A stretch of 64,000 nt of DNA, taken from Haloarchaeobius iranensis. GTDB lineage: Archaea; Halobacteriota; Halobacteria; Halobacteriales; Natrialbaceae. Where the stretch lies: NCBI RefSeq assembly GCF_900103505.1, contig NZ_FNIA01000006.1, positions 1-64,000 of the forward strand. Direction: 5' to 3'. Shown here in pieces: positions 1 to 64,000 of this stretch (positions are counted from its first letter, which is position 1; each line of letters starts with the position of its first letter). Position numbers and translations under genes: made by a program. A model generated the notes under the pieces. The model saw only the letters and a list, made by a program, of their open reading frames with translations. It was not told the origin of the DNA and searched no databases.

Positions 1-434
1 CCCGATAGTCGTGGGATACTCTGGGACCACCAACAGCCAGAAAGCCCCGATAGTCGTGGGATACTCTGGGACCACCAACAGCCAGAAAGCCCCGAGTGTC
101 TCGACTCGGTGGACTCACTGCGCTCCTCGTTCCTGCGGTGCTTGCGTCGTCCGCCGTCGTCGAGACACTCGCTCCTTTCAGTCCCACCGTCGGAGCAAGC
201 TCCGACGAGCCCCCGTTCGCTCGCAGGCTCGCTCACGGGGACACCCAACCGCGACCGCACCGCACCTCACGCCTCCCCAGCCGATTCGCTCGCGCGGATG
301 GCTCGACACGCTCCCTGCAGTCGCGCAGTCTCGCCAGCCGCGCGCCAGTCGGCTGGTCGATAGTCGAGACGCAGAGACAACTCGGGTTTTCCGCCGTCCC
401 CAACGCTTAGTCCGCGGCGCACGTCTCCCCGTCC
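1..434. repeat. Gene-free region: 45-bp tandem repeat plus dispersed intergenic element, copy A
   Basis: No convincing gene. Positions 1-90 are two exact copies of a 45-bp unit that ends in the motif CAGCCAGAAAGC; a third copy begins at 91 and diverges after a few bases, and the array may extend upstream of the window. From 174 to about 360 lies an element shared with 11974-12294. Its core (174-269 versus 11974-12070) is over 90 percent identical by eye and holds a perfect 9-bp stem (188-196 with 199-207). A large apparent reading frame across this stretch runs into the next gene in another frame and is not credible. Confidence 0.75.
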
Positions 435-1217
435 ATGGACCTGCATCTCGACGGCGACGCGGCACTGGTCACGGCGAGTTCGGCCGGCCTCGGCAACGCG
501 AGCGCGACGGCACTGGCCCGCGAGGGCGCGAACGTCACCATCTGCGGCCGGGACCCCGACCGGCTGGCCGACGCCGAGGCGGAGTTCGAAGGACTGGCGG
601 GCGACGTGCTCGCGCTGGAGGCCGACATCACCGACCCGAAGGACATCGCCGCACTCGTGGAGGCGACGGTCGAGGAGTTCGGCGGACTGGACCATCTCGT
701 CACCTCCGCCGGCGGCCCGCGCTCGGGCCCGTTCCTCGACATGACGGACCAGGACTTCTACGAGGCGTACGACCTGCTCGTGATGAGCGCCGTCTGGACA
801 CTCAAGGAGGCCCACCCCCACCTCGCGGCCGACGACGGCGGGACCTGGACCGCCATCACCTCCACCAGCGTGCAGGAGGCAATCGACGGGCTGGTGCTCT
901 CGAACGGCGTACGCCGGGCGGTCGTCGGCGTCGCCAAGACCGTCGCCCGGGAGTGGGCACCCGACGTACGGGCGAACGTCGTCCTGCCGGCGGCCCACGA
1001 GACGAGTCGCATCGAGGAGCTGGTCGAGCAGAGCCTCGAACGCGGCGAGTACAGCAGCTACGAGGCGGGGCTGGTGGACTGGGCCGACGGCATCCCGATG
1101 GGCCGTATCGGCGACCCCGACGAGCTCGGCGACGTGGTCGCGTTCCTGGCGTCGGACCGGGCGAGCTTCGTGAACGGGGCGTCGGTGCCGGTGGACGGGG
1201 GGCGGCTGCGGAGCTGA
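435..1217 (+). CDS. SDR-family protein with atypical active site
   Basis: Short-chain dehydrogenase/reductase fold, 260 aa, usual length. The N-terminal beta-alpha-beta nucleotide site is present as TASSAGLG (residues 13-20), with ICGRD following the second strand and TSAGG near residue 90. The usual catalytic Tyr-x3-Lys is not visible: where it should be the sequence reads LSNGVRRAVVG. The C-terminus has the family's FLASD and GASVPVDGG segments. It could be an oxidoreductase of the divergent SN..R clade or a binding-only protein; the substrate is unknown. ATG start chosen because the fold begins immediately. It is convergent with the sugar-nucleotide gene at 1219. Confidence 0.85.
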   Translation: MDLHLDGDAALVTASSAGLGNASATALAREGANVTICGRDPDRLADAEAEFEGLAGDVLALEADITDPKDIAALVEATVEEFGGLDHLVTSAGGPRSGPFLDMTDQDFYEAYDLLVMSAVWTLKEAHPHLAADDGGTWTAITSTSVQEAIDGLVLSNGVRRAVVGVAKTVAREWAPDVRANVVLPAAHETSRIEELVEQSLERGEYSSYEAGLVDWADGIPMGRIGDPDELGDVVAFLASDRASFVNGASVPVDGGRLRS

Positions 1218-1218
1218 G

Positions 1219-2247
1219 TCAGAACAGGTTCTCCTCGCGCAGTTCGCTCACGACCTCCCGCACTCGCTGGGCCTCGTCCTTCGGCACCACCAACACCCGG
1301 TCGTCGAACGCGGCGACGACCAGGTCGTCAACGCCGACGAGCGAGACGTGCTTGTCGCCCGCGACGACGTTGCCCGACGCGTCGCTTGTGAGTCCGTCAC
1401 CGAGCACCGCGTTCCCGTCCCGCTCCTCGACACCGAGGCCGGCGTCAGTGAGCCGTTCCAGCGCGTCCCACGCCCCGAGGTCGTCCCAGTCGAACGTCGC
1501 GGGGACGACGTATGCGTCGTCGGTGCGTTCGAGCACGGCGTAGTCCACGCTGACGGCCTCGGCGCGGGCGAAGCCCTCGGCCGGGTCGTCGGCCGTCACG
1601 ATGGGTGTAAGCGGCGTGTTCCGACACTCCCGGAGGAAGGCGTCGGGCGTCCACGCGAAGATGCCGGCGTTCCAGAGACAGCCCGCGTCGACGAGTTCGC
1701 GGGCGGTCTCGGCGTCGGGTTTCTCGCGGAAGGAGGCGACGGGTGCGACGCCGTCGTCGGTGTCGGCGTCGCCGCCGTCCTCGAAGCGTCCCTCGGGTTC
1801 GATGTAGCCGTAGCCCGTCGCCGGCCTGGTCGGTTCGACGCCCATCGTCACCAGCCCATCCGTCCCGACCGCAACGTCGCAGGCGTGTGCGGCGACGCTG
1901 GCGAAGTCGCCGTCGACGTGGTGGTCGCTGGGCACGCAGACGAGCACGGCGTCGTCGACCTGCTCGCGGATGCGGCGGGCGGCGTAGGCGAGCGCCGGTC
2001 CCGTATCCTTCCCCGCGGGTTCGACCAGCACGCCGGCGCGGGGGGCGTGCTCCCGGACCGCGTCCGCGTAGCGCTCGCCGGTGAGGACGTACGTCTCGTC
2101 GGCGAAGGCGACGCGGTCGACCGTGCTGGCGAGCAGCGAGCCGTCGCCGCCGAAGTCGAGGAACTGCTTCGGCCGGTCGGCCCTGCTGGCGGGGTAGAGC
2201 CGGGTGCCGGTGCCGCCGGCGAGCACCAGCGCGACCGTCGTCACCAC
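1219..2247 (-). CDS. Mannose-1-phosphate guanylyltransferase
   Basis: Makes GDP-mannose from mannose-1-phosphate and GTP in the cytoplasm, feeding glycan or surface-layer glycosylation. The N-terminal pyrophosphorylase signature GGTGTRLYPASRADRPKQ is clear, followed by the family's PSDHHVDG and GYGYIEP segments and an EKP motif. At 342 aa it has only the nucleotidyltransferase part; the C-terminal cupin isomerase domain of bifunctional bacterial enzymes is missing, as usual in archaea. GTG start. It overlaps the upstream small gene by 7 nt, so the two are probably co-transcribed and translationally coupled. Specificity for mannose rather than another hexose phosphate is inferred from the family. 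Confidence 0.88.
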   Translation of the reverse strand: MVTTVALVLAGGTGTRLYPASRADRPKQFLDFGGDGSLLASTVDRVAFADETYVLTGERYADAVREHAPRAGVLVEPAGKDTGPALAYAARRIREQVDDAVLVCVPSDHHVDGDFASVAAHACDVAVGTDGLVTMGVEPTRPATGYGYIEPEGRFEDGGDADTDDGVAPVASFREKPDAETARELVDAGCLWNAGIFAWTPDAFLRECRNTPLTPIVTADDPAEGFARAEAVSVDYAVLERTDDAYVVPATFDWDDLGAWDALERLTDAGLGVEERDGNAVLGDGLTSDASGNVVAGDKHVSLVGVDDLVVAAFDDRVLVVPKDEAQRVREVVSELREENLF

Positions 2248-2525
2248 GTCTCGATCACTCCCTCACGGATGTCCTCCAGACAGCCCTGGCAGTCGCGGTT
2301 CTCGGCGTCGAAACACGGCGGGACGCCGTCCTCCGAGAGCATGACGGCGCGCTTGTCGGCGTGGCGGCGGCAGACGATCTTCGCGCGGCCGTGCTCGTCG
2401 GCCGGGAGCCGGGTCACCGTCCGGCCCGTGGTGAACTGCTCGCGGGACTGCTCGTACTGCCGGCCGGCCGAGCGGATGGCCCGGCGGAGATAGCCGCCGA
2501 TGCCGGAGTCGGGGCCGTCGCTCAC
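2241..2525 (-). CDS. Small conserved haloarchaeal protein with Cys/His cluster
   Basis: A 94-aa protein from a GTG at 2525; a longer frame reaches 2726, but its first 67 residues lie over promoter-like DNA and lack conservation signs. The body begins with a basic helix (GYLRRAIRSAGRQYEQ) and ends with a cysteine-rich segment, CRRHADK then CFD then CQGC, which could bind a metal. I recognise the type as a haloarchaeal domain of unknown function (possibly DUF7091, not certain). It overlaps the guanylyltransferase by 7 nt. No function can be assigned. Confidence 0.7.
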   Translation of the reverse strand: MSDGPDSGIGGYLRRAIRSAGRQYEQSREQFTTGRTVTRLPADEHGRAKIVCRRHADKRAVMLSEDGVPPCFDAENRDCQGCLEDIREGVIETW

Positions 2526-2728
2526 CGGGACCACCGCCCGATGGCGGGCGTTCGGATGCGGGGTCGGCACGGACCCGTTGACATGCCCGAGCGTAGCGGG
2601 GCGGGCCACAAAGTCGCGTCGGTCGTCCACCTCCGCCTGGACCTGAGCGACGAATACAGGGGTTTCACGGCCAGCGACCGTCGTTTCACCCTCGGAGGGC
2701 GCTTTCACTTTCACCGCGCTTGGCACAG

Positions 2729-2736
2729 TTTAAATA
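2729..2736 (+). promoter_or_regulatory. TATA box for rpa3
   Basis: TTTAAATA lies 60 nt before the rpa3 start, with a purine-rich segment before it. A start of transcription about 25 nt downstream would leave a leader of roughly 35 nt. Inferred from the archaeal promoter consensus. Confidence 0.6.
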
Positions 2737-2795
2737 CCATCGCGCCCCAACGTCGATACGTCTCCCACTGAACACACGCGGAGACAGAGCCAACC

Positions 2796-3725
2796 ATGAC
2801 CGATGTGCGACAGCACGCCGAAGACTTACACGAACAGTTCTCCGGACACGCCGACGTGTCCGTCGACGAGATCGAGGAACGACTGGAACGACTGGTCGAC
2901 GAGTTCAAGGTGCCGATGGACGAGGCCAAGCGCAGCGTCCGGAGCCACTACGTCGACGAGACTGGCGTCGACCGCGACGAGCTCGCGGGCGGCTCCAGCG
3001 ACGAGGTCGAACTGGGCGACATCGACCAGGACGAGCAGTGGGTCGACCTGACAGTGAAGGTCACCCAGCTCTGGGAGCCCCGCTCCGACTCCATCGCCCA
3101 GGTCGGGCTGGTCGGCGACGAGTCCGGCACCAAGAAGTTCGTCTCCTTCGAGACCTCGGAGCTCCCCGAGCTCGAGGAGGGCGCGGTGTACCGCCTCTCG
3201 AACGTCGTCACCGACGAGTACGAGGGCCAGTACTCCGTGAAGCTCAACCGGACCACGACCATCGAGGAGCTCGACGAGGAGATCGAGGTCGGCGACGACG
3301 ACGTGACCATCGAGGGCGCGCTCGTCGACATCCAGTCCGGCTCGGGCCTCATCAAGCGCTGTCCGGAGGAGGACTGCACGCGCGTGCTCCAGAACGGCCG
3401 CTGTGCGGAACACGGCGAGGTCGAGGGCACCTTCGACCTGCGCATCAAGGCGGTCGTCGACGACGGCGTCGACGCCCACGAGGTCATCTTCAACGAGGCC
3501 GCGACGGAGGACGTCGCGGACATCTCGCTGGAGGAGGCCAAGGACATGGCGATGGACGCACTCGACACGACCGTCGTCGCCGACGAGATCCGCGACGAGG
3601 TCATGGGAGTGTACTACCGCGTGACGGGCCCGACGTTCGGCCGCTACGTGCTGGCCGACGACGTCGAGGAACTGACCGAGCGTCCGGACACCGAGTCGAC
3701 GCTCATCCGAGCGAGGTCGATGTGA
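2796..3725 (+). CDS. rpa3: Replication protein A, single-strand DNA-binding subunit (RPA3 type)
   Basis: Binds single-stranded DNA during replication and repair. The 309-aa protein has an N-terminal helical segment (about residues 1-65), an OB fold around 85-155, a second OB fold around 175-290, and an embedded zinc-finger-like cluster CPEEDC...C..H within it. Length and architecture match the haloarchaeal RPA3/RPA1 type. The next gene starts 1 nt after its stop and encodes the cognate RPA-associated protein, the arrangement known from Haloferax rpa operons. The ATG at 2796 follows a TATA box. RPA3 rather than RPA1 is judged from length and the partner's sequence. Confidence 0.9.
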   Translation: MTDVRQHAEDLHEQFSGHADVSVDEIEERLERLVDEFKVPMDEAKRSVRSHYVDETGVDRDELAGGSSDEVELGDIDQDEQWVDLTVKVTQLWEPRSDSIAQVGLVGDESGTKKFVSFETSELPELEEGAVYRLSNVVTDEYEGQYSVKLNRTTTIEELDEEIEVGDDDVTIEGALVDIQSGSGLIKRCPEEDCTRVLQNGRCAEHGEVEGTFDLRIKAVVDDGVDAHEVIFNEAATEDVADISLEEAKDMAMDALDTTVVADEIRDEVMGVYYRVTGPTFGRYVLADDVEELTERPDTESTLIRARSM

Positions 3726-3726
3726 C

Positions 3727-4326
3727 ATGAGCCAGGCACCCACCCGCGAGGTCGCCAAGCGCGTCTTCGCACGCGAGTTCAACGACGCGACGTACACGTT
3801 CAAGGAGTCCGACGAGGAGCGCGCCCCGAACTTCGCGCTCCTGCCGACGGGCGACCGTGCGAACCGCGTGTTCGTCGTCGGGACGCTCACCGAGACCGAG
3901 GACATCGGCGACGACTCGGAGTACTGGCGCGGCCGCGTGGTCGACCCCACGGGCACGTTCTTCATCTACGCCGGGCAGTACCAGCCCGAGGCGGCGGCGT
4001 TCCTGCGGGACACGGAGCCGCCGGCGTACGTCTCGGTCGTCGGCAAGCCCCGGACGTTCGAGACCGACGACGGCAGCGTCAACGTCTCGTTGCGGCCCGA
4101 ATCCATCACCGCCGTCGACGAGGCGACGCGTGACCGCTGGGTCGTCGAGACGGCCGAGCGCACGCTCGACCGCGTCGAGGCGTACGACGACGAGACCAAC
4201 GAGTACGCCGCGATGGCGACCGAGCGCTACGACGCGAGCCTGCTCGACAGCTACCGCGAGGAGGTCCTGACCGCACTCGAGAGCCTCGACGGCGTCGCCG
4301 AGGACGAGCCGGAAGCGACGGCCTGA
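3727..4326 (+). CDS. rpap3: RPA-associated protein (RPAP3 type)
   Basis: A 199-aa partner of the preceding RPA subunit. The N-terminus (PTREVAKRVFAREFN) and the OB-fold core with RGRVVDPTG and FFIYAGQYQPEA are typical of the haloarchaeal COG3390 family that forms complexes with RPA in vivo. It starts one base after the rpa3 stop, so it is translationally coupled. The C-terminal 40 residues are acidic and probably helical. Role in assembling or stabilising RPA on DNA is from the family, not from this sequence. Confidence 0.88.
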   Translation: MSQAPTREVAKRVFAREFNDATYTFKESDEERAPNFALLPTGDRANRVFVVGTLTETEDIGDDSEYWRGRVVDPTGTFFIYAGQYQPEAAAFLRDTEPPAYVSVVGKPRTFETDDGSVNVSLRPESITAVDEATRDRWVVETAERTLDRVEAYDDETNEYAAMATERYDASLLDSYREEVLTALESLDGVAEDEPEATA

Positions 4327-4340
4327 AACCGGCGGCTCTC

Positions 4341-4979
4341 TCAGTCGACTTCGAGCGAGACGGCAGTCACGAGCGCCCAGAACGACGTCCCCAGGGTCGA
4401 TGCGTACGGACCGCCGCCGACGAGGCCGACGACGGTTCCGAGGAGGATGAACACGGTGCCGCCGGCCGCCACCCCGCTTCCGACGTCCCGTTTCAGGAGC
4501 CCGAAGGCGTGGACCGCCGCCCCGGCGAGTACCGTCAGGTAGACGAGCGCCACAACCGGGAGGTACGCCGGACCGGACTCCCCACCCAGAACCGTCATTC
4601 CCCCGTAGTTCACGAGTTCGTACTGCGTCCAGTACAGCGACGTCGTCCAGACCAGGCCCTGGGCGACGACGAACGGGACGGCGACCACGGCGGCACTCGA
4701 CGACGGGATGGACTCACGGCGGTCGACGGCGTCCCAGAACCAGGCGACGACGGCGACGTGGAGGCAGAGCACGCCGACGTTGCTCAGTACCACCGCCGTC
4801 CCGACCTGGCCGACGTACCCTTGCAGCGTCTGCGTCGCAGCGAGGCCGAGGACCGCGGCGACGAGCAGCGCGACTGGGGTGGACGACCGGTGGTCCCGCC
4901 GTCGGCCGTGGAGCGCGACGGCGAGGGCGGTAGACCCGACGAGCGTGGCGGCGACCGGGACGCCTCGAGACAGCAACAT
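4341..4979 (-). CDS. Seven-helix membrane protein of unknown function
   Basis: A 212-aa polytopic membrane protein with about seven hydrophobic segments, almost no soluble loops and the general look of a 7TM sensor module without any output domain. I chose the ATG at 4979; a TTG start 27 nt upstream is possible but adds basic residues before the first helix without need. It is convergent with rpap3 (14 nt apart) and divergent from the ribbon-helix-helix gene at 5093. I do not recognise the family and assign no function. Confidence 0.7.
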   Translation of the reverse strand: MLLSRGVPVAATLVGSTALAVALHGRRRDHRSSTPVALLVAAVLGLAATQTLQGYVGQVGTAVVLSNVGVLCLHVAVVAWFWDAVDRRESIPSSSAAVVAVPFVVAQGLVWTTSLYWTQYELVNYGGMTVLGGESGPAYLPVVALVYLTVLAGAAVHAFGLLKRDVGSGVAAGGTVFILLGTVVGLVGGGPYASTLGTSFWALVTAVSLEVD

Positions 4980-5092
4980 GCCTTCACGTCTCAAGGGAAC
5001 GAACAAAACCGATTCGGAGTCGGTCGGTCCGTTCGGGCATCCACGGACCGTCTGACGAACGTTGAAGTGCCTGTGTGACAGTTACGGGTAGC

Positions 5093-5506
5093 ATGGGCAA
5101 CAAGAACAAGACGGTCTCGTTCCGCGTCAACGAGGACGCGTTCGAGACGCTGCAGGAGATCGCCGAGGAGCGCGACCTCTCGCTGTCGGCGGTGTTCCGC
5201 GACTACGTCGACATGCTCGTCGCCCACGACGGGCAGGTCGCGGTGGTGCCCGAGCACGAGGCCCCCGACGACGAACCGGTCGACGAGGCGTGGCCGCCGA
5301 AGGTCGAGGTGCCGAAGAGCTTCGTCCGCGAGCACGAGCGCCTCGAACTCGAAGCCGACCACCTGCGCGAGCAGCTCGACGAGTACAAGCAGTACGTCAC
5401 CTACCTCCGCGAGCGCGTCGACGACGAGAACGACCAGGAGGTCATCCACCTCGAGGACCTCGACGGGGCCGAGGACGAGGACGACGAACCGTACCAGCTC
5501 GGCTAA
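5093..5506 (+). CDS. Ribbon-helix-helix domain protein with coiled coil
   Basis: A 137-aa protein. Residues 1-45 form a CopG/Arc-like ribbon-helix-helix unit (KTVSFRVNEDAFETLQEIAEE...SLSAVFRDYV), a DNA-binding dimerisation fold. Residues 75-120 are a strong heptad coiled coil (LELEADHLREQLDEY), and the tail is acidic. The ATG at 5093 is preferred over an upstream GTG because the RHH strand starts there. It overlaps the convergent gene's 3' end by 4 nt. Likely a transcription factor; the target is unknown. Confidence 0.78.
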   Translation: MGNKNKTVSFRVNEDAFETLQEIAEERDLSLSAVFRDYVDMLVAHDGQVAVVPEHEAPDDEPVDEAWPPKVEVPKSFVREHERLELEADHLREQLDEYKQYVTYLRERVDDENDQEVIHLEDLDGAEDEDDEPYQLG

Positions 5507-5961
5507 CCCGACAGCGTCTCCTTCTCCCGTTTCGCGGCCTTCCGGGCCTCCTCGTTGCCATCGACGCGGGCGAGCTCCTCCATCGCCTCCAGCGTGCGGA
5601 CGGAGTTGTCGAGGAACGAGAGGATGTCACCCTCGTAGGCGTACACCATGTAGTCGTCACCCATCACGTCGACGATGGCCGACGGGCGAAGGCCCTGCGC
5701 CCGGAGTTCCAGCAGGTACCGGACGAACTTCTCCTCCGGGTGGCCACAGTACGGGCTGTTGTCACAGCCACAGTCCATGAAGTCCTTCGAGAAGTCGAGG
5801 ACGCGCTCGCGGGTCGTCTCGTCGAGCTTGTCCAGCGCCTCACCACCGTTGAACAGCATGTCCAGCGTCGCCCCCTTGAACACGCCCTTGGGGATGTTCG
5901 TGTCCAGCTGGGAGCTCAGCTGCCGGTGGTTCTTGACGTAGATCTTGTCCGTGATGGCCAC
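5503..5961 (-). CDS. Conserved haloarchaeal protein with CxC..C cluster
   Basis: A 152-aa soluble protein opening with MAITDKIYVKNHRQL and carrying a cysteine cluster CGCDNSPYCGH at about residues 65-75, which suggests metal binding. The rest is helical (RYLLELRAQGLRPSAIVDVM). I believe this is the haloarchaeal family listed as DUF5814, but I am not sure of the number. Its start follows a short leader upstream of the tRNA-His region. No function is known to me. Confidence 0.75.
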   Translation of the reverse strand: MAITDKIYVKNHRQLSSQLDTNIPKGVFKGATLDMLFNGGEALDKLDETTRERVLDFSKDFMDCGCDNSPYCGHPEEKFVRYLLELRAQGLRPSAIVDVMGDDYMVYAYEGDILSFLDNSVRTLEAMEELARVDGNEEARKAAKREKETLSG

Positions 5962-6085
5962 GCTTGGCCCACGTTAGGGTCGTGACGGGCAAAAACGTCG
6001 CGGTTCGGACCGTGACACCGCATGACGGAGCCTCTATCGAGTCGTAACGTATTTGAGTTCGACCCGGGTACGTTCTGGTGCAAGT

Positions 6086-6159
6086 GTCCGGGTTAGGGTA
6101 GTGGACTATCCTTCAGCCTTGTGGAGGCTGAGACGCGGGTTCGATTCTCGCACCCGGAC
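6086..6159 (+). tRNA. tRNA-His (anticodon GTG)
   Basis: A full cloverleaf can be folded. The acceptor stem pairs 6086-6092 (GTCCGGG) with CCCGGAC ending at 6159. The anticodon stem is CAGCC/GGCTG with loop TTGTGGA, giving anticodon GTG (His). The T arm contains GGGTTCGATTCTC. The G at the 5' end paired with a C at the 3' end fits the genome-encoded G-1:C73 identity pair of archaeal tRNA-His. No CCA is encoded and no intron is seen. Confidence 0.93.
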
Positions 6160-6493
6160 TTTCTGTCTGCGAACGAACGTGAGCAGACGAACGTCCGTCG
6201 AAGAGAATCGAACCAGGGAGCAGCCGAGCACCGCGAGGCTGCGAGTGAGGTTCGATTCTCGCGGTCTTGCCCGTTCTCTTCGTGAGCGACACCAGACATG
6301 CACCGTCCAACCTCGAAGTAAGACGCATTGAGTCCCGGCCTCGTCTCAGCAGTCACGGCTACGTCGCCGTCGCCGTGGCCGGGTCCTCGTCGACCGGCCG
6401 GGGGCCGGCCGGAGGACGACCGCGGAACCCGCGCCAGAAGGAGACGAAGACGGACAGCGGCGGTTACGACGGGAACGCCGGCGGCAGAGAGCC
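6160..6493. other. Gene-free spacer with T-arm-like inverted repeat
   Basis: No credible gene. GAGAATCGAACC at 6203-6214 is the exact inverse of GGTTCGATTCTC at 6249-6260, and the second copy extended by two bases (6249-6262) equals the T-arm segment of the tRNA-His at 6138-6151. The rest, 6300-6493, is simple GC-rich sequence and the 3' flank of the convergent gene. Confidence 0.55.
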
Positions 6494-7810
6494 TCAGTCG
6501 TCCTCCTCCGGAGCCACGGTGGGTTCGTCGTCCCCGGCTCCCGCCGGACCGGCGGCCGCCGTCGCGGTTCCGGCTCCGGTGTCGTCGTCGGAGTCGTCGT
6601 TCCGGGTTCCGTCGGCGGGCAGTACCGAGCCGTCGGAGTCGGAGTCGGGGAACTCGAAGGTGCGTTCGGTCTCGTCGGGCGCCTCGACGTCCTCCGGGGC
6701 GAGCACGTCGCCGGCGGTCGGCTCCGGCGGCGGGTCGTACACGTAGCAGAGCTCGCCGTCCGGGACGTAGAACCGGCCGTCGTCGCCCGACTCGATGACC
6801 CGGGAGTCCGTGTCGATGGCCACGTCCACGAGCCCGGTGAGCGAGTCCACCTCGACGACGGTCCGTGACCGCACCGCGTCGGGGACCGCGCCGACGGTGA
6901 TCCACTCCGAGAACTCCTCGCGCTCGCTCTCGAACTGCGCCCTGGCCCGCTCTGGAGCGGTGGGTTCGATGCGCACGTCACGGTAGCGAACCGCGACACC
7001 CACGCTCACGAGAGCGAACGTGAGTAGCCAGACGGCGCCCGTGCCGACGAGCGACGCAGCGACGACGGGGCCGTCCGGCCGCTCGGTGACGCGCCGCCGT
7101 TCGGTGACGGTGACCGGGCTCGCATCGAGACCTGTCGGCTCGACGCGGACGGCGGTCCCGTCACCGGTGAACCGGACGCGGAGTTCCTCGGACTGGTCGA
7201 CCGTCCGTCCGGCGACCTGCCCGCGCCGGTGGACCGTCGCCAGGAGGAACACCTGCGTCTCGCCGGCGCTGCTGTCGAGCGCGCGCTGGATGGCGTCGAC
7301 GCGGTCGAACAGCGCGGTGGCGTTGACGGCGTACGGGACCCGGAGCTGTTCGCCGCCGTCGAGCGTCGCACTGGTGGTGTTCCGGGCGACCGTCCGCTCC
7401 CAGTAGACGGTCGTCTCGGTGCGCTGTCCGTCGCCAGCGCCCGACCCGTCGCTCTCGCCGACGGCGCGCAGGACCACCGCCGTCTCGACGGTCGTGTTCA
7501 GCGTCGCGTCGCCCTGGTGCCCGACGGTGACGGTGCCCGAGATGACCGGCGACACGTTCGCGAAGTACACGGGTCGGTTCTCGAGTCGCTCGCGGTCGTA
7601 GACGGGTGTCTTCGTGACGACGTCCGCGCCGTGGCTGACGGCTGCACTCGGTTCGTACAGCGTTCGCTCGTCCGTGACCGTCGTCGACTGTGGCTGTACC
7701 GCATCGGCAGCGACGACACCGGCGACCGCGCTCGCGACGAGACAGACGACCAGCAGTGTCCGGTAGTTGTCGGCGACCAACGCTCGGATACGTGTCCCTC
7801 CTCGTGTCAC
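6494..7810 (-). CDS. DUF5305-type membrane-anchored exported protein
   Basis: 438 aa from a GTG at 7810 (a longer start at 7861 is possible but places odd residues before the signal). One N-terminal membrane segment (LLVVCLVASAVAGVVAA), then an extracellular beta-rich region with many Asn-x-Thr sequons, then a second membrane helix near residue 275, and a cytoplasmic tail rich in Asp, Glu and Thr. This matches the haloarchaeal DUF5305 family, often found near signal peptidase and secretion genes; no such neighbour is seen here. Function unknown. It is flanked by the tRNA spacer and the site-2 protease. Confidence 0.72.
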   Translation of the reverse strand: MTRGGTRIRALVADNYRTLLVVCLVASAVAGVVAADAVQPQSTTVTDERTLYEPSAAVSHGADVVTKTPVYDRERLENRPVYFANVSPVISGTVTVGHQGDATLNTTVETAVVLRAVGESDGSGAGDGQRTETTVYWERTVARNTTSATLDGGEQLRVPYAVNATALFDRVDAIQRALDSSAGETQVFLLATVHRRGQVAGRTVDQSEELRVRFTGDGTAVRVEPTGLDASPVTVTERRRVTERPDGPVVAASLVGTGAVWLLTFALVSVGVAVRYRDVRIEPTAPERARAQFESEREEFSEWITVGAVPDAVRSRTVVEVDSLTGLVDVAIDTDSRVIESGDDGRFYVPDGELCYVYDPPPEPTAGDVLAPEDVEAPDETERTFEFPDSDSDGSVLPADGTRNDDSDDDTGAGTATAAAGPAGAGDDEPTVAPEEDD

Positions 7811-7930
7811 TCGGTGTTTCCCCCCAGTATGGGTGTCTTTCTGCCAATAATAAGCGTACACGTTGGTATATCACGCATCCACCGGGGCGAGTAACTATCA
7901 CCGAGCGCGAGGATGACTAGTCACTCCGCC

Positions 7931-9094
7931 TTACGTCTCCCGGGCGGGCGTCCGTGGACTCGGTTCGACCGAGCCGGTCTCCTGGACGACGTCGAACGCC
8001 GTCATCAGGTCCGAGCGCGAGATGAGGCCGACGAGGTCGTCACCACGGACGACGAGCAACCGACCGACGCTCTTCGACTGCATCGTCTGGAGGGCCTCCA
8101 TCGCGTCGGCGTCGGGGGTGATGGTGTGGAGCTCCCGTGTCATTATCTCCTCGACGGTGTAGGCGTCGCGCTCGACGGCCTTGACGCCGCGGGCGTCCTC
8201 CAGCGTGACGAGGCCGACGAGGCCGCCGTCGTCCATGACCGGATAGCCGGTGTGGCGCTCGGAGAACATCCGCGACATCAGCTCCGAGACGCTGGTCTCT
8301 GGCGTGACGGTGTGCAGGTCGGGACCGGGCGTCATCACGTCCCGCACGGTCACCCCCTCGAAGGCGGCCTTCATCACGACCTGCTGGGCCTCGGAGGACG
8401 CACCGATGTAGATGAAGAAGGCGATACCGATGAGCAGCCACTCGAAGTTGAGCAGCCCAAACAGTCCGAGCAGGAGCGCGAACACCTTCCCGACCTCGGC
8501 GGCCATCTGCGTGGCCTTCGCGTACGGTCGGGTGCGGGCGAGCAGCGCACGGAGGACTCGGCCGCCGTCCATCGGGAAGCCGGGCAGCATGTTGAACAGC
8601 GCGAGCGCGACGTTCATCAGCGCGAGGTAGCCGAGCACGAACCGTGCCGACGGCAGGCTCGTGGGAACGGCCAGGAACGCGCCGTAGGAGATCGCCCCGA
8701 TGGCGATGGAGACGACCGGCCCGGCGATGGCGATCTGGAGCTCCTGCTTCCAGTCCTCGGGCATCTCCGAGAGGGAGGCGATGCCGCCGAATATCCAGAG
8801 CGTGATGGAGTCGATGGGGAAGCCGTACCGCATCGCGACGACCGAGTGCCCGAGCTCGTGGAGCACGACACCGACGAACAGGCCGATGGCGACCGCGAAC
8901 CCGAGCACCCACGGCATCCAGCCCGCCACCAGCGGGTCGACCGGCAGGTTCGCCCCCATCGTCTCGTTGAGGAGGTCCGTCACGGAGCCGACCTGCTGCT
9001 GGATGAGGAACGCAAAGAGCGGCAGCACCAGCAGGAACGTCAGGTCCAGCTTGATGGGGATGCCGAACACCGACCCGATCCTGAAGCTTCGCAT
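7931..9094 (-). CDS. Site-2 protease family zinc metalloprotease with CBS pair
   Basis: Intramembrane M50-type peptidase of 387 aa. Zinc ligands are visible as HELGH in the third hydrophobic segment and in FPMDGGR further on. Six or so membrane segments occupy residues 1-230; two CBS domains follow (about 245-300 and 310-365), which in this subgroup may sense adenosine ligands. The ATG at 9094 is preferred to a frame running to 9658, which would only overlap the divergent cupin gene. The substrate is unknown; family members cleave membrane-bound anti-sigma or regulatory proteins, but archaeal targets are mostly undefined. Confidence 0.9.
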   Translation of the reverse strand: MRSFRIGSVFGIPIKLDLTFLLVLPLFAFLIQQQVGSVTDLLNETMGANLPVDPLVAGWMPWVLGFAVAIGLFVGVVLHELGHSVVAMRYGFPIDSITLWIFGGIASLSEMPEDWKQELQIAIAGPVVSIAIGAISYGAFLAVPTSLPSARFVLGYLALMNVALALFNMLPGFPMDGGRVLRALLARTRPYAKATQMAAEVGKVFALLLGLFGLLNFEWLLIGIAFFIYIGASSEAQQVVMKAAFEGVTVRDVMTPGPDLHTVTPETSVSELMSRMFSERHTGYPVMDDGGLVGLVTLEDARGVKAVERDAYTVEEIMTRELHTITPDADAMEALQTMQSKSVGRLLVVRGDDLVGLISRSDLMTAFDVVQETGSVEPSPRTPARET

Positions 9095-9191
9095 GCTATC
9101 GAGTAGCCACCGACCACTCTTAAATTGGGTGACGACGGCCGTCGGTCGGTGGTCGGAACCCGTTAAGTGCCAGTCGGTCCTACCGTCGCGT

Positions 9192-9563
9192 ATGTCCGAG
9201 CAGACACCGGTCGTCCGCCGGAGCGAGGACGTATCGTACGAGCCAGTCGACGCCGCCGACGGTCTCTCGAAGGGTGTGCTCGTCGACGCCGACGACGGCG
9301 CACCCAACTTCGCCATCCGACGGTTCACCCTCGACCCCGATGCCGAGGTGCCAAAGCACACGAACGCGGTCGAGCACGAGCAGTACGTGCTGGCGGGTGA
9401 GTACGTCGTAGGTATCGGCGGCGAGGAACACGTCGTCTCCGCCGGCGACTCCCTGCTGATTCCGGCCGGGACCGTCCACTGGTACCGCAACGAGGGCGAC
9501 GAACAGGGTGCGTTCCTCTGTGCGGTGCCCAACGGCGACGACGAGATACAGCTCCAGGAGTAA
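9192..9563 (+). CDS. Cupin-domain protein
   Basis: A 123-aa single-domain cupin. Motif 1 is seen as KHTNAVEHEQYVLAGE, giving two His and a Glu as metal ligands, and motif 2 as DSLLIPAGTVHWYRN, giving the last His. It probably binds a divalent metal; substrates of stand-alone cupins cannot be read from sequence. It is divergent from the site-2 protease (98 nt between starts), so both promoters lie in 9095-9191. The start ATG at 9192 gives the usual short N-terminus. Confidence 0.85.
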   Translation: MSEQTPVVRRSEDVSYEPVDAADGLSKGVLVDADDGAPNFAIRRFTLDPDAEVPKHTNAVEHEQYVLAGEYVVGIGGEEHVVSAGDSLLIPAGTVHWYRNEGDEQGAFLCAVPNGDDEIQLQE

Positions 9564-9629
9564 CGGGTTCCGCCGCGGGCCCGACGAAGTTCCGAACCCC
9601 TGAAATACCCGGCTCTCGTACCGATTCGC

Positions 9630-11714
9630 GTGTCACGACAGGTCCAGCGCGTCGACACTCTGTTCCTCCACGAGGCCGGCAGGAACTACCTCGCGGTCGT
9701 CGAGCGCGACGGCGAGCGCGTCTTCCGTGCGAAGCTCGAACTCAAGGAGACGAACGCGGGTCCCCGTCCGGGCAAGTTCCGGCTCGTCCGCGACTCCAGC
9801 GAGGAGCCGCGCAGCCCCGAGGAGTTCGTCGAGATTGCACGTCGCGCCGAGCGAATCCGTATCTCCGAGCAGACCTCCGACCGCGCCCGCGAGGAGCTCC
9901 AGGCGATGCTCGACGGCTACCAGCTCGACGCGAAGGTCGTCCGGACCTGTCGCTACTGCGCCTCCGCCGGTCGGTACTCGCCCATCACGACGGACACGGC
10001 CGTCAAGGACGGTACGGACTGGATCTGCACCGACTGCGCCCGTCGCGAGCTGGAGAAGGAGCTGGCCTACCACGGCGAGTTCACCAGCGACGCGAAGGAG
10101 CGACTGGAGGACCTCCTCATCGAGGTACAGGATTTAGAGCGCATCAGCAACCTGCTCAAGGGCGAACTCGACCCGGACCTGACGAAGTTCGACGAGATAT
10201 CGGCGACGACGGAGGACATCGACCTCGTCCCGGTCGACGACCTCGGTCTGCACCCGAAGCTGCAGGGCCTGCTCGACCAGCGGTTCGACACCCTGCTACC
10301 CGTCCAGAGCCTCGCCGTCGAGAACGGCCTGTTCGGCGAGCACGATGGCGACGGCCCACGCGGGATGGGCGACGACCAGCTGGTCGTCAGCGCGACGGCG
10401 ACCGGAAAGACGCTCATCGGCGAGCTCGCCGGGCTCCAGAACGTCCTCGACGGGAAGGGGAAGATGCTCTTCCTCGTCCCGCTCGTCGCCCTCGCCAACC
10501 AGAAGCACGAGGACTTCGCGGACGAGTACGGCGACCTCGTCGACGTCACCATCCGGGTCGGGGCCAGCCGCGTCAACGACTCCGGCTCCCGGTTCGACCC
10601 CTCGGCCGACGTCATCGTCGGCACGTACGAGGGCATCGACCACGCGCTGCGGACCGGGAAGGACCTCGGCGACATCGGCACCGTCGTCATCGACGAGGTC
10701 CACACGCTGAAGGAGGAGGGCCGGGGGCACCGCCTCGACGGACTCATCTCCCGGCTGAAGCACTACAGCCAGCAGCGCCAGCAGCAGCGGTCGAGCTACG
10801 ACGGCGCGCAGTGGGTGTACCTCTCCGCGACCGTCGGCAACCCCACCGAACTGGCGACGGGACTCCGCGCGAAGCTCATCGAGTTCGAGGAACGGCCGGT
10901 GCCAATCGAGCGCCACGTCACCTTCGCCGACGGGCGCGAGAAGCCCCGCATCATCAACCGCCTCGTCAAACGGGAGTTCGACCGCGAGTCCTCGAAGGGC
11001 TATCGTGGCCAGACCATCATCTTCACCAACTCGCGCCGGCGCTGTCACGAGATCTCCCGCAAGCTCGAGTACAGCGCCGCTCCCTACCACGCCGGCCTGG
11101 ACTACGGCCGCCGGAAGAAGGTCGAGCGCATGTTCGGCGACCAGGACATCTCGGCGGTCGTCACGACAGCGGCCCTGGCGGCGGGTGTCGACTTCCCCGC
11201 CTCGCAGGTCATCTTCGACTCGCTCGCGATGGGCATCGAGTGGCTCTCCGTGCAGGAGTTCAGCCAGATGCTCGGCCGCGCCGGCCGCCCGGACTACCAC
11301 GACCGCGGGAAGGTGTACATGCTCGTCGAGCCCGAGTGCACCTACCACAACTCCATGGAGATGTCCGAGGACGAGGTCGCGTTCAAGCTGCTCAAGGGCG
11401 AGATGGAGCCCGTCATCACCCGGTACGACGAGGACGCCGCCGTCGAGGAGACGCTGGCGAACGTCGCGGTCGCCGGCAAGTCCGCGAAGGCGCTCAACGA
11501 CCGGATGCTCGGCGACATCCCCACGAAACACGCCGTCGGCAAGCTGCTGGAGTACGGCTTCATCGACGGCTTCGAGCCGACGCCGCTCGGACGGGTGGTG
11601 TGCGAGCACTTCCTCACCCCGGGCGACGCGTTCGCGATTCTGGACGGCATCCGGAAGGAGCAGCACCCGTATCAGGTGGTGGCCGAGCTGGAGCTGCGTG
11701 AGACGGAGCTGTGA
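9630..11714 (+). CDS. DEVH-box superfamily 2 helicase with N-terminal zinc ribbon
   Basis: A 694-aa ATP-dependent helicase of the Ski2-like type. The N-terminal 210 residues hold a zinc-ribbon-like region (CRYCASAG ... CTDC). The helicase motifs are clear: Q-like segment before SATATGKT (Walker A), DEVH, SATVGNPTEL (motif III), and QMLGRAGRPDYHDRG (motif VI). A C-terminal winged-helix-like part follows. The start is a GTG at 9630. Role in RNA or DNA processing is open; this architecture is conserved in haloarchaea. It is probably monocistronic, with repeats following. Confidence 0.88.
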   Translation: MSRQVQRVDTLFLHEAGRNYLAVVERDGERVFRAKLELKETNAGPRPGKFRLVRDSSEEPRSPEEFVEIARRAERIRISEQTSDRAREELQAMLDGYQLDAKVVRTCRYCASAGRYSPITTDTAVKDGTDWICTDCARRELEKELAYHGEFTSDAKERLEDLLIEVQDLERISNLLKGELDPDLTKFDEISATTEDIDLVPVDDLGLHPKLQGLLDQRFDTLLPVQSLAVENGLFGEHDGDGPRGMGDDQLVVSATATGKTLIGELAGLQNVLDGKGKMLFLVPLVALANQKHEDFADEYGDLVDVTIRVGASRVNDSGSRFDPSADVIVGTYEGIDHALRTGKDLGDIGTVVIDEVHTLKEEGRGHRLDGLISRLKHYSQQRQQQRSSYDGAQWVYLSATVGNPTELATGLRAKLIEFEERPVPIERHVTFADGREKPRIINRLVKREFDRESSKGYRGQTIIFTNSRRRCHEISRKLEYSAAPYHAGLDYGRRKKVERMFGDQDISAVVTTAALAAGVDFPASQVIFDSLAMGIEWLSVQEFSQMLGRAGRPDYHDRGKVYMLVEPECTYHNSMEMSEDEVAFKLLKGEMEPVITRYDEDAAVEETLANVAVAGKSAKALNDRMLGDIPTKHAVGKLLEYGFIDGFEPTPLGRVVCEHFLTPGDAFAILDGIRKEQHPYQVVAELELRETEL

Positions 11715-12374
11715 GGTTGCGTTTCTGTTGACCGACACGTTCTCGTGAGTGCTGTTGCTGGTGACTCGAACAGCCAGAAAGCCCCGCTTGCCCGGGGATA
11801 GCACACCGGCTCCTACAACCAGAAAGCCCCGACGTGCTCGTCGGCTGCGACTCGCTGTCGTTCGAGAGAGCTTCGCTCTCTCGTGATGACGAAAGACGCC
11901 GAAGGCGTCTTTCGAACCACGGTCCTCACTCCGCTGCGGTCCTTGCCTCGTCTCGCTCGACGAGCACGTCGCCCCTTTCAGTCCCACCGTCGGACCTTCG
12001 GTCCGACGAGCCCCCATTCGCTCGCAGGCTCGCTCACGGGGACACCCGACCGCGACCGCACCGCACCTCAATCCTCCCCATCCGACTCCGGTGCTCGCTG
12101 GCGCTGTCGTTCGAAAATCGAAGATTTTCGTGATGTAGCCAGAAATCATGGATTTCTGGCTGCCTGCCGGACGTAGTCCGGCAATGACGAGAGAGCTTCG
12201 CTCTCTCGAACCACGCTCCTCGTCCCTCGCGCGGATGGCTCGCGGCCTCGCTGCGCTCGGCACGCTCCCCAGCCGCGCGCCACCCGGCTGGTTGGACGAT
12301 GCCGGCGTGGAGGTTACAATATATCTAAACCCCGGCGTCGATACGCCGAACCCGCACCTGCAGACGTAACCCCC
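11715..12374. repeat. Gene-free region: dispersed intergenic element, copy B, with hairpin array
   Basis: 660 bases without a gene. The motif CCAGAAAGCCCCG occurs at about 11774 and 11819. Element copy B runs 11974-12294 and matches copy A at 174-360, but between 12071 and 12225 it holds extra DNA absent from copy A. Seven perfect inverted repeats of 8-11 bp, each with a 3-nt loop, lie at 11863-11883, 11890-11914, 11988-12008, 12112-12130, 12138-12160, 12165-12183 and 12188-12208; the first and last are the same sequence. Short reading frames here are not supported. Confidence 0.75.
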
Positions 12375-14159
12375 ATGCCGCCCCGCCACCTAGCCCGAAC
12401 AGAACCGATGGACGCGCAGACGCTCCAGTCCCACGCGAGCGGCCTCCCGACGGAGCCGGGGGTCTACCAGTTCCTCGAGGGCGACACGGTGCTGTACGTC
12501 GGGAAGGCGGTGGACCTGCGATCTCGGGTCCGTTCCTACGCGGACCCGCGGTCGGGGCGCATCGCGGGGATGGTCGAGCGCGCGGACGACCTCGACGTGG
12601 CCGTCACCGACACCGAGACGCAGGCGCTGCTGCTGGAGGCGAACCTCATCAAGCGTCACCAGCCGCGGTACAACGTGCGGCTGAAGGACGACAAGTCGTA
12701 CCCGCTGGTGCAGCTGACCGACCACGAGTTCCCCCGCATCGAGGTGACCCGGGACCCGAACGAGGGTGCGACCGTCTTCGGCCCGTACACGAGCATGGGC
12801 ACCGTCGAGACGGTGGTGAAGGCGCTCCGGGAGACGTTCGGCGTCCGGGGCTGCTCGGACCACAAGTTCGCTGGCCGCGAGCGGCCATGTCTGGACTACG
12901 AGATGGAGCTCTGTACCGCGCCGTGCACGGGTGAAATCGGCCCCGAGGAGTACGTCGCCGACGTCGAGTCGGTCGAGCAGTTCTTCGCCGGCGAGACGGG
13001 CGTCCTCGCCGACCCGCTCCGCCGGGAGATGGAGCAGGCCGCCGAGAGCCAGTCGTTCGAGCGCGCGGCGAACCTCCGGGACCGGCTCGAAGTCGTCGAG
13101 TCGTTCCACGGCAGCGGCGGGGAGGCCGTCAGCGGCCGGGACGAGTACGAGCGCTCGGTCGACGTGCTCGGAGTGGCGCTGCGGGGCGACGACGCGACGG
13201 TCGCGAGACTCCACGCCGACGGCGGCCAGCTGGTCGAGCGGGACCGGCACTCGATGGCCGCGCCAGAAGGCGCGAACCACGAGCCCGGTGACGCCGTCCC
13301 GGCCGTCCTCGCGGCGTTCCTCGTGCAGTACTACGCGGAGCGGGCGCTGCCCGACGCCATCCTGCTGCCCGAGCACCACGACGACGCGGAGGTCGCGGCG
13401 TGGCTGGACGCCGCGGACGTTGCGATCCGAGTGCCCGGCGCGGGGCGTGAGGCGAAGCTGGTCGAGCTGGCGCTGAAGAACGCCCGCCGGAACGTCGGCC
13501 GCCGGGACGAGTCCGCCGCGCTCGCGGACGAGCTCGGGCTCGGCCGCATCTCGCGCATCGAGGGCTTCGACGTGAGCCACGCACAGGGGAGAGCCGTCGT
13601 CGGCTCGAACGTCTGCTTCGTCGACGGGAGCGCGGAGAACTCCGACTACCGGCGGAAGAAGCTCGACGAGACGAACGACGACTACGCGAACATGCACGCC
13701 CTCGTGCGCTGGCGGGCCGAGCGCGCGCTCGCGGGCCGAGACGACCGTCCCGACCCCGACCTCCTGCTCGTCGACGGCGGCGAGGGCCAGCTCTCCGCGG
13801 CCATGGACGCGCTCGAAGCGGCGGACTGGGACGTACCCGCAATCGCGCTGGCGAAGGCAGAGGAGCTGGTCGTCACCCCCGACCGCACCCACGACTGGGA
13901 CGGCGACGCGCCGCAGTTGCACCTGCTCCAGCGGGTGCGCGACGAGGCCCACCGCTTCGCGGTGCAGTACCACCAGTCGGTCCGTGACGACGTGTCGACG
14001 GTGTTGGACGACGTGCCCGGGGTCGGCCCCGAGACGCGCCGGCGGCTGCTGGGGCGGTTCGGCAGCGTCGAGAACGTCCGCGAGGCGAGCGTCGACGAGC
14101 TACTGGCGGTCGAGGGCGTCGGCGAGAAGACCGCAGCACAGCTGCGACGGCGGCTCTAG
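12375..14159 (+). CDS. uvrC: Excinuclease ABC subunit C
   Basis: Makes the two incisions in bacterial-type nucleotide excision repair. Of 594 aa (or 583 from the second ATG at 12408): GIY-YIG nuclease domain at the start ([14 protein letters not shown]), a UVR helical pair near residue 215 ([11 protein letters not shown]) that binds UvrB, the RNase H-like C-terminal nuclease ([14 protein letters not shown]), and tandem helix-hairpin-helix motifs at the end ([14 protein letters not shown]). uvrB is also in this window at 17878; uvrA is not. Confidence 0.95.
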
Positions 14160-14887
14160 TAGGCGTCGCCGGCGCGGGGGTCGTCGGTTCTCGGCTGCCC
14201 GGTCCCGGTCGTCGCGATGTCGCGGGCGACCGTGCCGAGGTAGTGGAAGATACCGGCCTGCAGGATGAAGGCGAGCGGGAAGCCCACGAGCAGCAACATC
14301 AGCGGGATGATGACGAAGAGCGCGAGGAAGTTCACGATGGCCGCGACGACGAGCGCGACGAAGTAGTCGCTGGTGAACGCGATCTCGCGGACGGAGCCGA
14401 AGTCGAACGCCGCCATGAACTCCTCCTCGGTCGCGACGCCGACGAGCGCCGCAGGCATCACGTAGTACGCGAGCATGAGGAGGAGGAACGCGATGCCGCC
14501 GAGGACGAGCATGACGATGAGACCGATACCGCCGCCGGCGGCGGCACCGCCTTCACCGGCCGCGCTCCCGGCTGCCGCGCCGAAGGAGAACACGAATATA
14601 CCGACGAAGAACACCCCGAACAGGAGCATCATCGGTATCAGTGTGTAGACGAGGGTGACGCCGAACATCATCGCTCCGTCCTTCAGCAGGGCCTCCCAGT
14701 CCTCGAACTCGGGGGGCGTCGGGTTGTTCCTGGCCCCGGCACGCATCGACTGGAGGCTGTACCCGTTCACGATGAGCTGTGGGAGCAGCGGGATGATACC
14801 CGAGGCGAGCAACAGGCCACCACCGATGATAGCCCGTAGCAGGCCGTCCTCTCCCTTCGTCGGGAACTTCAGTGAATCCACTACCAT
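14156..14887 (-). CDS. DUF4013 family membrane protein
   Basis: A 243-aa polytopic membrane protein with four to six hydrophobic helices and the typical DUF4013 opening (a short soluble helix, then [15 protein letters not shown], then [11 protein letters not shown] and [14 protein letters not shown]). A glycine- and alanine-rich stretch around residue 110 links two helices. It overlaps the uvrC end by 4 nt on the opposite strand. The family is common in haloarchaea and bacteria; its function is unknown, though membership in envelope transport has been guessed. Confidence 0.85.
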
Positions 14888-14959
14888 GGGTCGAAATCCA
14901 GCGCGCAGCTGAAAAATGTTCGGACATCGAAACGACGAAGAGAAGCTGGCTGCGGCGGC

Positions 14960-15808
14960 CTACCCCAGCTCGGAGCGACGGAACGAGAGGTAGCCGACGG
15001 CGAGCGAGACGGCCGACCACGCCAGCATCACGAGGACGGCGAACCACGTCTGGTCGTGCAGCTTGTCGCTCCCCGGCTGGAAGTTCATCTGGAACGACTG
15101 GTACTGGTCGAACACGCCGGCGTACACCGGTTCAGTCGACTGGAGGTACGCCGTCGCCGGCGAGAGGAGCTGCACGTAGCTCCGGGTGTTATCCGAGATG
15201 GTCACGCCCAGCAGGCTCTCGACGGTGTCGAGGATGGTCCCGAGGTTGATGACCGGGAAGAACCCGAACCAGAACACGACGAACAGGAAGTACGCGCCGA
15301 GCGCGCCGAACATCGCCCGCGACCGCGAGGAGGCGGCGGCGGAGATGGCGACGAAGATGCTGACGAACGACACCGTGTACGCGAGCGTGACGCCGGTGAA
15401 GACGGCGAACCGCTCGACGCTGGGGGCCTGGACGTACGTCGCGAACGCGATGACGAACGACACGAACATCCCCAGCACGACGGCGGCGGTGGCGACGCTC
15501 AGCCGCGAGACGAACTTCCCGAAGAAGTACTCCGCGCGGCTGTTCGGCAGCCCCATGACGTACTTGATGGTGCCGTCCATCCGGTCGCCGGCGATGGAGA
15601 GGTAGGCCAGCGGCGCGAGGAACAGCGGGAACACGAACGAGACGAACGCCGACACGTCGAACAGGGTCCGGTAGGGCTCGTCGTAGATGCCGTACTCCGA
15701 GGCGAATATCATCGCGACGAGCACGGTGAACACGCCGATGACGGCCAGCACGATGGACGACCGGCGAGCGTTCGTGAAGTCGTCGCGGGCGATGGTCGCC
15801 AGCCGCAT
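14960..15808 (-). CDS. ABC-2 type exporter, membrane permease
   Basis: A 282-aa permease with six membrane helices, of the NosY/ABC-2 family; it carries the soluble segment SIAGDRMDGTIKYVMGLP after helix two that is typical of this group. Its start ATG shares one base with the stop of the upstream ATPase gene (TGATG), so both proteins are translated as a coupled pair. Substrate is unknown; the group includes copper-processing and drug or lipid exporters. Confidence 0.87.
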   Translation of the reverse strand: MRLATIARDDFTNARRSSIVLAVIGVFTVLVAMIFASEYGIYDEPYRTLFDVSAFVSFVFPLFLAPLAYLSIAGDRMDGTIKYVMGLPNSRAEYFFGKFVSRLSVATAAVVLGMFVSFVIAFATYVQAPSVERFAVFTGVTLAYTVSFVSIFVAISAAASSRSRAMFGALGAYFLFVVFWFGFFPVINLGTILDTVESLLGVTISDNTRSYVQLLSPATAYLQSTEPVYAGVFDQYQSFQMNFQPGSDKLHDQTWFAVLVMLAWSAVSLAVGYLSFRRSELG

Positions 15809-16767
15809 CAGTCCTCACCTCCGGTGACCGGGGCCGCCTTCTCGGGCTGTGCGGCGACCGCCTCGTGCTCGCCGTTCGTGTACTCCTCGAACAGCGACTC
15901 CAGCGAGGTCGTCTCGATGCCGATGTCCTCGACCGTCGCGGCGTCGTCGATGCGTCGGAGCGCCGGCATCTTCGCCGCGGGGTCGCCACAGGTCACCGTG
16001 ACCACGTCCTCGGTGGCGGTCACGTCGCGCACGCCGTCGACCGCACGGACCGGCTCCAGGTCGGGGACCGCGTCCACGGTCGCCTCGACGACGCCACCGA
16101 CCCCCATCTCGGTGCGGAGCTCGTCGAGCGTGTCCAGCGCGACGAGTTCGCCCTCGGCCATGATGCCGACCCGGTCGCAGACCTTCTCCACCTGGTCGAG
16201 GATGTGGCTGGAGAAGAACACCGTCGCGCCGCGGTCTGCCTCCTCGCGGACGATGTTCCGCAGGAGCTTGATACCCTTCGGGTCGAGCCCGGAGGAGGGC
16301 TCGTCGAGCACCAGCAGGTCCGGCTCGCCGACGAGCGCGATGGCGAGCCCGAGACGCTGTTGCATCCCCTTGGAGTACCCGCCGGCGGCCCGGCGGGCGT
16401 CCTCGGGGTCGAGGCCGACCCGGTCGAGCAGCTCGTCCGGGTCGTCGTCGGCCTCCTTCGTCTCGATGGCGGAGACGAGGTGCTCCCGGCCGGTCAAGTT
16501 CTCGTACAGCCCGTACCCCTCGGGAAGCAGCCCGATGCGCTCGCGGACGGCCCGGGAGTGGGTCGTCACGTCCGCGCCGAGCACCTCGGCACCGCCACTG
16601 GAGGGCTCGATGAAGCCGAGGAGCACGTTGATAGTCGTCGACTTCCCGGCCCCGTTCGGGCCGAGGAAGCCGAACACTTCCCCCTCCTCGACGGTCAGGT
16701 CGAGGCCGTCGACGGCGACGACGTCACCGAACCGCTTGGTGAGGTCGTCGGTTCGTATCGCTGCCAT
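15808..16767 (-). CDS. ABC transporter ATP-binding protein (ABC-2 partner)
   Basis: The ATPase that powers the permease downstream, 319 aa from the ATG at 16767. Walker A GPNGAGKST, signature YSKGMQQRLG, Walker B LLVLDEPSSGLDP and the H-loop SSH are all intact. A 90-residue C-terminal extension contains a small alpha-beta domain seen in NatA-like and drug-export ATPases. A much longer frame upstream overlaps the esterase gene and is not credible. Confidence 0.9.
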   Translation of the reverse strand: MAAIRTDDLTKRFGDVVAVDGLDLTVEEGEVFGFLGPNGAGKSTTINVLLGFIEPSSGGAEVLGADVTTHSRAVRERIGLLPEGYGLYENLTGREHLVSAIETKEADDDPDELLDRVGLDPEDARRAAGGYSKGMQQRLGLAIALVGEPDLLVLDEPSSGLDPKGIKLLRNIVREEADRGATVFFSSHILDQVEKVCDRVGIMAEGELVALDTLDELRTEMGVGGVVEATVDAVPDLEPVRAVDGVRDVTATEDVVTVTCGDPAAKMPALRRIDDAATVEDIGIETTSLESLFEEYTNGEHEAVAAQPEKAAPVTGGED

Positions 16768-16840
16768 GTGGTTCGACGTACTCACACCATCCCGAAATAT
16801 CTCGGGCCGCGGTTTCAGAATCTGAAGTGCGTGGCCGCCG

Positions 16841-17818
16841 TCAGTCGGCGACCGCGAGACGGTCCCGGAGGAACCGTCGGAGCGCCGGTTCGTACTCCGA
16901 CTGCCACGACGGCGCGTCGATGAGCCCGTGGCCGGCCCCCTCGGCGGTGAACAGCTCGACCGGGACGGATGCGGCCCGCAGCGAGTCGCGCAGCCGGGTC
17001 GCGGACCGGTACGGCACCACGCCGTCCTCGGTGCCGTGGAGCAACAGGGCTGGTGGGTCGTCCGCGTCGGTGTGAGAGACGGGCGAGGCCCGCTCGTAGG
17101 TGGACTCCGGCTCCTCGGACCCGACGAACGTCTGCACGAGCGCGCTCTCCATCGACTCGGAGTCGGCGAGGTCGTAGATGCCGCTGAACCCGACGAGGGC
17201 GTCGACCGCGACCGGCTGGTCCGGCCTGACGTCGGGCCGGAACGCCGGCACGTCAGGTGCGACGGCGACGAGCGCGGCGAGGTGTGCGCCCGCGGAGTAG
17301 CCCGCGAGCGCGCCACGAACAGGGTCGATGCCGTACTCGGCGGCGTTCGCACGGACCCAGGTCACCGCCGCGACCACGTCACGGACGGGGACGGGGAACT
17401 GTGCGCCCGGTGCGAGCCGGTACTGGACGTCGGCGACCGCGATACCGGCCTCACAGAGCATGGGGAACAGTGGCCTGAATCCCTTGTCACCCTGGAGCCA
17501 GCCGCCGCCGTGGGCGAACACGACGAACGGGACATCCGTCCGGTCCCGGGGGCGGTACAGGTCCAGCCGGAGCGGTCCCGCGTCGGTCTCGACGAACGAC
17601 AGGTCCCGGTCGACCCGGTAGGCGGGCTCCGTCGCGGTCCCCGTCGTCGTCTCCGTCGATTCTGTCGTCGTCGCCGTCGTTGCGACCGTCGTGCCGGCGC
17701 GCGTTGTCGACGGCGACATCTCCGTCCCGCCGCCGTCGCTCTGGCAGCCGGCGAGCAGCGCCGCCGTGGCCGTCGCGAGGATGCCGCGTCGTGTCCAGTC
17801 GCCGTCCCCGTCTGTCAT
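16841..17818 (-). CDS. Tat-exported lipoprotein esterase, alpha/beta hydrolase
   Basis: A secreted hydrolase of 325 aa. The N-terminus has a twin-arginine lipoprotein signal (WTRRGILATATAALLAGC) with the lipidation Cys at the lipobox, then a Thr-rich linker of about 40 residues. The catalytic fold shows the oxyanion HGGG motif, the nucleophile elbow GYSAG, an acidic residue in GTEDGVVP and the His in GHGLID. This is the BD-FAE/hormone-sensitive-lipase-like group; the substrate is probably a short-chain ester. It is not obviously linked to its neighbours. Confidence 0.88.
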   Translation of the reverse strand: MTDGDGDWTRRGILATATAALLAGCQSDGGGTEMSPSTTRAGTTVATTATTTESTETTTGTATEPAYRVDRDLSFVETDAGPLRLDLYRPRDRTDVPFVVFAHGGGWLQGDKGFRPLFPMLCEAGIAVADVQYRLAPGAQFPVPVRDVVAAVTWVRANAAEYGIDPVRGALAGYSAGAHLAALVAVAPDVPAFRPDVRPDQPVAVDALVGFSGIYDLADSESMESALVQTFVGSEEPESTYERASPVSHTDADDPPALLLHGTEDGVVPYRSATRLRDSLRAASVPVELFTAEGAGHGLIDAPSWQSEYEPALRRFLRDRLAVAD

Positions 17819-17877
17819 CGGCCACCGCTACGGGCCGCCGCGGTTTATTTCTCCGGATACCGGGCGGACGAGAAGCG

Positions 17878-19947
17878 TCAGAACTCGGGGTCCGCCTCTG
17901 GCTCGATGGTGCCGTCCTCCGGGTCCGAAAGCGCCTCGAACTCGGTCCGGAGGTCGCGGATGCGGTCGCGGATGTCGGCGGCGAGCTCGAACTCGAGGTT
18001 GTTCGCGGCCTCCTGCATCCGCTCCTCGAGGCGCTGGATGCGTGCGGCGGCGGCCTCCGCGTCCGCTGGGCCGTCCTCGCTGGCGAGCCCGTCGGTGTCG
18101 GTCGCCGCGCCGGGGAGGTTCGTCTCCCCGACCTCCTTCTCGATGGTCGTCGGCGTGAAGCCGTGGTCCTCGTTGTACTGCTGCTGGATGCGCCGGCGGC
18201 GCTGGGTCTCCTCGATGGCGGCGTCCATCGCGTCGCTGTGGTCGTCGGCGTACAGTACGACTTCGCCGTTGACGTTGCGAGCGGCGCGCCCCATCGTCTG
18301 GACGAGCATCGTCTCCGAGCGGAGGAACCCCTCCTGGTCGGCGTCGAGGATGGCGACGAGGCTCACCTCGGGGATGTCCAGCCCCTCGCGGAGCAGGTTG
18401 ATGCCGACGAGCACGTCGATGTCCCCCAGGCGCAGCGCCCGAACCAGCTCGTGGCGCTCCAGCGTGTCCGTCTCGTCGTGCATGTACGCCACGTCGATGC
18501 CCGACTCCTCCAGGAACTCGGTGAGGTCCTCGGCCATCCGCTTGGTGAGCGTCGTCACGAGAGTGCGTTCGTCGCGCTCGACTCGTTCGTCGATGCGGTC
18601 CATCAGGTCGTCGACCTGACCAGTCGCGGGCGCGACCTCGACCGCCGGGTCGACGAGGTGGGTCGGGCGAACGATCTGTTCCGCGATGTTGTCGCTGTGC
18701 TCGCGCTCGTAGTCGCCGGGGGTCGCGGAGACGTACAGCCGCTTGTCGGTCTTCTCGAAGAACTCCTCGTAGGTCAGCGGGCGGTTGTCGTACGCCGTCG
18801 GCAGCCGGAACCCGTTCTCGACCAGGGAGTCCTTCCGGGACTTGTCGCCGGCGAACTGGCCCTTGATCTGGGGCAGCGTCTGGTGCGACTCGTCGATGAC
18901 ACAGAGGAAGTCGTCGGGGAAGTAGTCGAGGAGGGTGTAGGGCGCCTCGCCGGATTCGCGGTCCGACAGGTACAGCGAGTAGTTCTCGATACCCGAGCAG
19001 TAGCCCGTCTCCTGCATCATCTCCAGGTCGAACGTCGTCCGCTCCTCGATGCGCTGGGCCGCGACGGCGTCGCCCGTGCGCTCGAAGTAGCGCACCCGGT
19101 CCGCCATGTCGGACTCGATCTGCTCCATCGCGCGCTCCAGGCGCTCCTCCGGGATGGAGTAGTGCTCCGCCGGGTGGACCAGCACGGCCGGCTCCTCGCT
19201 GACGACCTCGCCCTGCATCGGATCCATCTTCACCATGCGGTCTATCTCGTCGCCCCAGAGCTCGACGCGGACGGCGTAGCGGCCGTACATCGGGTATATC
19301 TCGACGGTGTCGCCGCGCACCCGGAACGTCCCCTGCGTGAAGTCCACGTCGTTGCGCTCGTAGTTCAGGTCGACCAGCCGGGCGAGCAGCTCGTCGCGAC
19401 CCACCTGCTCGCCCACCTCCAGCCGCATGGACATGTCGACGTAGTTCGCCGGGTCGCCGAGCCCGTAGATGGCAGAGACGCTGGCGACCACGATGACGTC
19501 GTCCCGGGTGAGCAGCGAGCGGGTGGCCGAGTGCCGGAGCCGGTCTATCTCGTCGTTGATGGAGGCGTCCTTGTCGATGAAGGTGTCCGTCTGCTCGACG
19601 TACGCCTCCGGCTGGTAGTAGTCGTAGTAGCTGACGAAGTACTCGACGGCGTTGTCCGGGAACAGCTCGCGGAACTCCTCGTAGAGCTGTGCCGCCAGCG
19701 TCTTGTTGTGCGCGATGACCAGCGTCGGCTCCTGGAGCTCCTCGACGGTCCAGGACACCGTGTTGGTCTTGCCCGACCCCGTCACCCCGAGCAGGGTCTG
19801 CTCGGTCGCACCCGACTCGAAGCCCTCGACCAGGGACTCGATGGCCGCGGGCTGGTCGCCCGCCGGCTCGAACGGGGCGTCCACCCGGAACGGCGTCTGG
19901 GCGTCCGGGCGGTCGGGTAAGAGGGGGCCGGAGTTGGCGTCGCTCAT
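17878..19947 (-). CDS. uvrB: Excinuclease ABC subunit B
   Basis: Damage-verification helicase of bacterial-type nucleotide excision repair, 689 aa. Features: Walker [11 protein letters not shown], the beta-hairpin region with [11 protein letters not shown], helicase motifs including [18 protein letters not shown], and a C-terminal UVR motif ([20 protein letters not shown]) that contacts UvrC. The ATG at 19947 is chosen over a frame extending to 20103 because the conserved N-terminal domain starts about 20 residues after it. It is divergent from serS. Confidence 0.96.
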
Positions 19948-20114
19948 CTTGCCCGTGGTAAGCGAGCCAGGGCAAAGAGTCGTACGCTCGCGAGTGACGG
20001 TGGTCGTGCCCGCCACCCGGCTCCCCCGGCCCAGTCCCCAGCATCGAGAGGCAGTGACACGCCACAACACACATCCGATACGGTTTTCCCGACCCCAGAG
20101 CAACCACCTTGCAA

Positions 20115-21491
20115 ATGCTCGACCGCCGATACCTCCGGGAGAACCCCGAGGACGTCCGCGAGAGTCTCGACGACCGGGGCTACGACGTGGACCTCGACGA
20201 GATCCTGGAACTGGACGCAGCGTGGCGCGAACTGAAAGCCGAAGGCGACGACCTCCGCCACGAGCGCAACGAGGTCAGCAGCAAGATCGGCCAGCTGAAA
20301 CAGGAGGGCAAGGAGGAGGCGGCCCAGGAGGCCATCGAGCGGTCCAGCGAGCTCAAGGAGCAGCTCCAGCAGGTCGAGAAGCGCACCGACGAACTCGAGG
20401 ACGAACTCGACGAGGCCATGCTCGAACTCCCGCAGGTCCCCCACGAGAGCGTCCCCGTCGGCGACGACGAGGCCGACAACGTCGAGGTCGAGCGCTGGGG
20501 CTTCGACGACCTGCGCGACCTGCCCGACGAGGTCACGCCGCACTACGACCTCGGCGAGGAGCTCGACATCATCGACGAGGCCCGCGGCGCGAAGACCACC
20601 GGCGCCGGCTTCTACTTCCTGAAGGGCGACGGCGCGCGCCTCGAGCACGCGCTCATCCAGTTCATGCTGGACGTCCACCGCGAGCAGGAGTACGTCGACG
20701 TGTTCCCCCCGGTTCCGGTGAAGTCGACCTCGATGCGCGGCACTGGCCAGCTGCCGAAGTTCAACGAGGACGCCTACCGCATCGGCGGCGACGAGTTCGA
20801 CGAGTACGACGACGACGACCTCTGGCTCTGCCCCACCGCGGAGGTGCCGGTCACGAACATGTACCGCGACGACATCCTCCTCCGGGAGGACCTCCCGCTG
20901 AAGCACCAGGCGTACACGCCGAACTTCCGACGCGAGGCCGGCGAACACGGCACCGAGACGCGCGGCATCGTCCGCGTCCACCAGTTCAACAAGGTCGAGC
21001 TCGTCAACTTCGTCGAGCCCGAGGAGAGCTACGACCGCCTCGACGCGCTCGTCGCGGAGGCCGCCGAGGTGCTCGAACGCCTCGGGCTCCCGTACCGCGT
21101 GCTGGACCTCTGCACCGGCGACCTCACGTTCGCCTCCGCGAAGACGTACGACCTCGAGGTCTGGGCACCGGGCACGGACAGCGACGACGCTCCCGAGGAG
21201 CTGGGCGGCCGCTGGCTGGAGGTCTCCAGCGCCTCGAACTTCGAGGACTTCCAGGCGCGCCGGGCGGGCATCCGCTACCGGCCCGAACACCACGAGAGCG
21301 CCGAGTACCTGCACACGCTCAACGCCTCGGGGACCGCCGTCGGCCGCGTGATGGTCGCCATCCTGGAGTACTACCAGAACGAGGACGGCACCGTCGACGT
21401 CCCCGAGCCGCTCCAGCCGTACATGGGCGGCACCGAGGTCATCGAGGGCCACGAGAAGGTCGGCGAGAGCGCGCTCGGCACCGACGAGTAA
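20115..21491 (+). CDS. serS: Serine--tRNA ligase
   Basis: Charges tRNA-Ser (and tRNA-Sec where present) with serine. The 458-aa protein has the long N-terminal antiparallel coiled coil (about residues 25-100) and a class II catalytic core: motif 1 around [11 protein letters not shown], motif 2 with [14 protein letters not shown], and motif 3 [13 protein letters not shown]. It is the common, bacterial-like SerRS, not the rare methanogen type. ATG at 20115 preferred; a TTG six bases upstream would add only two residues. Confidence 0.96.
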
Positions 21492-21543
21492 CGCCCGACC
21501 CCCGCCGCGAAACGCTTTTTCGACGTCCCGCCGTGGCTATCGT

Positions 21544-21783
21544 ATGTTCCCGCCCGCGTTCTTCGGCGGCGTCGGTGCCCCCGAGCTCGTCATCATCCTG
21601 TTCGTCTTCTCGCTCCCGGTCGCGCTGGTGCTCCTCGCCGGCGTCATCCACGCCGCGCAGTCCCAGCAGTCGAGCACGGACCGCGCGCTCGAGGAGCTCC
21701 GCATCGCCTACGCCCGCGGCGAGGTGGACGACGACGAGTTCGAGCGACGGAAGCGAACGCTCGAAACCGAAGGGCGGGACTGA
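21544..21783 (+). CDS. Small membrane protein with SHOCT domain
   Basis: 79 aa: one membrane helix at residues 12-36 (LVIILFVFSLPVALVLLAG) followed by a C-terminal SHOCT motif, LEELRIAYARGEVDDDEFERRK. SHOCT modules are short helix pairs found at protein ends and thought to promote oligomerisation. It lies 52 nt after serS on the same strand and may be co-transcribed. Confidence 0.8.
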   Translation: MFPPAFFGGVGAPELVIILFVFSLPVALVLLAGVIHAAQSQQSSTDRALEELRIAYARGEVDDDEFERRKRTLETEGRD

Positions 21784-21790
21784 GACAGCC

Positions 21791-22144
21791 TCACCGCGTG
21801 TACGTCTCGACGCGCTCGATTCGACCCGCCGAGAGCGTGAACACGTCGACGAACCGGAGCAGCGGCTCGCCGTCCTCGCACACCCGACCACGCACCAGCA
21901 CCGTTCGCTCGGCGTCACCGTTCTCACCGGGAGCAGCTTCCGGCCGGAACCGACCCCGTAGCTCGTGGCTCGTCTCCGGTGACGGTCGGCCGTCCCGCAT
22001 GAACCGGACGAACGGCTCGCGACCCTCGAACGAGCGGTCCGGCCGGTGCTGGACGAACGACGGCGAGAGGACCGAGCGGAGCGTCTCGTAGTCGTGCTCG
22101 TCGAGCGCGCGGTAGTACGTCGCGACCGGGTCGTCGGAAGCCAT
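21791..22144 (-). CDS. NTF2-like/SnoaL-type small protein
   Basis: 117 aa with the compact cone fold of the nuclear transport factor 2 superfamily: an initial helix (DPVATYYRALDEHDYETLRSV), then FVQHRP, GREPFVRFM and a final set of beta strands (RIERVETYTR). These proteins include isomerases and dehydratases as well as non-catalytic ligand binders, so a specific function cannot be inferred. It is convergent with the SHOCT gene and 66 nt downstream of the peroxiredoxin gene on the same strand. Confidence 0.78.
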   Translation of the reverse strand: MASDDPVATYYRALDEHDYETLRSVLSPSFVQHRPDRSFEGREPFVRFMRDGRPSPETSHELRGRFRPEAAPGENGDAERTVLVRGRVCEDGEPLLRFVDVFTLSAGRIERVETYTR

Positions 22145-22210
22145 GGGCGTGCTTCGGTCGCCGTCAACAGAAACCCCGTGGTCGGCGACGGAGCACGAGA
22201 CCGCCGGCGG

Positions 22211-23089
22211 CTACTCCTCCGGGAACAACGAGGACGGTGCCGGCAGCTCGTCGCCGGTGCTCGCTGCCTCGTGTGGCTCCTCCGCGTCCGTCCGGTACTC
22301 GTCGCCCAGCTCGTCCTCCCCGTCCGCGTAGTACTCGGCCGAGCGAGCGTACCACCGGGCAGCCTGTCGGTAGTCGTCGGCACGGTCGCCGGCCGCCTCG
22401 CAGGCCCGTTCCACGCGTGCCGACTCCGCGAAGCGTTCGGCGGAGCGGAAGCTCTCGGCCGCCGCGTCGAAGTACGCGACCGCGTCGTCGAAGTGCTCTA
22501 CCGCGCCGAGCCACGCGGCCACCTCGTACTCGCTCCAGGCGGTCTCGAACCGGTCACGCCCCGTGTCGAGGTGTTCGTGTCCCCGAGCGTACCGCTGGAC
22601 TGCAGTCCGGTCGTCCCGCACGTCGTCGATGGCCGCGCGGACCTCTCCCACGTCCGGCAGCACGCTCTGGTCGTCCGTCGACCAGGCGTAGCGCACCCGC
22701 TGGCGCTCGTCGATGACGAACACCGAGCGCTTCGGGACGTTGCGGTGCCCGCGCCAGTCAGCCATGCAGACGCCGTACTCCGCGGCGACCTCGCCCATGC
22801 TGTCTGCCAGCAGCGGGTAGGTGATGTCGTACTCCTCGGCGAAGCGACGGTGGCTGTACACCGAGTCTCCGGAGATGCCGAAGAGAGTCACGTCCGCGTC
22901 GAGGTTCAGCAGGTCCATATCCTGCAGCGTGCAGAGCTCGTTCGTGCACGTCGGGCTGAAGTCGGCCGGATAGAAGGCGATGACGACGAGGTCCTCTCTG
23001 AGTGCGTCGACGAGGGAGTACTCGTCGAAATCGCCCCCCTCGACGCCAGGAAGTGAGAAGTTCGGGGCTTCGGAGCCGACGGAAAGCAT
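22211..23089 (-). CDS. PrxQ/BCP-type peroxiredoxin fused to a helical C-terminal region
   Basis: Reduces peroxides through thiols. From the ATG at 23089 the product is 292 aa. Residues 1-150 are a thioredoxin-fold peroxiredoxin: FYPADFSPTC puts the peroxidatic Cys at 48, with a second Cys at 53, the CxxxxC pattern of the PrxQ/BCP group, then FGISGDSVYSHRRFAEEY. Residues 150-292 are different: Ala- and Glu-rich helices with TPR-like spacing (HFDDAVAYFDAAAESF, QAARWYARSAEYY). Ordinary peroxiredoxins end before this. The extension may mediate binding to a partner. Confidence 0.85.
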   Translation of the reverse strand: MLSVGSEAPNFSLPGVEGGDFDEYSLVDALREDLVVIAFYPADFSPTCTNELCTLQDMDLLNLDADVTLFGISGDSVYSHRRFAEEYDITYPLLADSMGEVAAEYGVCMADWRGHRNVPKRSVFVIDERQRVRYAWSTDDQSVLPDVGEVRAAIDDVRDDRTAVQRYARGHEHLDTGRDRFETAWSEYEVAAWLGAVEHFDDAVAYFDAAAESFRSAERFAESARVERACEAAGDRADDYRQAARWYARSAEYYADGEDELGDEYRTDAEEPHEAASTGDELPAPSSLFPEE

Positions 23090-23307
23090 GGAACAGTGTA
23101 TCGTCCCCGTCGACTTAACCATGGTTGCCGGTCGACGACCACGTCACGACACCGCCGCCGGCCAACGGTTTTCACACGTGCACGCGATGGTTGCTCACGA
23201 CGACCGCTGACGACGGGTTCGGCCGCGTGGACACAACGGTGACGCACCGCGCCCACACGCACTGCCTCTCGAATCTTTTTACCTCCCGCGGCCCCTGTCA
23301 ACCGGGT

Positions 23308-23724
23308 ATGGTACGGTTTCGACTCGACGGCGTCTACGGTGGCTGGGAGGCAGCGGTGACCGGGCCCTCGGACCACGTGGAGTTTGCCGTCGCGACCGAC
23401 GACGACACGGTGTACCAGGGCTACGGCTCCGTCCACTCCCTGCTACGGCTCTACGACCTCGCCCGGCTCGAACGAGCGGTCCACCCGCAGTTCCTCGGCT
23501 ACGACGTGGCCGAGCGCGGTGGGACCGTCCTCGTCGACCTCCAGATGGGACACCTCGAGACGACCTACGACGAGCTCCAGGCGGCCATGGAGCCGTTCCT
23601 CGCCGAACTGTTCGAGACGATGGACGGCCAGACCGTCGGCGAGCGTGCCGACCACATCGCGACGATACAGGAGCGCGAGCTGACGCTGGTCGACGTCGAC
23701 GCGCTGTACGACCGACTGGTGTAG
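23308..23724 (+). CDS. Conserved hypothetical protein
   Basis: A 138-aa soluble acidic protein, starting at the ATG 23308; a frame from 23125 is too long and its first part has no protein-like character. It is a mixed alpha-beta protein (VRFRLDGVYGGWEAAV, then long helices around DELQAAMEPFLAELFETMDG). I do not recognise the family. It lies 36 nt upstream of tsr3 on the same strand and may share its transcript. Confidence 0.7.
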   Translation: MVRFRLDGVYGGWEAAVTGPSDHVEFAVATDDDTVYQGYGSVHSLLRLYDLARLERAVHPQFLGYDVAERGGTVLVDLQMGHLETTYDELQAAMEPFLAELFETMDGQTVGERADHIATIQERELTLVDVDALYDRLV

Positions 23725-23760
23725 CGTGGCGCTTTTGCCCACTGCCGGGCAACGGGAGGT

Positions 23761-24258
23761 GTGAAGCTCCACGTCCGGTACGAGGGCGACGACGACCCCG
23801 ACAAGTGCACGGCCCGGAAGCTCGCGAAGTTCGACCTCGCCGAGTTGCACCGCTCGAACCGGGCGACCCCGTACGGGCTGGTCCTCGACCCGCACGCGGA
23901 GCAGGCGCTCTCGCCGGCTGACGACCCCGACACCCTCGTCGCGCTCGACTGCTCGTGGGAGAGCGCGGACGTGGATGCGTTCGACCTCCGCGGCGAGCAC
24001 CGGGCGCTCCCGTTCCTCGTCGCCGCGAACCCGGTGAACTTCGGGAAGCCGTTCGCGCTGACGACCGTCGAGGCGCTGGCCGCGGCGCTGTGCATCCTCG
24101 GCGACCGCGACCACGCCGAGCGCCTCCTGGCGAAGTTCACCTGGGGCGAGACCTTCCTCGAACTCAACGAGGAACCGCTGCGGCGCTACGCGGCCTGCGC
24201 CGACTCGAGCGAGGTCGTCGCGGTCCAGGACGACTACCTCGCCGACGAAGCAGAGTAG
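23761..24258 (+). CDS. tsr3: 16S rRNA aminocarboxypropyltransferase (Tsr3/DUF367)
   Basis: Transfers an aminocarboxypropyl group from S-adenosylmethionine to a modified uridine in small-subunit rRNA, a late step in ribosome maturation. The 165-aa protein has the RLI-like N-terminal segment ([14 protein letters not shown]), the LDCSWESAD motif and the conserved core [15 protein letters not shown] followed by [12 protein letters not shown]. Start is GTG at 23761. L40e follows downstream after the repeat-bearing spacer. Confidence 0.9.
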
Positions 24259-24745
24259 CGAACAGACGGCACGCTTCCCGTACGCAGGGGTGTGCCGTGC
24301 TCCCGCCTCGGCCCCCGCGCGACCGGACTCAGGTCACGGCAGGTCTGGCTCCGGCTTCGTATTTGAATGATTGCTCAGCGATGGTTGCCGAGTCTTCACC
24401 ACCCGCGCGCGGCTGTCTCGGAATCGCGGAGCGATTCCGATGGTCAGTGAGAGCTTACTCTCGCAGTGGATGAGCGAGGGAGACGCGACCGCCAGGGAGC
24501 GTCTCCAGACGGAGCGGCGAGCGATGCGCGGTTCGAAACGGGCGAAGCGAGTGAGAACCGCGAGGCGAACGGGGAGCGAAGCGACCCGTGAGCAAGCAAG
24601 CCGTGGAGTGCTGCGACCGAGCGAATCGGCTGGGGAGGCATGAGGTGCGTCAGCAGTGACGCCGATCCCGTTCGACCACACAGCTCAAAAAAGTCGCGAA
24701 CGCACTCGGAAACGCTTTTACGCGCAGCACGGTGTAGGGACGAGT
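24259..24745. repeat. Gene-free region with reverse-oriented element copy C and hairpins
   Basis: No credible gene. Perfect inverted repeats are at 24418-24440 (10-bp arms, loop GGA), 24449-24462 (5-bp arms) and 24479-24506 (8-bp arms). The segment 24618-24649 matches 261-292 of copy A in reverse orientation with one mismatch over 32 bases. The core of copies A and B is not recognisable here. A TATA-like cttttacg at about 24715 precedes L40e. Confidence 0.65.
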
Positions 24746-24895
24746 ATGGCACGATTCGAGGCTGCGGAGAAACGGTCGCTCGAGAAGATGATCTGCATGC
24801 GCTGCAACGCGCGGAACCCGAAGCGGGCGGACAAGTGCCGCAAGTGCGGCTACAAGAAGCTCCGACCGAAGGCGAAGGAAGCGCGCGCCGCATAA
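24746..24895 (+). CDS. rpl40e: 50S ribosomal protein L40e
   Basis: 49 aa, standard archaeal length. Two CxxC pairs (CMRC and CRKC) form the zinc site; the rest is basic (RSLEKMI, NPKRADK). It is a large-subunit ribosomal protein of archaea and eukaryotes, homologous to the ubiquitin-fused eL40 but without ubiquitin. It stands alone between the repeat region and a convergent metallo-hydrolase. Confidence 0.95.
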
Positions 24896-24958
24896 TCGCA
24901 GTCGTCTTTCTCGTCTCACCAGCGCCGGGAGTGACGACGCTCGCGCGCTGGGTGGCGG

Positions 24959-25573
24959 CTACTCGTCGGGGTACTTCGGTTCGCGCTTCTCGGCGCGGGC
25001 GAGCGCCGTCTCGATCACGTCGTGCACGTCGCCGTGGAAGGTCTCGCCGTGGCCGGCGTACATGTGCTCGGCGGTGTCGGGGGTCCGCTCGAGCAGGGTA
25101 CGGATGCTCTCGATGAGCCGTTCGCGAGACTGGCCGGCCATGTCGGTCCGGCCGAAGCTGCCGTAGTCGAACGCGCCGTCGTCGTGGACGACGACGTCGC
25201 CGCTGAACAGGCTGGTGCCGCTGACCAGGGAGACGTGGTCCGCGGCGTGGCCGGGCGTGTAGACCACCTCGAAGCGCTCGTCGCCGACGACGAGATCGTC
25301 GCCGTCGGTGATGGCGTGGGTGCGTCGCGGATGGTCGCCGTAGGCGTAACAGTCCGGGTCGTCGAACGCCTCGCAGACGGCGTCGAGCTGGGCGACGTGG
25401 TCGCCGTGCTGGTGGGTGAGCACGACCGCGTCGAGGTGGTCGGTGTGCTCGCGAACGACCTCGACGACGTCGTCCATCGCCCCCGCGTCGACGAGTACCG
25501 TCCGGTCGCCGACGGCGAGGTACGCGTTGCAGGTGAACGTCGCCGCGCCGGCAGTGACGTTGTGGACTTCCAT
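24959..25573 (-). CDS. MBL-fold metallo-hydrolase
   Basis: 204-aa metallo-beta-lactamase fold hydrolase. The binuclear metal site appears as THQHGDHVAQLD, and further ligands as TPGHAADHV (second His) and FSGDVVV (Asp), ending with AGHGETF. This is a glyoxalase-II-like or lactonase-like branch; substrates cannot be told apart by sequence alone. ATG start; a palindromic CACTTAAGTG lies just upstream at about 25595. Confidence 0.87.
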   Translation of the reverse strand: MEVHNVTAGAATFTCNAYLAVGDRTVLVDAGAMDDVVEVVREHTDHLDAVVLTHQHGDHVAQLDAVCEAFDDPDCYAYGDHPRRTHAITDGDDLVVGDERFEVVYTPGHAADHVSLVSGTSLFSGDVVVHDDGAFDYGSFGRTDMAGQSRERLIESIRTLLERTPDTAEHMYAGHGETFHGDVHDVIETALARAEKREPKYPDE

Positions 25574-25716
25574 ACCCCGCCGTACGACAGCATCACTTAA
25601 GTGCTGACTGGAGCCTGCAACGGGTACGAGAAGTTTCCAGTAGACATTCCCGAACGTGATTCGAACGGGGTTTCCGCCGTGGTTTTTTTGAGTCCTGCAC
25701 GATTATTGTACAGTGT

Positions 25717-25893
25717 ATGGGTTTCGGGAGCTACGACGAATCGGAACAGGACAACCAGAGCATAGACACAGACCTCGACGAAGAGTCGGTCGATTCGCGC
25801 GAGAGCGACCACAAGGGACGAATCGAGTTCGAGAACGGGGCGAGCAACGACGAACTCATCGACCGACTGAAAGACATCAAAGACGACGGCTGA
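25717..25893 (+). CDS. DUF5786 family small acidic protein
   Basis: 58 aa, very acidic, beginning MGFGSYDESEQ and ending in GASNDELIDRLKDIKDD, the signature of the haloarchaeal DUF5786 family. Function unknown; probably intrinsically disordered with a C-terminal helix. A T-rich stretch and ttattgtac lie just upstream as likely promoter. The DUF99 gene begins 4 nt after its stop, suggesting co-transcription. Confidence 0.85.
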   Translation: MGFGSYDESEQDNQSIDTDLDEESVDSRESDHKGRIEFENGASNDELIDRLKDIKDDG

Positions 25894-25897
25894 CGGG

Positions 25898-26452
25898 ATG
25901 AAAGCCGGCGTGCGGGCGGTGGGCATCGCCGAGTCCACGCAAGGCGGCGTGAGCACGCTCGCCGGCGTCGTCGTCAGAGCGGACCGCACCGTCGATGGCC
26001 TCTCTTTTGGGACGTGCACGGTCGGCGGGAGCGACGCGACCGGCGCCGTCGTCGAGACTGTCGAACGACTCGGCCGCGAGGATGTCCGCTACGTCGTCCT
26101 CGCCGGTATCGCGCTGGCGTGGTACAACGTCGTCGACCTCCACGCGGTCCACGACGCGGTCGACCGGCCGGTCCTCTCGGTGACGTTCGAGGCGAGTACT
26201 GGCCTCGAATCCGCTATCGAGGATGCCTTCGACGGCACCGCACGCGACCACCGCCTCGAGGTGTACCGCCGCCAGCCGTCGCGAACGCCGGTCGGGGTCA
26301 ACGGCGAGACGGTGTACGTCCGCGCCGTCGGCGTCGACGACGGCGAGGCCTGTGACGTGGTCCGTGCGTTCACGCCCGAAGGGGGACGGCCGGAACCGCT
26401 CCGTGTCGCCCGGTTCGCCGCTCGCGCCGGCGACGCACTCCGACGGCAGTAG
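25898..26452 (+). CDS. DUF99 family protein (endonuclease V-like fold)
   Basis: 184 aa. Starts with KAGVRAVGIAEST, followed by GVVVRAD and the strand YVVLAGIALAWYNVVDL then RPVLSVTFEAS, which matches the archaeal DUF99 family, a distant relative of endonuclease V. Whether it retains nuclease activity is not known. It is directly downstream of the DUF5786 gene and 59 nt upstream of a uracil-DNA glycosylase, consistent with a DNA-repair role but not proof of it. Confidence 0.85.
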   Translation: MKAGVRAVGIAESTQGGVSTLAGVVVRADRTVDGLSFGTCTVGGSDATGAVVETVERLGREDVRYVVLAGIALAWYNVVDLHAVHDAVDRPVLSVTFEASTGLESAIEDAFDGTARDHRLEVYRRQPSRTPVGVNGETVYVRAVGVDDGEACDVVRAFTPEGGRPEPLRVARFAARAGDALRRQ

Positions 26453-26511
26453 TCGGGGGCGGTCGGCCCCAGAGCGTAGCGGTTAGGTGGGCCCGCCACA
26501 CGTGAAGGCGT

Positions 26512-27111
26512 ATGGAGACCATGGACGGGCTTGAGGTCCACGACTGCGAGCGCTGTCCGGCGCTCTGTGACTCGCGCAGCCGGATCGTCAACGGCGTCGG
26601 ACCCGCCGACGCGGACGTGCTGTTCGTCGGCGAGGCTCCCGGCGCGAACGAGGACGAGCAGGGCGAGCCGTTCGTCGGCCGCTCCGGCGACGTGCTCACC
26701 GAGGCGCTCCGCGAGGTCGGTCTCGACCGGGAGACCGTCCGCATCACCAACTGCGTGCGCTGCCGACCGCCGGAGAACCGCGACCCACACACGGCAGAGC
26801 TCGCGAACTGCCGGCCGCACCTCGAGCGCGAGATCGACCTCGTCGACCCCGAGGTGCTCGTCACCCTCGGGAAGGTGCCCGCCGAACACCTGCTCGGGCG
26901 TTCCGTCGCGGTGACGAACGAGGCCGGCGGGGTGACAGACGTCCGCATCGAGGGCGAGCCGCGGCGCGTGCTGGTCTGTGTCCACCCCGCTGCGACGCTG
27001 TACGACCCGAGCCAGAAGGAGACGTTCGTCTCGGCGCTCGAAACTGCTGCCGACCTGGTCGGCGGTCGCGAGGAAGGGAGCGACGGGCAGTCCCGTCTCG
27101 GCGAGTTCTAG
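26512..27111 (+). CDS. udg: Uracil-DNA glycosylase, family 4/5 type
   Basis: Removes uracil from DNA. The 199-aa enzyme shows the active-site motif GEAPGANEDEQGEPFVGRSG, the closing motif HPAATLY, and cysteines (C12, C15 and the pair of Cys near NCVRC and ANC) arranged for a 4Fe-4S cluster as in thermostable UDGs. It overlaps the convergent phnE-type gene by 4 nt. Haloarchaea normally carry this family together with family 1 or 5 enzymes. Confidence 0.92.
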   Translation: METMDGLEVHDCERCPALCDSRSRIVNGVGPADADVLFVGEAPGANEDEQGEPFVGRSGDVLTEALREVGLDRETVRITNCVRCRPPENRDPHTAELANCRPHLEREIDLVDPEVLVTLGKVPAEHLLGRSVAVTNEAGGVTDVRIEGEPRRVLVCVHPAATLYDPSQKETFVSALETAADLVGGREEGSDGQSRLGEF

Positions 27112-28157
27112 TCCTTCTTGGGGTTCTCGGTCCCCAGCCACTTCTGGGTGTCACCCAGACCGCGGATGATGTCCAGCAGCCCACGCCCCTCGTTCTCGCC
27201 GGGACGCATGTACGACCGGATGCGCGACGAGAGCATCTCGACGGTGAGCACGATGGCGATGACGACTATGATCCCGGCTGCCGCCTGCGGGTACGCGCTC
27301 GGCGTCCCGAACGCACCGAGGCTGATCTTCGCGTCGATGTACTGCCCGATGCCACCGACGCCGACGACCCCGAGGCCGATGGCGATGCGGGTGTTGATCT
27401 CGAGGACGTACAGCGTCCAGGCGACGTAGCCGTTGTACACCTGACTCAGCATCCCGAAGATGATCGTCTGCGGACGGGACGCGCCGGTCGACCCGACGGC
27501 CTCAATCGGGCCGTCCTCGACCTCCTCGAGCTCGTCCGTCAGCAGCCGCCCGAGGTTGCCGATCGTGTCGGTCCCGATTGCGAGCACCCCGGTGACCGGG
27601 CCGAAGCCGGTCAGCGGGACGAAGATGAGCGCCCAGATCAGTGCTGGCACCGCACGGATGGTGCTCATGATGCCCCGGAACACGAAGTTGAACGGGAACG
27701 GCACGACCCGTTCGGACCCGAGGATACCCAGGAGGAGCGCGAGGGGGAAACCCAGAACCGTCCCCAGGAACCCCATGATGACGGTCAGGACGGCCGCGCT
27801 GACGAGCACACTCGCCTCGCCCAGTTCGGCGTTGAGGACCGACGAGACGAACCACTGCGGGTGCAGTATCGTCTGGACGATGGCGTCGAGCCCGCCGATA
27901 CCACGCTCTTTTGTCTGCGACGTGAGGTCGACGAAGTCCGGCGGGAAGAAGCCCCCGAGGAACTCGGTCCACCCCGGCAGGTTCCGGTAGAGCAGCCCGA
28001 CGGTGAGCTCGACGAACCACAGCCCGGCTGCCGTCACCGCGAGCAGAACGAGGATTCCGGCCAGATAGAGGAGCTGCCGGTTCCGGGAGGCGCGGTCCAG
28101 CTGTGCGAGCTTCTCTCGAATCCGGCCGTCGTCTCGTGGTGAATCTTCTGTCGCCAT
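27108..28157 (-). CDS. phnE: Phosphonate/phosphite ABC transporter permease
   Basis: Membrane channel of an ABC importer for phosphonate-like compounds, 349 aa, with about six helices. The PhnE-type inner-membrane-complex loop is visible around EAVGSTGASRPQTIIFGML, where the EAA-like helix contacts the ATPase. It is the last gene of a three-gene unit (binding protein, ATPase, permease in transcription order) separated by 1 nt from the ATPase gene. No C-P lyase or phosphonatase is in the window, so the ligand may be phosphonate, phosphite or phosphate. Confidence 0.88.
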   Translation of the reverse strand: MATEDSPRDDGRIREKLAQLDRASRNRQLLYLAGILVLLAVTAAGLWFVELTVGLLYRNLPGWTEFLGGFFPPDFVDLTSQTKERGIGGLDAIVQTILHPQWFVSSVLNAELGEASVLVSAAVLTVIMGFLGTVLGFPLALLLGILGSERVVPFPFNFVFRGIMSTIRAVPALIWALIFVPLTGFGPVTGVLAIGTDTIGNLGRLLTDELEEVEDGPIEAVGSTGASRPQTIIFGMLSQVYNGYVAWTLYVLEINTRIAIGLGVVGVGGIGQYIDAKISLGAFGTPSAYPQAAAGIIVVIAIVLTVEMLSSRIRSYMRPGENEGRGLLDIIRGLGDTQKWLGTENPKKD

Positions 28158-28158
28158 G

Positions 28159-28914
28159 TTAGATGTGCTGGATTCCTTCGTCGCTCTGCACCGTCTCGTC
28201 GCCGTAGTAGATACGGTCGACGACGTCCATCGTCAGTTCCTCGCGGTCCCCGTCGAAGATGAGCTCGCCCTCGTTCAGGCCGATGAAGCGGTCCCCGAAC
28301 TCGCGGGCGATGTTGACCTGGTGGAGGCTCACGATGGAGGTGAGGTTACGGTCCATCGCCGCCCGACGCATGTACTCCATGACGTCCTGGGCGGCCTTCG
28401 GGTCGAGACTGGCGACCGGTTCGTCAGCGAGCAGGAGCTCCGGATTCTGGGTGAGCGCACGGGCGATGCCGACGCGCTGTTGTTGCCCGCCGCTCATGCT
28501 GCTCGCACGCTGGTCGGCCTCCTCGAGGAGGCCGACGGTGTCCAGCGACTCGAGCGCCATCTGCTTGTCCTCCTCGCGAAAGCGGTTGAGGAGACTTCCG
28601 ACCGTTGAGGAGCGACTGAGCGCACCGGAGAGAGCGTTCTTGTACGCGCTGAGCCCCTCGACGAGGTAGTGCATCTGGAACACCATCCCGACGTCGCTCG
28701 TGGGCATCGCCTCCACGAGCTGGCCGTTGAACTCGACCGTCCCCTCCGTGGGCGTCGTGAGGCCGTTCAGTATTCGAAGCAGTGTCGACTTCCCGGCTCC
28801 GGACGGGCCGAGCAGGACGACGAACTCGCCGTCAGAGATTTCGAACGAGACGTCGTCGAGTGCGACTGTGTCGCCGTAGATTTTCGATACGTTGTTGACG
28901 GAAATCGTTGCCAT
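28159..28914 (-). CDS. phnC: Phosphonate ABC transporter ATP-binding protein
   Basis: ATPase of the importer, 251 aa. Walker A GPSGAGKST, signature MSGGQQQRVG, Walker B LLADEPVASLDP and the switch His (VSLHQV) are intact. PhnC-specific features include the N-terminal VSKIYGDTVALDDVSFEI and length near 250. Located between the binding-protein and permease genes on the same strand. Confidence 0.92.
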   Translation of the reverse strand: MATISVNNVSKIYGDTVALDDVSFEISDGEFVVLLGPSGAGKSTLLRILNGLTTPTEGTVEFNGQLVEAMPTSDVGMVFQMHYLVEGLSAYKNALSGALSRSSTVGSLLNRFREEDKQMALESLDTVGLLEEADQRASSMSGGQQQRVGIARALTQNPELLLADEPVASLDPKAAQDVMEYMRRAAMDRNLTSIVSLHQVNIAREFGDRFIGLNEGELIFDGDREELTMDVVDRIYYGDETVQSDEGIQHI

Positions 28915-28951
28915 TGTGCGGTGCTAAAACGAAATTGGATTTCGACCGGTT

Positions 28952-29881
28952 CTACCCGAAGATCTCTTCGCCGTAGCCGAGGTTCTCGGCTGTATCGACG
29001 ACCGGCTGGTACGTGTCGACGCCACGCTCGCGGACATCGTCGAACCACACGTCGTCGTCGGTGTCAGCCTCGCCGTCGGCACCGTAGTACATCTCGTCCG
29101 GTGCGTCGGTGAACGCGGTGATGATCGCCTCCTTCTCGTCGTCGCTGAGTTCGGGCGAGACGACGATCGGCGCGCGGGGAATGCCGCTGCGCTCCGCGAC
29201 GACCTGCAGGTCTTCCTCGTTCGCGTAGTAGGCGAAGTCGCCGACGCCGGCCGCGTCGACCTGTTCGTCGGCTGCCGCGTTGGACGCCTCGATGTGGGTC
29301 GTCCACTGCGGGTTGAAGTCCGCGCCGGTCGCAGAACCGGGCTCCTCGGGGAGCGAGAGGTCCGTCTCCTCCTTGATCATCGCAAGCGGGTAGAGCGACC
29401 CACTCGCGCTCAGTGCGTCGGCGAAGGCGATGTCGGCACCCTCGAGGTCCGCGGGTTCAGTGATGTCCGAGCCCTTGGGGGCGACGATGAAACTGGAGTA
29501 CTCCCAGCCGCCGAACGCCTTGCGCTGGAGGATGATGTCGACCTTGCCAGAGTTGACGCCGAGTGCGGCGGCGAACGGCCCCGTCTCGGCGACGTCGGCG
29601 TTGCCGCTGTTGAGGCCTTCGAGCGTCGCGCCGTAGTTCTCGGAGTAGCGCATCTCCATGTCGTCCTCACCGATGGGGTCAAGCTGGTCGACGAGGTGCT
29701 CGCCGATCGGCTCGTACTGTGCTGTCATCTGGTCCTGTGGCTCGGTCGGGGACATCAGGAACGTCAGGCTCCCGTCGACGTACGGGTCGCCCCCGAACGA
29801 ACCGATACAACCAGCGGTACCCACCATCCCAGCCGTGGTCGCTGCGCCGGCGGCCTTGAGGAAGTTGCGTCGACTTTCCAT
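28952..29881 (-). CDS. phnD: Phosphate/phosphonate-binding lipoprotein
   Basis: Extracellular binding protein of the PhnCDE-type importer, 309 aa. It has a Tat lipoprotein signal (SRRNFLKAAGAATTAGMVGTAGC) whose Cys becomes the lipid anchor; the mature part has the type-II periplasmic-binding fold with motifs such as NSGNADVAETGPFA and AFGGWEYSSFIV. First gene of the unit; the likely promoter is the AT-rich stretch around 29905-29920, close to the start. Confidence 0.9.
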   Translation of the reverse strand: MESRRNFLKAAGAATTAGMVGTAGCIGSFGGDPYVDGSLTFLMSPTEPQDQMTAQYEPIGEHLVDQLDPIGEDDMEMRYSENYGATLEGLNSGNADVAETGPFAAALGVNSGKVDIILQRKAFGGWEYSSFIVAPKGSDITEPADLEGADIAFADALSASGSLYPLAMIKEETDLSLPEEPGSATGADFNPQWTTHIEASNAAADEQVDAAGVGDFAYYANEEDLQVVAERSGIPRAPIVVSPELSDDEKEAIITAFTDAPDEMYYGADGEADTDDDVWFDDVRERGVDTYQPVVDTAENLGYGEEIFG

Positions 29882-30261
29882 AGCGAATCAATTCATAGTT
29901 CTTGATGTTGCTATTAAAAGTTCCTAATCTATCTACATAGAACTACGTAGGTCACAGTCTCGACGTGTCGAGACGCCTCGACGCGGCAGTTCTACGCACC
30001 GATGACACGGCCGCTGGTGGTTTCGATGTTCATCTGGCAACACAGCCGCGGGAGCGGACGCTGGGCGTCAGTGAAGGAGGAGCCAGCAGGGGTCCATAGT
30101 CCGTGTGCTATGTAGACAAGGAGCCGCGTTCTCCCCCGGGGGGTCGAGCAGCAAAATGAGCGACGCGGTGCCCTGGACCGAACGTCGCTGAAGCGAATCG
30201 CGCCGGGGCGAACGTGACCGGAACGGAAACGCACTTGCGCCGCGATGGTGAACGACTCCGT
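29882..30261. other. Intergenic region between phnD and hisH, with palindromes
   Basis: No gene seen. On the minus strand a TATA-like CTTTTAATA at about 29910-29918 is well placed for phnD. An 8-bp palindrome CTACGTAG lies at 29943-29950 and a perfect 18-bp palindrome at 29957-29974. The remaining 280 bases to hisH are GC-rich and without clear signals. Confidence 0.55.
29957..29974. promoter_or_regulatory. Perfect 18-bp palindrome upstream of phnD
   Basis: GTCTCGAC-GT-GTCGAGAC, 8-bp arms with a 2-bp centre. It lies upstream of the likely phnD TATA box and could be an activator or repressor site for either divergent unit. The binding factor is not known. Confidence 0.45.
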
Positions 30262-30924
30262 ATGAGCACGCAGTCGCGGCCGCGCGAGCAGGAGACGCTC
30301 GCGGACATCGTCGTGGTGGACTACGGACTGGGGAACCTGCGGAGCGTCTCCCGTGGTCTCGAACGGGCCGGCGCCGCGGTCAGTATCGAGAGCGACCCCG
30401 AGGCGTTCGGCGACGCTGACGGCGTCGTCCTCCCGGGCGTCGGTGCGTTCGGCGAGGGGATGGAGAACGCCGAGTCGGTACGGGACGCCCTCGTCGAGGT
30501 CGCCGAGTCCGACACGCCGCTCTTTGGCATCTGTCTCGGGATGCAGATGCTGCTGACCGAGAGCGAGGAGGCCGAACGCGAGGGACAGGGCGACGTGAAG
30601 GGACTGGACCTGGTTCCGGGCCGGAACGTCCGCTTCGAGGCGGGCCAGACGGTCCCCCACATGGGCTGGAACGACCTCTCGGTCCAGCGCGAGCACCCCC
30701 TCGTCGAGGGCGTCGACGGCCGCTACGCATACTTCGTCCACTCCTACTACGCCGTCCCGGACGACGAGGGTGCTGTCGTCGCGACGACCGACTACGGCGG
30801 TTCGTTCCCGGCCATCGTGGCGAACGACGACGGCACCGTCTTCGGCACGCAGTTCCACCCCGAGAAGTCCGGCGAGACCGGACTCACCATCCTGCGGAAC
30901 TTCGTCGAGCTCTGCGCCGAGTAG
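30262..30924 (+). CDS. hisH: Imidazole glycerol phosphate synthase subunit HisH
   Basis: Glutaminase subunit that supplies ammonia to HisF in histidine synthesis, 220 aa. The class I amidotransferase triad is readable: the nucleophile Cys in GICLGMQM, and His/Glu in FHPEKSG. Start ATG at 30262; a frame from 30214 is less likely since the first strand DIVVVDYGLGNLRS follows soon after this ATG. hisF is not in the window, and haloarchaeal his genes are usually scattered. Its stop codon is directly followed by a fragment of another gene (30924-31001). Confidence 0.93.
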   Translation: MSTQSRPREQETLADIVVVDYGLGNLRSVSRGLERAGAAVSIESDPEAFGDADGVVLPGVGAFGEGMENAESVRDALVEVAESDTPLFGICLGMQMLLTESEEAEREGQGDVKGLDLVPGRNVRFEAGQTVPHMGWNDLSVQREHPLVEGVDGRYAYFVHSYYAVPDDEGAVVATTDYGGSFPAIVANDDGTVFGTQFHPEKSGETGLTILRNFVELCAE

Positions 30925-31001
30925 GCGAGTACAGCATCATCGCCGCCAGCTTCTCCGTGGGTGCGACGTTCGTCTGCGACCTGACCGTCGCCAGAGCGTA
31001 G
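30924..31001 (+). pseudogene. C-terminal fragment of a PPC-repeat lipoprotein gene
   Basis: Translated in the frame starting at the last base of the hisH stop, this 26-codon stretch reads GEYSIIAASFSVGATF...VARA and then stop. The intact lipoprotein gene ends GEYTIIAASFSSTATF...VRQA and stop, with exactly the same number of codons (32692-32769). The first 33 bases match at 31 positions. No start codon or upstream coding part is present, so it is a remnant. Confidence 0.75.
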
Positions 31002-31230
31002 CGTCGTATCGGCACTCGACCGGTCGCGTATCGAACTGGTCCCCGGCGGACATCGACCGACCAGCAGCCGTAGCAGGGCGAGCCACCGGAGCACAGCGAT
31101 AGCACGTGGCACGCCGGCTCCGTACGCGTGTAAGGGCCTGCCATCGATATGGATTCGAACCCCGGCTGTAAGATTCCGCAGGGCGACCTGCCAAAAGGAT
31201 AATCACTGGGAAACGTTCAATTCTCCAATA
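30925..31230. other. Spacer between hisH and the PPC lipoprotein gene
   Basis: Holds the 78-bp gene remnant at its left edge. Further right it is GC-rich with no reading frame I trust. The last 40 bases (AAAAGGATAATC...) are AT-rich and are the probable promoter of the following gene. Confidence 0.5.
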
Positions 31231-32769
31231 ATGTCTCCCGAAGACACCCGACGCCGGTCGTTCCTGCTGACCGGGGCGACAGCCCTGACCGGTGGCCTCG
31301 CCGGCTGTACGGGACTACTCGAAGAGTCCGACCCCGAAGAGGGGACGGAGAATGGTACCGCAACCTCGACGCCGACGGCCGCCCCGACGGCGACCCAGGA
31401 GCCAGTCGAGCTACCCGTCGAGGGCGATGCGACGCGCATCGAATACGGTGCGAGCGTCTCGGCCGAGCTCACGGCGAGCGCACCCTCCGACTCCGAGTTC
31501 GAGGGCCACTACCAGCCCTACACGTTCGTCGGGTCGGCCGGCGACGTGGTGCAGATTTCGATGACCTCGCCGAGCGGCGACCCCTACCTCTTCCTGCTCG
31601 ACGCTGAGGGGAACGTGCTCGCGGAGAACGACGACTCTGAAGGCCTCAACTCGGCAATCAGCGGGGTCGAGCTGCCGGACGACGGTGGCTACGTCATCCT
31701 CGCCGGGAGCTTCAGCGACACCCTCGACTTCGAGTACCAGCTCTCGCTCACCACCGTGCCGTCCGACCTGCGCTCTATCGACGTCGGCGAGACCCTGACC
31801 GGGACCATCGACACCAGCGACCCGCAGAGCAGCCAGTTCAACGGCTACTACGAACCCGTCACGCTCGAGGTCGGGAGCGAGACGTCGATGAACATCTCGC
31901 TGAGCTCGGCGAACGGCGACACCCACCTCTACCTCCTCGACCCCGACGACAACGTCATCGCGGAGAACGACGACTTCAGCGGTCTCAACTCGTTCCTCCT
32001 CGGCGTCACCCTCCCCGAGGCAGGGGAGTACACCATCGTCGCGGCGAGCTTCGAGCCGGAGGAGACGTTCACCTACGAGCTCTCCGTCTCCGATGCGACC
32101 GCGACGCAGTCCATCTCCGTCGGCGAGACCATCGAGGGCGAGCTCAGCAGCGACGACAGCCAGCTCCCGGCGCTCAACGGCTACCACGACTTCATCGACC
32201 TCGACGTCGGCAGCGACGTCACGGTCGACATCGAGATGAGCTCGGACGCCGGTGACACCCTCATCGCGGTCCTCGACGCGGACGGCAACGTCGTCACGGC
32301 CAGCAACGGCCCCAACACCGGTATCCCGCGGCTCGCCGTCCCCGCGAACAGCGAGTACACCATCATCGCCACCAGTGCCGACCCGAGCGCGACGTTCGGC
32401 TACGAGCTGTCGGTCACGGAGAGCGGCGAGCTGCCGGATCTGCGGTCTATCTCCGTCGGCGAGACCAGGACCGGTGGTATCGACACGGGCGACCCCCGCG
32501 AGGACCGGTTCAACGGCTACTACGAACCCGTCACGCTCGAGGGCGAGGCCGGCCAGTACGTCGACATCGAGATGACTTCCGAGCCGGGCGACACCTACCT
32601 CTACCTCCTCGACCCGAGCGGACAGGTCGTCGCGGAGAACGACGACTACGACGGCCTCAACTCGCGCATCGAGTACGAGCTGGCCGCCTCCGGCGAGTAC
32701 ACCATCATCGCCGCCAGCTTCTCGTCCACTGCCACCTTCGAGTACGAGCTCTCGGTCAGGCAGGCCTAG
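31231..32769 (+). CDS. Exported lipoprotein with four PPC-like repeats
   Basis: A 512-aa surface protein. The signal TRRRSFLLTG...LAGC is twin-arginine with lipidation Cys 26; a Thr/Pro linker follows. The mature part consists of four beta-sandwich repeats of about 108 residues (roughly 70-178, 183-287, 291-395, 400-512), each with the pre-peptidase C-terminal (PPC) pattern: FNGYY/HYQPYTF, GD.YLYLLDP, AENDD.GLNS, GEYTIIAASF. No protease domain is attached. Probably a cell-envelope binding protein; ligand unknown. It shares no operon with hisH. Confidence 0.85.
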   Translation: MSPEDTRRRSFLLTGATALTGGLAGCTGLLEESDPEEGTENGTATSTPTAAPTATQEPVELPVEGDATRIEYGASVSAELTASAPSDSEFEGHYQPYTFVGSAGDVVQISMTSPSGDPYLFLLDAEGNVLAENDDSEGLNSAISGVELPDDGGYVILAGSFSDTLDFEYQLSLTTVPSDLRSIDVGETLTGTIDTSDPQSSQFNGYYEPVTLEVGSETSMNISLSSANGDTHLYLLDPDDNVIAENDDFSGLNSFLLGVTLPEAGEYTIVAASFEPEETFTYELSVSDATATQSISVGETIEGELSSDDSQLPALNGYHDFIDLDVGSDVTVDIEMSSDAGDTLIAVLDADGNVVTASNGPNTGIPRLAVPANSEYTIIATSADPSATFGYELSVTESGELPDLRSISVGETRTGGIDTGDPREDRFNGYYEPVTLEGEAGQYVDIEMTSEPGDTYLYLLDPSGQVVAENDDYDGLNSRIEYELAASGEYTIIAASFSSTATFEYELSVRQA

Positions 32770-33140
32770 AGGAACTCCCGGACCTCCGAGTACCACATGT
32801 CGTGGTGGTCCATCGCGCCGACCCGCTCGGCGATGGGCACCGCCAGGGCGTGCCAGCACAGCTCCGTGGGGTCGTCCGGGTCCAGGTTGTACTCGGCGTC
32901 CTTGCACGTGCAGCCGCCGTCCTCGACGATGTACTCGTCCTCGTAGCCGACGACGACGGTGAAGTCGCGGTACCGTTTCACACGGCCTTCGGAGACGGCC
33001 TCGATGGCGTGCTTCCCGCGGTCGCCGTGGACATCCATGATGGCCTCGACCGCGTCGGGCGTCAGCTCGCCGGCGTCTTCGAGAGCCGCCTGCCACTCCT
33101 CGACGGCGCGCTCGCGGTCCTCATCTGTCACGCGAGCCAC
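32766..33140 (-). CDS. SWIM zinc-finger protein
   Basis: 124 aa with a C-terminal SWIM motif: C-x-C (GCTCKD) followed 16 residues later by CWHALAV, giving the CxCx(n)CxH zinc ligands. The N-terminal 60 residues are helical and charged. SWIM fingers bind DNA or proteins in recombination, ubiquitin and transposon contexts; the haloarchaeal small versions are uncharacterised. It overlaps the end of the PPC gene by 4 nt on the opposite strand. Confidence 0.85.
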   Translation of the reverse strand: MARVTDEDRERAVEEWQAALEDAGELTPDAVEAIMDVHGDRGKHAIEAVSEGRVKRYRDFTVVVGYEDEYIVEDGGCTCKDAEYNLDPDDPTELCWHALAVPIAERVGAMDHHDMWYSEVREFL

Positions 33141-33247
33141 CCGGCGGCGATGCCCTCAATCACTGTCCCGTCGTTCGGTCGGAGGTGTGAAAACAGTTCG
33201 GTCCCGGCACCCGAAGGCACTTATCGGAAATCACCGTTGGTCAGGGT

Positions 33248-33910
33248 ATGCCTTCCAGACGGCAGTTCCTCGGAGCGACCGCCGTCGTCGCCACGGCCGG
33301 CTGTCTCGGCAGCTTCGATACGGGCGACTCGGAGTCCGACGGGACACCGACCACGACGGCCGCACTCGCCACCGGCGAACGGACCCGAGGTGAGGCCGAC
33401 CGCCTCACGTTCGAGAAGACGGTCACCGCCGACCGGTACGAGTACGTCGAGTCGAACGACACCGTCCGATATCCCGCGACGACCAGCGGCTGGGACGACC
33501 CCGAGTACGGGTACGAACCGTTCGACGAGTGGGTACGGGTCCAGTGCGCGGAAGCCAGGGTCGAGGCGGTGTTCGACCGACTCGACCGTGGATTAGAATC
33601 CACGGCGCACGTCTCGGTGGGGTTCGGTCGCGACCCGGGTTCCGAGGAGTTCTCCGTCTTTGCTGAACACCAGACCTACCGAGACGACGCAGGCACCGTC
33701 GTCGCGGAGCCGGACGTTCCCGTCGGGGCTCTCGTCGTCGAGACCCCGCACAGGGTCGACGCGCACGTCGAGTTCGCGGAGCGGTCGGGGAGCCGCTCGT
33801 TTCCGGTGTTCGTTCGGCGGGCCGTCCTCGACGAGACGTGGATCGAAACCGACGAAAGCTCCGCTTACTGTTCCCGAAGATGTTTAATGAACATCACCGT
33901 TGGTAAGAAT
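33248..33910 (+). CDS. Tat lipoprotein, protease pro-region-like, copy 1
   Basis: Begins MPSRRQFLGATAVVATAGC: twin-arginine lipoprotein signal with lipid Cys 19. The mature part has the segments YEYVESNDTVRYP, YEPFDEWVRVQCAEARVEA and ETPHRVDAHVEF...FPVFVRR. It has no stop codon before the next copy: the frame runs through at least to 34486, so the end given is only the base before copy 2's own ATG. The same architecture is seen in copy 2 and, more distantly, in residues 50-175 of the protease at 34510. Function unknown; pro-region homology suggests binding to that protease. Confidence 0.7.
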
Positions 33911-34486
33911 ATGCCCTCCCGACGAACGTTTCTCGCCAGCGTCGGCACCGTCGTTACCCTCACGACGGGGTGTCTCACGACACTCGATTCCGGAGGGACT
34001 CCAACCACGTTCGAACCCGGACACCGGGTGAGAGCGGAAGGTGAACCAGTGACGACCGAAACGGAGATCGAGGACCCCGAACTGGAGTACATCGAGTCGA
34101 ACGACACGGTCCGCTATCCGGAGAAGAAGTCCGGAGAAACGATTGTCGAGTACGGGTTCATTTCCTTCGATGAGTGGGCCCACAATGAGAGCTGGCACTT
34201 GGCACGAGACGCGGTAGTGAATCAATTTCGACCGCCATTGTCGGACCGAGAGTACATTTATGTTTCATCTGAAGAGGAGCCGAACGAACAGGAAGATGTC
34301 GTGGTCCATCATGTGACCGTGCAAGAGGAGTCCGATGAGACGGTACACGAGCCTGAGGTGGGCTTTTTCCGTCTCCTGAGTGAGACTCCGCGTACGGTTA
34401 CAGCAACGGTACAGTTTGCTGGACGAGGGGTGACGAACGAACACCGAGTATTTGTGAAAAGATATAGCCAAAACGACAATGAATAG
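33911..34486 (+). CDS. Tat lipoprotein, protease pro-region-like, copy 2
   Basis: 191 aa from its own ATG at 33911, with its own twin-arginine lipoprotein signal (MPSRRTFLASVGTVV...TTGC). Mature segments mirror copy 1: LEYIESNDTVRYP, ISFDEWAHNESW and ETPRTVTATVQF...HRVFVKR. The 12 bases ATCACCGTTGGT lie 6 nt before both ATGs, so each copy probably has its own promoter. The second half is clearly lower in GC than typical genes of this window. Reading through from copy 1 is possible but would bury this export signal inside a protein. Confidence 0.75.
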   Translation: MPSRRTFLASVGTVVTLTTGCLTTLDSGGTPTTFEPGHRVRAEGEPVTTETEIEDPELEYIESNDTVRYPEKKSGETIVEYGFISFDEWAHNESWHLARDAVVNQFRPPLSDREYIYVSSEEEPNEQEDVVVHHVTVQEESDETVHEPEVGFFRLLSETPRTVTATVQFAGRGVTNEHRVFVKRYSQNDNE

Positions 34487-34509
34487 ATTCTAGAATTGAA
34501 ACTTGGGAG

Positions 34510-35742
34510 CTAGTGGTAGAATCCGTTATACGTGTTCTCAACTGCTTCAGCAGTATTCCCGATATCTACTCCGTTTTGGTAATAAAATTGATTAATGATG
34601 CCGAGTATATACGCCCCGTAACCGTCTTCGGATTCTGCAAATATCAGTCCACCAGAATCACCGCATTCCACATCCGCTGTAAACTTGATTTGTTGTGTTC
34701 CACCCCCATTATTTTCGTCGTATTCTGTAATTTGAGACGACACTCTCTCCAGGACATTCCCCTGTGCATAGACTGTCTCCCCGGTTGCTTCGTATGTATT
34801 CTGGATGCCCTGATCTGTTATCGACCCATAGATATCGTAATCTGTCGTCGTGGTCGATGGATGCCGGATTCTACGTTGTGTGTTCTGGCTATACGTTCTT
34901 AGTAGCGCGTAGTCACGGTCAGTCGTGTCAATTTTATCGAGCACATAGCCATCAGGCGAGTCTAAATCTGGATTTCCCCAACTGGGGTTTGGCTCGCCGG
35001 CTTCGGGTGCTTGGACACAATGTCCTGCTGCGATCAAACAGTATTCACCATATTTGTGGTGGTAGAAGGTGCCGTTGGCAGTTCCAGGATCTCCATCGGG
35101 CCATCCCCACACACAGCAGCCTGCTGGAATATCGGACCAGTCGTGGATGTACGAGGGGGGAGTATCGTCATTGTCACCACATTCGGTCTGTGCTGCTCGC
35201 TCTACCTGAGTTCGACTAAACCTCACAGGAATTCCTTTTCGGGTAGCGGCCCATTCGTCTCGACCCACGGTTATTTCAAGCGTATTTGGGAGGGCCTCCG
35301 CTACAGATTGAGCCGATGCATGCGGAGTCACTTCCGACCCACCCGAATCAGAAGCTACCGGATACCGAACGACAATTTCGTACCCAATTGGACTCTGGTC
35401 TGATTCGACCTTATGGGCGTTGAGTTCTGGTGACCGGGGAAATTCTTGTCTTAGGAGTCGATAAATTCTGCTCTGGGCTTCGGATGCGGTTTCGACTCGT
35501 ATCCACTCGTCGCGAGAAATAGAATTGTATATTGGTTCTCTCCTGATTGGATTCCCGTCGTCGTCTTCTACCACTCTCAGGCGCTCTACGTATGAGACTT
35601 CTTCAGACGGATCCCCCATTGCAGAGACCAGTCCCTCTTGGGTGCCAAACCGGAGGCATGATGTCGAGATTCCGATTGCTGAAGCTACTTTCATAAATCG
35701 ACGTCGCCCCATTCGTTCAAGTTTCGAACCTCTCAACTTCAT
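34510..35742 (-). CDS. Secreted chymotrypsin-fold (S1-like) serine protease
   Basis: 410 aa. An RR-containing export signal (MGRRRFMKVASAIGIS, start may be Met 11) is followed by a pro-like region (about 45-185) and a catalytic domain. The triad is readable: His 241 in LIAAGHC, Asp 277 in DRDYALL, Ser 363 in ECGDSGG. Several cysteines (191, 209, 210, 235, 242, 360) could form disulfides. The pro-like region contains SISRDEWIRVETASEAQSR and LPNTLEITVGRDEW, resembling the two neighbouring lipoproteins. Low GC compared with the rest of the window, suggesting transfer. Confidence 0.88.
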   Translation of the reverse strand: MKLRGSKLERMGRRRFMKVASAIGISTSCLRFGTQEGLVSAMGDPSEEVSYVERLRVVEDDDGNPIRREPIYNSISRDEWIRVETASEAQSRIYRLLRQEFPRSPELNAHKVESDQSPIGYEIVVRYPVASDSGGSEVTPHASAQSVAEALPNTLEITVGRDEWAATRKGIPVRFSRTQVERAAQTECGDNDDTPPSYIHDWSDIPAGCCVWGWPDGDPGTANGTFYHHKYGEYCLIAAGHCVQAPEAGEPNPSWGNPDLDSPDGYVLDKIDTTDRDYALLRTYSQNTQRRIRHPSTTTTDYDIYGSITDQGIQNTYEATGETVYAQGNVLERVSSQITEYDENNGGGTQQIKFTADVECGDSGGLIFAESEDGYGAYILGIINQFYYQNGVDIGNTAEAVENTYNGFYH

Positions 35743-35855
35743 GAATTTCTAATAGCCAGTACCAATAGTGCCTACAAACAACTTGTGTTCGTGGAGAGCG
35801 GAGGTAAAACGACCACATCGCATCCCTTTTCGCCCACCGCCGCGCACGAACCCGC

Positions 35856-36965
35856 ATGGACGTCACGGAGGGCAACGTCACGGTCTCGGTGCCCGCACAG
35901 GACGGCGAGGGCACCCACGAGTCGGTCTTCTTCAACCCGGTCCAGGAGTTCAACCGCGATCTGACCGTCGCGGTCCTCCGGGCGTACCGCGAGCACGAGG
36001 AGCGCGCGGACACCTATCTCGACGCGATGACGGCCTCGGGAATCAGGGGGGCCCGGGCCGCCGCCGAGGGCTGGAACGTGACCTGCTGTGACGTGGACGA
36101 GGAGGCCGTGGAACTCGCCCGGGAGAACCTCGCACGCAACGACCTCGACGCCGAGGTGGTTCACCGGAACGTCAACGCGCTCATGCACGAGGACTACTTC
36201 GACGTCGTGGACCTGGACCCGTTCGGCACGCCGATGCCCTTCGCCGACGCCGCCTTCGCCAACACCCGGGACCTGCTCTGCGTCACCGCGACGGACACCG
36301 CCCCGCTCTGTGGCGCGCACTTCGACTCCGGCGTGCGCTCCTACGCCGCCGTCCCGCGCAACACCGACTACCACGCCGAGATGGGCGTCCGTATCCTGCT
36401 CGGCGCGCTGGCGCGGGCCGGCGCACGCTGGGACACCGGCATCACGCCGCTGCTGACACACGCGACGAACCACTACGTCCGCACCTACCTCGACCTCTCG
36501 GGGCGGGCGACCGACGCCAACGAGAGCGTGGACGAACTGGGCTTCCTCCACCACTGCGAGGACTGCCTCCGGCGCGAGCCCGAGCAGGGACTGATACCCC
36601 ACCCACCCGAGACCTGCCCCCGCTGCGACGGCAACCGGGTGCTCACCGCCGGGCCGGTCTGGCTCGGCCCCTACCGCGACCCCGAGTTCGTCGCCGACGT
36701 GCGCGACCGGGTCACCGACGACATGGGCACCGCCGACCGCGCGCAGGACCTCTGTGATACCCTCGAAGCCGAGCTCGACGAGCCGAGCCACTACGACCAG
36801 CACCGCCTCTGCAAGCTCTGGGGCCGCGGTGCCAGCGGGATGGACGAGTTCCTCGACGCGCTCCGGGAGTCGGGGTTCGCCGCGTCGCGAGCGCACTACG
36901 GCGGCACGACGTTCAAGAGCGACGCGTCGATTCCGGAGATGGAAGCGGCGACCGAAGATCGCTGA
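35856..36965 (+). CDS. trm1: tRNA (guanine(26)-N(2))-dimethyltransferase
   Basis: Methylates G26 of tRNAs using S-adenosylmethionine. The 369-aa protein shows the Trm1 opening ([26 protein letters not shown]), the SAM site ([14 protein letters not shown]), the catalytic DLDPFGTP, and a C-terminal zinc cluster (CEDCLRR...CPRC). Complete and of normal length. ATG at 35856 fits the conserved N-terminus. Confidence 0.94.
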
Positions 36966-37077
36966 CCGGCTGGGCGTCCGTTGCTCGGCCGGACAGCTGG
37001 CCGAACCGAGCGGTTCCAGGGCGAACCCGAGCCACAGTGGCGACGGCCTTTTTGTGGGAGTCGTCGTACCCGTACCC

Positions 37078-37962
37078 GTGTCACTCCCGCCAGCTATCCA
37101 GCGCGTCCGGTTCCTCGTCACGGCCGTCGTCACCATCGCTCGCGACGAGCAGCTGACGTTCCTCGCGGCGGCCATCGCCTACTACGCGTTCGTCTCGCTG
37201 TTCCCTCTCGCGCTCCTCGTCGCCGCCGTGGCGACGGCACTCGGCGGCGAGGCGCTGGCGACGGACGTCGTCGGGATGGCGAGCGAGACGCTCACGCCCG
37301 CGAGCCAGGAGGTGCTGCGGGACGCACTCGTCGGCAGCGATGGGCGCAGTGGCGCGACCATCGTCGGGCTCGTGGTGCTGGTCTGGAGCGCGCTGAAGGT
37401 GTTCCGCGCCATCGACCGGTCGTTCTCCGCGGTGTACGGGCAAGGGCTGGAGGAACCGCTCGCCGAACAGCTCGTGGAGGCCGCTATCGGGCTCGCGGCG
37501 GTCACGCTCGCTGGCACGGTCGCGGTGGGCGTCACGGTGGCCGTGAACCTGGTCGACCTGCCGTACGGGAATCTGGTCGGGGCGGTCGTCACCGTCGTCA
37601 CGCTCGGGCTCGTGTTCTTCCCGCTGTACTACCTCTTCCCGCACGCCGACGTGAGCGTCGAGGAGGCACTCCCCGGGTCGGTGTTCGCGGCGGTCAGCTG
37701 GGCCGTTCTGAGCTTGGTCTTCTCGGTCTACACGACGGAGTACGCGACGGCCTACGCGGTGTACGGCGTCGTCGGCGGCATCCTGCTGCTGGTGACGTGG
37801 CTCTACCTCGGAGCACTCGTCCTGCTCGTCGGGGCGTCGCTGAACGCCGTGCTCGCGGGCCGCAGTCTCGCGACGGACGACCTCGACGCGAGTCTCGACC
37901 GGCACCTTCAAACCGCGGGCCTGCGACAGGACGAAGCGACAAGGAACAGCGACGATGCCTGA
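37078..37962 (+). CDS. YihY/UPF0761-type membrane protein
   Basis: 294 aa from a GTG at 37078, with six membrane helices and the family's early motif TFLAAAIAYYAFVSLFPLALL. The loop LVVLVWSALKVFRAIDRSFSAVYG is also characteristic. The family was once called ribonuclease BN but is not an RNase; its function is unsettled. Overlaps the next gene by 8 nt, so the two are translationally coupled. Confidence 0.87.
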   Translation: MSLPPAIQRVRFLVTAVVTIARDEQLTFLAAAIAYYAFVSLFPLALLVAAVATALGGEALATDVVGMASETLTPASQEVLRDALVGSDGRSGATIVGLVVLVWSALKVFRAIDRSFSAVYGQGLEEPLAEQLVEAAIGLAAVTLAGTVAVGVTVAVNLVDLPYGNLVGAVVTVVTLGLVFFPLYYLFPHADVSVEEALPGSVFAAVSWAVLSLVFSVYTTEYATAYAVYGVVGGILLLVTWLYLGALVLLVGASLNAVLAGRSLATDDLDASLDRHLQTAGLRQDEATRNSDDA

Positions 37963-38623
37963 GGACGAGACGGACGACCCCACCGAGCAGGGCACCGACG
38001 CAACCGAGGACGACGACGCACCAGCGAGCGAGGAGGGCGCGGGCACGGAGCAGCCCGCGGGCGACGGCGCAGACGACGCCGACACCTCCGACGACGCTGG
38101 CGGCGTGGGTGGCGACGAGCCCGGCGATGGGGGTCCAGACGGCGACGGCGGCACCGGCAGCGGTGGCTCCGGCGACGACGACGACCGGACCGACCAGATC
38201 GACCGGCTGTACGAGCGGCTGGCCGAGCTCGAGGACGAGGTCGAGGGCAGCCGCGCGAGCAAGGACTCCGTCGCCGACCTTCGCGAGGAGCTCGACGAGT
38301 TCGAGGACGACGTCCAGTCCCGTACGGTCGACCGCGACGAGATGCGGAGCGAGCTCAAGCGCTACGTGCGACGGAAGCTGCGTCGCGGCCACGCCCGCGG
38401 CTGGGGCCCGTACGTCGTGCTGCTCTACGGCACGGTGATGACGCTGGGGCTGCTGTACACCCCACGACTGCAGGGCGACGGCTGGGTGGTGCTCGCGATG
38501 ATCATCATCTGGCTGTCGACGCTCGGGCTGTACGTGCTGTTCGTCCTCTTCGGGCTGACGTTCTCCGTGCTCGGCATCCCGGGACGGCTCCGGGACCGGG
38601 TGCAGGAGTGGCGGTCGAGCTAG
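37955..38623 (+). CDS. Acidic disordered / coiled-coil membrane protein
   Basis: 222 aa. Residues 1-78 are an extremely acidic low-complexity stretch (Asp, Glu, Gly, Thr), 80-130 a coiled coil (IDRLYERLAELEDEVEG), followed by basic KRYVRRKLRRG and two membrane helices, then a short basic tail. No known domain. Coupled to the YihY gene, so possibly a partner of that protein in the membrane. Confidence 0.75.
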   Translation: MPEDETDDPTEQGTDATEDDDAPASEEGAGTEQPAGDGADDADTSDDAGGVGGDEPGDGGPDGDGGTGSGGSGDDDDRTDQIDRLYERLAELEDEVEGSRASKDSVADLREELDEFEDDVQSRTVDRDEMRSELKRYVRRKLRRGHARGWGPYVVLLYGTVMTLGLLYTPRLQGDGWVVLAMIIIWLSTLGLYVLFVLFGLTFSVLGIPGRLRDRVQEWRSS

Positions 38624-38674
38624 GCGGCGCTCGGAGTGTGCGGCGACGCGGCGGAAAAACGGATTCGTGCGGAC

Positions 38675-40030
38675 TCAGTACTTCTCGAGGTACCGGTCGA
38701 TCTCCCACTGGGAGACGTCGACGAGGTAGTCCTTGAACTCGGCGCGCTTTGCCTCGGTGAACTTCTCGTAGACGTGCTCGCCGAGTGCGCTGGCGACGAC
38801 CTCGTCCTCCTCGAGTGCGTCGACGGCCTCCCCGAGGTTGGTCGGGAGCGTCTCGATGCCGTACTCCTCGCGCTTTGCCTCGTCGAACTCGTAGATGTTC
38901 TCGCGGATGGGGTCCGGGCAGTCGAGGTCCTGCTCGATGCCCTCGAGGCCGGCGTGGATGAGCGTCGCGAACGCGAGGTACGGGTTACACGATGGGTCCG
39001 GGAAGCGCGCCTCGATGCGGCTCGCCGCCGGGACGCGGGCGGCGGGCTTGCGGATGAGCGCGGAGCGGTTCCGGTCGGACCACGCGACGTACACCGGTGC
39101 CTCGTAGCCCGGCACCAGGCGCTTGTAGGAGTTCACCGTCGGGTTCGTGACGGCGGTGATGGCCGGCGCGTGCTCGAGGATGCCCGCGGTGAACTGCTTG
39201 GCGGTCTCGCTCAGGTTGAACTCGTCGTCGTCGTCGTGGAACGCGTTCTCGCCGTCCTCGGTGAACAGCGAGAGGTGTGTGTGCATCCCGGAGCCGTTGA
39301 TGCGCGGGATGGGCTTGGGCATGAACGTCGCGTGCTGTCCGTGTTCGGCCGCGATGGCGCGGACGACGGAGCGGAACGTCGCGACGTTGTCGGCGGTCGA
39401 GAGGGCGTCGTCGTACTCGAAGTTGATCTCGTGCTGGCCCTCTGCGACCTCGTGGTGGGAGGCCTCGATGTCGAAGCCCATCGACTCCAGCCCGAAGATG
39501 ATGTCCTTGCGGACGTCGCTCGCGAGGTCCTTCGGGGCGAGGTCGAAGTAGCCACCGGCGTCACTGGTCTCCGTGGTGGCGTAGCCGTCCTCGTCCTCCT
39601 CGAACAGGAAGAACTCCGGCTCGGGGGCGGCGTTGACGGTGTACCCGAGCTCCTCGGCGCGCTCGATGGCACGCTTGAGGACGCCACGCGGGTCGCCGGA
39701 GAACGGCTCGTCGGTGGACGTGTTGATCACGTCACAGATGAGCCGGGCCGCCGCGCTCTCGTCAGTGTTCCGCCACGGCAGGATCGCGAACGTCGTCGGG
39801 TCGGGGTCGAGCCGCATGTCCGACTCCTGGATGCGAACGAAGCCGTCGATGGACGACCCGTCGAAGTAGATCCCCTCCTCGAACGCCTTCTCGGCCTGGC
39901 TCGCCGGGACGGAGACGTTCTTGACGGTCCCGAGGATGTCCGTGAACTGGAGCCGCAGGAAGTCCACGTTCTCTTCCTCGATCTGTTCGAGCACAGCTTC
40001 CTCCTCCGCACTGAAGTTTCCGCTTGTCAT
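38675..40030 (-). CDS. glnA: Glutamine synthetase, type I
   Basis: Makes glutamine from glutamate, ammonia and ATP. The 451-aa protein has the N-terminal beta-grasp ([17 protein letters not shown]), Mg ligands in [17 protein letters not shown] and HEINFEY, the ATP segment [18 protein letters not shown] and RIPAA-type end motif [13 protein letters not shown]. Length and motifs fit the I-alpha form found in archaea. Divergent from an Lrp-type regulator 126 nt away, as in other haloarchaea, where it is the likely regulator. Confidence 0.95.
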
Positions 40031-40142
40031 CTTTCTGGTCAGCTAACCCAACTATTGCCAGTACTAAAACCCTGCTGTTATACGCAAATCTCGGGAGCAG
40101 CATGCGGAATTGGATGTTCGTAAACTTCTAATGTCTGGGGGC

Positions 40143-40155
40143 GTATCGTAGATAC
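40143..40155. promoter_or_regulatory. GTATC-GTA-GATAC palindrome at lrp start
   Basis: A 13-bp palindrome ends 1 nt before the lrp ATG. Its position near the start of transcription suits an autoregulatory operator for the encoded Lrp protein; the glnA promoter (TATA-like TTTTAGTAC on the minus strand around 40065) lies on the other side. Confidence 0.4.
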
Positions 40156-40156
40156 A

Positions 40157-40615
40157 ATGACGTACGAAAATCTCGACGCGAAGTTGGTGAATGCACTTCT
40201 GGACAACGGCGACGCGAGCCTGCGGAGCCTCGCCGAGCAGCTCGACGTCTCCGTGACGACGGTCTCGAACCACGTCTCCGCACTGGAGGACGAGGGGGTC
40301 ATCCGTGGCTACACGCCGAAGGTGGACTACGACCTGCTCGGCTACGACGTGACCGCCATCCTCCAGCTCAAAGTCGAGGGGAGTGCCCTTCCCGACATCA
40401 CCGACAGACTCCGGACGGAGAAGCAGATGGTCTCCGTCTACGAGGTCACCGGTGACTACGACGTCATCGCCATCGGGAAGTTCACCGACACGGATGGGAT
40501 GAACGAGCAGATCAAGCGCCTGCTCACCGACCCCGAGATCAACGAGTCGAACACCAGCGTCGTGCTGAACTCCGTCTGCGAGAACGAGCAGTTCTCGCTC
40601 GAAGTGGACGACTGA
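40157..40615 (+). CDS. lrp: Lrp/AsnC family transcription regulator
   Basis: 152 aa: winged helix-turn-helix at residues 1-55 ([20 protein letters not shown]...[12 protein letters not shown]) and a C-terminal RAM ligand-binding domain ([18 protein letters not shown]). The gene is divergent from glnA, the arrangement known in Halobacterium, where an Lrp protein controls glnA. Local glutamine or amino acid is the likely effector (inference). Confidence 0.9.
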
Positions 40616-40620
40616 ACGAC

Positions 40621-41550
40621 TCAGTAGTGCAGGAAGTCCCACCATAGCTCGGCGAGCGTCGGTGACCCCACGCCGCCCGGACGTTCCACGTCCAGCGTGC
40701 CGTACTCGCTGAACTCCGTCACGACGACGTAGTGTCGCCGTTCCTCGACTCTCCCGCCGTCCGGCCCCACGACCCGGTACGACGCAACCCGGTGCTCGAC
40801 GATGCGGTCCACCCGCCCGGACGCCCGGTCGATGTACACCCGGATGGAACTGCCCTCGTGGATATCCGTCGCCCAGTACATCCGACGGGTCTCGTAGTAC
40901 TCCTCGTGGTCCTCGATGCCCAGCACGACCGTGGACTCGTTCTCCGAGACGACCGACCAGTCGGCCGCGGACGCCCCCTGCAGGAAGACGTTCCCGGCGA
41001 ACGGGAGGTGCCACAGCGAGGCCGGACGGTCCGTCGTCGCCCTGACCGCATCGGGCTCCTGGAACCGATACTCCCCGATGCTGCCCTGCTGTGGGGCGTC
41101 TTCGTCCACCACGAGCCGGCCGTCGGTGAGGTACCAGGTGCCACCGGCCGTCTCCAGTCGCGTCACGAACAGGCGGCTGTACGGCGTATACTGCGGCCGG
41201 CCGCTACCGCCGCTGCTGACGGCCCTGTCGTTGACCATCTGTGCCAGGTACTGCCGGTCGGAGTAGTCGTACAGGTGTTCGAACGCGAACGCCCGCTCGC
41301 GCTCGCTCCCGTTCTGCAGGTAGACCCGCGTGACCGTCCGGTGATCGACGTGCTGGAACGCCTCGTTGGCGGTCGCTATCATCTCGCCCGGTTCCGACTC
41401 CGTGGAGATGCGGTGTGCCGGCCCTGGGCCGTGCACGTCGGCGATACGGACGTAGGCGACGAGCCCGCCGGTGACGAGCAGGAACGCGAGGAACCCGGAG
41501 ACGACCAGCCGCCAGCGAACGTCGGCCGCGAACGGCCAGCGCCAGTTCAT
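40621..41550 (-). CDS. Membrane-anchored exported protein of unknown function
   Basis: 309 aa from an ATG at 41548-41550. One N-terminal membrane segment (LVVSGFLAFLLVTGGLVAYV) and a beta-rich extracellular domain with sequons (NGS, NES) and several Tyr-rich strands (YVVVTEFSEYGTLDV). It overlaps the lipoprotein gene upstream by 4 nt (ATGA), so the two are made together. I do not recognise the family; it resembles haloarchaeal outer-surface proteins of the LolA-like kind only vaguely. Confidence 0.7.
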   Translation of the reverse strand: MNWRWPFAADVRWRLVVSGFLAFLLVTGGLVAYVRIADVHGPGPAHRISTESEPGEMIATANEAFQHVDHRTVTRVYLQNGSERERAFAFEHLYDYSDRQYLAQMVNDRAVSSGGSGRPQYTPYSRLFVTRLETAGGTWYLTDGRLVVDEDAPQQGSIGEYRFQEPDAVRATTDRPASLWHLPFAGNVFLQGASAADWSVVSENESTVVLGIEDHEEYYETRRMYWATDIHEGSSIRVYIDRASGRVDRIVEHRVASYRVVGPDGGRVEERRHYVVVTEFSEYGTLDVERPGGVGSPTLAELWWDFLHY

Positions 41551-41993
41551 CCGTCGGGCCCCGACATCGTTCCGAACTCGTCGACTGCGAACGTGGTCTG
41601 TCTCAGGGCGTCCGGGCTCCAGTGGTAGACATGTACTTCGCCGACAGGTTCCGGCGTCGCTATCGACAGTTGGTCGCCCGGCTCCAGCGGGAACGCCTGG
41701 CGGACCGACTCGGCCGGGGGCAGACGCGGCACCGACTCGCGGGACACCCACACCACGTCGTCGTGGTCCGGCCGCGCGACGACGACCCGCCCGGTGTTCT
41801 CGGCCGTCAGCGTCGTCCCCGAGTCGGCGACACAGCGCAGTTCCCCGGCCGCCGCGTCGCAGGAGAGGTCGACGTCGACCTGCGGCCCGGTGAAGGCGTT
41901 CGTCGACGGAGCCGACCGGTCCGGCGGGAACGCCCCACAGCCACCGAGCGTAGTCGTCGCCAGTCCGGCCAGGACGGCTCGTCGTGTCGGCAT
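41547..41993 (-). CDS. Small Tat lipoprotein
   Basis: 148 aa with a twin-arginine lipoprotein signal (PTRRAVLAGLATTTLGGC). The mature domain is a small beta sandwich with two Cys (LSCD...LRCV) and a final EVHVYHWSPD strand. It is coupled by a 4-nt overlap to the downstream membrane protein, its probable partner on the outer face of the membrane. No recognised family. Confidence 0.75.
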   Translation of the reverse strand: MPTRRAVLAGLATTTLGGCGAFPPDRSAPSTNAFTGPQVDVDLSCDAAAGELRCVADSGTTLTAENTGRVVVARPDHDDVVWVSRESVPRLPPAESVRQAFPLEPGDQLSIATPEPVGEVHVYHWSPDALRQTTFAVDEFGTMSGPDG

Positions 41994-42118
41994 ACGTCTC
42001 TATCGCCAGCTCGATGACACAAAAAGCTACTCGCTCGGCGTCGAGTCGCCCGCGAAAGAAGCGCTCGGTCGTCGGCTGTACGGCTGGCAGGTGGGGGTGT
42101 GAGTTACCTAGCCGGCGT

Positions 42119-43771
42119 TCACATCGCACCGCCCATGCCGCCCATGCCACCCATGCCACCCATGCCGCCGGGTGCGCCGCCCTCGTCGTCACCCTTGTCG
42201 GTGCTCAGGTCACCGGCGGAGATGATGTCGTCGATCTTGAGGACGAGGTTCGCGGCCTCGGTGGCGGAGGACAGGGCCTGCTCCTTGGAGTGGGCGGGCT
42301 CGACGACGCCCGACTCGAAGGTGTCCTCGACCTCGCCGCTGAAGACGTTCAGCCCGGACCGCTTGTCGCCGCCCTCGTGGGCGGCGCGCAGGTCGACGAG
42401 CGTGTCGATGGAGTCCAGGCCGGCGTTCTCGGCGAGGACGCGCGGGACGAGCTCCAGCGAGTCCGCGAAGGCCTCGACGGCCAGCTGCTCGCGGCCCTCG
42501 ACGCCGTCGGCGAAGCTGCGGAGACGGTCCGCGACCTCTACCTCGATGGCACCGCCGCCGGCGACGACGCGGCCGTCGGAGACGGTCTGTGCGACGACGT
42601 CGAGCGCGTCGCTGACACCGCGCTCCAGCTCGTCGACGACGTGGTCGGTGGAGCCGCGCAGGAGGAGAGTCACGCCGTGGGCGTTCTCCGCGCCCTTGAC
42701 GTAGAACAGCTCGTCCTCGTCGTCGCGCTCGACGTTACCGAAGCCGAGGTCCTCGGGGCCGAAGTCGTCGAGGTCGGAGACGATGTTCGCGCCGAGGATC
42801 TCGCGCAGGAAGCGCACGTCGGCCTTCTTCACGCGACGGACGGCGAGGATGCCCTCCTTCGCGAGGTAGTGCTGTGCGAGGTCGTCGATACCCTTCTGGC
42901 AGAAGACGACGTCGGCGCCGGAGTCGACGATCTGCTGGACCTTCTGCTTGAGCTGCTTCTCCTCCTGGTCGAGGAACTGCTGGAGCTGGCTCGGGTCCGT
43001 GACGTTGACCTCGGTGTCGACGTCGGTCTCCTCGATCTCGACGGCCTCGTTGAGCAGGAGGATGTTCGCCTCCTCGGCGGACTTCGGCATGTTGTCGTGG
43101 ACGGGGTCCTTGTCGATGACCGCGCCCTTCAGGAGCTCGGAGTTGGAGGCGGACTGACCCGTCTGGGTCTCGATGTTGAGGTACTGCATGTCGACCTGCC
43201 CCTCGACGGTGACCGAGCTGATTGCCTCGACGATGATCTGGGCGAGGTGCTCCTTGTCGAGCTCGGCACCCTTGCCGGTCATCGAGGTCTCGGCGACCTT
43301 CCGGAGGAGGTCCTCGTCGTCGGCGTCGACGTCCTCGGAGATGTCGTCGATCTCCTCGCGGGCCTGCTGGCTCGCGAGGTGGAAGCCCTTGATGATGGCG
43401 GTCGGGTGGATGTCCTGCTCGAGGAGGTCCTCGGCGTTCTTCAGGAGCTCACCCGCGACCGCGACGGCCGTCGTGGTGCCGTCGCCGGCCTCGTCCTCCT
43501 GCGTCTCGGCGACCTCGATGATCATCTCGGCCGTCGGGTTGTCGATGTCCATCTCCTTCAGGATGGTGACGCCGTCGTTCGTGATGGTCACGTCGCCCAT
43601 CGAGTCGACGAGCATCTTGTCCATCCCTTTCGGGCCGAGTGTGGAGCGTACGGCCTCGGCGACCGCGCGAGCGGCCTGGATGTTGTACTCCTGCGCGTCA
43701 CGGTCCTTGACGCGCTGGGATTCCTCGGACATCACGATCATCGGCTGTCCCTGCTGCATTCGCTGGCTCAT
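42119..43771 (-). CDS. ths: Thermosome subunit (group II chaperonin)
   Basis: ATP-driven folding chamber of archaea. The 550-aa subunit has the equatorial motifs GPKGMDKMLVDSMGD, NDGVTILKEMD and GDGTTT, a normal apical domain, and the flexible Gly-Met repeat tail (GGMGGMGG...) ending at the C-terminus. ATG at 43771 preferred over a GTG two codons upstream. A strong TATA box lies just before it. Haloarchaea carry two or three paralogues; which one this is cannot be told here. Confidence 0.96.
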   Translation of the reverse strand: MSQRMQQGQPMIVMSEESQRVKDRDAQEYNIQAARAVAEAVRSTLGPKGMDKMLVDSMGDVTITNDGVTILKEMDIDNPTAEMIIEVAETQEDEAGDGTTTAVAVAGELLKNAEDLLEQDIHPTAIIKGFHLASQQAREEIDDISEDVDADDEDLLRKVAETSMTGKGAELDKEHLAQIIVEAISSVTVEGQVDMQYLNIETQTGQSASNSELLKGAVIDKDPVHDNMPKSAEEANILLLNEAVEIEETDVDTEVNVTDPSQLQQFLDQEEKQLKQKVQQIVDSGADVVFCQKGIDDLAQHYLAKEGILAVRRVKKADVRFLREILGANIVSDLDDFGPEDLGFGNVERDDEDELFYVKGAENAHGVTLLLRGSTDHVVDELERGVSDALDVVAQTVSDGRVVAGGGAIEVEVADRLRSFADGVEGREQLAVEAFADSLELVPRVLAENAGLDSIDTLVDLRAAHEGGDKRSGLNVFSGEVEDTFESGVVEPAHSKEQALSSATEAANLVLKIDDIISAGDLSTDKGDDEGGAPGGMGGMGGMGGMGGAM

Positions 43772-43798
43772 GGTCACTCGAATCTATGAATGTGATTC

Positions 43799-43807
43799 TA
43801 TATAAAA
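43799..43807 (-). promoter_or_regulatory. TATA box for the thermosome gene
   Basis: TTTTATATA on the minus strand, 28 nt before the ATG, with purine-rich DNA upstream as a BRE. This spacing predicts a leaderless or nearly leaderless, strongly transcribed mRNA. Confidence 0.65.
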
Positions 43808-44132
43808 GTTGGCGTTCCGTGTCCCGCCGTTGGACGGAGTCCGTTCGGGACGGCTCGTCAGAACCGCAGTACTGCAGCCCATTCTGCCGCCCACATTGAC
43901 AAACAGTAACACGACACAGACGTGCGATGGAGACCGCAATCCCCGGGATTTATATATCGTTGCTCGGCCCGTCGCTGCCGACCGCGCTCGTATCGATAGT
44001 CGTCACTACACGGCCGGTAAATTCCTGGCTATCGTGTGGTAAATATACATCCACCATTCGACATTGCCATCGGCACCCATAAATATATTATTTCCGACAG
44101 TTTCACGGTCGGTGCCGGACAGCCTCTACTCG
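43808..44132. other. Intergenic region with two plus-strand TATA-like boxes
   Basis: A plus-strand TATA box (TAAATATATT, 44080-44089) sits 44-53 nt before the phoD start. A second, TTTATATATC at 43949-43958, lies 175 nt from phoD and has no gene of its own. No reading frame or RNA fold I would trust lies between them. Confidence 0.55.
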
Positions 44133-45872
44133 ATGTCCGACGACGGCACCCCCCGGCACGTACAGACCAACCGACGTGGCTTCCTGCGGAGCGTCGGCAC
44201 CACCGCCGTAGCTGGCGGTCTCGCGAGCATGCTCGGCGAGCGGGCTATCGCCGAGCCGGTCGCACCCGACGACGACGGCACCGGCTCCCCGTTCTCGGTC
44301 GACCCCGCAGCGGACCCCGACGAGACGTTCCCCCAGTCCGTGATGAGCGGCGGCCCCACGGCTGCGGGTGCGCTCGTCTGGACGCGAATCGCCCCCTCGG
44401 CGTACCAGGACGACCAGCCACTCGGCGTCCAGGTCGCCACCGACGAGAGCTTCGAGGACGTCGTGTTCGAGGGGAGCGTCCCGGCGAGCGAGATCGGCCC
44501 CAAACACGACTACACCGTCACCGTCGACCTCGATGGCGAGCTCGACAGCGACCGGTTCTACCACTACCAGTTCGTCTACGGCGACACCGCCACCCGCGCC
44601 GGCCGGCTCCGGACACTGCCGGCCCCCGACGAGAGCGTCGACTCCGTGTCGTTCGCCGTCCTCACCTGTCAGGACTACCAGAACGGCTACTACGGCGCGT
44701 ACCACCACCTCGCGAACGAGGACGTCGACTTCCTCGTCCACCTCGGCGACTTCATCTACGAGTCGGCCGACGGCGCGTACGTCTCCCCGACCGAGGGCAT
44801 CAAACCCGGACGCGACCTCGAGCTCCCGAGCGGCGCGTCCCTCGCGGAGTCCCTCGACGACTTCCGGCACCTCTACAACACGTACAAGGCCGACCCGCTG
44901 CTCCAGGAGGGCCTCGAACAGCACACCCTCATCGCGGGCTGGGACGACCACGAGATCGGCAACAACCGCTACTGGGACTACGCGACCGGCTCCCCGGTCC
45001 TCCCGGACAAGGAAGGCGGCGACGACCCGGAGTTCGCCCTCGAAGTCACGGCCAACGGCATCCAGGCGTGGGTCGAGCACATGCCGATGCGCGTCGAGTA
45101 CGACCCCGCCGCCGAGCAGCTGCACGAGCAGTTCCAGCTCTGGCGGCAGTTCCGCTTCGGCGACCTCGTCGACCTCGCGTTCACCGACGAGCGCCTCTAC
45201 CGCGACGGCCCACCGTGCGAGGACGCGACCGTCACCTGCACCGACGAGGAGGCCGAAGACCGGACCGTCCTCGGCGACGAACAGCAGGCCTGGTTCGAGT
45301 CCTGGGTCGCCGGCTCCGACGCCACCTGGACCACCTGGGCGAACGAGGTGCTCAACATGCCGCTGACGAAGGGCGACGGGTTCGACCAGATCGAGTTCAT
45401 CCACGACTCCTGGGACGGCTTCCAGTACGAGCGCTGGGAGCTGATGCAGCACGTCGCGGAGACCGACCCGCAGAACTTCGTCACGCTCACCGGCGACCTC
45501 CACTGCGCGATGGCCGGCTACATGATGGAGGGCTACGGCGAGATCGACTGGCAGTGGGACTACGACCGCGTCGGCGTCGAGCTCATGACGCCCTCGGTCA
45601 CCAGCGTCAACGCCGCCGACGTCGTCGACTTCCCCGACGACTGGGACCGCGACGCCCTCGCCGCCATCGCCAAAGAGGAGAACGAACATCTCTCCTACGT
45701 CGACTGGCATCACCACGGCTACGCCGTCGTCGAGTTCACGACCGAGGACTGTACGTACACCGTCTACAGCGTCGACAAAGAGGAGAACTCCGCGAACGCG
45801 ACGAAGGAGAAGCTCGCCGAGTACCGCACCCCGAACGGCGACATCGAGATCGAGGAGTTGTACCAGGAGTAG
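44133..45872 (+). CDS. phoD: PhoD-type alkaline phosphatase, Tat-exported
   Basis: Releases phosphate from esters outside the cell. 579 aa with a classical twin-arginine signal (NRRGFLRSVGTTAVAGGLAS). The PhoD-like N-terminal beta domain is followed by the metallophosphatase core: VLTCQDYQNG, FLVHLGDFIYE, WDDHEIGNN and LTGDLHCAMAG hold the metal ligands. Full length. ATG at 44133 preferred to upstream in-frame codons because the Tat signal starts there. A T-run follows the stop. Confidence 0.93.
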   Translation: MSDDGTPRHVQTNRRGFLRSVGTTAVAGGLASMLGERAIAEPVAPDDDGTGSPFSVDPAADPDETFPQSVMSGGPTAAGALVWTRIAPSAYQDDQPLGVQVATDESFEDVVFEGSVPASEIGPKHDYTVTVDLDGELDSDRFYHYQFVYGDTATRAGRLRTLPAPDESVDSVSFAVLTCQDYQNGYYGAYHHLANEDVDFLVHLGDFIYESADGAYVSPTEGIKPGRDLELPSGASLAESLDDFRHLYNTYKADPLLQEGLEQHTLIAGWDDHEIGNNRYWDYATGSPVLPDKEGGDDPEFALEVTANGIQAWVEHMPMRVEYDPAAEQLHEQFQLWRQFRFGDLVDLAFTDERLYRDGPPCEDATVTCTDEEAEDRTVLGDEQQAWFESWVAGSDATWTTWANEVLNMPLTKGDGFDQIEFIHDSWDGFQYERWELMQHVAETDPQNFVTLTGDLHCAMAGYMMEGYGEIDWQWDYDRVGVELMTPSVTSVNAADVVDFPDDWDRDALAAIAKEENEHLSYVDWHHHGYAVVEFTTEDCTYTVYSVDKEENSANATKEKLAEYRTPNGDIEIEELYQE

Positions 45873-45902
45873 CGTAGCGCGATTCGGACCACGAAGACGC
45901 AG

Positions 45903-45908
45903 TTTTTT
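45903..45908 (+). terminator. T-run after phoD
   Basis: Six T residues 30 nt after the phoD stop, the typical archaeal intrinsic terminator. It overlaps the last codon of the convergent lipoprotein gene. Confidence 0.5.
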
Positions 45909-46354
45909 CAGGTAGCCTCAGTGGAACCTACTGGAGCGTGTGTCCCTCCTTCCACTTCGCTAAATTTGCGGTACTCACTGCAAGTGTAACCCGACTGAAT
46001 ATTCCCATTTTCTAATTGTGCAACCCCATAGTTGACTTCTGACGATGTGGGGCAAGAGACCGCGATATTCTTGATATTCACTTTTGATTCGGTGGTTACA
46101 ACGTACACTCTCTCAGGTCGCCCCCGGAACTCGTGTTCCTCGTTTGTATAGCCACCACCGCCAAGTTGATACCGTCTGGAGAACATCGTCTCCCCCTGTT
46201 CGTCCGTAAAAAAGACAGTCATAGTTACTGGCTCAGGGTGGTAATTCCGGACGACAACATTTATTTTCTGCTTCGAGCCACTCTGCTGATTTGTAAGTGA
46301 CGAACAGCCGGACAACGATGCAAGGAGAGAACCGAGAACTGCTCTACGTTTCAT
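45908..46354 (-). CDS. Small lipoprotein of unknown family
   Basis: 148 aa with a lipoprotein signal (KRRAVLGSLLASLSGC). The mature part is beta-rich (INVVVRNYHPEPVTMTVFFTDE, RPERVYVVTTES) and may be an immunoglobulin-like fold. Composition is noticeably lower in GC than neighbours such as phoD. It sits directly beside an insertion sequence, consistent with a mobile neighbourhood. I do not recognise the family. Confidence 0.7.
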   Translation of the reverse strand: MKRRAVLGSLLASLSGCSSLTNQQSGSKQKINVVVRNYHPEPVTMTVFFTDEQGETMFSRRYQLGGGGYTNEEHEFRGRPERVYVVTTESKVNIKNIAVSCPTSSEVNYGVAQLENGNIQSGYTCSEYRKFSEVEGGTHAPVGSTEAT

Positions 46355-46408
46355 GTTCCTCTATTCCTCACCAGGGTCAAAATGCATTTGGTGATTGCTA
46401 GTGGCGGT

Positions 46409-47067
46409 GTTCAGATAAGCATTGAAAGGTGAGGAACGGCATTTTCGAAGTGTTCTATGCCCGAAAACGCCGTCGTCAACGGGGGTATGGACGAGATCGA
46501 GTTAGGTTTTGTGGAGCGCGAAGCGACATCGCAGCCGTTGATGAAGCTCAGTATTCAGCTACATCTTGCTGGCCTCTCGCTTTCGGATACTGTTTCGATT
46601 CTCGAACTGTTCGGTGTTGACCGTGTCAAATCGACCGTTCACAACTGGGTGCACAAGGCTGATCTACTGCCCGAGGATGGTCACTCACCGGATCACGTCG
46701 CCGTTGACGAGACCGTGATCCAACTCGATAACGAACGGTACTGGCTGTACGCTGCCGTCGACCCCAAAACCAACGAATTGCTGCATACGAAGCTCCAACC
46801 AACCAGAACGAACGTGCTCGCTCACGCGTTCTTCACGGAACTGCGCGAGAAACACGACGGCGCGACACCGCTGAAAGACGCCTGCACCCGTCATGGGCTC
46901 GATTTCCGCTACGAGAAACACGGAAATCGAAACAGTGTCGAACGTGTCTTTCGAGAGGCAAAACGCAGAACTACCTCTTTCTCGAACTGTTTCAGCCACG
47001 CCGAAGCTGAAACTGCTGACGAGTGGCTCAAATCATTCGCCTTCGCATGGAATCAGCTAATCTGAAC
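46409..47067 (+). mobile_element. IS6-family insertion sequence, 659 bp
   Basis: Bounded by inverted repeats: GTTCAGATAAGC at the left (46409-46420) and, read inward from the right end, GTTCAGATTAGC (47056-47067), differing at one position. The single gene inside is an IS6-type transposase whose stop codon lies in the right repeat, as usual for haloarchaeal members. The flanking octamers, GTGGCGGT and GCGACCCG, do not match, so no target duplication is seen. Confidence 0.85.
46457..47065 (+). pseudogene. IS6-family transposase, internally deleted
   Basis: 202 aa in one frame. The N-terminal part and DDE core are familiar: Asp 84 in HVAVDETV, and Glu 162 in HGNRNSVERVFREAK. In related transposases I expect a segment of about nine residues with the second catalytic Asp (a pattern like AVFLVD) between EKHD and GATPLKDAC; here the two are directly joined at residue 134. 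Such an in-frame deletion would leave the enzyme without a full catalytic triad. The comparison is from memory of the family. Confidence 0.75.
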
Positions 47068-47268
47068 GCGACCCGACACAGACACAAAAATATTAGCTTT
47101 ATACGATCATACGTGGAATGGGCCGTGTAATTCCTTTGGACTGACTGCATCGTTCCCGTGTTCGATTGGGATTACCTACACTACAAACAGTTCTGTGGAT
47201 CATGAGACGACAACGACCGAAGACGATGGAACCAGCGGATTGTTCGTTAGCAAGGACCGCCTCTCTTC

Positions 47269-47997
47269 CTAGTTACTCTCTTCAATAATGCTCGGCCCGT
47301 CGTTCGACGGGTCGTTCACCGCCGTCGATACCGGGTACGCTCGCATCGCGTCGGCGGGATAGGGGTCGAGCAGCGTCTCTGCCTCGTCCGCGTCCCCGTG
47401 GAGCCACGTCTCGTACTCTTCAGGCGCGAGCAGCACCGCCATCCGGTGGTGCAGGTCCGCCACGAGTTCGTTCGGCTCCGTCGTCAGCACGGTGAACGAG
47501 ACGTGCCGTTTCGTCTCCGGCTCTGCCGACCCGCCAGCGAACGCGTCGAGGCCGGGCTGGCGCTCGACGCCCTCCCAGACGGCGAACAGCCCGGCCATCG
47601 CGAACGGGGCGTCGTCCTCCATCGTCACCCGGTAGGGCTGCTTGCCGCTCCCGGTCTCGACCCACTCGTAGAAGCCGTCGGCGGGGACGAGACAGCGGCC
47701 CGCCGTCACCGCCTCGTCGTCGCCATCACCCTCGAACGCCGCCCGGAACGTCGGTTTCGCGCGCACGGTCTCGGAGCGCGCGTTGATGGGCTTGCTCGCG
47801 TCCGCCGGGTCGTCGGCCCACGACGGGACCAGACCCCAGTTCGCGTCCGAGAGCTCGTCGTCGCCGTCGCTACGAATCACCGGCAGGTCCTGTCCCGGCG
47901 CGGCGTTGTACCGCGGCTCGAACCGCTCGGGCACTCGGACGCCGAACGCCGACGCCAGCTCGTCGGTGTCGACGAACAGGCTGTACCGTCCACACAT
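47269..47997 (-). CDS. SRAP domain protein (YedK/HMCES family)
   Basis: Covalently caps abasic sites in single-stranded DNA. 242 aa: the catalytic Cys is residue 2 (MCGRYSLF), Asn in RYNAAPGQ, Glu in DGFYEWVE and the His in DLHHRMAVLL are all present. The initiator Met must be removed to expose Cys 2. It is downstream of the insertion sequence after a 200-base spacer without genes. Confidence 0.93.
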   Translation of the reverse strand: MCGRYSLFVDTDELASAFGVRVPERFEPRYNAAPGQDLPVIRSDGDDELSDANWGLVPSWADDPADASKPINARSETVRAKPTFRAAFEGDGDDEAVTAGRCLVPADGFYEWVETGSGKQPYRVTMEDDAPFAMAGLFAVWEGVERQPGLDAFAGGSAEPETKRHVSFTVLTTEPNELVADLHHRMAVLLAPEEYETWLHGDADEAETLLDPYPADAMRAYPVSTAVNDPSNDGPSIIEESN

Positions 47998-48022
47998 GAC
48001 CGCACGTACGCACGGGGACTAC

Positions 48023-49153
48023 TTACGACCGTGCATCGCGGTCGTCGTCCCCGTCCTCGTCCCGGCGGTCGCGCCGGCGGCGGCTCCCGCTCCGGCGTCG
48101 GCTGCTGCCGTCACCCCGCTCGTCGGCATCACGGCGGTCGCGTCGTTCGTCGGCCCGGCGCCCGTTCGTCCCGGTCTCGCGGTCGTGCCTGTCACCGCGG
48201 GCGTCGCGGTCCGTGCGCCGACCGCCCTGCTCACTCCTGTCACGCCGGTCCCCCCGGTCGCAGCTGTCACGACGGTCACGGCTGTCGCTGCGGTCTCGCC
48301 CGCGCCGCCGCTCGCCGGCGGCACGGTGCTCGTCCGGGTCGCGCCGACGCGTCCGTGCCTCGGTGTGTTCGGCCACGTCCCGTTCGATTCGCTCCTCGTG
48401 GTCTCGGCCGCCGGCGGAGCCGCCCCCGCCGCGCCGGTCCGCCACCGCCGAGGCCGTCTTCGACTTCACCGTCCCGCCGGCGTCGGCGCCCTTCTTCGCC
48501 GTCTCCTTCGCGGCGAGCCAGGTCGTGTGCAGCGACTCGAACGTGTAGAAGCCCGCGAGGATGCAGCCGACGAACAGGAATAGCACGGCGTCGACCTCCC
48601 CGCCGAGCATCGGCACCGTCACGTTGTACTCGACGCCGACGAGGCTCAGCGCGAGCGTCGCCGCGCCGCCGACGCCGAAGCCCGCGTATCGGCTCACCTT
48701 CTCCGCGGCGGTCAGCAGCGTCCACACCAGCCCCGCGAGCGCCGCGATGGAGGCCATCGCGTCGAACACGCGGGCGGCGTACTCCTCGCCGACGAGCAGC
48801 CCGACGGTCCGCCGGGCCAGTCGCCGGCCGACCGTCTTCGCGGTGACGACGAGCAGACTCGCCACGCCGAAGACGAGCAGTCCGGCGACCAGCGTGTTGC
48901 CTTCGGCCAATCCGAGGACGGCGTCGACCACCGCCAGAACGAGGCCCAGCGACAGGCAGTACGCCGTTCCCGCCAGCGCGTATCGCTTCCGCTCGGCCGT
49001 CGCGAGCAGCATCGGCACGACGACGGCCGTCAGCCCGAACAGCAGCGGGACGGCGGGTGCTGTCGGTAGCAACGCGAGCATCAGCAGCGTCACGACGACC
49101 CCCAGCGCCGTCGCGTGTCGGAAATCGAGGTCCTCCCTCATGTCCCTCGCCAA
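48023..49153 (-). CDS. Membrane protein with long Arg/Asp-rich tail
   Basis: 376 aa. Residues 10-215 hold about six hydrophobic helices. From about residue 240 to the end the sequence is almost only Arg, Asp, Gly, Ser and Glu with repeated RD/DR and RRR units (SRDRRDSCDRGDRRDR, SGSRRRRDRRDED). Such mixed-charge, net-basic disorder is unusual in acidic halophile proteomes. Codon use and strand bias across the tail match the coding frame, so it is probably real. Met 5 at 49141 is an alternative start. No family recognised. Confidence 0.68.
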   Translation of the reverse strand: MARDMREDLDFRHATALGVVVTLLMLALLPTAPAVPLLFGLTAVVVPMLLATAERKRYALAGTAYCLSLGLVLAVVDAVLGLAEGNTLVAGLLVFGVASLLVVTAKTVGRRLARRTVGLLVGEEYAARVFDAMASIAALAGLVWTLLTAAEKVSRYAGFGVGGAATLALSLVGVEYNVTVPMLGGEVDAVLFLFVGCILAGFYTFESLHTTWLAAKETAKKGADAGGTVKSKTASAVADRRGGGGSAGGRDHEERIERDVAEHTEARTRRRDPDEHRAAGERRRGRDRSDSRDRRDSCDRGDRRDRSEQGGRRTDRDARGDRHDRETGTNGRRADERRDRRDADERGDGSSRRRSGSRRRRDRRDEDGDDDRDARS

Positions 49154-49379
49154 GACGCGTGGGGGCGATAAAGTTACTGCCCGCTGTCAGGAACTGACCG
49201 TCGAAAAAGTGGGAACCGTCGGGGTCGCTGCGGAGTCGGGGAGCGGTCAGTCGGCTTCGGCCTGTTCGGCGGGTCGCCCCACTCCCCGCCTCACTTCTCG
49301 AGGCGAACTCCCTCGCTAACGCTCGCGGGTCGTTCCTCCCCGCTCGCCAGACCGAGGTCTCGCTGCGCTCGACCTCGCG

Positions 49380-50243
49380 TCAGTCGTCCGCCTCGCCCTT
49401 CTCGATGGGGGCACCGACGAGGTTGCCCCACTCGGTCCAGGAGCCGTCGTAGTTGATAGCGTCCTCGTAGCCGAGCAGCTCGTGGAGCGCGAACCAGGCG
49501 ACCGAGGAGCGCTCGCCGATGCGGCAGTAGGCGACGGTCGTCGAGTCGCCGTCGATGCCCTTGTCGGCGTACAGCTCGCGGATCTCGTCGGCGGTCTTGA
49601 ACGTGCCGTCGTCGTTCGTCACCGCCGCCCAGGAGATGTTCTGGGCGCCGGGGATGTGGCCGCCGCGCTGGGCGGTCTCCTGCAGTCCCGGGGGCGCGAG
49701 GATCTCGCCCTTGAACTCCTCGGGCGAACGCACGTCGACGAGGGGGACGCCGCGCTCGATGGCGTTCTCGACGTCCTCGCGGTACGCGCGGATGCTCTCG
49801 CGCGGGCCGCTGGCGGTGTAGTCGACGGCGTCGAACTCGGGCACGTCCGCCGTGAGCGGGTAGTCGTGCTCGAGCCAGTAGTCGCGGCCACCGTCCATGA
49901 GCTTCACGTCGTCGTGGCCGTAGTACTTGAACTGCCAGTACGTGTACGCCGCGAACCAGTTCGAGTTGTCGCCGTAGAGGACGACGGTCGAGTCCTCGGT
50001 GATGCCGTGGCTCCCGAGCAGCTCCTCGAAGTCCGCCTTCGTGAGGATGTCACGGGTGGTCTGGTCCTGGAGCTGTGTCTCCCAGTTGAAGCCGATGGCG
50101 CCGGGCGCGTGGCCCTCGTCGTAGGCTTCCGTGTCGACGTCGACCTCCACGAGTCGGTGTGCGGGGTCGTCGCTCTGGAACTCCTCGAGGTTGTCCTCGA
50201 CCCAGTCGGCCGAGACGAGTACGTCTTTCGCGTAGTCAGTCAT
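49380..50243 (-). CDS. Thiosulfate/3-mercaptopyruvate sulfurtransferase (two rhodanese domains)
   Basis: 287 aa from an ATG at 50243. The N-terminal rhodanese domain is inactive (no Cys at the loop: DNSNWFAAYTY), the C-terminal one carries the active loop CRIGERSS. This is the TssA/SseA pattern; it moves sulfur from thiosulfate or mercaptopyruvate to acceptors such as cyanide or proteins. Divergent from a second rhodanese gene at 50520. Confidence 0.92.
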   Translation of the reverse strand: MTDYAKDVLVSADWVEDNLEEFQSDDPAHRLVEVDVDTEAYDEGHAPGAIGFNWETQLQDQTTRDILTKADFEELLGSHGITEDSTVVLYGDNSNWFAAYTYWQFKYYGHDDVKLMDGGRDYWLEHDYPLTADVPEFDAVDYTASGPRESIRAYREDVENAIERGVPLVDVRSPEEFKGEILAPPGLQETAQRGGHIPGAQNISWAAVTNDDGTFKTADEIRELYADKGIDGDSTTVAYCRIGERSSVAWFALHELLGYEDAINYDGSWTEWGNLVGAPIEKGEADD

Positions 50244-50519
50244 ACACCCGTAGTTATCGCTACAGGGGTATATTCCTGTTCCACACCGGCATCGCCCGCC
50301 GGTCATCGGCCGAAGCGGAGAGAATCGCCGGTGGTTGGGCCGGACCCGGCCGCCAGTCCGTGGCACACGGACACCCCCACGGTGCGGTCGCCGGCCGAAC
50401 TATCCGTCGCCCGATAGTTGTTCGCAGGCCAACAATCGGCAACAGTTGCCGACCTCTACGAGACGGGGGGTTCCGCCGGCATCGTGGGTGCTTAACCGCC
50501 CCGAGACGTACTGTCGTCC
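50244..50519. promoter_or_regulatory. Divergent promoter region with two inverted repeats
   Basis: Between two divergent rhodanese genes. AACTATC at 50398-50404 pairs with GATAGTT at 50413-50419; CGGCAAC-A-GTTGCCG at 50437-50451 is a perfect 15-bp palindrome. Either may be an operator shared by both genes. No reading frame is supported here. Confidence 0.5.
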
Positions 50520-51299
50520 ATGATAGACGCGCCACGGGTAGTCTCCCGGGAGTGGCTCGCCGACGAACTGGACTCGGTACGGGTCGTGGACGTGCGCGAC
50601 GCCTGGGAGTACGAGGGAATCGGCCACATCCCCGGCGCGGTCTCGGTGCCGTTCGACTCGTTCCGTGACGAGGCCAGCGACGCACCGGGCACCCTGCCGG
50701 ACCCCGACGACTGGAACGCCCTCCTCTCGGCCGCCGGCGTCGCGACCGACGACACGCTCGTCGCCTACGACGACACCCACGGCGTGTTCGCCGCTCGGTT
50801 CGTCGTCACCGCGCTCGCGTACGGGCACGCGGACGTCCACCTCCTCGATGGCGACTTCTCAGCCTGGCGGCTCGCCCACGAGACCGAGAGCGGCACGCCC
50901 GAGGTCGAGCCGACCGAGTACGTGGGCCGGTTCGACGAGGACTGGCCGCTGGTCGACGCGGCGGACGTCCTCGCCGCGCTCGACACAGACGCCGTCCTCG
51001 TCGACACCCGCGAGGACTGGGAGTACGAGGAGGGCCACATCCCCGGCGCACAGCTGCTCGACTGGCGCGAGTTCGTCGACGAGGAGAGCCGCGGACTGAA
51101 ACCAGAAGCCGAGCTCAGGGAGCTACTCGAGACACGCGGTATCACGCCCGACCGTCGGGTCGTCCTCTACTGCAACACCGCCCGGCGCATCAGCCACACC
51201 TACGTCGTCCTCGACCACCTCGGCTACGAGGACGTCTCCTTCTTCGAAGGGAGCCTCACCGAGTGGGAGTCCATCGACGGCCCGCTGGAGACCGCCTAG
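50520..51299 (+). CDS. Rhodanese-family sulfurtransferase
   Basis: 259 aa with two rhodanese domains. The first has DDTHGVFAARF at the loop, without Cys; the second has YCNTARRISH with the catalytic Cys, an unusual loop compared with CRIGERSS of the neighbour. Motifs VVDVRDAWEYEGIGHIPGA and VDTREDWEYEEGHIPGAQ open each domain. Divergently transcribed from a second sulfurtransferase, and overlapping the convergent transporter gene by 4 nt. Confidence 0.88.
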   Translation: MIDAPRVVSREWLADELDSVRVVDVRDAWEYEGIGHIPGAVSVPFDSFRDEASDAPGTLPDPDDWNALLSAAGVATDDTLVAYDDTHGVFAARFVVTALAYGHADVHLLDGDFSAWRLAHETESGTPEVEPTEYVGRFDEDWPLVDAADVLAALDTDAVLVDTREDWEYEEGHIPGAQLLDWREFVDEESRGLKPEAELRELLETRGITPDRRVVLYCNTARRISHTYVVLDHLGYEDVSFFEGSLTEWESIDGPLETA

Positions 51300-52447
51300 C
51301 CGTCGTCGCCGTCCGGGTCAGCGTCGACTTCCGGCTCGGGCACGTCCGTCCCGCCGTCGGTGTCGGTACCCTCGGCGTCCGGCGGCGGCCCCCCGGCGTC
51401 CGTCAGCCCGCCCTCGGCACCGTCGTCCGGCACCTCGTCGTCCCCCTCGTCTGGGACTGGAACCTCCGGCACCTCGTCGGAGAGCAACGTCACGCTCTCC
51501 GTGAACAGCGCGACCGCCAGCGGCCCCATGATGACCCCGACCGGGCCGACCGTGAGCAGACCACCGACGAATCCCACGAAGTAGAGACTGCCCGGCATGT
51601 CGGCGGTCATCGCCGCCAGCCGCGGCCGGATGAGCGCGTCCGGCAGGTAGGCGATGACGACGCCACCAACGACGACGATCAGGATTGCTGCGTTCACGTC
51701 CCCGACGCTCATGTGGTACAGTGCGGCCGCGCCGATGAGCAGGCTCGGCCCGATGACCGGCAGGAACTGGAGGACGCCCGCGATGACCGCCATCGTGACG
51801 GGGAAGTCGTAGCCGAGCAGCCAGAACGTGGGAAGCGCCATCGCGAACGTCCCCACCGCGGTAGCGATCTGGAGCAGGTAGATCGCCTGTAGCGTGTCCT
51901 TCGTCCGCTCGTGGAGCGCTCGCATCGCGTCACGGTACTCGACGGGGACGACCCCCAGTACGGTCCGGTACGCGTGGTCCTGTCCGATGAGGAAGCCGAA
52001 CAGCACCATCACGAACACGAGGACCTTCAGGCTGAGGTCCGGTGCGGCCCGCGCCGCGTCCTCCAGCAGCACCGTCATCAAGTCCAGCGCCATCGACTGG
52101 GCCTCCTCGAGCGAGAGCTCGTACGTCGTCCCAAGGGCGGTCACGGAGAAGGTCTCCGGCAGCGTCTGGACGAGCCCGAACATCTGCTCCCGGCGGAGGT
52201 ACGCGACCACGAACAGCGGCGAGAACACGACGACGCCACCGACGAAGGTCGCGCCGGTGGTGACGACCGCCGCCCAGTACTCGGGGATGCCGCGGGCCTC
52301 GAGTCGCTTCTGGAGCGGGAGCACGACGCTCGCGACCGTCAACGCGAAGAACACCGTTCCGAACACGGCCGAGATGACACTCCAGGTGAGGGCGCCGACG
52401 ACGACCACCACCAGTGCGAGTCCGAGTCGGCGGTTCAACTCCATCAC
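51296..52447 (-). CDS. AI-2E family transporter
   Basis: 383-aa membrane protein with about eight helices of the PerM/TqsA family: motifs PLQKRLEARGIPEYWAAVV, GYDFPVTMAVIAGVLQFLPVIGP and YLPDALIRPRL. The C-terminal 60 residues are acidic and Pro/Asp/Gly-rich. Family members include Na+/H+ antiporters, so a role in ion balance is as likely as transport of signalling molecules. Confidence 0.9.
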   Translation of the reverse strand: MMELNRRLGLALVVVVVGALTWSVISAVFGTVFFALTVASVVLPLQKRLEARGIPEYWAAVVTTGATFVGGVVVFSPLFVVAYLRREQMFGLVQTLPETFSVTALGTTYELSLEEAQSMALDLMTVLLEDAARAAPDLSLKVLVFVMVLFGFLIGQDHAYRTVLGVVPVEYRDAMRALHERTKDTLQAIYLLQIATAVGTFAMALPTFWLLGYDFPVTMAVIAGVLQFLPVIGPSLLIGAAALYHMSVGDVNAAILIVVVGGVVIAYLPDALIRPRLAAMTADMPGSLYFVGFVGGLLTVGPVGVIMGPLAVALFTESVTLLSDEVPEVPVPDEGDDEVPDDGAEGGLTDAGGPPPDAEGTDTDGGTDVPEPEVDADPDGDDG

Positions 52448-52583
52448 TTGACTACGTCATCGCGGGGATAGAAAAATACTCCGTCCTCCCGGCGACCCGA
52501 TGCCGCCCTCCGGAAATCGTCGCACGAACGCCCGTTCCGCCACATCACGCCCCTTTTGTACCACCGAGTGCAATCACCCACTA

Positions 52584-53666
52584 ATGAGACGCAGAGCGTT
52601 CCTGAGTGGTGCAGGGTCGGCGGGGGCACTCGCACTCGCGGGCTGTCTGACCCAGGGCGGTGGTGGCGGGGAGCCGAGCGGCACACTGACGGTCGCGACG
52701 TACGAGTCGTTCGTCGACTCGCCGTCGTCCAGCCCCGGTGGGTGGATAAAGCAGAACTTCGAGGCCGAGTACGACGACGTGACCGTCGAGTACGTGACGC
52801 CCGAGAACGGCGTCACGAACTACGTCCAGCGGAAGCAACAGGGCGCGCCGGTCGAGGCCGACGTCTACGTCGGGCTGAACGTGGACGACCTCGTGACCAT
52901 CGACGCCACGCTCGGCGACGACACGCGGCTGTTCCGCGAGCTCGACCGCGACTTCGTCTCGAACGCCGAGCACCTCCGTCCCGAGCTGGAGTTCGGCGAC
53001 CCCAAGAGCCGCGTCCTCCCGTACGACACCGGCTACATCAGCCTCGTCTACGACGAGGAGGCGGTCGACGAGCCGGCGACGTTCGACGACCTGACCAGCC
53101 CGGCGTACGAAGGGACGCTCCTCGCACAGAACGCCCAGAGCGCGGACTCGGGACAGGCCTTCCTCCTCTGGACCATCAACGAGTTCGGCGCGGACGGCTA
53201 CCTCGACTACTGGCGCGACCTCCAGGCGAACGACGTGCGTATCCTCGGGAGCTGGTGGGACGCCTACAGCGCCTACCTCGAGTCCGAGCGCCCGATGGTC
53301 GTCTCCTACTCCACCGACCAGGTGTTCGCCAACGAGGACGACCTCCCGATGAGCCGGCACCGGATCGGCTTCCTCGAGGACCAGGGCTACGCCAACCCCG
53401 AGGGGATGGCCGTCGTCGAGGACTCCGGGAACGTCGACCTGGCCACGGACTTCTTGAACTTCATGCTCCGCGGCGAGACCCAGGCCGAAATCGCGGTCCA
53501 GAACGTCCAGTTCCCCGCCGTGACCGACGACCAGGTCGACCTCGACGACTCGTTCGCCCAGTACGCCCACCGCCCGCCCGAGGCCGTCTCCTTCGGCTAC
53601 GAGGAGCTCGAGGGCAACCTCTCGGGATGGGTTGACGAGTGGGCACGCACCATCGCGAGCAACTAA
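52584..53666 (+). CDS. thiB: Thiamine ABC transporter, substrate-binding lipoprotein
   Basis: 360 aa with a Tat lipoprotein signal (RRRAFLSGAGSAGALALAGC). The mature protein has ThiB-type segments: GTLTVATYESFVDSP, ADVYVGLNVDDLV and RVLPYDTGYISLVYDEE. ATG at 52584 preferred to the earlier in-frame start. First gene of a three-gene unit with permease (25 nt downstream) and ATPase. I looked for a TPP riboswitch upstream and saw none. Confidence 0.88.
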   Translation: MRRRAFLSGAGSAGALALAGCLTQGGGGGEPSGTLTVATYESFVDSPSSSPGGWIKQNFEAEYDDVTVEYVTPENGVTNYVQRKQQGAPVEADVYVGLNVDDLVTIDATLGDDTRLFRELDRDFVSNAEHLRPELEFGDPKSRVLPYDTGYISLVYDEEAVDEPATFDDLTSPAYEGTLLAQNAQSADSGQAFLLWTINEFGADGYLDYWRDLQANDVRILGSWWDAYSAYLESERPMVVSYSTDQVFANEDDLPMSRHRIGFLEDQGYANPEGMAVVEDSGNVDLATDFLNFMLRGETQAEIAVQNVQFPAVTDDQVDLDDSFAQYAHRPPEAVSFGYEELEGNLSGWVDEWARTIASN

Positions 53667-53691
53667 CTCGAGGGGGCGAGTTCGGGGAGCC

Positions 53692-55578
53692 ATGAGCCGG
53701 CGCGAGTGGACCGGACTGTCCGCGGACCGCACACTCCGCAGCCTCGCCGTCGCGGCCACCGTCGTGACCGCGGGCGTCCTCCTGCTCGTGCTCTACTTCC
53801 CGGTCGGGCTGGTGTTCGCCGAGGCGTTCGGCGGTTCCAGGCCGCTCGACTCCTTCGCGAGCACCCTCACCGACCCGTTCTACACCGGCGTCCTCGCGGA
53901 GCTGTTCGCCCGGCCGTTCGCCGTCGGGGTCCACCTCGACAACGTTGGCTCGTGGTTCGCCGGCGTCTCGGTCGGCCCAGGCGGCGTGGACACCCCGCCG
54001 CTCAGCAAGGGGCTCTTCGGGTTCACCGCCTACCAGGCCGTGCTGTCGACGCTCGCCAGCGTCGCCATCGGCCTACCCGGTGCGTACGTCCTCGCGAACT
54101 ACGAGTTCCGGGGGCGACGCACCCTCCGCTCGCTGACCATCGTCCCCTTCGTCCTTCCGGGCATCATGGTCGCGAGCGGCTTCTACGCGGCGTTCGGGCA
54201 GGCCGGCCTGCTGAACGACGTGCTCGCGCTCGTGGGGGTCGGTCCACAGCGACTCATCGAGACGAACCCGCTGTTCGTCGTGATTCTCGCCCACGCGTTC
54301 TACAACGCGCCGCTGGTCGCCCGGGTCGCGACGGCGGCCTGGGAGTCCGTCGACTACCGGGCCGTCGAGACCGCCCGGAGCCTCGGCGCGACCCGCCGCC
54401 GCGCGTTCCGCGACGTGGTGCTCCCGCAGCTGACGCCGGCCATCGCGACCGGTGCGCTCCTGACGTTCCTCTTTACCTTCCTCACGTTCCCCATCGTCCT
54501 CGCCATCGGCGGTCTCGAACTGGCGACGGTCGAGGTCTGGGTGTACTACCAGCTCACGGAGGTGCTCGCGTTCGAGGAGGCCGCGACGCTCGCCGTGCTG
54601 GAGACGGCCATCTCGCTCGGCGTGACCTACGCCTACCTGCGCTACGAGTCGGCCCAGCGCGCCGCGAACCCCGGCGAGGGGCCGCCACGCGAGCCGCTGT
54701 TCGGCCGTGCGAGCGACGCCGCCGGCTCCTGGCTCGCACGCAGCCGTGTCGTCGGGGCGCTCGACGCCCGCCGGCTCGCTATCGCGGGCTACACCCTCGT
54801 CGTGGTCGTCCTGTTCGTCGGCCCGCTCGGGGCGATGGTGCTGGAAGGGCTCACCGACGGCAGCGGGCTCACGCTCCGGCACTACGAGTTCCTGCTGCAG
54901 CGGCAGGCGTCGGGCGCGAGCTTCCAGACCAAGCCCCTGCCGGCCATCCGGAACTCGCTCGTGTTCGGCGTCGCGACGGTCGCCGTTGCCCTCCCGATGG
55001 GGCTCGTCGTCTCCGTGGCCAGCACCGGCGAGGGGCGCTGGCGCTCGCTGCTCGAGACGGCGACGATGCTCCCGTTCGCCGTCTCCGGCATCGTCTTCGG
55101 CATCGGCCTGCTCCGCGGGCTCGTCTTCGGCATCTCGCTCCCGGGCGGCTGGCGGTTCGTCATCACGGGCGGGGTCGCCATCGTCGCCGCCCACGCCGTC
55201 GCCGCCTACCCGTTCGTCGTGCGCAACGTCGCGCCACAGCTCGCGGGCGTCGACCCCCGCCTCGTGGAGTCCGCTCGGAGCCTCGGCGCGAGCCGGGTGC
55301 GGGCGTTCCTCGACGTCGAGCTCCGGCTGGCCGCGACCGGCCTCGTTGCCGGGGCCGCGTTCGCGTTCGCCATCAGCATCGGCGAGTTCGATTCGACGGT
55401 GATTTTGGCGAGCGACGTCGCTGGCGACACAGTGACCTACACGATGCCGGTCGCCGTCGAGCGCTACCTCGGCCGTCGCTTCGGGCCCGCGATGGCCATG
55501 GGCACGGTGCTGCTCGTCGTCACCGCCGTCAGCTTCGTCGTGGTCGACCGCCTCGGTGGGAGGGTCGAGCGTGGCTGA
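53692..55578 (+). CDS. thiP: Thiamine-type ABC transporter, fused permease
   Basis: 628 aa with two tandem permease modules and about twelve helices, as in ThiP and the iron FbpB family. EAA-like loops are in both halves: ETARSLGATRRRAFRDVVLP and ESARSLGASRVRAFLDVELR, each of which docks to the ATPase. ATG at 53692. The stop overlaps the next start by 8 nt. Confidence 0.9.
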   Translation: MSRREWTGLSADRTLRSLAVAATVVTAGVLLLVLYFPVGLVFAEAFGGSRPLDSFASTLTDPFYTGVLAELFARPFAVGVHLDNVGSWFAGVSVGPGGVDTPPLSKGLFGFTAYQAVLSTLASVAIGLPGAYVLANYEFRGRRTLRSLTIVPFVLPGIMVASGFYAAFGQAGLLNDVLALVGVGPQRLIETNPLFVVILAHAFYNAPLVARVATAAWESVDYRAVETARSLGATRRRAFRDVVLPQLTPAIATGALLTFLFTFLTFPIVLAIGGLELATVEVWVYYQLTEVLAFEEAATLAVLETAISLGVTYAYLRYESAQRAANPGEGPPREPLFGRASDAAGSWLARSRVVGALDARRLAIAGYTLVVVVLFVGPLGAMVLEGLTDGSGLTLRHYEFLLQRQASGASFQTKPLPAIRNSLVFGVATVAVALPMGLVVSVASTGEGRWRSLLETATMLPFAVSGIVFGIGLLRGLVFGISLPGGWRFVITGGVAIVAAHAVAAYPFVVRNVAPQLAGVDPRLVESARSLGASRVRAFLDVELRLAATGLVAGAAFAFAISIGEFDSTVILASDVAGDTVTYTMPVAVERYLGRRFGPAMAMGTVLLVVTAVSFVVVDRLGGRVERG

Positions 55579-56593
55579 GCTCACCCTCGAGGGCGTCTCA
55601 GTCAGCTACGGCGACGCGGTCGCGCTCTCGGACGTACACCTCGACGTAGCCGACGGCGAGTTCTTCACCCTCGTCGGTCCCTCCGGCTGCGGCAAGACCA
55701 CGACCCTGCGGAGCATCGCGGGCTTCGAGACGCCCGACACCGGCGAGCTCCGCTTCGGCGGCCGGGAGATGACCGGCGTCCCGCCGGAGGAGCGCGACGT
55801 GGGCGTCGTCTTCCAGAACTACGCGCTGTTCCCGCACATGAGCGTCGCCGAGAACATCGGCTACGGGTTGCGCTTCCACCCCGTCGACGACCCCGAGGCC
55901 CGCGTCGCCGAACTCCTCTCCCTCGTCGACCTCGACGGCTTCGGCGACCGCGACCCGACCGAACTCTCTGGCGGCCAGCAACAGCGTGTCTCGCTCGCGC
56001 GTGCACTCGCCCCCGAACCAGACGTGCTCCTCCTCGACGAGCCGATGAGCGCGCTCGACGCCCGCCTCCGCGAGGAGCTCCGGCGCGAGGTGAGACGCAT
56101 CCAGACGGACCTCGGCATCACCACCGTCTACGTCACCCACGACCAGGAGGAGGCGCTCGCCGTCTCCGACCGCGTCGCCGTCATGCACGACGGCCGCGTC
56201 GAGCAGGTCGGCACCCCCCGCGAGGTGTACCACGAGCCGGCGAGCCGGTTCGTCGCGTCGTTCGTCGGCGAGAACAACCTGTTCGACGGCGAGCGCGTCG
56301 ACGGCGGCGTCCGCGTCGACGGCACCACGTTCACCGTCGACGGCCTCGACGCCGCCGGTCGGGACACCGGCGGCCACGCCACCCTCTGCGTGCGTCCGGA
56401 ACACCTCCGGCGGGACGCCGCCGAGAACCGCTTCGCCCTCACCGTCGAGCAGTCCGAGTTCCTCGGCGAGGCGACCCGCGTCCACTGCGACTGGGACGGC
56501 CGGACGGTCGTCTGGCGCACCGACCGCAGGGTGCCCGAGCGCGGTGCGGCGGTGACGCTCGGGTTCGCGCCCGAACACGGTCGACTGCTGTAG
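55571..56593 (+). CDS. thiQ: Thiamine-type ABC transporter, ATPase
   Basis: 340 aa from a GTG at 55571. Walker A GPSGCGKTT, signature LSGGQQQRVS, Walker B LLLDEPMSALDA and the H-loop THDQEEAL are intact. A C-terminal TOBE-like domain of about 90 residues follows, as in Fbp/Pot-type ATPases, so the importer might instead carry iron or polyamine; the binding protein argues for thiamine. Confidence 0.9.
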   Translation: MAELTLEGVSVSYGDAVALSDVHLDVADGEFFTLVGPSGCGKTTTLRSIAGFETPDTGELRFGGREMTGVPPEERDVGVVFQNYALFPHMSVAENIGYGLRFHPVDDPEARVAELLSLVDLDGFGDRDPTELSGGQQQRVSLARALAPEPDVLLLDEPMSALDARLREELRREVRRIQTDLGITTVYVTHDQEEALAVSDRVAVMHDGRVEQVGTPREVYHEPASRFVASFVGENNLFDGERVDGGVRVDGTTFTVDGLDAAGRDTGGHATLCVRPEHLRRDAAENRFALTVEQSEFLGEATRVHCDWDGRTVVWRTDRRVPERGAAVTLGFAPEHGRLL

Positions 56594-56625
56594 GAGGGCT
56601 CGACGAACCGGCACCCGACCGGTGC

Positions 56626-56985
56626 TCACTCCAGCGGAATCGAGATCTCGACGCTGTCGTACCGCACCGCCGCCCGCTCGACGCGCCCGTTCTCGTCCGG
56701 GTCGACCCGCACGAGCCCGAACCGCTCGAGCACGTTCAGCGCGTCGGCGATCTCGTCCTCGTCGCGGTCGAGCACGCCAGCGAGGTCCGCAACCGTGGTC
56801 GGTTCGTCACTCCCGAGCTCCCGGAGGAGTCGGACGTTCGCCGGGGCGAACAGCCGTGCGAGTTCGGCCTCGCTCCGGACGCTGAGCGCGTCGGCGGTCC
56901 CTCCGTCGATGCGCTGGTAGAACTCGTCCGCGGACTCGAGCCGAACCCGGAAGGGCTCCCCGTCCGCGTCACGCTGACTGGCCAT
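56626..56985 (-). CDS. Winged-helix transcription regulator
   Basis: 119 aa. A winged helix is clear in the middle and C-terminal part (LRELGSDEPTTVADLAGVLDRDEDEIADALNVLERFGLVRV). The N-terminus (FRVRLESADEFYQRID) resembles haloarchaeal MarR-like regulators. A TATA box GTTTAAATC (57012-57020 on the minus strand) sits 27 nt ahead, so the mRNA is probably leaderless. Converges on thiQ; control of the thi genes is only a guess. Confidence 0.8.
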   Translation of the reverse strand: MASQRDADGEPFRVRLESADEFYQRIDGGTADALSVRSEAELARLFAPANVRLLRELGSDEPTTVADLAGVLDRDEDEIADALNVLERFGLVRVDPDENGRVERAAVRYDSVEISIPLE

Positions 56986-57025
56986 ATCCTCAGAGGAACT
57001 CGCGCATGGTGATTTAAACCTTGCC

Positions 57026-58315
57026 CTAACTAGATGCCGCCGTACTGGCCGTGTCCGCCGTCGCGTTCGGCGGGTGGATACGGACGCCACCCCCGTCGGT
57101 CGCCGTGGCGCTCGCGCCCTCGACGAACACCTCGGGACCGACGAACAGCACGACGGTCGCCGAGTCGACGCGGACGACGCGGAAGCTCGCCTCGGTGACG
57201 TTCCCGGCGGTGGTGTTCGAAACGTGGTCCGCGATGGCCTGCTCGAACTCGTCGGCGTCGCGCTCGGTGTCCCAGCGCGTGACCCAGGCGTCGCCGGTGC
57301 CGTCGAGCGAGCCGAACGTGACCCTGGTGTCGTTGCCCCAGCCCGTCGCGGCGGTGTCGGCGCGCGAGTCGGAGAGGTGGGCCGTCAGCACCGCGTAGGT
57401 CCAGAGCTCCCCGCGGCGATTCGGGCCACCGGGTCCGGGCTCGCGGACGACGCTCCAGTTCTCGGTCCCGGTCGGGGTCACCGAGAGCGCCGCGGGTGGC
57501 TCCTCGGTTGGCGAGTAGTTGTGCCGGAGCTGTTCGGTGGTGTTCGGCGGGTTCTCGTAGACGGTCCCGAGGGTCGCCGGGTCGTCGATACGGGCGGCGA
57601 TGTAGCGCGCGCCGACGCAGTACGGGGCGAAGGTCAGCTTCGTCGCCGCGTCGCCCGACTCGTACCGCTCGCAGACGCGCTGTCGGTCCGACGCCGTCTC
57701 GCCGTAGCGCTCGACGTACGCCGTCGCGACGTAGCTCGCACCGCCCTCGCTGAGTGCGTGTGCCGCCGCGGGAGACTGCAGGGAGAGCCGTTGTACAGCC
57801 TCGTGCCAGCCACGCTGGTACTGGACGGCGTGAGCGTACTCGTGGACGAGCACCGAGCGGACGGTCGGTGCCGTCGCGCGGTCGGAGAGACCCAGCCGGA
57901 CCTCGTCACCGGTCGATGCGATTCCCGTGACACCCCACTCGTTCGTCCACGACCCGTTCGGGACGCCGAGTTTCCGAGCGAACCCGGGCGACGGTTCGGG
58001 TACGTTCCGGCGTACGGAGCCGTCGTCGACCCGGGTCCGCGGTCGCTCTGCGTCGACGTCGAGCAGGACTTCGAGCCGCTCGAAGGTGTGCGACTGGGTC
58101 ACCGGGAGCAGTTCGTCGCCCCCGGTGTCGCCGTCGGCTGCGGTTGTGGTGGCGGTGGTTCGCTCGACGGCGGTCGGCTCGGTCGTCGTCGGTGCGACGG
58201 CCGTCGCGTCCCCTTCGTCGGTCGTCCCGGTCGGCTGGTCGGCGACGGGTGCGCCACAGCCGGCGAGGACGAGGAGGAGACAGCAGGCGAGCCGTCGGAG
58301 TGGAGGGCTCCGCAT
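57026..58315 (-). CDS. HExxH zinc-protease-like lipoprotein
   Basis: 429 aa. Lipoprotein signal (LACCLLLVLAGC, lipid Cys 20, without twin arginines), Thr/Ala-rich linker, then a globular domain with VLVHEYAHAVQYQ (HExxH at 158-162) and LSEGGASYVATAY about 30 residues later, which provides a Glu and suits a gluzincin-type zinc protease. Many Asn-glycosylation sequons. The C-terminal 150 residues are mixed and unassigned. The substrate is unknown. Confidence 0.8.
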   Translation of the reverse strand: MRSPPLRRLACCLLLVLAGCGAPVADQPTGTTDEGDATAVAPTTTEPTAVERTTATTTAADGDTGGDELLPVTQSHTFERLEVLLDVDAERPRTRVDDGSVRRNVPEPSPGFARKLGVPNGSWTNEWGVTGIASTGDEVRLGLSDRATAPTVRSVLVHEYAHAVQYQRGWHEAVQRLSLQSPAAAHALSEGGASYVATAYVERYGETASDRQRVCERYESGDAATKLTFAPYCVGARYIAARIDDPATLGTVYENPPNTTEQLRHNYSPTEEPPAALSVTPTGTENWSVVREPGPGGPNRRGELWTYAVLTAHLSDSRADTAATGWGNDTRVTFGSLDGTGDAWVTRWDTERDADEFEQAIADHVSNTTAGNVTEASFRVVRVDSATVVLFVGPEVFVEGASATATDGGGVRIHPPNATADTASTAASS

Positions 58316-58368
58316 GGCACCCCATGGCCCTAACCGTCGGAAATGGCTTACGAAAACAGGGTCCGCAG

Positions 58369-59067
58369 TCAGCCCAGCCGCGCCACGAGGTCGGCCCCTT
58401 CGACGTAGGGGATGCCCTCGCGGTCGGCGTAGGCGCGGGCGTCGGCAGGGGTGAGCGCGCCGCCGGTCTCGTCGTCGAGCATCTCGCAGACGACGACGGC
58501 GGGGGCGACGCCGGCCGCCTCGGCGAGCGCGACGCCGAGTTCGGTGTGGCCGAGGCGGTGGTCGAGCAGGCCGGGGGCGGCCCGGAGGAGGTGGACGTGG
58601 CCGGGGGCGCGGAACTCCTCGACGAACGGGAAGCCGTCGGGGTCGGCCGCGGCCTCCGCGAGCTTCGTGATGGTGAGCGCGCGGTCCTCGTCGGGGATGC
58701 CGGTGAAGGTGTCGCGGTGGTTCACCGTCAGCGAGAACGAGGAGCGCTCGTCGTAGTCGAGCTCGTGGTCGGCGGCGAGGGGGTGGTCGAGCGTCTCCTG
58801 CACGAACGGGAGGTCGAAGGCGTCGGCGACGGCGTCGGGCAGCGCGACGCAGACGAGGCCGCCGGCGTCGTTGCGCATCCGGCGGACGGCGGCGGGCGTG
58901 ACGCCGTGGGCGGGGTAGACGAGGTCGGTCTCGCCCTCGCGGTCGGCGGCGTCGTGGATGGCGACGGGCTCGCCGGCGCGGAAGGCCGCGACCGCGCGGT
59001 CCACGTCGTCGGCGTCGACGGGAACGTCGGCGTCGACGTCGCCGTCGTGGTGCTGTGACCGGGTCAT
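58369..59067 (-). CDS. ribB: 3,4-dihydroxy-2-butanone 4-phosphate synthase
   Basis: Converts ribulose-5-phosphate to the four-carbon unit of riboflavin. 232 aa from the ATG at 59067: conserved DAADREGETDL, the active-site MRNDAGGLVCVAL, and RAPGHVHLLRA with GHTELGVALAEAAG. A start 18 nt upstream exists but would overlap the previous gene further. It begins one base after the stop of rbkR, forming an operon. Confidence 0.93.
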   Translation of the reverse strand: MTRSQHHDGDVDADVPVDADDVDRAVAAFRAGEPVAIHDAADREGETDLVYPAHGVTPAAVRRMRNDAGGLVCVALPDAVADAFDLPFVQETLDHPLAADHELDYDERSSFSLTVNHRDTFTGIPDEDRALTITKLAEAAADPDGFPFVEEFRAPGHVHLLRAAPGLLDHRLGHTELGVALAEAAGVAPAVVVCEMLDDETGGALTPADARAYADREGIPYVEGADLVARLG

Positions 59068-59068
59068 C

Positions 59069-59773
59069 TCACTGCTCCCTGACATGGATGGTCACCTCGG
59101 CCTCGTCTCCCAGGTCGAGCGCGTCCCGGAGCTTGTCGGGCGCGATGACCTCCAGCTGGTCCTCGTCGTGGTGGGTGCGCTCGGGGGCGATGGTGTGTGC
59201 GTTCTCGTAGGTGGTCCCGTCGGCGGTCTCGACGGTGGCGGGGTAGCAGACCGCGGGGCCGTACGTGCGCTCGTCGTCCTCCCAGCCGTCGATGTGGGCC
59301 GGCTCGATGGCGGACATCGCGGTGCGCCGGCGGACGCTCTCGTCGTCGAGGTCGACGTTGAGCGTGCCGAGGAACGGCTCGTAGCCCAGCTTCTCCTCGA
59401 ACTGGCGCATGTAGCCGGGCAGGGAGATGTAGTGGCGTCCCTCGCCCATCCCGCTGGTGACGACGCCGGCGAGTTCGACGCTCGTCTCGCCCTCGAAGAC
59501 GCGGCGGTAGTCCTCGTACTCGGCGCGGAGGGCGCGCTCGCCCTCGTCGGTGAGCTGGACCCACTGGCCGTCGCTGACGGTCTCGCGGGTGATGTAGCCG
59601 GCGTCCTCGAGTCGCTGGAGGCGTCGGGAGGCGGTCTGCGTGGAGGCGTCGAGCCGTCCGGCGAGCCCGGAACAGGACACCTTCACCTCGCCGTCGATGG
59701 CGCCGTCGAGCGCGAGGAGCTTCGCGACGGCGAGTTCGTCGTGACCGACCGCGTACGACGCTGTCTCTGACAT
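59069..59773 (-). CDS. rbkR: RbkR: DNA-binding regulator fused to CTP-dependent riboflavin kinase
   Basis: Makes FMN from riboflavin using CTP and also regulates riboflavin genes. 234 aa: N-terminal winged helix (residues 10-75; [28 protein letters not shown]), then the archaeal riboflavin-kinase domain ([37 protein letters not shown]). This fusion is the RbkR family. First gene of the rbkR-ribB operon and preceded by a perfect 20-bp palindrome 30 nt before its ATG. Confidence 0.92.
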
Positions 59774-59802
59774 AGGCTGGGCTTGGAACTCGCACCGGAT
59801 AA

Positions 59803-59822
59803 GCATACCGAATACGGTATGC
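59803..59822. promoter_or_regulatory. Candidate RbkR operator
   Basis: GCATACCG-AATA-CGGTATGC, 8-bp perfect arms with a 4-bp AT centre, centred 40 nt before the rbkR ATG. Autoregulation by RbkR is known for the family; this palindrome is the best candidate site in the region. Confidence 0.65.
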
Positions 59823-59975
59823 GTAACATCTTCGTTATAGCACCGTCACGCAGTCGTGACGGTCGCGTAGAAACAAGACTCGTGTGGAAAGTTGTCGCGA
59901 TATCACTAAAGCGCGTCGGTCACGGCGCGGCACAGGCCAGAACCGTTAACTCGAATCCACACTCGTGTCCGATAA

Positions 59976-62558
59976 GTGAGTAAAGCGACGACGTCACCCA
60001 TCGTCCGGGTGACGCCAGCGGACGGCGACCGACGAGCGCGCTCCCTCGGCGGCCGGTCCGTCAGGTCTGTGCCGGCACACGCCGACGACGACCCGGCCGA
60101 GGTCGCGGAGCGTGCCCTCGCCGACGACCCGTCCTGCGTCGTCTGCGACCACCACGCCGGTCTGGACGGCCTCGCGGTCCTGCGAGCGCTCCGCCGGGCC
60201 GCACCGTCGGTCACGGTGATCCTCTGGACGCCCGAACCGGACGGCGCGGTCGCGAGCGACGCGACCCTCCTCGGTGCCGACACCTACGCGTACGGCGACC
60301 GGCTCACGGACGCCGTCGTCGCGGCCACGACCGACCAACACGGGGCGACAGCCGACGCCGAGGGCGGTCGAGCGAGCGACGCGGGGGCGGCATCAACCTC
60401 AAGCGCGGGCGAGAACCTGCTCGAGCGCATCGACGACGGCTTCTTCGCCATCGACGACGACGGCCGCTTCAGCTACGTCAACAGCCGGGCGGCCGCCCTC
60501 CTCGCCGCCGACCCGGACGACCTCATCGGACAGCCGGTCGCCGACGTGTACGACACCCCCCACGCGGAGCCGTTCCTCGACCGGTACGAGCAGGCGATGG
60601 ACCGACAGGAGACCGCCACGTTCGAGCAGTACTTCGAGCCGCTCGACGCGTGGTTCGAGGTGTCGGCCTACCCCGACGAGGCGGGGCTGTCGGTCTTCTT
60701 CAGCGACATCACCGAGCAGAAACAGCGGGAACGGATGCTCGACGGACTCCTCGACACGACCCGTCGGCTCATGGCCGCCGACGGGAGCACCGCCGTCGCC
60801 GACATCGCCGTCGAGGCGGCGCGTGACGTCCTCGGCTTCGACTACGTCGCCGTCAGGCTGTACGACGAGGAGACGGAGACCCTCGAACTGGTCAGCCGGA
60901 CGGCCACGGTCGTCGAGGAGATGCCGACGCGGCCGACCTACGACGCCGACGAGGGCAACGTCGGGCGCGCGTTCAGCCGGAACCAGACGGTCGAGACCGC
61001 GGTCGACCTCGGCTCGGTGTCGGCGGCGCGCTACCTGCCCCTCGGCGGGTTCGGCGTCATCTCCGTCGGTGCGAGCGACCCCGCGCAGTTCGACGACCTC
61101 CGTCGGGGCGTCCTCGAAGTGCTGGCCGCCAACGCGACCGCCGGGCTCGAGCGGGCCGACCGCGAGACGACGCTCCAGCAGTACGAGCGCGTCCTCGAGA
61201 CGGTCAACGACATGGTGTACGTCCTCGACGAACACGGCCGGCTCGACTACCTCACCCGGCCGCTGGCCGAGTTCCTCGGCTACGAGCGCGAGACGATACT
61301 CGACGAGCACCCGACCCGGTTCATCGCACCAGCCGACAGGAGCTACGTCCAGAACCGCATCGAGCGGCTCGTCGCGGGCACCGAGAGCGACGACGAGACC
61401 TTCGAGGTCCGCCTCGAGACCGCCGGGAGCGAGCTCGTCCCGGTACAGATCGACTCCGCGGTGCTGACCGACGGCGACGACCGGCGCTTCGCCGGCACCG
61501 TCGGCGTCGTCCGCGACATCTCCGACCTCAAGCGCACACGGGAGGAGCTCGAGGCCGAGAACGCGCGGTTCCGGAACCTGTTCGACCACATCCCCGACCC
61601 CGTCTCGGAGGCCCGCTTCGAGGACGGCGAACCAATCGTCACCCGGGTCAACCAGGCGTTCGAGCGCGTCTTCGGCTACGACAGCGACGTGGTCGTCGGT
61701 GGCTCGCTCAACGACCTCATCGTCCCCGACGGGGAGCGCGACCGGGCGCGCCGACTGGACCAGCGCTCGACCCGGGAGCCGGTCGTGACCGAGGAGGTCA
61801 CTCGTCTCACCGCGACGGGCAAGCGTGACTTCCTCTTCCGCGGGGTGAGCTACGAGCGCGAGAACGGGACGCGGGCCGGCTACGCCATCTACACCGACAT
61901 CAGCGCCCAGAAGGACCGGCAGCGCCGCCTCCAGGTCCTGCACACGGTCCTGCGGCACAACCTTCGCACGGAGCTCACCCTGGCACGCGGGCACGCCGAC
62001 CGGCTGGCCGACGAGACCGGGAGCCAGGCCGTGGCCGACCTCCAGAACGCCATCACCGAGATCGAGAACCTGAGCGCGAAGGCCCGAACGCTCGAACGTG
62101 TCGTCGCCGACGAGACCTACCCCGCGGTCGATACGACCGACATCGTCTCGCGTGTGCGGTCCGTCGTCGACCGGTGTCGGACGCGCTATCCCGCGGCGAC
62201 CATCCGGGTCGACCTCCCCGAGCGCGCGGACGCGGTCGCCGACTACCGGCTCGAGCTCGCCATCGAGAACCTGGTCGAGAACTCGGTCGACCACGCGTCT
62301 GACGGCGAGCCCGAGATCGTCGTCGACGTGCGAAACGAGTCGACCGCCGTCCTCGTCACCGTGCGCGACGACGGCCCGGGCATCCCGTCGCACGAACGCG
62401 CGCTGGTCGCCGGCGAGCGCGACATCACCCAGCTCGAACACGGCAGCGGGCTCGGGCTCTGGATCGTCGCGACGGCGATCCGCTCGCTCGGGGGTGAGCT
62501 GACGTTCACCGACGACGCGGCCGGCGCTGCGGTCGAGCTCAGGCTGCACCCCGCGTAG
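59976..62558 (+). CDS. Sensor histidine kinase with receiver-like, PAS and GAF domains
   Basis: 860 aa, GTG start, soluble. Domain order: degenerate receiver (1-115; CVVCDHHAGLDGLAVLRAL), PAS (about 140-255), GAF (about 260-400; FDYVAVRLYDEETETLELVSR), PAS (405-525), PAS (530-645), phosphoacceptor helix with His 661 in LRHNLRTELTLARGHA, and HATPase (750-860; NLVENSVDH, DDGPGIP, GSGLGLWIV). No membrane helices, so it senses an intracellular signal such as redox, light or gas. No cognate regulator is adjacent. Confidence 0.9.
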   Translation: MSKATTSPIVRVTPADGDRRARSLGGRSVRSVPAHADDDPAEVAERALADDPSCVVCDHHAGLDGLAVLRALRRAAPSVTVILWTPEPDGAVASDATLLGADTYAYGDRLTDAVVAATTDQHGATADAEGGRASDAGAASTSSAGENLLERIDDGFFAIDDDGRFSYVNSRAAALLAADPDDLIGQPVADVYDTPHAEPFLDRYEQAMDRQETATFEQYFEPLDAWFEVSAYPDEAGLSVFFSDITEQKQRERMLDGLLDTTRRLMAADGSTAVADIAVEAARDVLGFDYVAVRLYDEETETLELVSRTATVVEEMPTRPTYDADEGNVGRAFSRNQTVETAVDLGSVSAARYLPLGGFGVISVGASDPAQFDDLRRGVLEVLAANATAGLERADRETTLQQYERVLETVNDMVYVLDEHGRLDYLTRPLAEFLGYERETILDEHPTRFIAPADRSYVQNRIERLVAGTESDDETFEVRLETAGSELVPVQIDSAVLTDGDDRRFAGTVGVVRDISDLKRTREELEAENARFRNLFDHIPDPVSEARFEDGEPIVTRVNQAFERVFGYDSDVVVGGSLNDLIVPDGERDRARRLDQRSTREPVVTEEVTRLTATGKRDFLFRGVSYERENGTRAGYAIYTDISAQKDRQRRLQVLHTVLRHNLRTELTLARGHADRLADETGSQAVADLQNAITEIENLSAKARTLERVVADETYPAVDTTDIVSRVRSVVDRCRTRYPAATIRVDLPERADAVADYRLELAIENLVENSVDHASDGEPEIVVDVRNESTAVLVTVRDDGPGIPSHERALVAGERDITQLEHGSGLGLWIVATAIRSLGGELTFTDDAAGAAVELRLHPA

Positions 62559-62577
62559 GCCAGGAGCGTTACTTCCG

Positions 62578-62910
62578 GTGATCAGGGTGTCGGCACCCGA
62601 CTCGGCGACTGCGGTCGCCGACCGCCGGCTCGTGTTCGCGCTGTCGAACGCCATCGAGAACGCGGTCGACCACAACGACCAGCCGTCGGTCGAGATGTCC
62701 GTCGAGACGACCGACACGGCCGTCGAGATCCGCGTCGCCGACGACGGGCCGGGCATCCCGGAGCAGGAGCGCGACATCACCCAGCCCCAGCACGGCAGCG
62801 GCCTGGGGCTCTGGGCAGTCAACTGGGTCGTCGAGAGCTTCGGCGGGAATCTCGCGTTCGAGACGCCGGAACGGGGCAGTGGCGTCGTGCTGTGGCTCCG
62901 CCCTCAGTAG
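62578..62910 (+). pseudogene. HATPase-domain fragment of a histidine kinase
   Basis: 110 aa, only the ATPase part of a kinase: RRLVFALSNAIENAVDH, DDGPGIPEQERDIT, HGSGLGLWAV and a normal C-terminal strand. It lacks a phosphoacceptor helix and sensor domains. Compared with the intact kinase just upstream, seven residues between two ER pairs of the ATP lid are gone (GPGIP..ERALVAGERDIT versus GPGIPEQERDIT). It looks like the decayed tail of a tandem paralogue; its stop overlaps the convergent taw1. Confidence 0.7.
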
Positions 62911-63881
62911 TCGACGAGCGGGTCCTGCGCCCAGAACTCGCTGTCCTTCCGCAGCTTCGGCACCCAGGTGTCCGCGTCCCGAGCCAGCAGGGCGACCCGG
63001 GAGCTCGGCACGTCCTTTATCTCGTCGTGCTCGGGCATGTGGGCGGCGACGTCCTCGGCGAACGCGAGCACGTCCTCGTGGTCGGGCATCGCTGACCGGT
63101 CGAGCCGGCCGCGCGAGTGACCGACGTGCATGTACGCCTTCAGCTCCACGAAGTCCGGCCTGGCGCGCCGGTAGAACGCGGCGTACCAGTCCGGGTCGCG
63201 CATGTTCTCGCCGTTCACCAGCGTCGTCCGCAGGACGGTGCGGGTCTCGTCCTTCGCCGCGAGTACGTCCATGGTGTCGACGAGGCGCTCCCAAGCGTCG
63301 TCCTCGACGGCCTTGACCACGTTGTCGAACGTGTGCCGGTCGGGCGCGTCGACGGAGACGTAGAGCTGGGTCGGGTCACAGCGCGCCAGCATCTCGGGAG
63401 CGGTGCCGTTCGAGACGAGGAAGGTCGTGATGTCGCGTGCGTGGAACTCGTCGATGAGCTCGGGCAGGTAGGGATAGAGGGTGGGCTCGCCGTCCAGGCT
63501 GATGGCGACGTGTCGCGGCTCCATCGCCTGCTCGAACACCTCGCGGGGGACCTCGTCGTTCCCGCCGTACCCCGCGAGCAGTTCGCGCTGGAGCTCGAGC
63601 GTGGCGTCGGCGACCGCCGCCGGGTCGTCCCACTCCACGTCGCCCAGCTCGTAGGCGTGACCCGCGTGGTCGCGCCAGCAGAACACGCAGCGCTCGTTGC
63701 ACTTGACGACCGGCGTCATCTGCATGCAGCGGTGGGACTCGATGCCGTAGAAGGCGTACTTGTAGCACTTCCCGTCGCCCGTCAGCGCGTTCTTCGTCCA
63801 GCCGCAGGTCTGGGCCGCGGTGTGGTTGACGCTGTGGTAGTCCGGGTCGTCAACCTGCATCGGGCCGTCGGACTCGCTCAT
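62904..63881 (-). CDS. taw1: tRNA-Phe 4-demethylwyosine synthase (Taw1)
   Basis: Radical SAM enzyme that builds the tricyclic wyosine base at G37 of tRNA-Phe. 325 aa; the cluster-binding motif is KCNERCVFCW (CxxxCxxC), an N-terminal Cys pair (CGWTKNALTGDGKCYKY) may hold a second cluster, and the SAM-site AISLDGEPTLYPYL is clear. Complete. Together with trm1 and tsr3 it makes this window rich in RNA modification genes. Confidence 0.94.
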   Translation of the reverse strand: MSESDGPMQVDDPDYHSVNHTAAQTCGWTKNALTGDGKCYKYAFYGIESHRCMQMTPVVKCNERCVFCWRDHAGHAYELGDVEWDDPAAVADATLELQRELLAGYGGNDEVPREVFEQAMEPRHVAISLDGEPTLYPYLPELIDEFHARDITTFLVSNGTAPEMLARCDPTQLYVSVDAPDRHTFDNVVKAVEDDAWERLVDTMDVLAAKDETRTVLRTTLVNGENMRDPDWYAAFYRRARPDFVELKAYMHVGHSRGRLDRSAMPDHEDVLAFAEDVAAHMPEHDEIKDVPSSRVALLARDADTWVPKLRKDSEFWAQDPLVDY

Positions 63882-64000
63882 TGCACGGGTCGACGGGTTC
63901 CAGTCCTAAAGAATCCGTTCCCTCGGCACGCCGGGGGCCTCGGACCGGTCGGAGGGAGAGTTCATGTGACGGCGTGACGTACGTCGACGTATGCTCGTTC
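63882..64000. other. Window end, promoter-like DNA
   Basis: CCTAAAGAATCC near 63904-63915 suits the taw1 promoter on the minus strand. An ATG at about 63991 could open a plus-strand gene that lies mostly outside the window; nothing more can be said. Confidence 0.3.

Follow-up and report, generated by a model that had tools for sequence, protein, structure and literature searches.

A gene for a secreted serine protease of Haloarchaeobius iranensis lies convergent with two lipoprotein genes, whose products an earlier sequence-only reading had judged by eye to be stand-alone versions of the pro-region of the protease. Are these lipoproteins (LPs) homologous to that region, and what could such proteins do beside the enzyme? 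We addressed these questions in a 64,000-nucleotide stretch of DNA, here called the window, and in families of related proteins collected from genomes of the same taxonomic family (125) and class (391).

A variable cassette of two lipoproteins and a protease

The locus has the following features, in window coordinates:

33202..35812, no strand: variable cassette LP1-LP2-protease, from junction alignment with genomes G002, G003 and G004 and from gene positions
33220..33247, plus strand: LP1 promoter-like element CTTATCGGAAATCACCGTTGGTCAGGGT, with a TATA-like box about 27 nt before the ATG, leaderless type
33248-34486, plus strand: LP1-LP2 open frame, a single frame without a stop between LP1 and LP2
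33248..33880, plus strand: LP1, Tat lipoprotein, kin of the protease N-domain (RR motif, lipobox Cys19; A1/A4 profile member)
33302..33304, plus strand: LP1 lipobox cysteine, from sequence
33883..33910, plus strand: LP2 promoter-like element TTTAATGAACATCACCGTTGGTAAGAAT, within the LP1 read-through frame
33911..34486, plus strand: LP2, Tat lipoprotein, kin of the protease N-domain (profile; model pLDDT 92.3)
33971..33973, plus strand: LP2 lipobox cysteine, Cys21, from sequence
34106..34474, plus strand: LP2 folded domain, LP2 residues 66-188 (model residues 44-166)
34510..35742, minus strand: S1-type (chymotrypsin-fold) secreted serine protease, composed of Tat signal, N-domain and catalytic domain
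35602..35742, minus strand: Tat signal region of the protease (MGRRRFMKVA), from sequence, conserved across the protease family
35200..35601, minus strand: protease N-domain ("pro-region"), residues 48-181, homologous to the LPs
34513..35130, minus strand: protease catalytic domain, residues 205-410, with H241, D277 and S363 in GDSGG

When checked against the sequence, the coordinates and motifs given in the sequence-only reading were correct. Both LPs begin with a twin-arginine motif and a lipobox (RRQFLG..ATAGC in LP1, RRTFLA..LTTGC in LP2), and on these two features of their sequence both are Tat lipoproteins; TAT signal models match LP1 at E values of 2e-4 and 0.004. The lipobox cysteine is absent in some members of the LP family. 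The type of element found upstream of LP1 also precedes LP2, the LP gene of the sister species (G002) and that of G004. Its pattern in the genus is approximately CCGAAG, then TTAT or TTTAAT, then ATCACCGTTGGT, with the ATG six bases further. Every LP gene in the genus is preceded by such an element, which resembles a shared leaderless promoter and may include a binding site for a regulator. A scan with a sigma-70 promoter model, which is not designed for archaea, gave no match.

The description of LP1 and LP2 as tandem lipoproteins was borne out in part: the two domains do stand in tandem, and LP2 has its own promoter element and signal peptide, but no stop codon ends LP1. We considered that LP1-LP2 is one two-domain fusion protein, against which the separate promoter-like element and signal peptide of LP2 argue. 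Read-through of the stopless frame may be genuine, giving a fusion that contains a lipoprotein signal internally, or the missing stop may be a slip of sequencing or assembly. With 39% identity, LP1 and LP2 are no recent twins. Elsewhere, a single 390-codon frame of G406 (L148:5608-6777) apparently encodes a two-domain relative, with two LP domains but no signal peptide between them, and LP genes form tandem pairs in G334 and G228 (L183, L184), where no protease of the window's S1 family is nearby.

Within the genus, the site of the cassette is occupied in some genomes and empty in others. It holds one LP and a protease in G002, a gap of about 130 bp in G003, a truncated LP1 with an unrelated, secreted-looking 547-codon frame in G004 (L201:2498-4138), and other frames in G001 and G005; the gap between the flanking genes appears to be a preferred site of gene exchange. 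On the left the cassette is flanked by a SWIM-type zinc-finger gene (32766-33140; sub-threshold Pfam match) and on the right by a gene (35856-36965) that we take, by reading of its sequence, to encode a tRNA dimethyltransferase. The GC content is 49.8% in the protease gene, 55% in LP2 and 67.3% in LP1, compared to 67.4% in the window. Compared with their G002 counterparts, the hisH-like, SWIM and dimethyltransferase proteins encoded beside the window's cassette show 91-93% identity, and the promoter and signal peptide of the protease are well conserved (83% identity in the signal region), whereas identity is 43% in the N-domain, 49% in the catalytic domain and 38-39% in the LPs. A divergent cassette amid conserved flanks would fit either the acquisition of different alleles from outside or rapid divergence of the kind seen in competition loci. 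Just upstream, at 31231-32769, lies a gene whose lipoprotein product contains repeats of the pre-peptidase C-terminal (PPC) domain (Pfam E 1e-23); G002 has several tandem relatives of it.

Homology of the lipoproteins to the protease N-domain

Profile comparison confirmed that the LPs are stand-alone homologues of the N-terminal region of the protease. The LP family (63 sequences) aligned by hhalign with the protease family (28 sequences) at a probability of 98.4 and an E value of 9e-15 over protease residues 66-184, and the match was confined to the stretch between the export signal and the catalytic domain; the resemblance first noticed by eye is therefore real. Across hhalign runs on the family profiles, the profile-profile comparison proposed by the sequence-only reading, probabilities ranged from 98.0 to 98.7 and E values from 2e-13 to 3e-16. 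With the N-domain alone the hhalign score was 100, compared to 10.9 for the catalytic domain and 12.6 for a reversed control, and single-column shuffles (n=100) scored at most 16.9. Shuffling in blocks gave 34.7 with 8-column and 57.6 with 20-column blocks, values that are elevated because long pieces of the true match survive.

The alternative that the likeness arises by chance, or from a generic alpha/beta topology, could appeal to the weak BLAST matches between the window's own LPs and protease, which are marginal (E 0.041 and 0.018). We give it a negligible probability, and it is refuted by profile scores far above those of the shuffled, reversed and catalytic-domain controls, by reciprocal HMM matches and by the LP of G002, which matches the window protease at E 4e-8 (28% identity over 111 aa). 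In the reciprocal searches, the protease profile retrieved stand-alone proteins of about 220 aa with E values as low as 1.1e-19, the matches being limited to query positions 35-190, and the LP profile retrieved proteases at 1.6e-12. A run TNHEEVVxGxxPPEREPxYxxxPxExW is common to proteases and to some LPs (G338, G406, G235, G324). Of the motifs on which the by-eye alignment had been anchored, FDEW of the LPs does pair with RDEW of the protease (residues 77-80), but a second GRDEW is no anchor; the second aligned anchor pairs LPNT of the protease with ETPxx of the LPs.

Searches of Pfam, NCBIfam, PADLOC and PHROGs assigned neither the LPs nor the N-domain to a family, the only matches being to signal peptides or noise below threshold, and a search of solved structures by sequence gave no convincing match for either. 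DUF7445 (PF24232) was rejected as a family for LP2, the match scoring 13.3 bits (E 0.1) against a gathering score of 27 bits.

Structure prediction, which the sequence-only reading had suggested as a check, gave confident models of LP2 and the N-domain with an identical order of strands and helices, and the comparison of the two folds is based on this order together with the profile alignment. In the LP2 model (pLDDT 92.3) the order is strand-strand-long helix-strand-strand-short helix-strand-strand, with strands at 44-52 and 55-63, a helix at 64-82, strands at 94-100 and 106-116, a helix at 130-136 and strands at 140-147 and 150-166. The corresponding elements of the protease N-domain are strands at 48-59 and 65-76, a helix at 77-100, strands at 108-113 and 121-131, a helix at 144-150 and strands at 154-159 and 166-181, followed by a linker (182-204) of low model confidence. 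A near-invariant tryptophan (in FDEW of the LPs; W80 of the protease) opens the long helix in both models. A fold search with the LP model gave no Foldseek match under E 0.3, a best VIA Z of 3.7 and no clear relative in the PDB, an outcome that does not in itself establish a novel fold. The VIA matches to nucleotidyltransferase, OsmC and the alpha-lytic pro-region were tied at Z of about 3, and we do not count these as relatives.

The catalytic domain carries the S1 triad, H241 and S363 being invariant and D277 conserved in at least 90% of the 28 sequences. Its model has the double beta-barrel fold (VIA Z 22.4 to 2sfa over 181 residues, rmsd 2.7), which is that of the streptogrisins and alpha-lytic protease (VIA Z 21-22), and by sequence profile the protease matches streptogrisin B at E 1.3e-8. 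The two-domain model further aligned with rice NAL1 (8pmi_B; Z 20.7, 286 residues, rmsd 4.2) over protease residues 76-410, compared to about 180 residues aligned structurally by the catalytic domain alone. Since this alignment runs over both domains, the models suggest a long-standing association of the N-domain with this catalytic domain. NAL1 was not found by sequence among the matches listed, nor did the LP model alone retrieve it. The N-domain of rice NAL1 is permanent, and the term "pro-region" is therefore used with caution for the N-domain of the protease, a putative removable propeptide. In G031, G098 and G390 (L034, L035, L102) genes of the protease family are split, a short separate frame encoding the Tat signal together with the whole N-domain or a portion of it, which could represent decay or possibly a step towards a stand-alone N-domain.

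Distribution and origin of the lipoproteins

The LP family is present in 92 of the 391 genomes of the class (E < 1e-15) and full-length proteases of this S1 family in 27, as counted by eye from the search tables, and nine genomes have both. LPs occur in 9/27 genomes with the protease and in 83/364 of the others (Fisher p 0.24). The co-occurrence by which the sequence-only reading proposed to judge the module is thus not significant at the level of genomes, but adjacency of LP and protease does recur. In about 80 genomic regions inspected around LPs, the majority of LPs had no protease of this family within about 6 kb, and six loci, from about four lineages, had an LP beside an S1-family protease or its remnant. 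By a rough estimate, 0.04-0.33 adjacent pairs are expected by chance, and the probability of four lineages is 1e-7 to 4e-4; the LP/protease neighbourhood is non-random, far above chance. These pairs usually comprise one LP and one protease; the trio with two LPs was seen in the window only.

The adjacent loci differ in layout. G002 has an LP and a protease in the same convergent arrangement as the window. G363 has a protease followed by an LP in the same direction, the open frames lying 9 bp apart, and in G210 a protease without the N-domain is immediately followed by the LP. In G012 and G364 the LP is intact, but all that is present of the protease next to it is the final 50-60 residues of the catalytic domain; the frames alongside are, as we read them, presumably recombinase- or transposase-like. 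In three of the six loci, then, the protease is truncated and the LP intact. Halorussus ruber has one LP (named-genome scan, alignment A3) and no protease of the window's S1 family in its 12.6 kb. No LP was found on plasmids at E 1e-5, and proteases of this S1 family were found on haloarchaeal plasmids of Halocatena salina, Halorussus halophilus and Natrinema thermotolerans.

In a tree of 93 domains, built by a quick method and with many weak and long branches, the protease N-domains all fall in one group (support 100), joined only by the LP of G363. This LP is the sister of the N-domain of its own neighbouring protease (support 95; pairwise E 1e-6), from which it appears to be newly derived. 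The window LPs lie deep within the LP group, together with the LPs of G002 and G012. The arrangement of LP beside protease therefore appears to have arisen at least twice: local duplication would account for G363 only, and the position of the window LPs outside the N-domain group suggests that old LPs came to lie beside the protease more than once. Of the indirect evidence that LP and protease are functionally linked, this history is the strongest.

Function of the lipoproteins and known systems

What might the LPs do? We propose, with a probability of about 0.5, that they are anchored in the membrane and act as inhibitors of, or immunity proteins against, a secreted S1 protease from whose N-domain they derive. 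The N-domain of the protease would pack on the catalytic domain and restrain the enzyme until export or maturation; the tethered LPs would bind the same face of the catalytic domain in trans at the cell surface, and would prevent active protease from attacking the envelope of the cell that makes it. Haloarchaea are vulnerable to their own proteases: the secreted haloarchaeal protease SptA harms its producer when it is active inside the cell (PMC6085418). LPs with no protease nearby may protect against the proteases of neighbouring cells or have been kept after loss of a partner. The separate promoters of the window LP and protease count against the inhibitor reading. Moreover, since most LPs stand without a protease and co-occurrence is not significant, many may serve other roles; the stand-alone LPs could be either orphan immunity genes or members of a family with a wider role, of which this pairing is one use.

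The propeptides of secreted proteases are often folding helpers and lipase foldases of the Lif type are membrane-anchored, so a membrane anchor would also suit a steric chaperone or activator acting in trans, which would aid folding or release of the exported protease. The adjacency of LP and protease in several lineages agrees with such a role. We nevertheless consider it decidedly unlikely. The full-length proteases retain an intact N-domain of their own, which makes a foldase in trans unnecessary; the Tat pathway exports folded proteins, and the protease is therefore expected to fold in the cytoplasm before it meets a surface lipoprotein; and LPs persist where the protease is broken. These three points together favour an inhibitor or immunity protein over a foldase. 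Possible, if doubtful, is that the N-domain is a permanent regulatory or sensing domain as in NAL1, that the LPs are ligand-binding surface proteins, and that their proximity reflects local duplication or a shared mobile cassette rather than an interaction with the protease. The NAL1 alignment across both domains and the wide occurrence of LPs without a protease speak for this, but duplication fits G363 alone, the window LPs belonging to the old LP group, and the LP model by itself has no clear relative in the PDB.

If the LPs are indeed inhibitors, a broader and rather speculative extension, which we think unlikely, is that they form a class-wide tethered immunity family directed against fast-diverging S1 proteases in haloarchaeal competition, in which cassettes would pair a protease with its cognate LP, orphan LP arrays would guard against the enzymes of neighbours and the immunity gene would have been repeatedly re-invented from the N-domain. 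An inhibitor role would give a large haloarchaeal lipoprotein family without a Pfam model a testable function, and offer a handle on how archaea that lack both periplasm and outer membrane cope with the proteases they export; the separate origin in G363 would be a natural test case for the evolution of a propeptide into an inhibitor.

Among known systems, alpha-lytic protease and the streptogrisins share the catalytic fold and are likewise secreted with an N-terminal region, but the LP domain matches the alpha-lytic pro-region (3pro) at Z 3.1 over 64 residues only, tied with unrelated folds. Rice NAL1 has a comparable two-domain arrangement, an N-domain and a trypsin-like domain, with 286 residues aligned to the protease model, and differs in being a plant intracellular enzyme whose sequence was not matched to the window protease; we know of no stand-alone NAL1 N-domain. 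A few cysteine and subtilisin-type proteases have known stand-alone inhibitors that resemble propeptides; to our knowledge, based on open papers, no such inhibitor has been described as a lipoprotein for a secreted S1 protease of an archaeon. The halolysins (SptA and others; PMC6085418) are, like the window protease, serine proteases that haloarchaea secrete by the Tat pathway, and they have an N-terminal propeptide where the window protease has its N-domain; their fold is that of subtilisin rather than S1, and the passages of PMC6085418 consulted mention no tethered propeptide paralogue. The C10 proteases of Bacteroides fragilis resemble the window trio in having small adjacent putative inhibitors, some of them lipoproteins and, in bfi1A-bfp1-bfi1B, two for a single protease (PMC2873492), but these Bfi proteins resemble staphostatins rather than a propeptide and their targets are cysteine proteases (PMC2873492).

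Closest in concept are two stand-alone propeptide-like proteins. SUB1-ProM of Plasmodium is a potent inhibitor encoded at a syntenic locus beside three subtilase genes and is, like the window LPs, a stand-alone protein encoded beside protease genes, propeptide-like in its case; it differs in belonging to a eukaryote, in its subtilisin-type protease and propeptide, and in that PMC6993865 does not describe it as lipid-anchored (PMC6993865). The LPs are not placed in the family of SUB1-ProM or in that of Spi of Streptococcus pyogenes, because protease clan, fold and domain of life differ and the two features by which such an inhibitor is defined, a removable propeptide and measured inhibition, are here only proposed. 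Spi is a propeptide analogue that is encoded beside the secreted protease SpeB and inhibits it (Kagawa 2005, via PMC2873492); SpeB is a cysteine protease of a bacterium and its inhibition is experimental, whereas the window holds an S1 serine protease of an archaeon, lipoproteins and a proposed inhibition. With both systems the LPs share homology with the N-terminal part of a secreted protease and, in the window and five other loci though not for most LPs, a gene beside that of the protease; like the SpeB-Spi locus, the window pairs the gene of a secreted protease with a neighbouring gene for a stand-alone counterpart of its N-terminal part.
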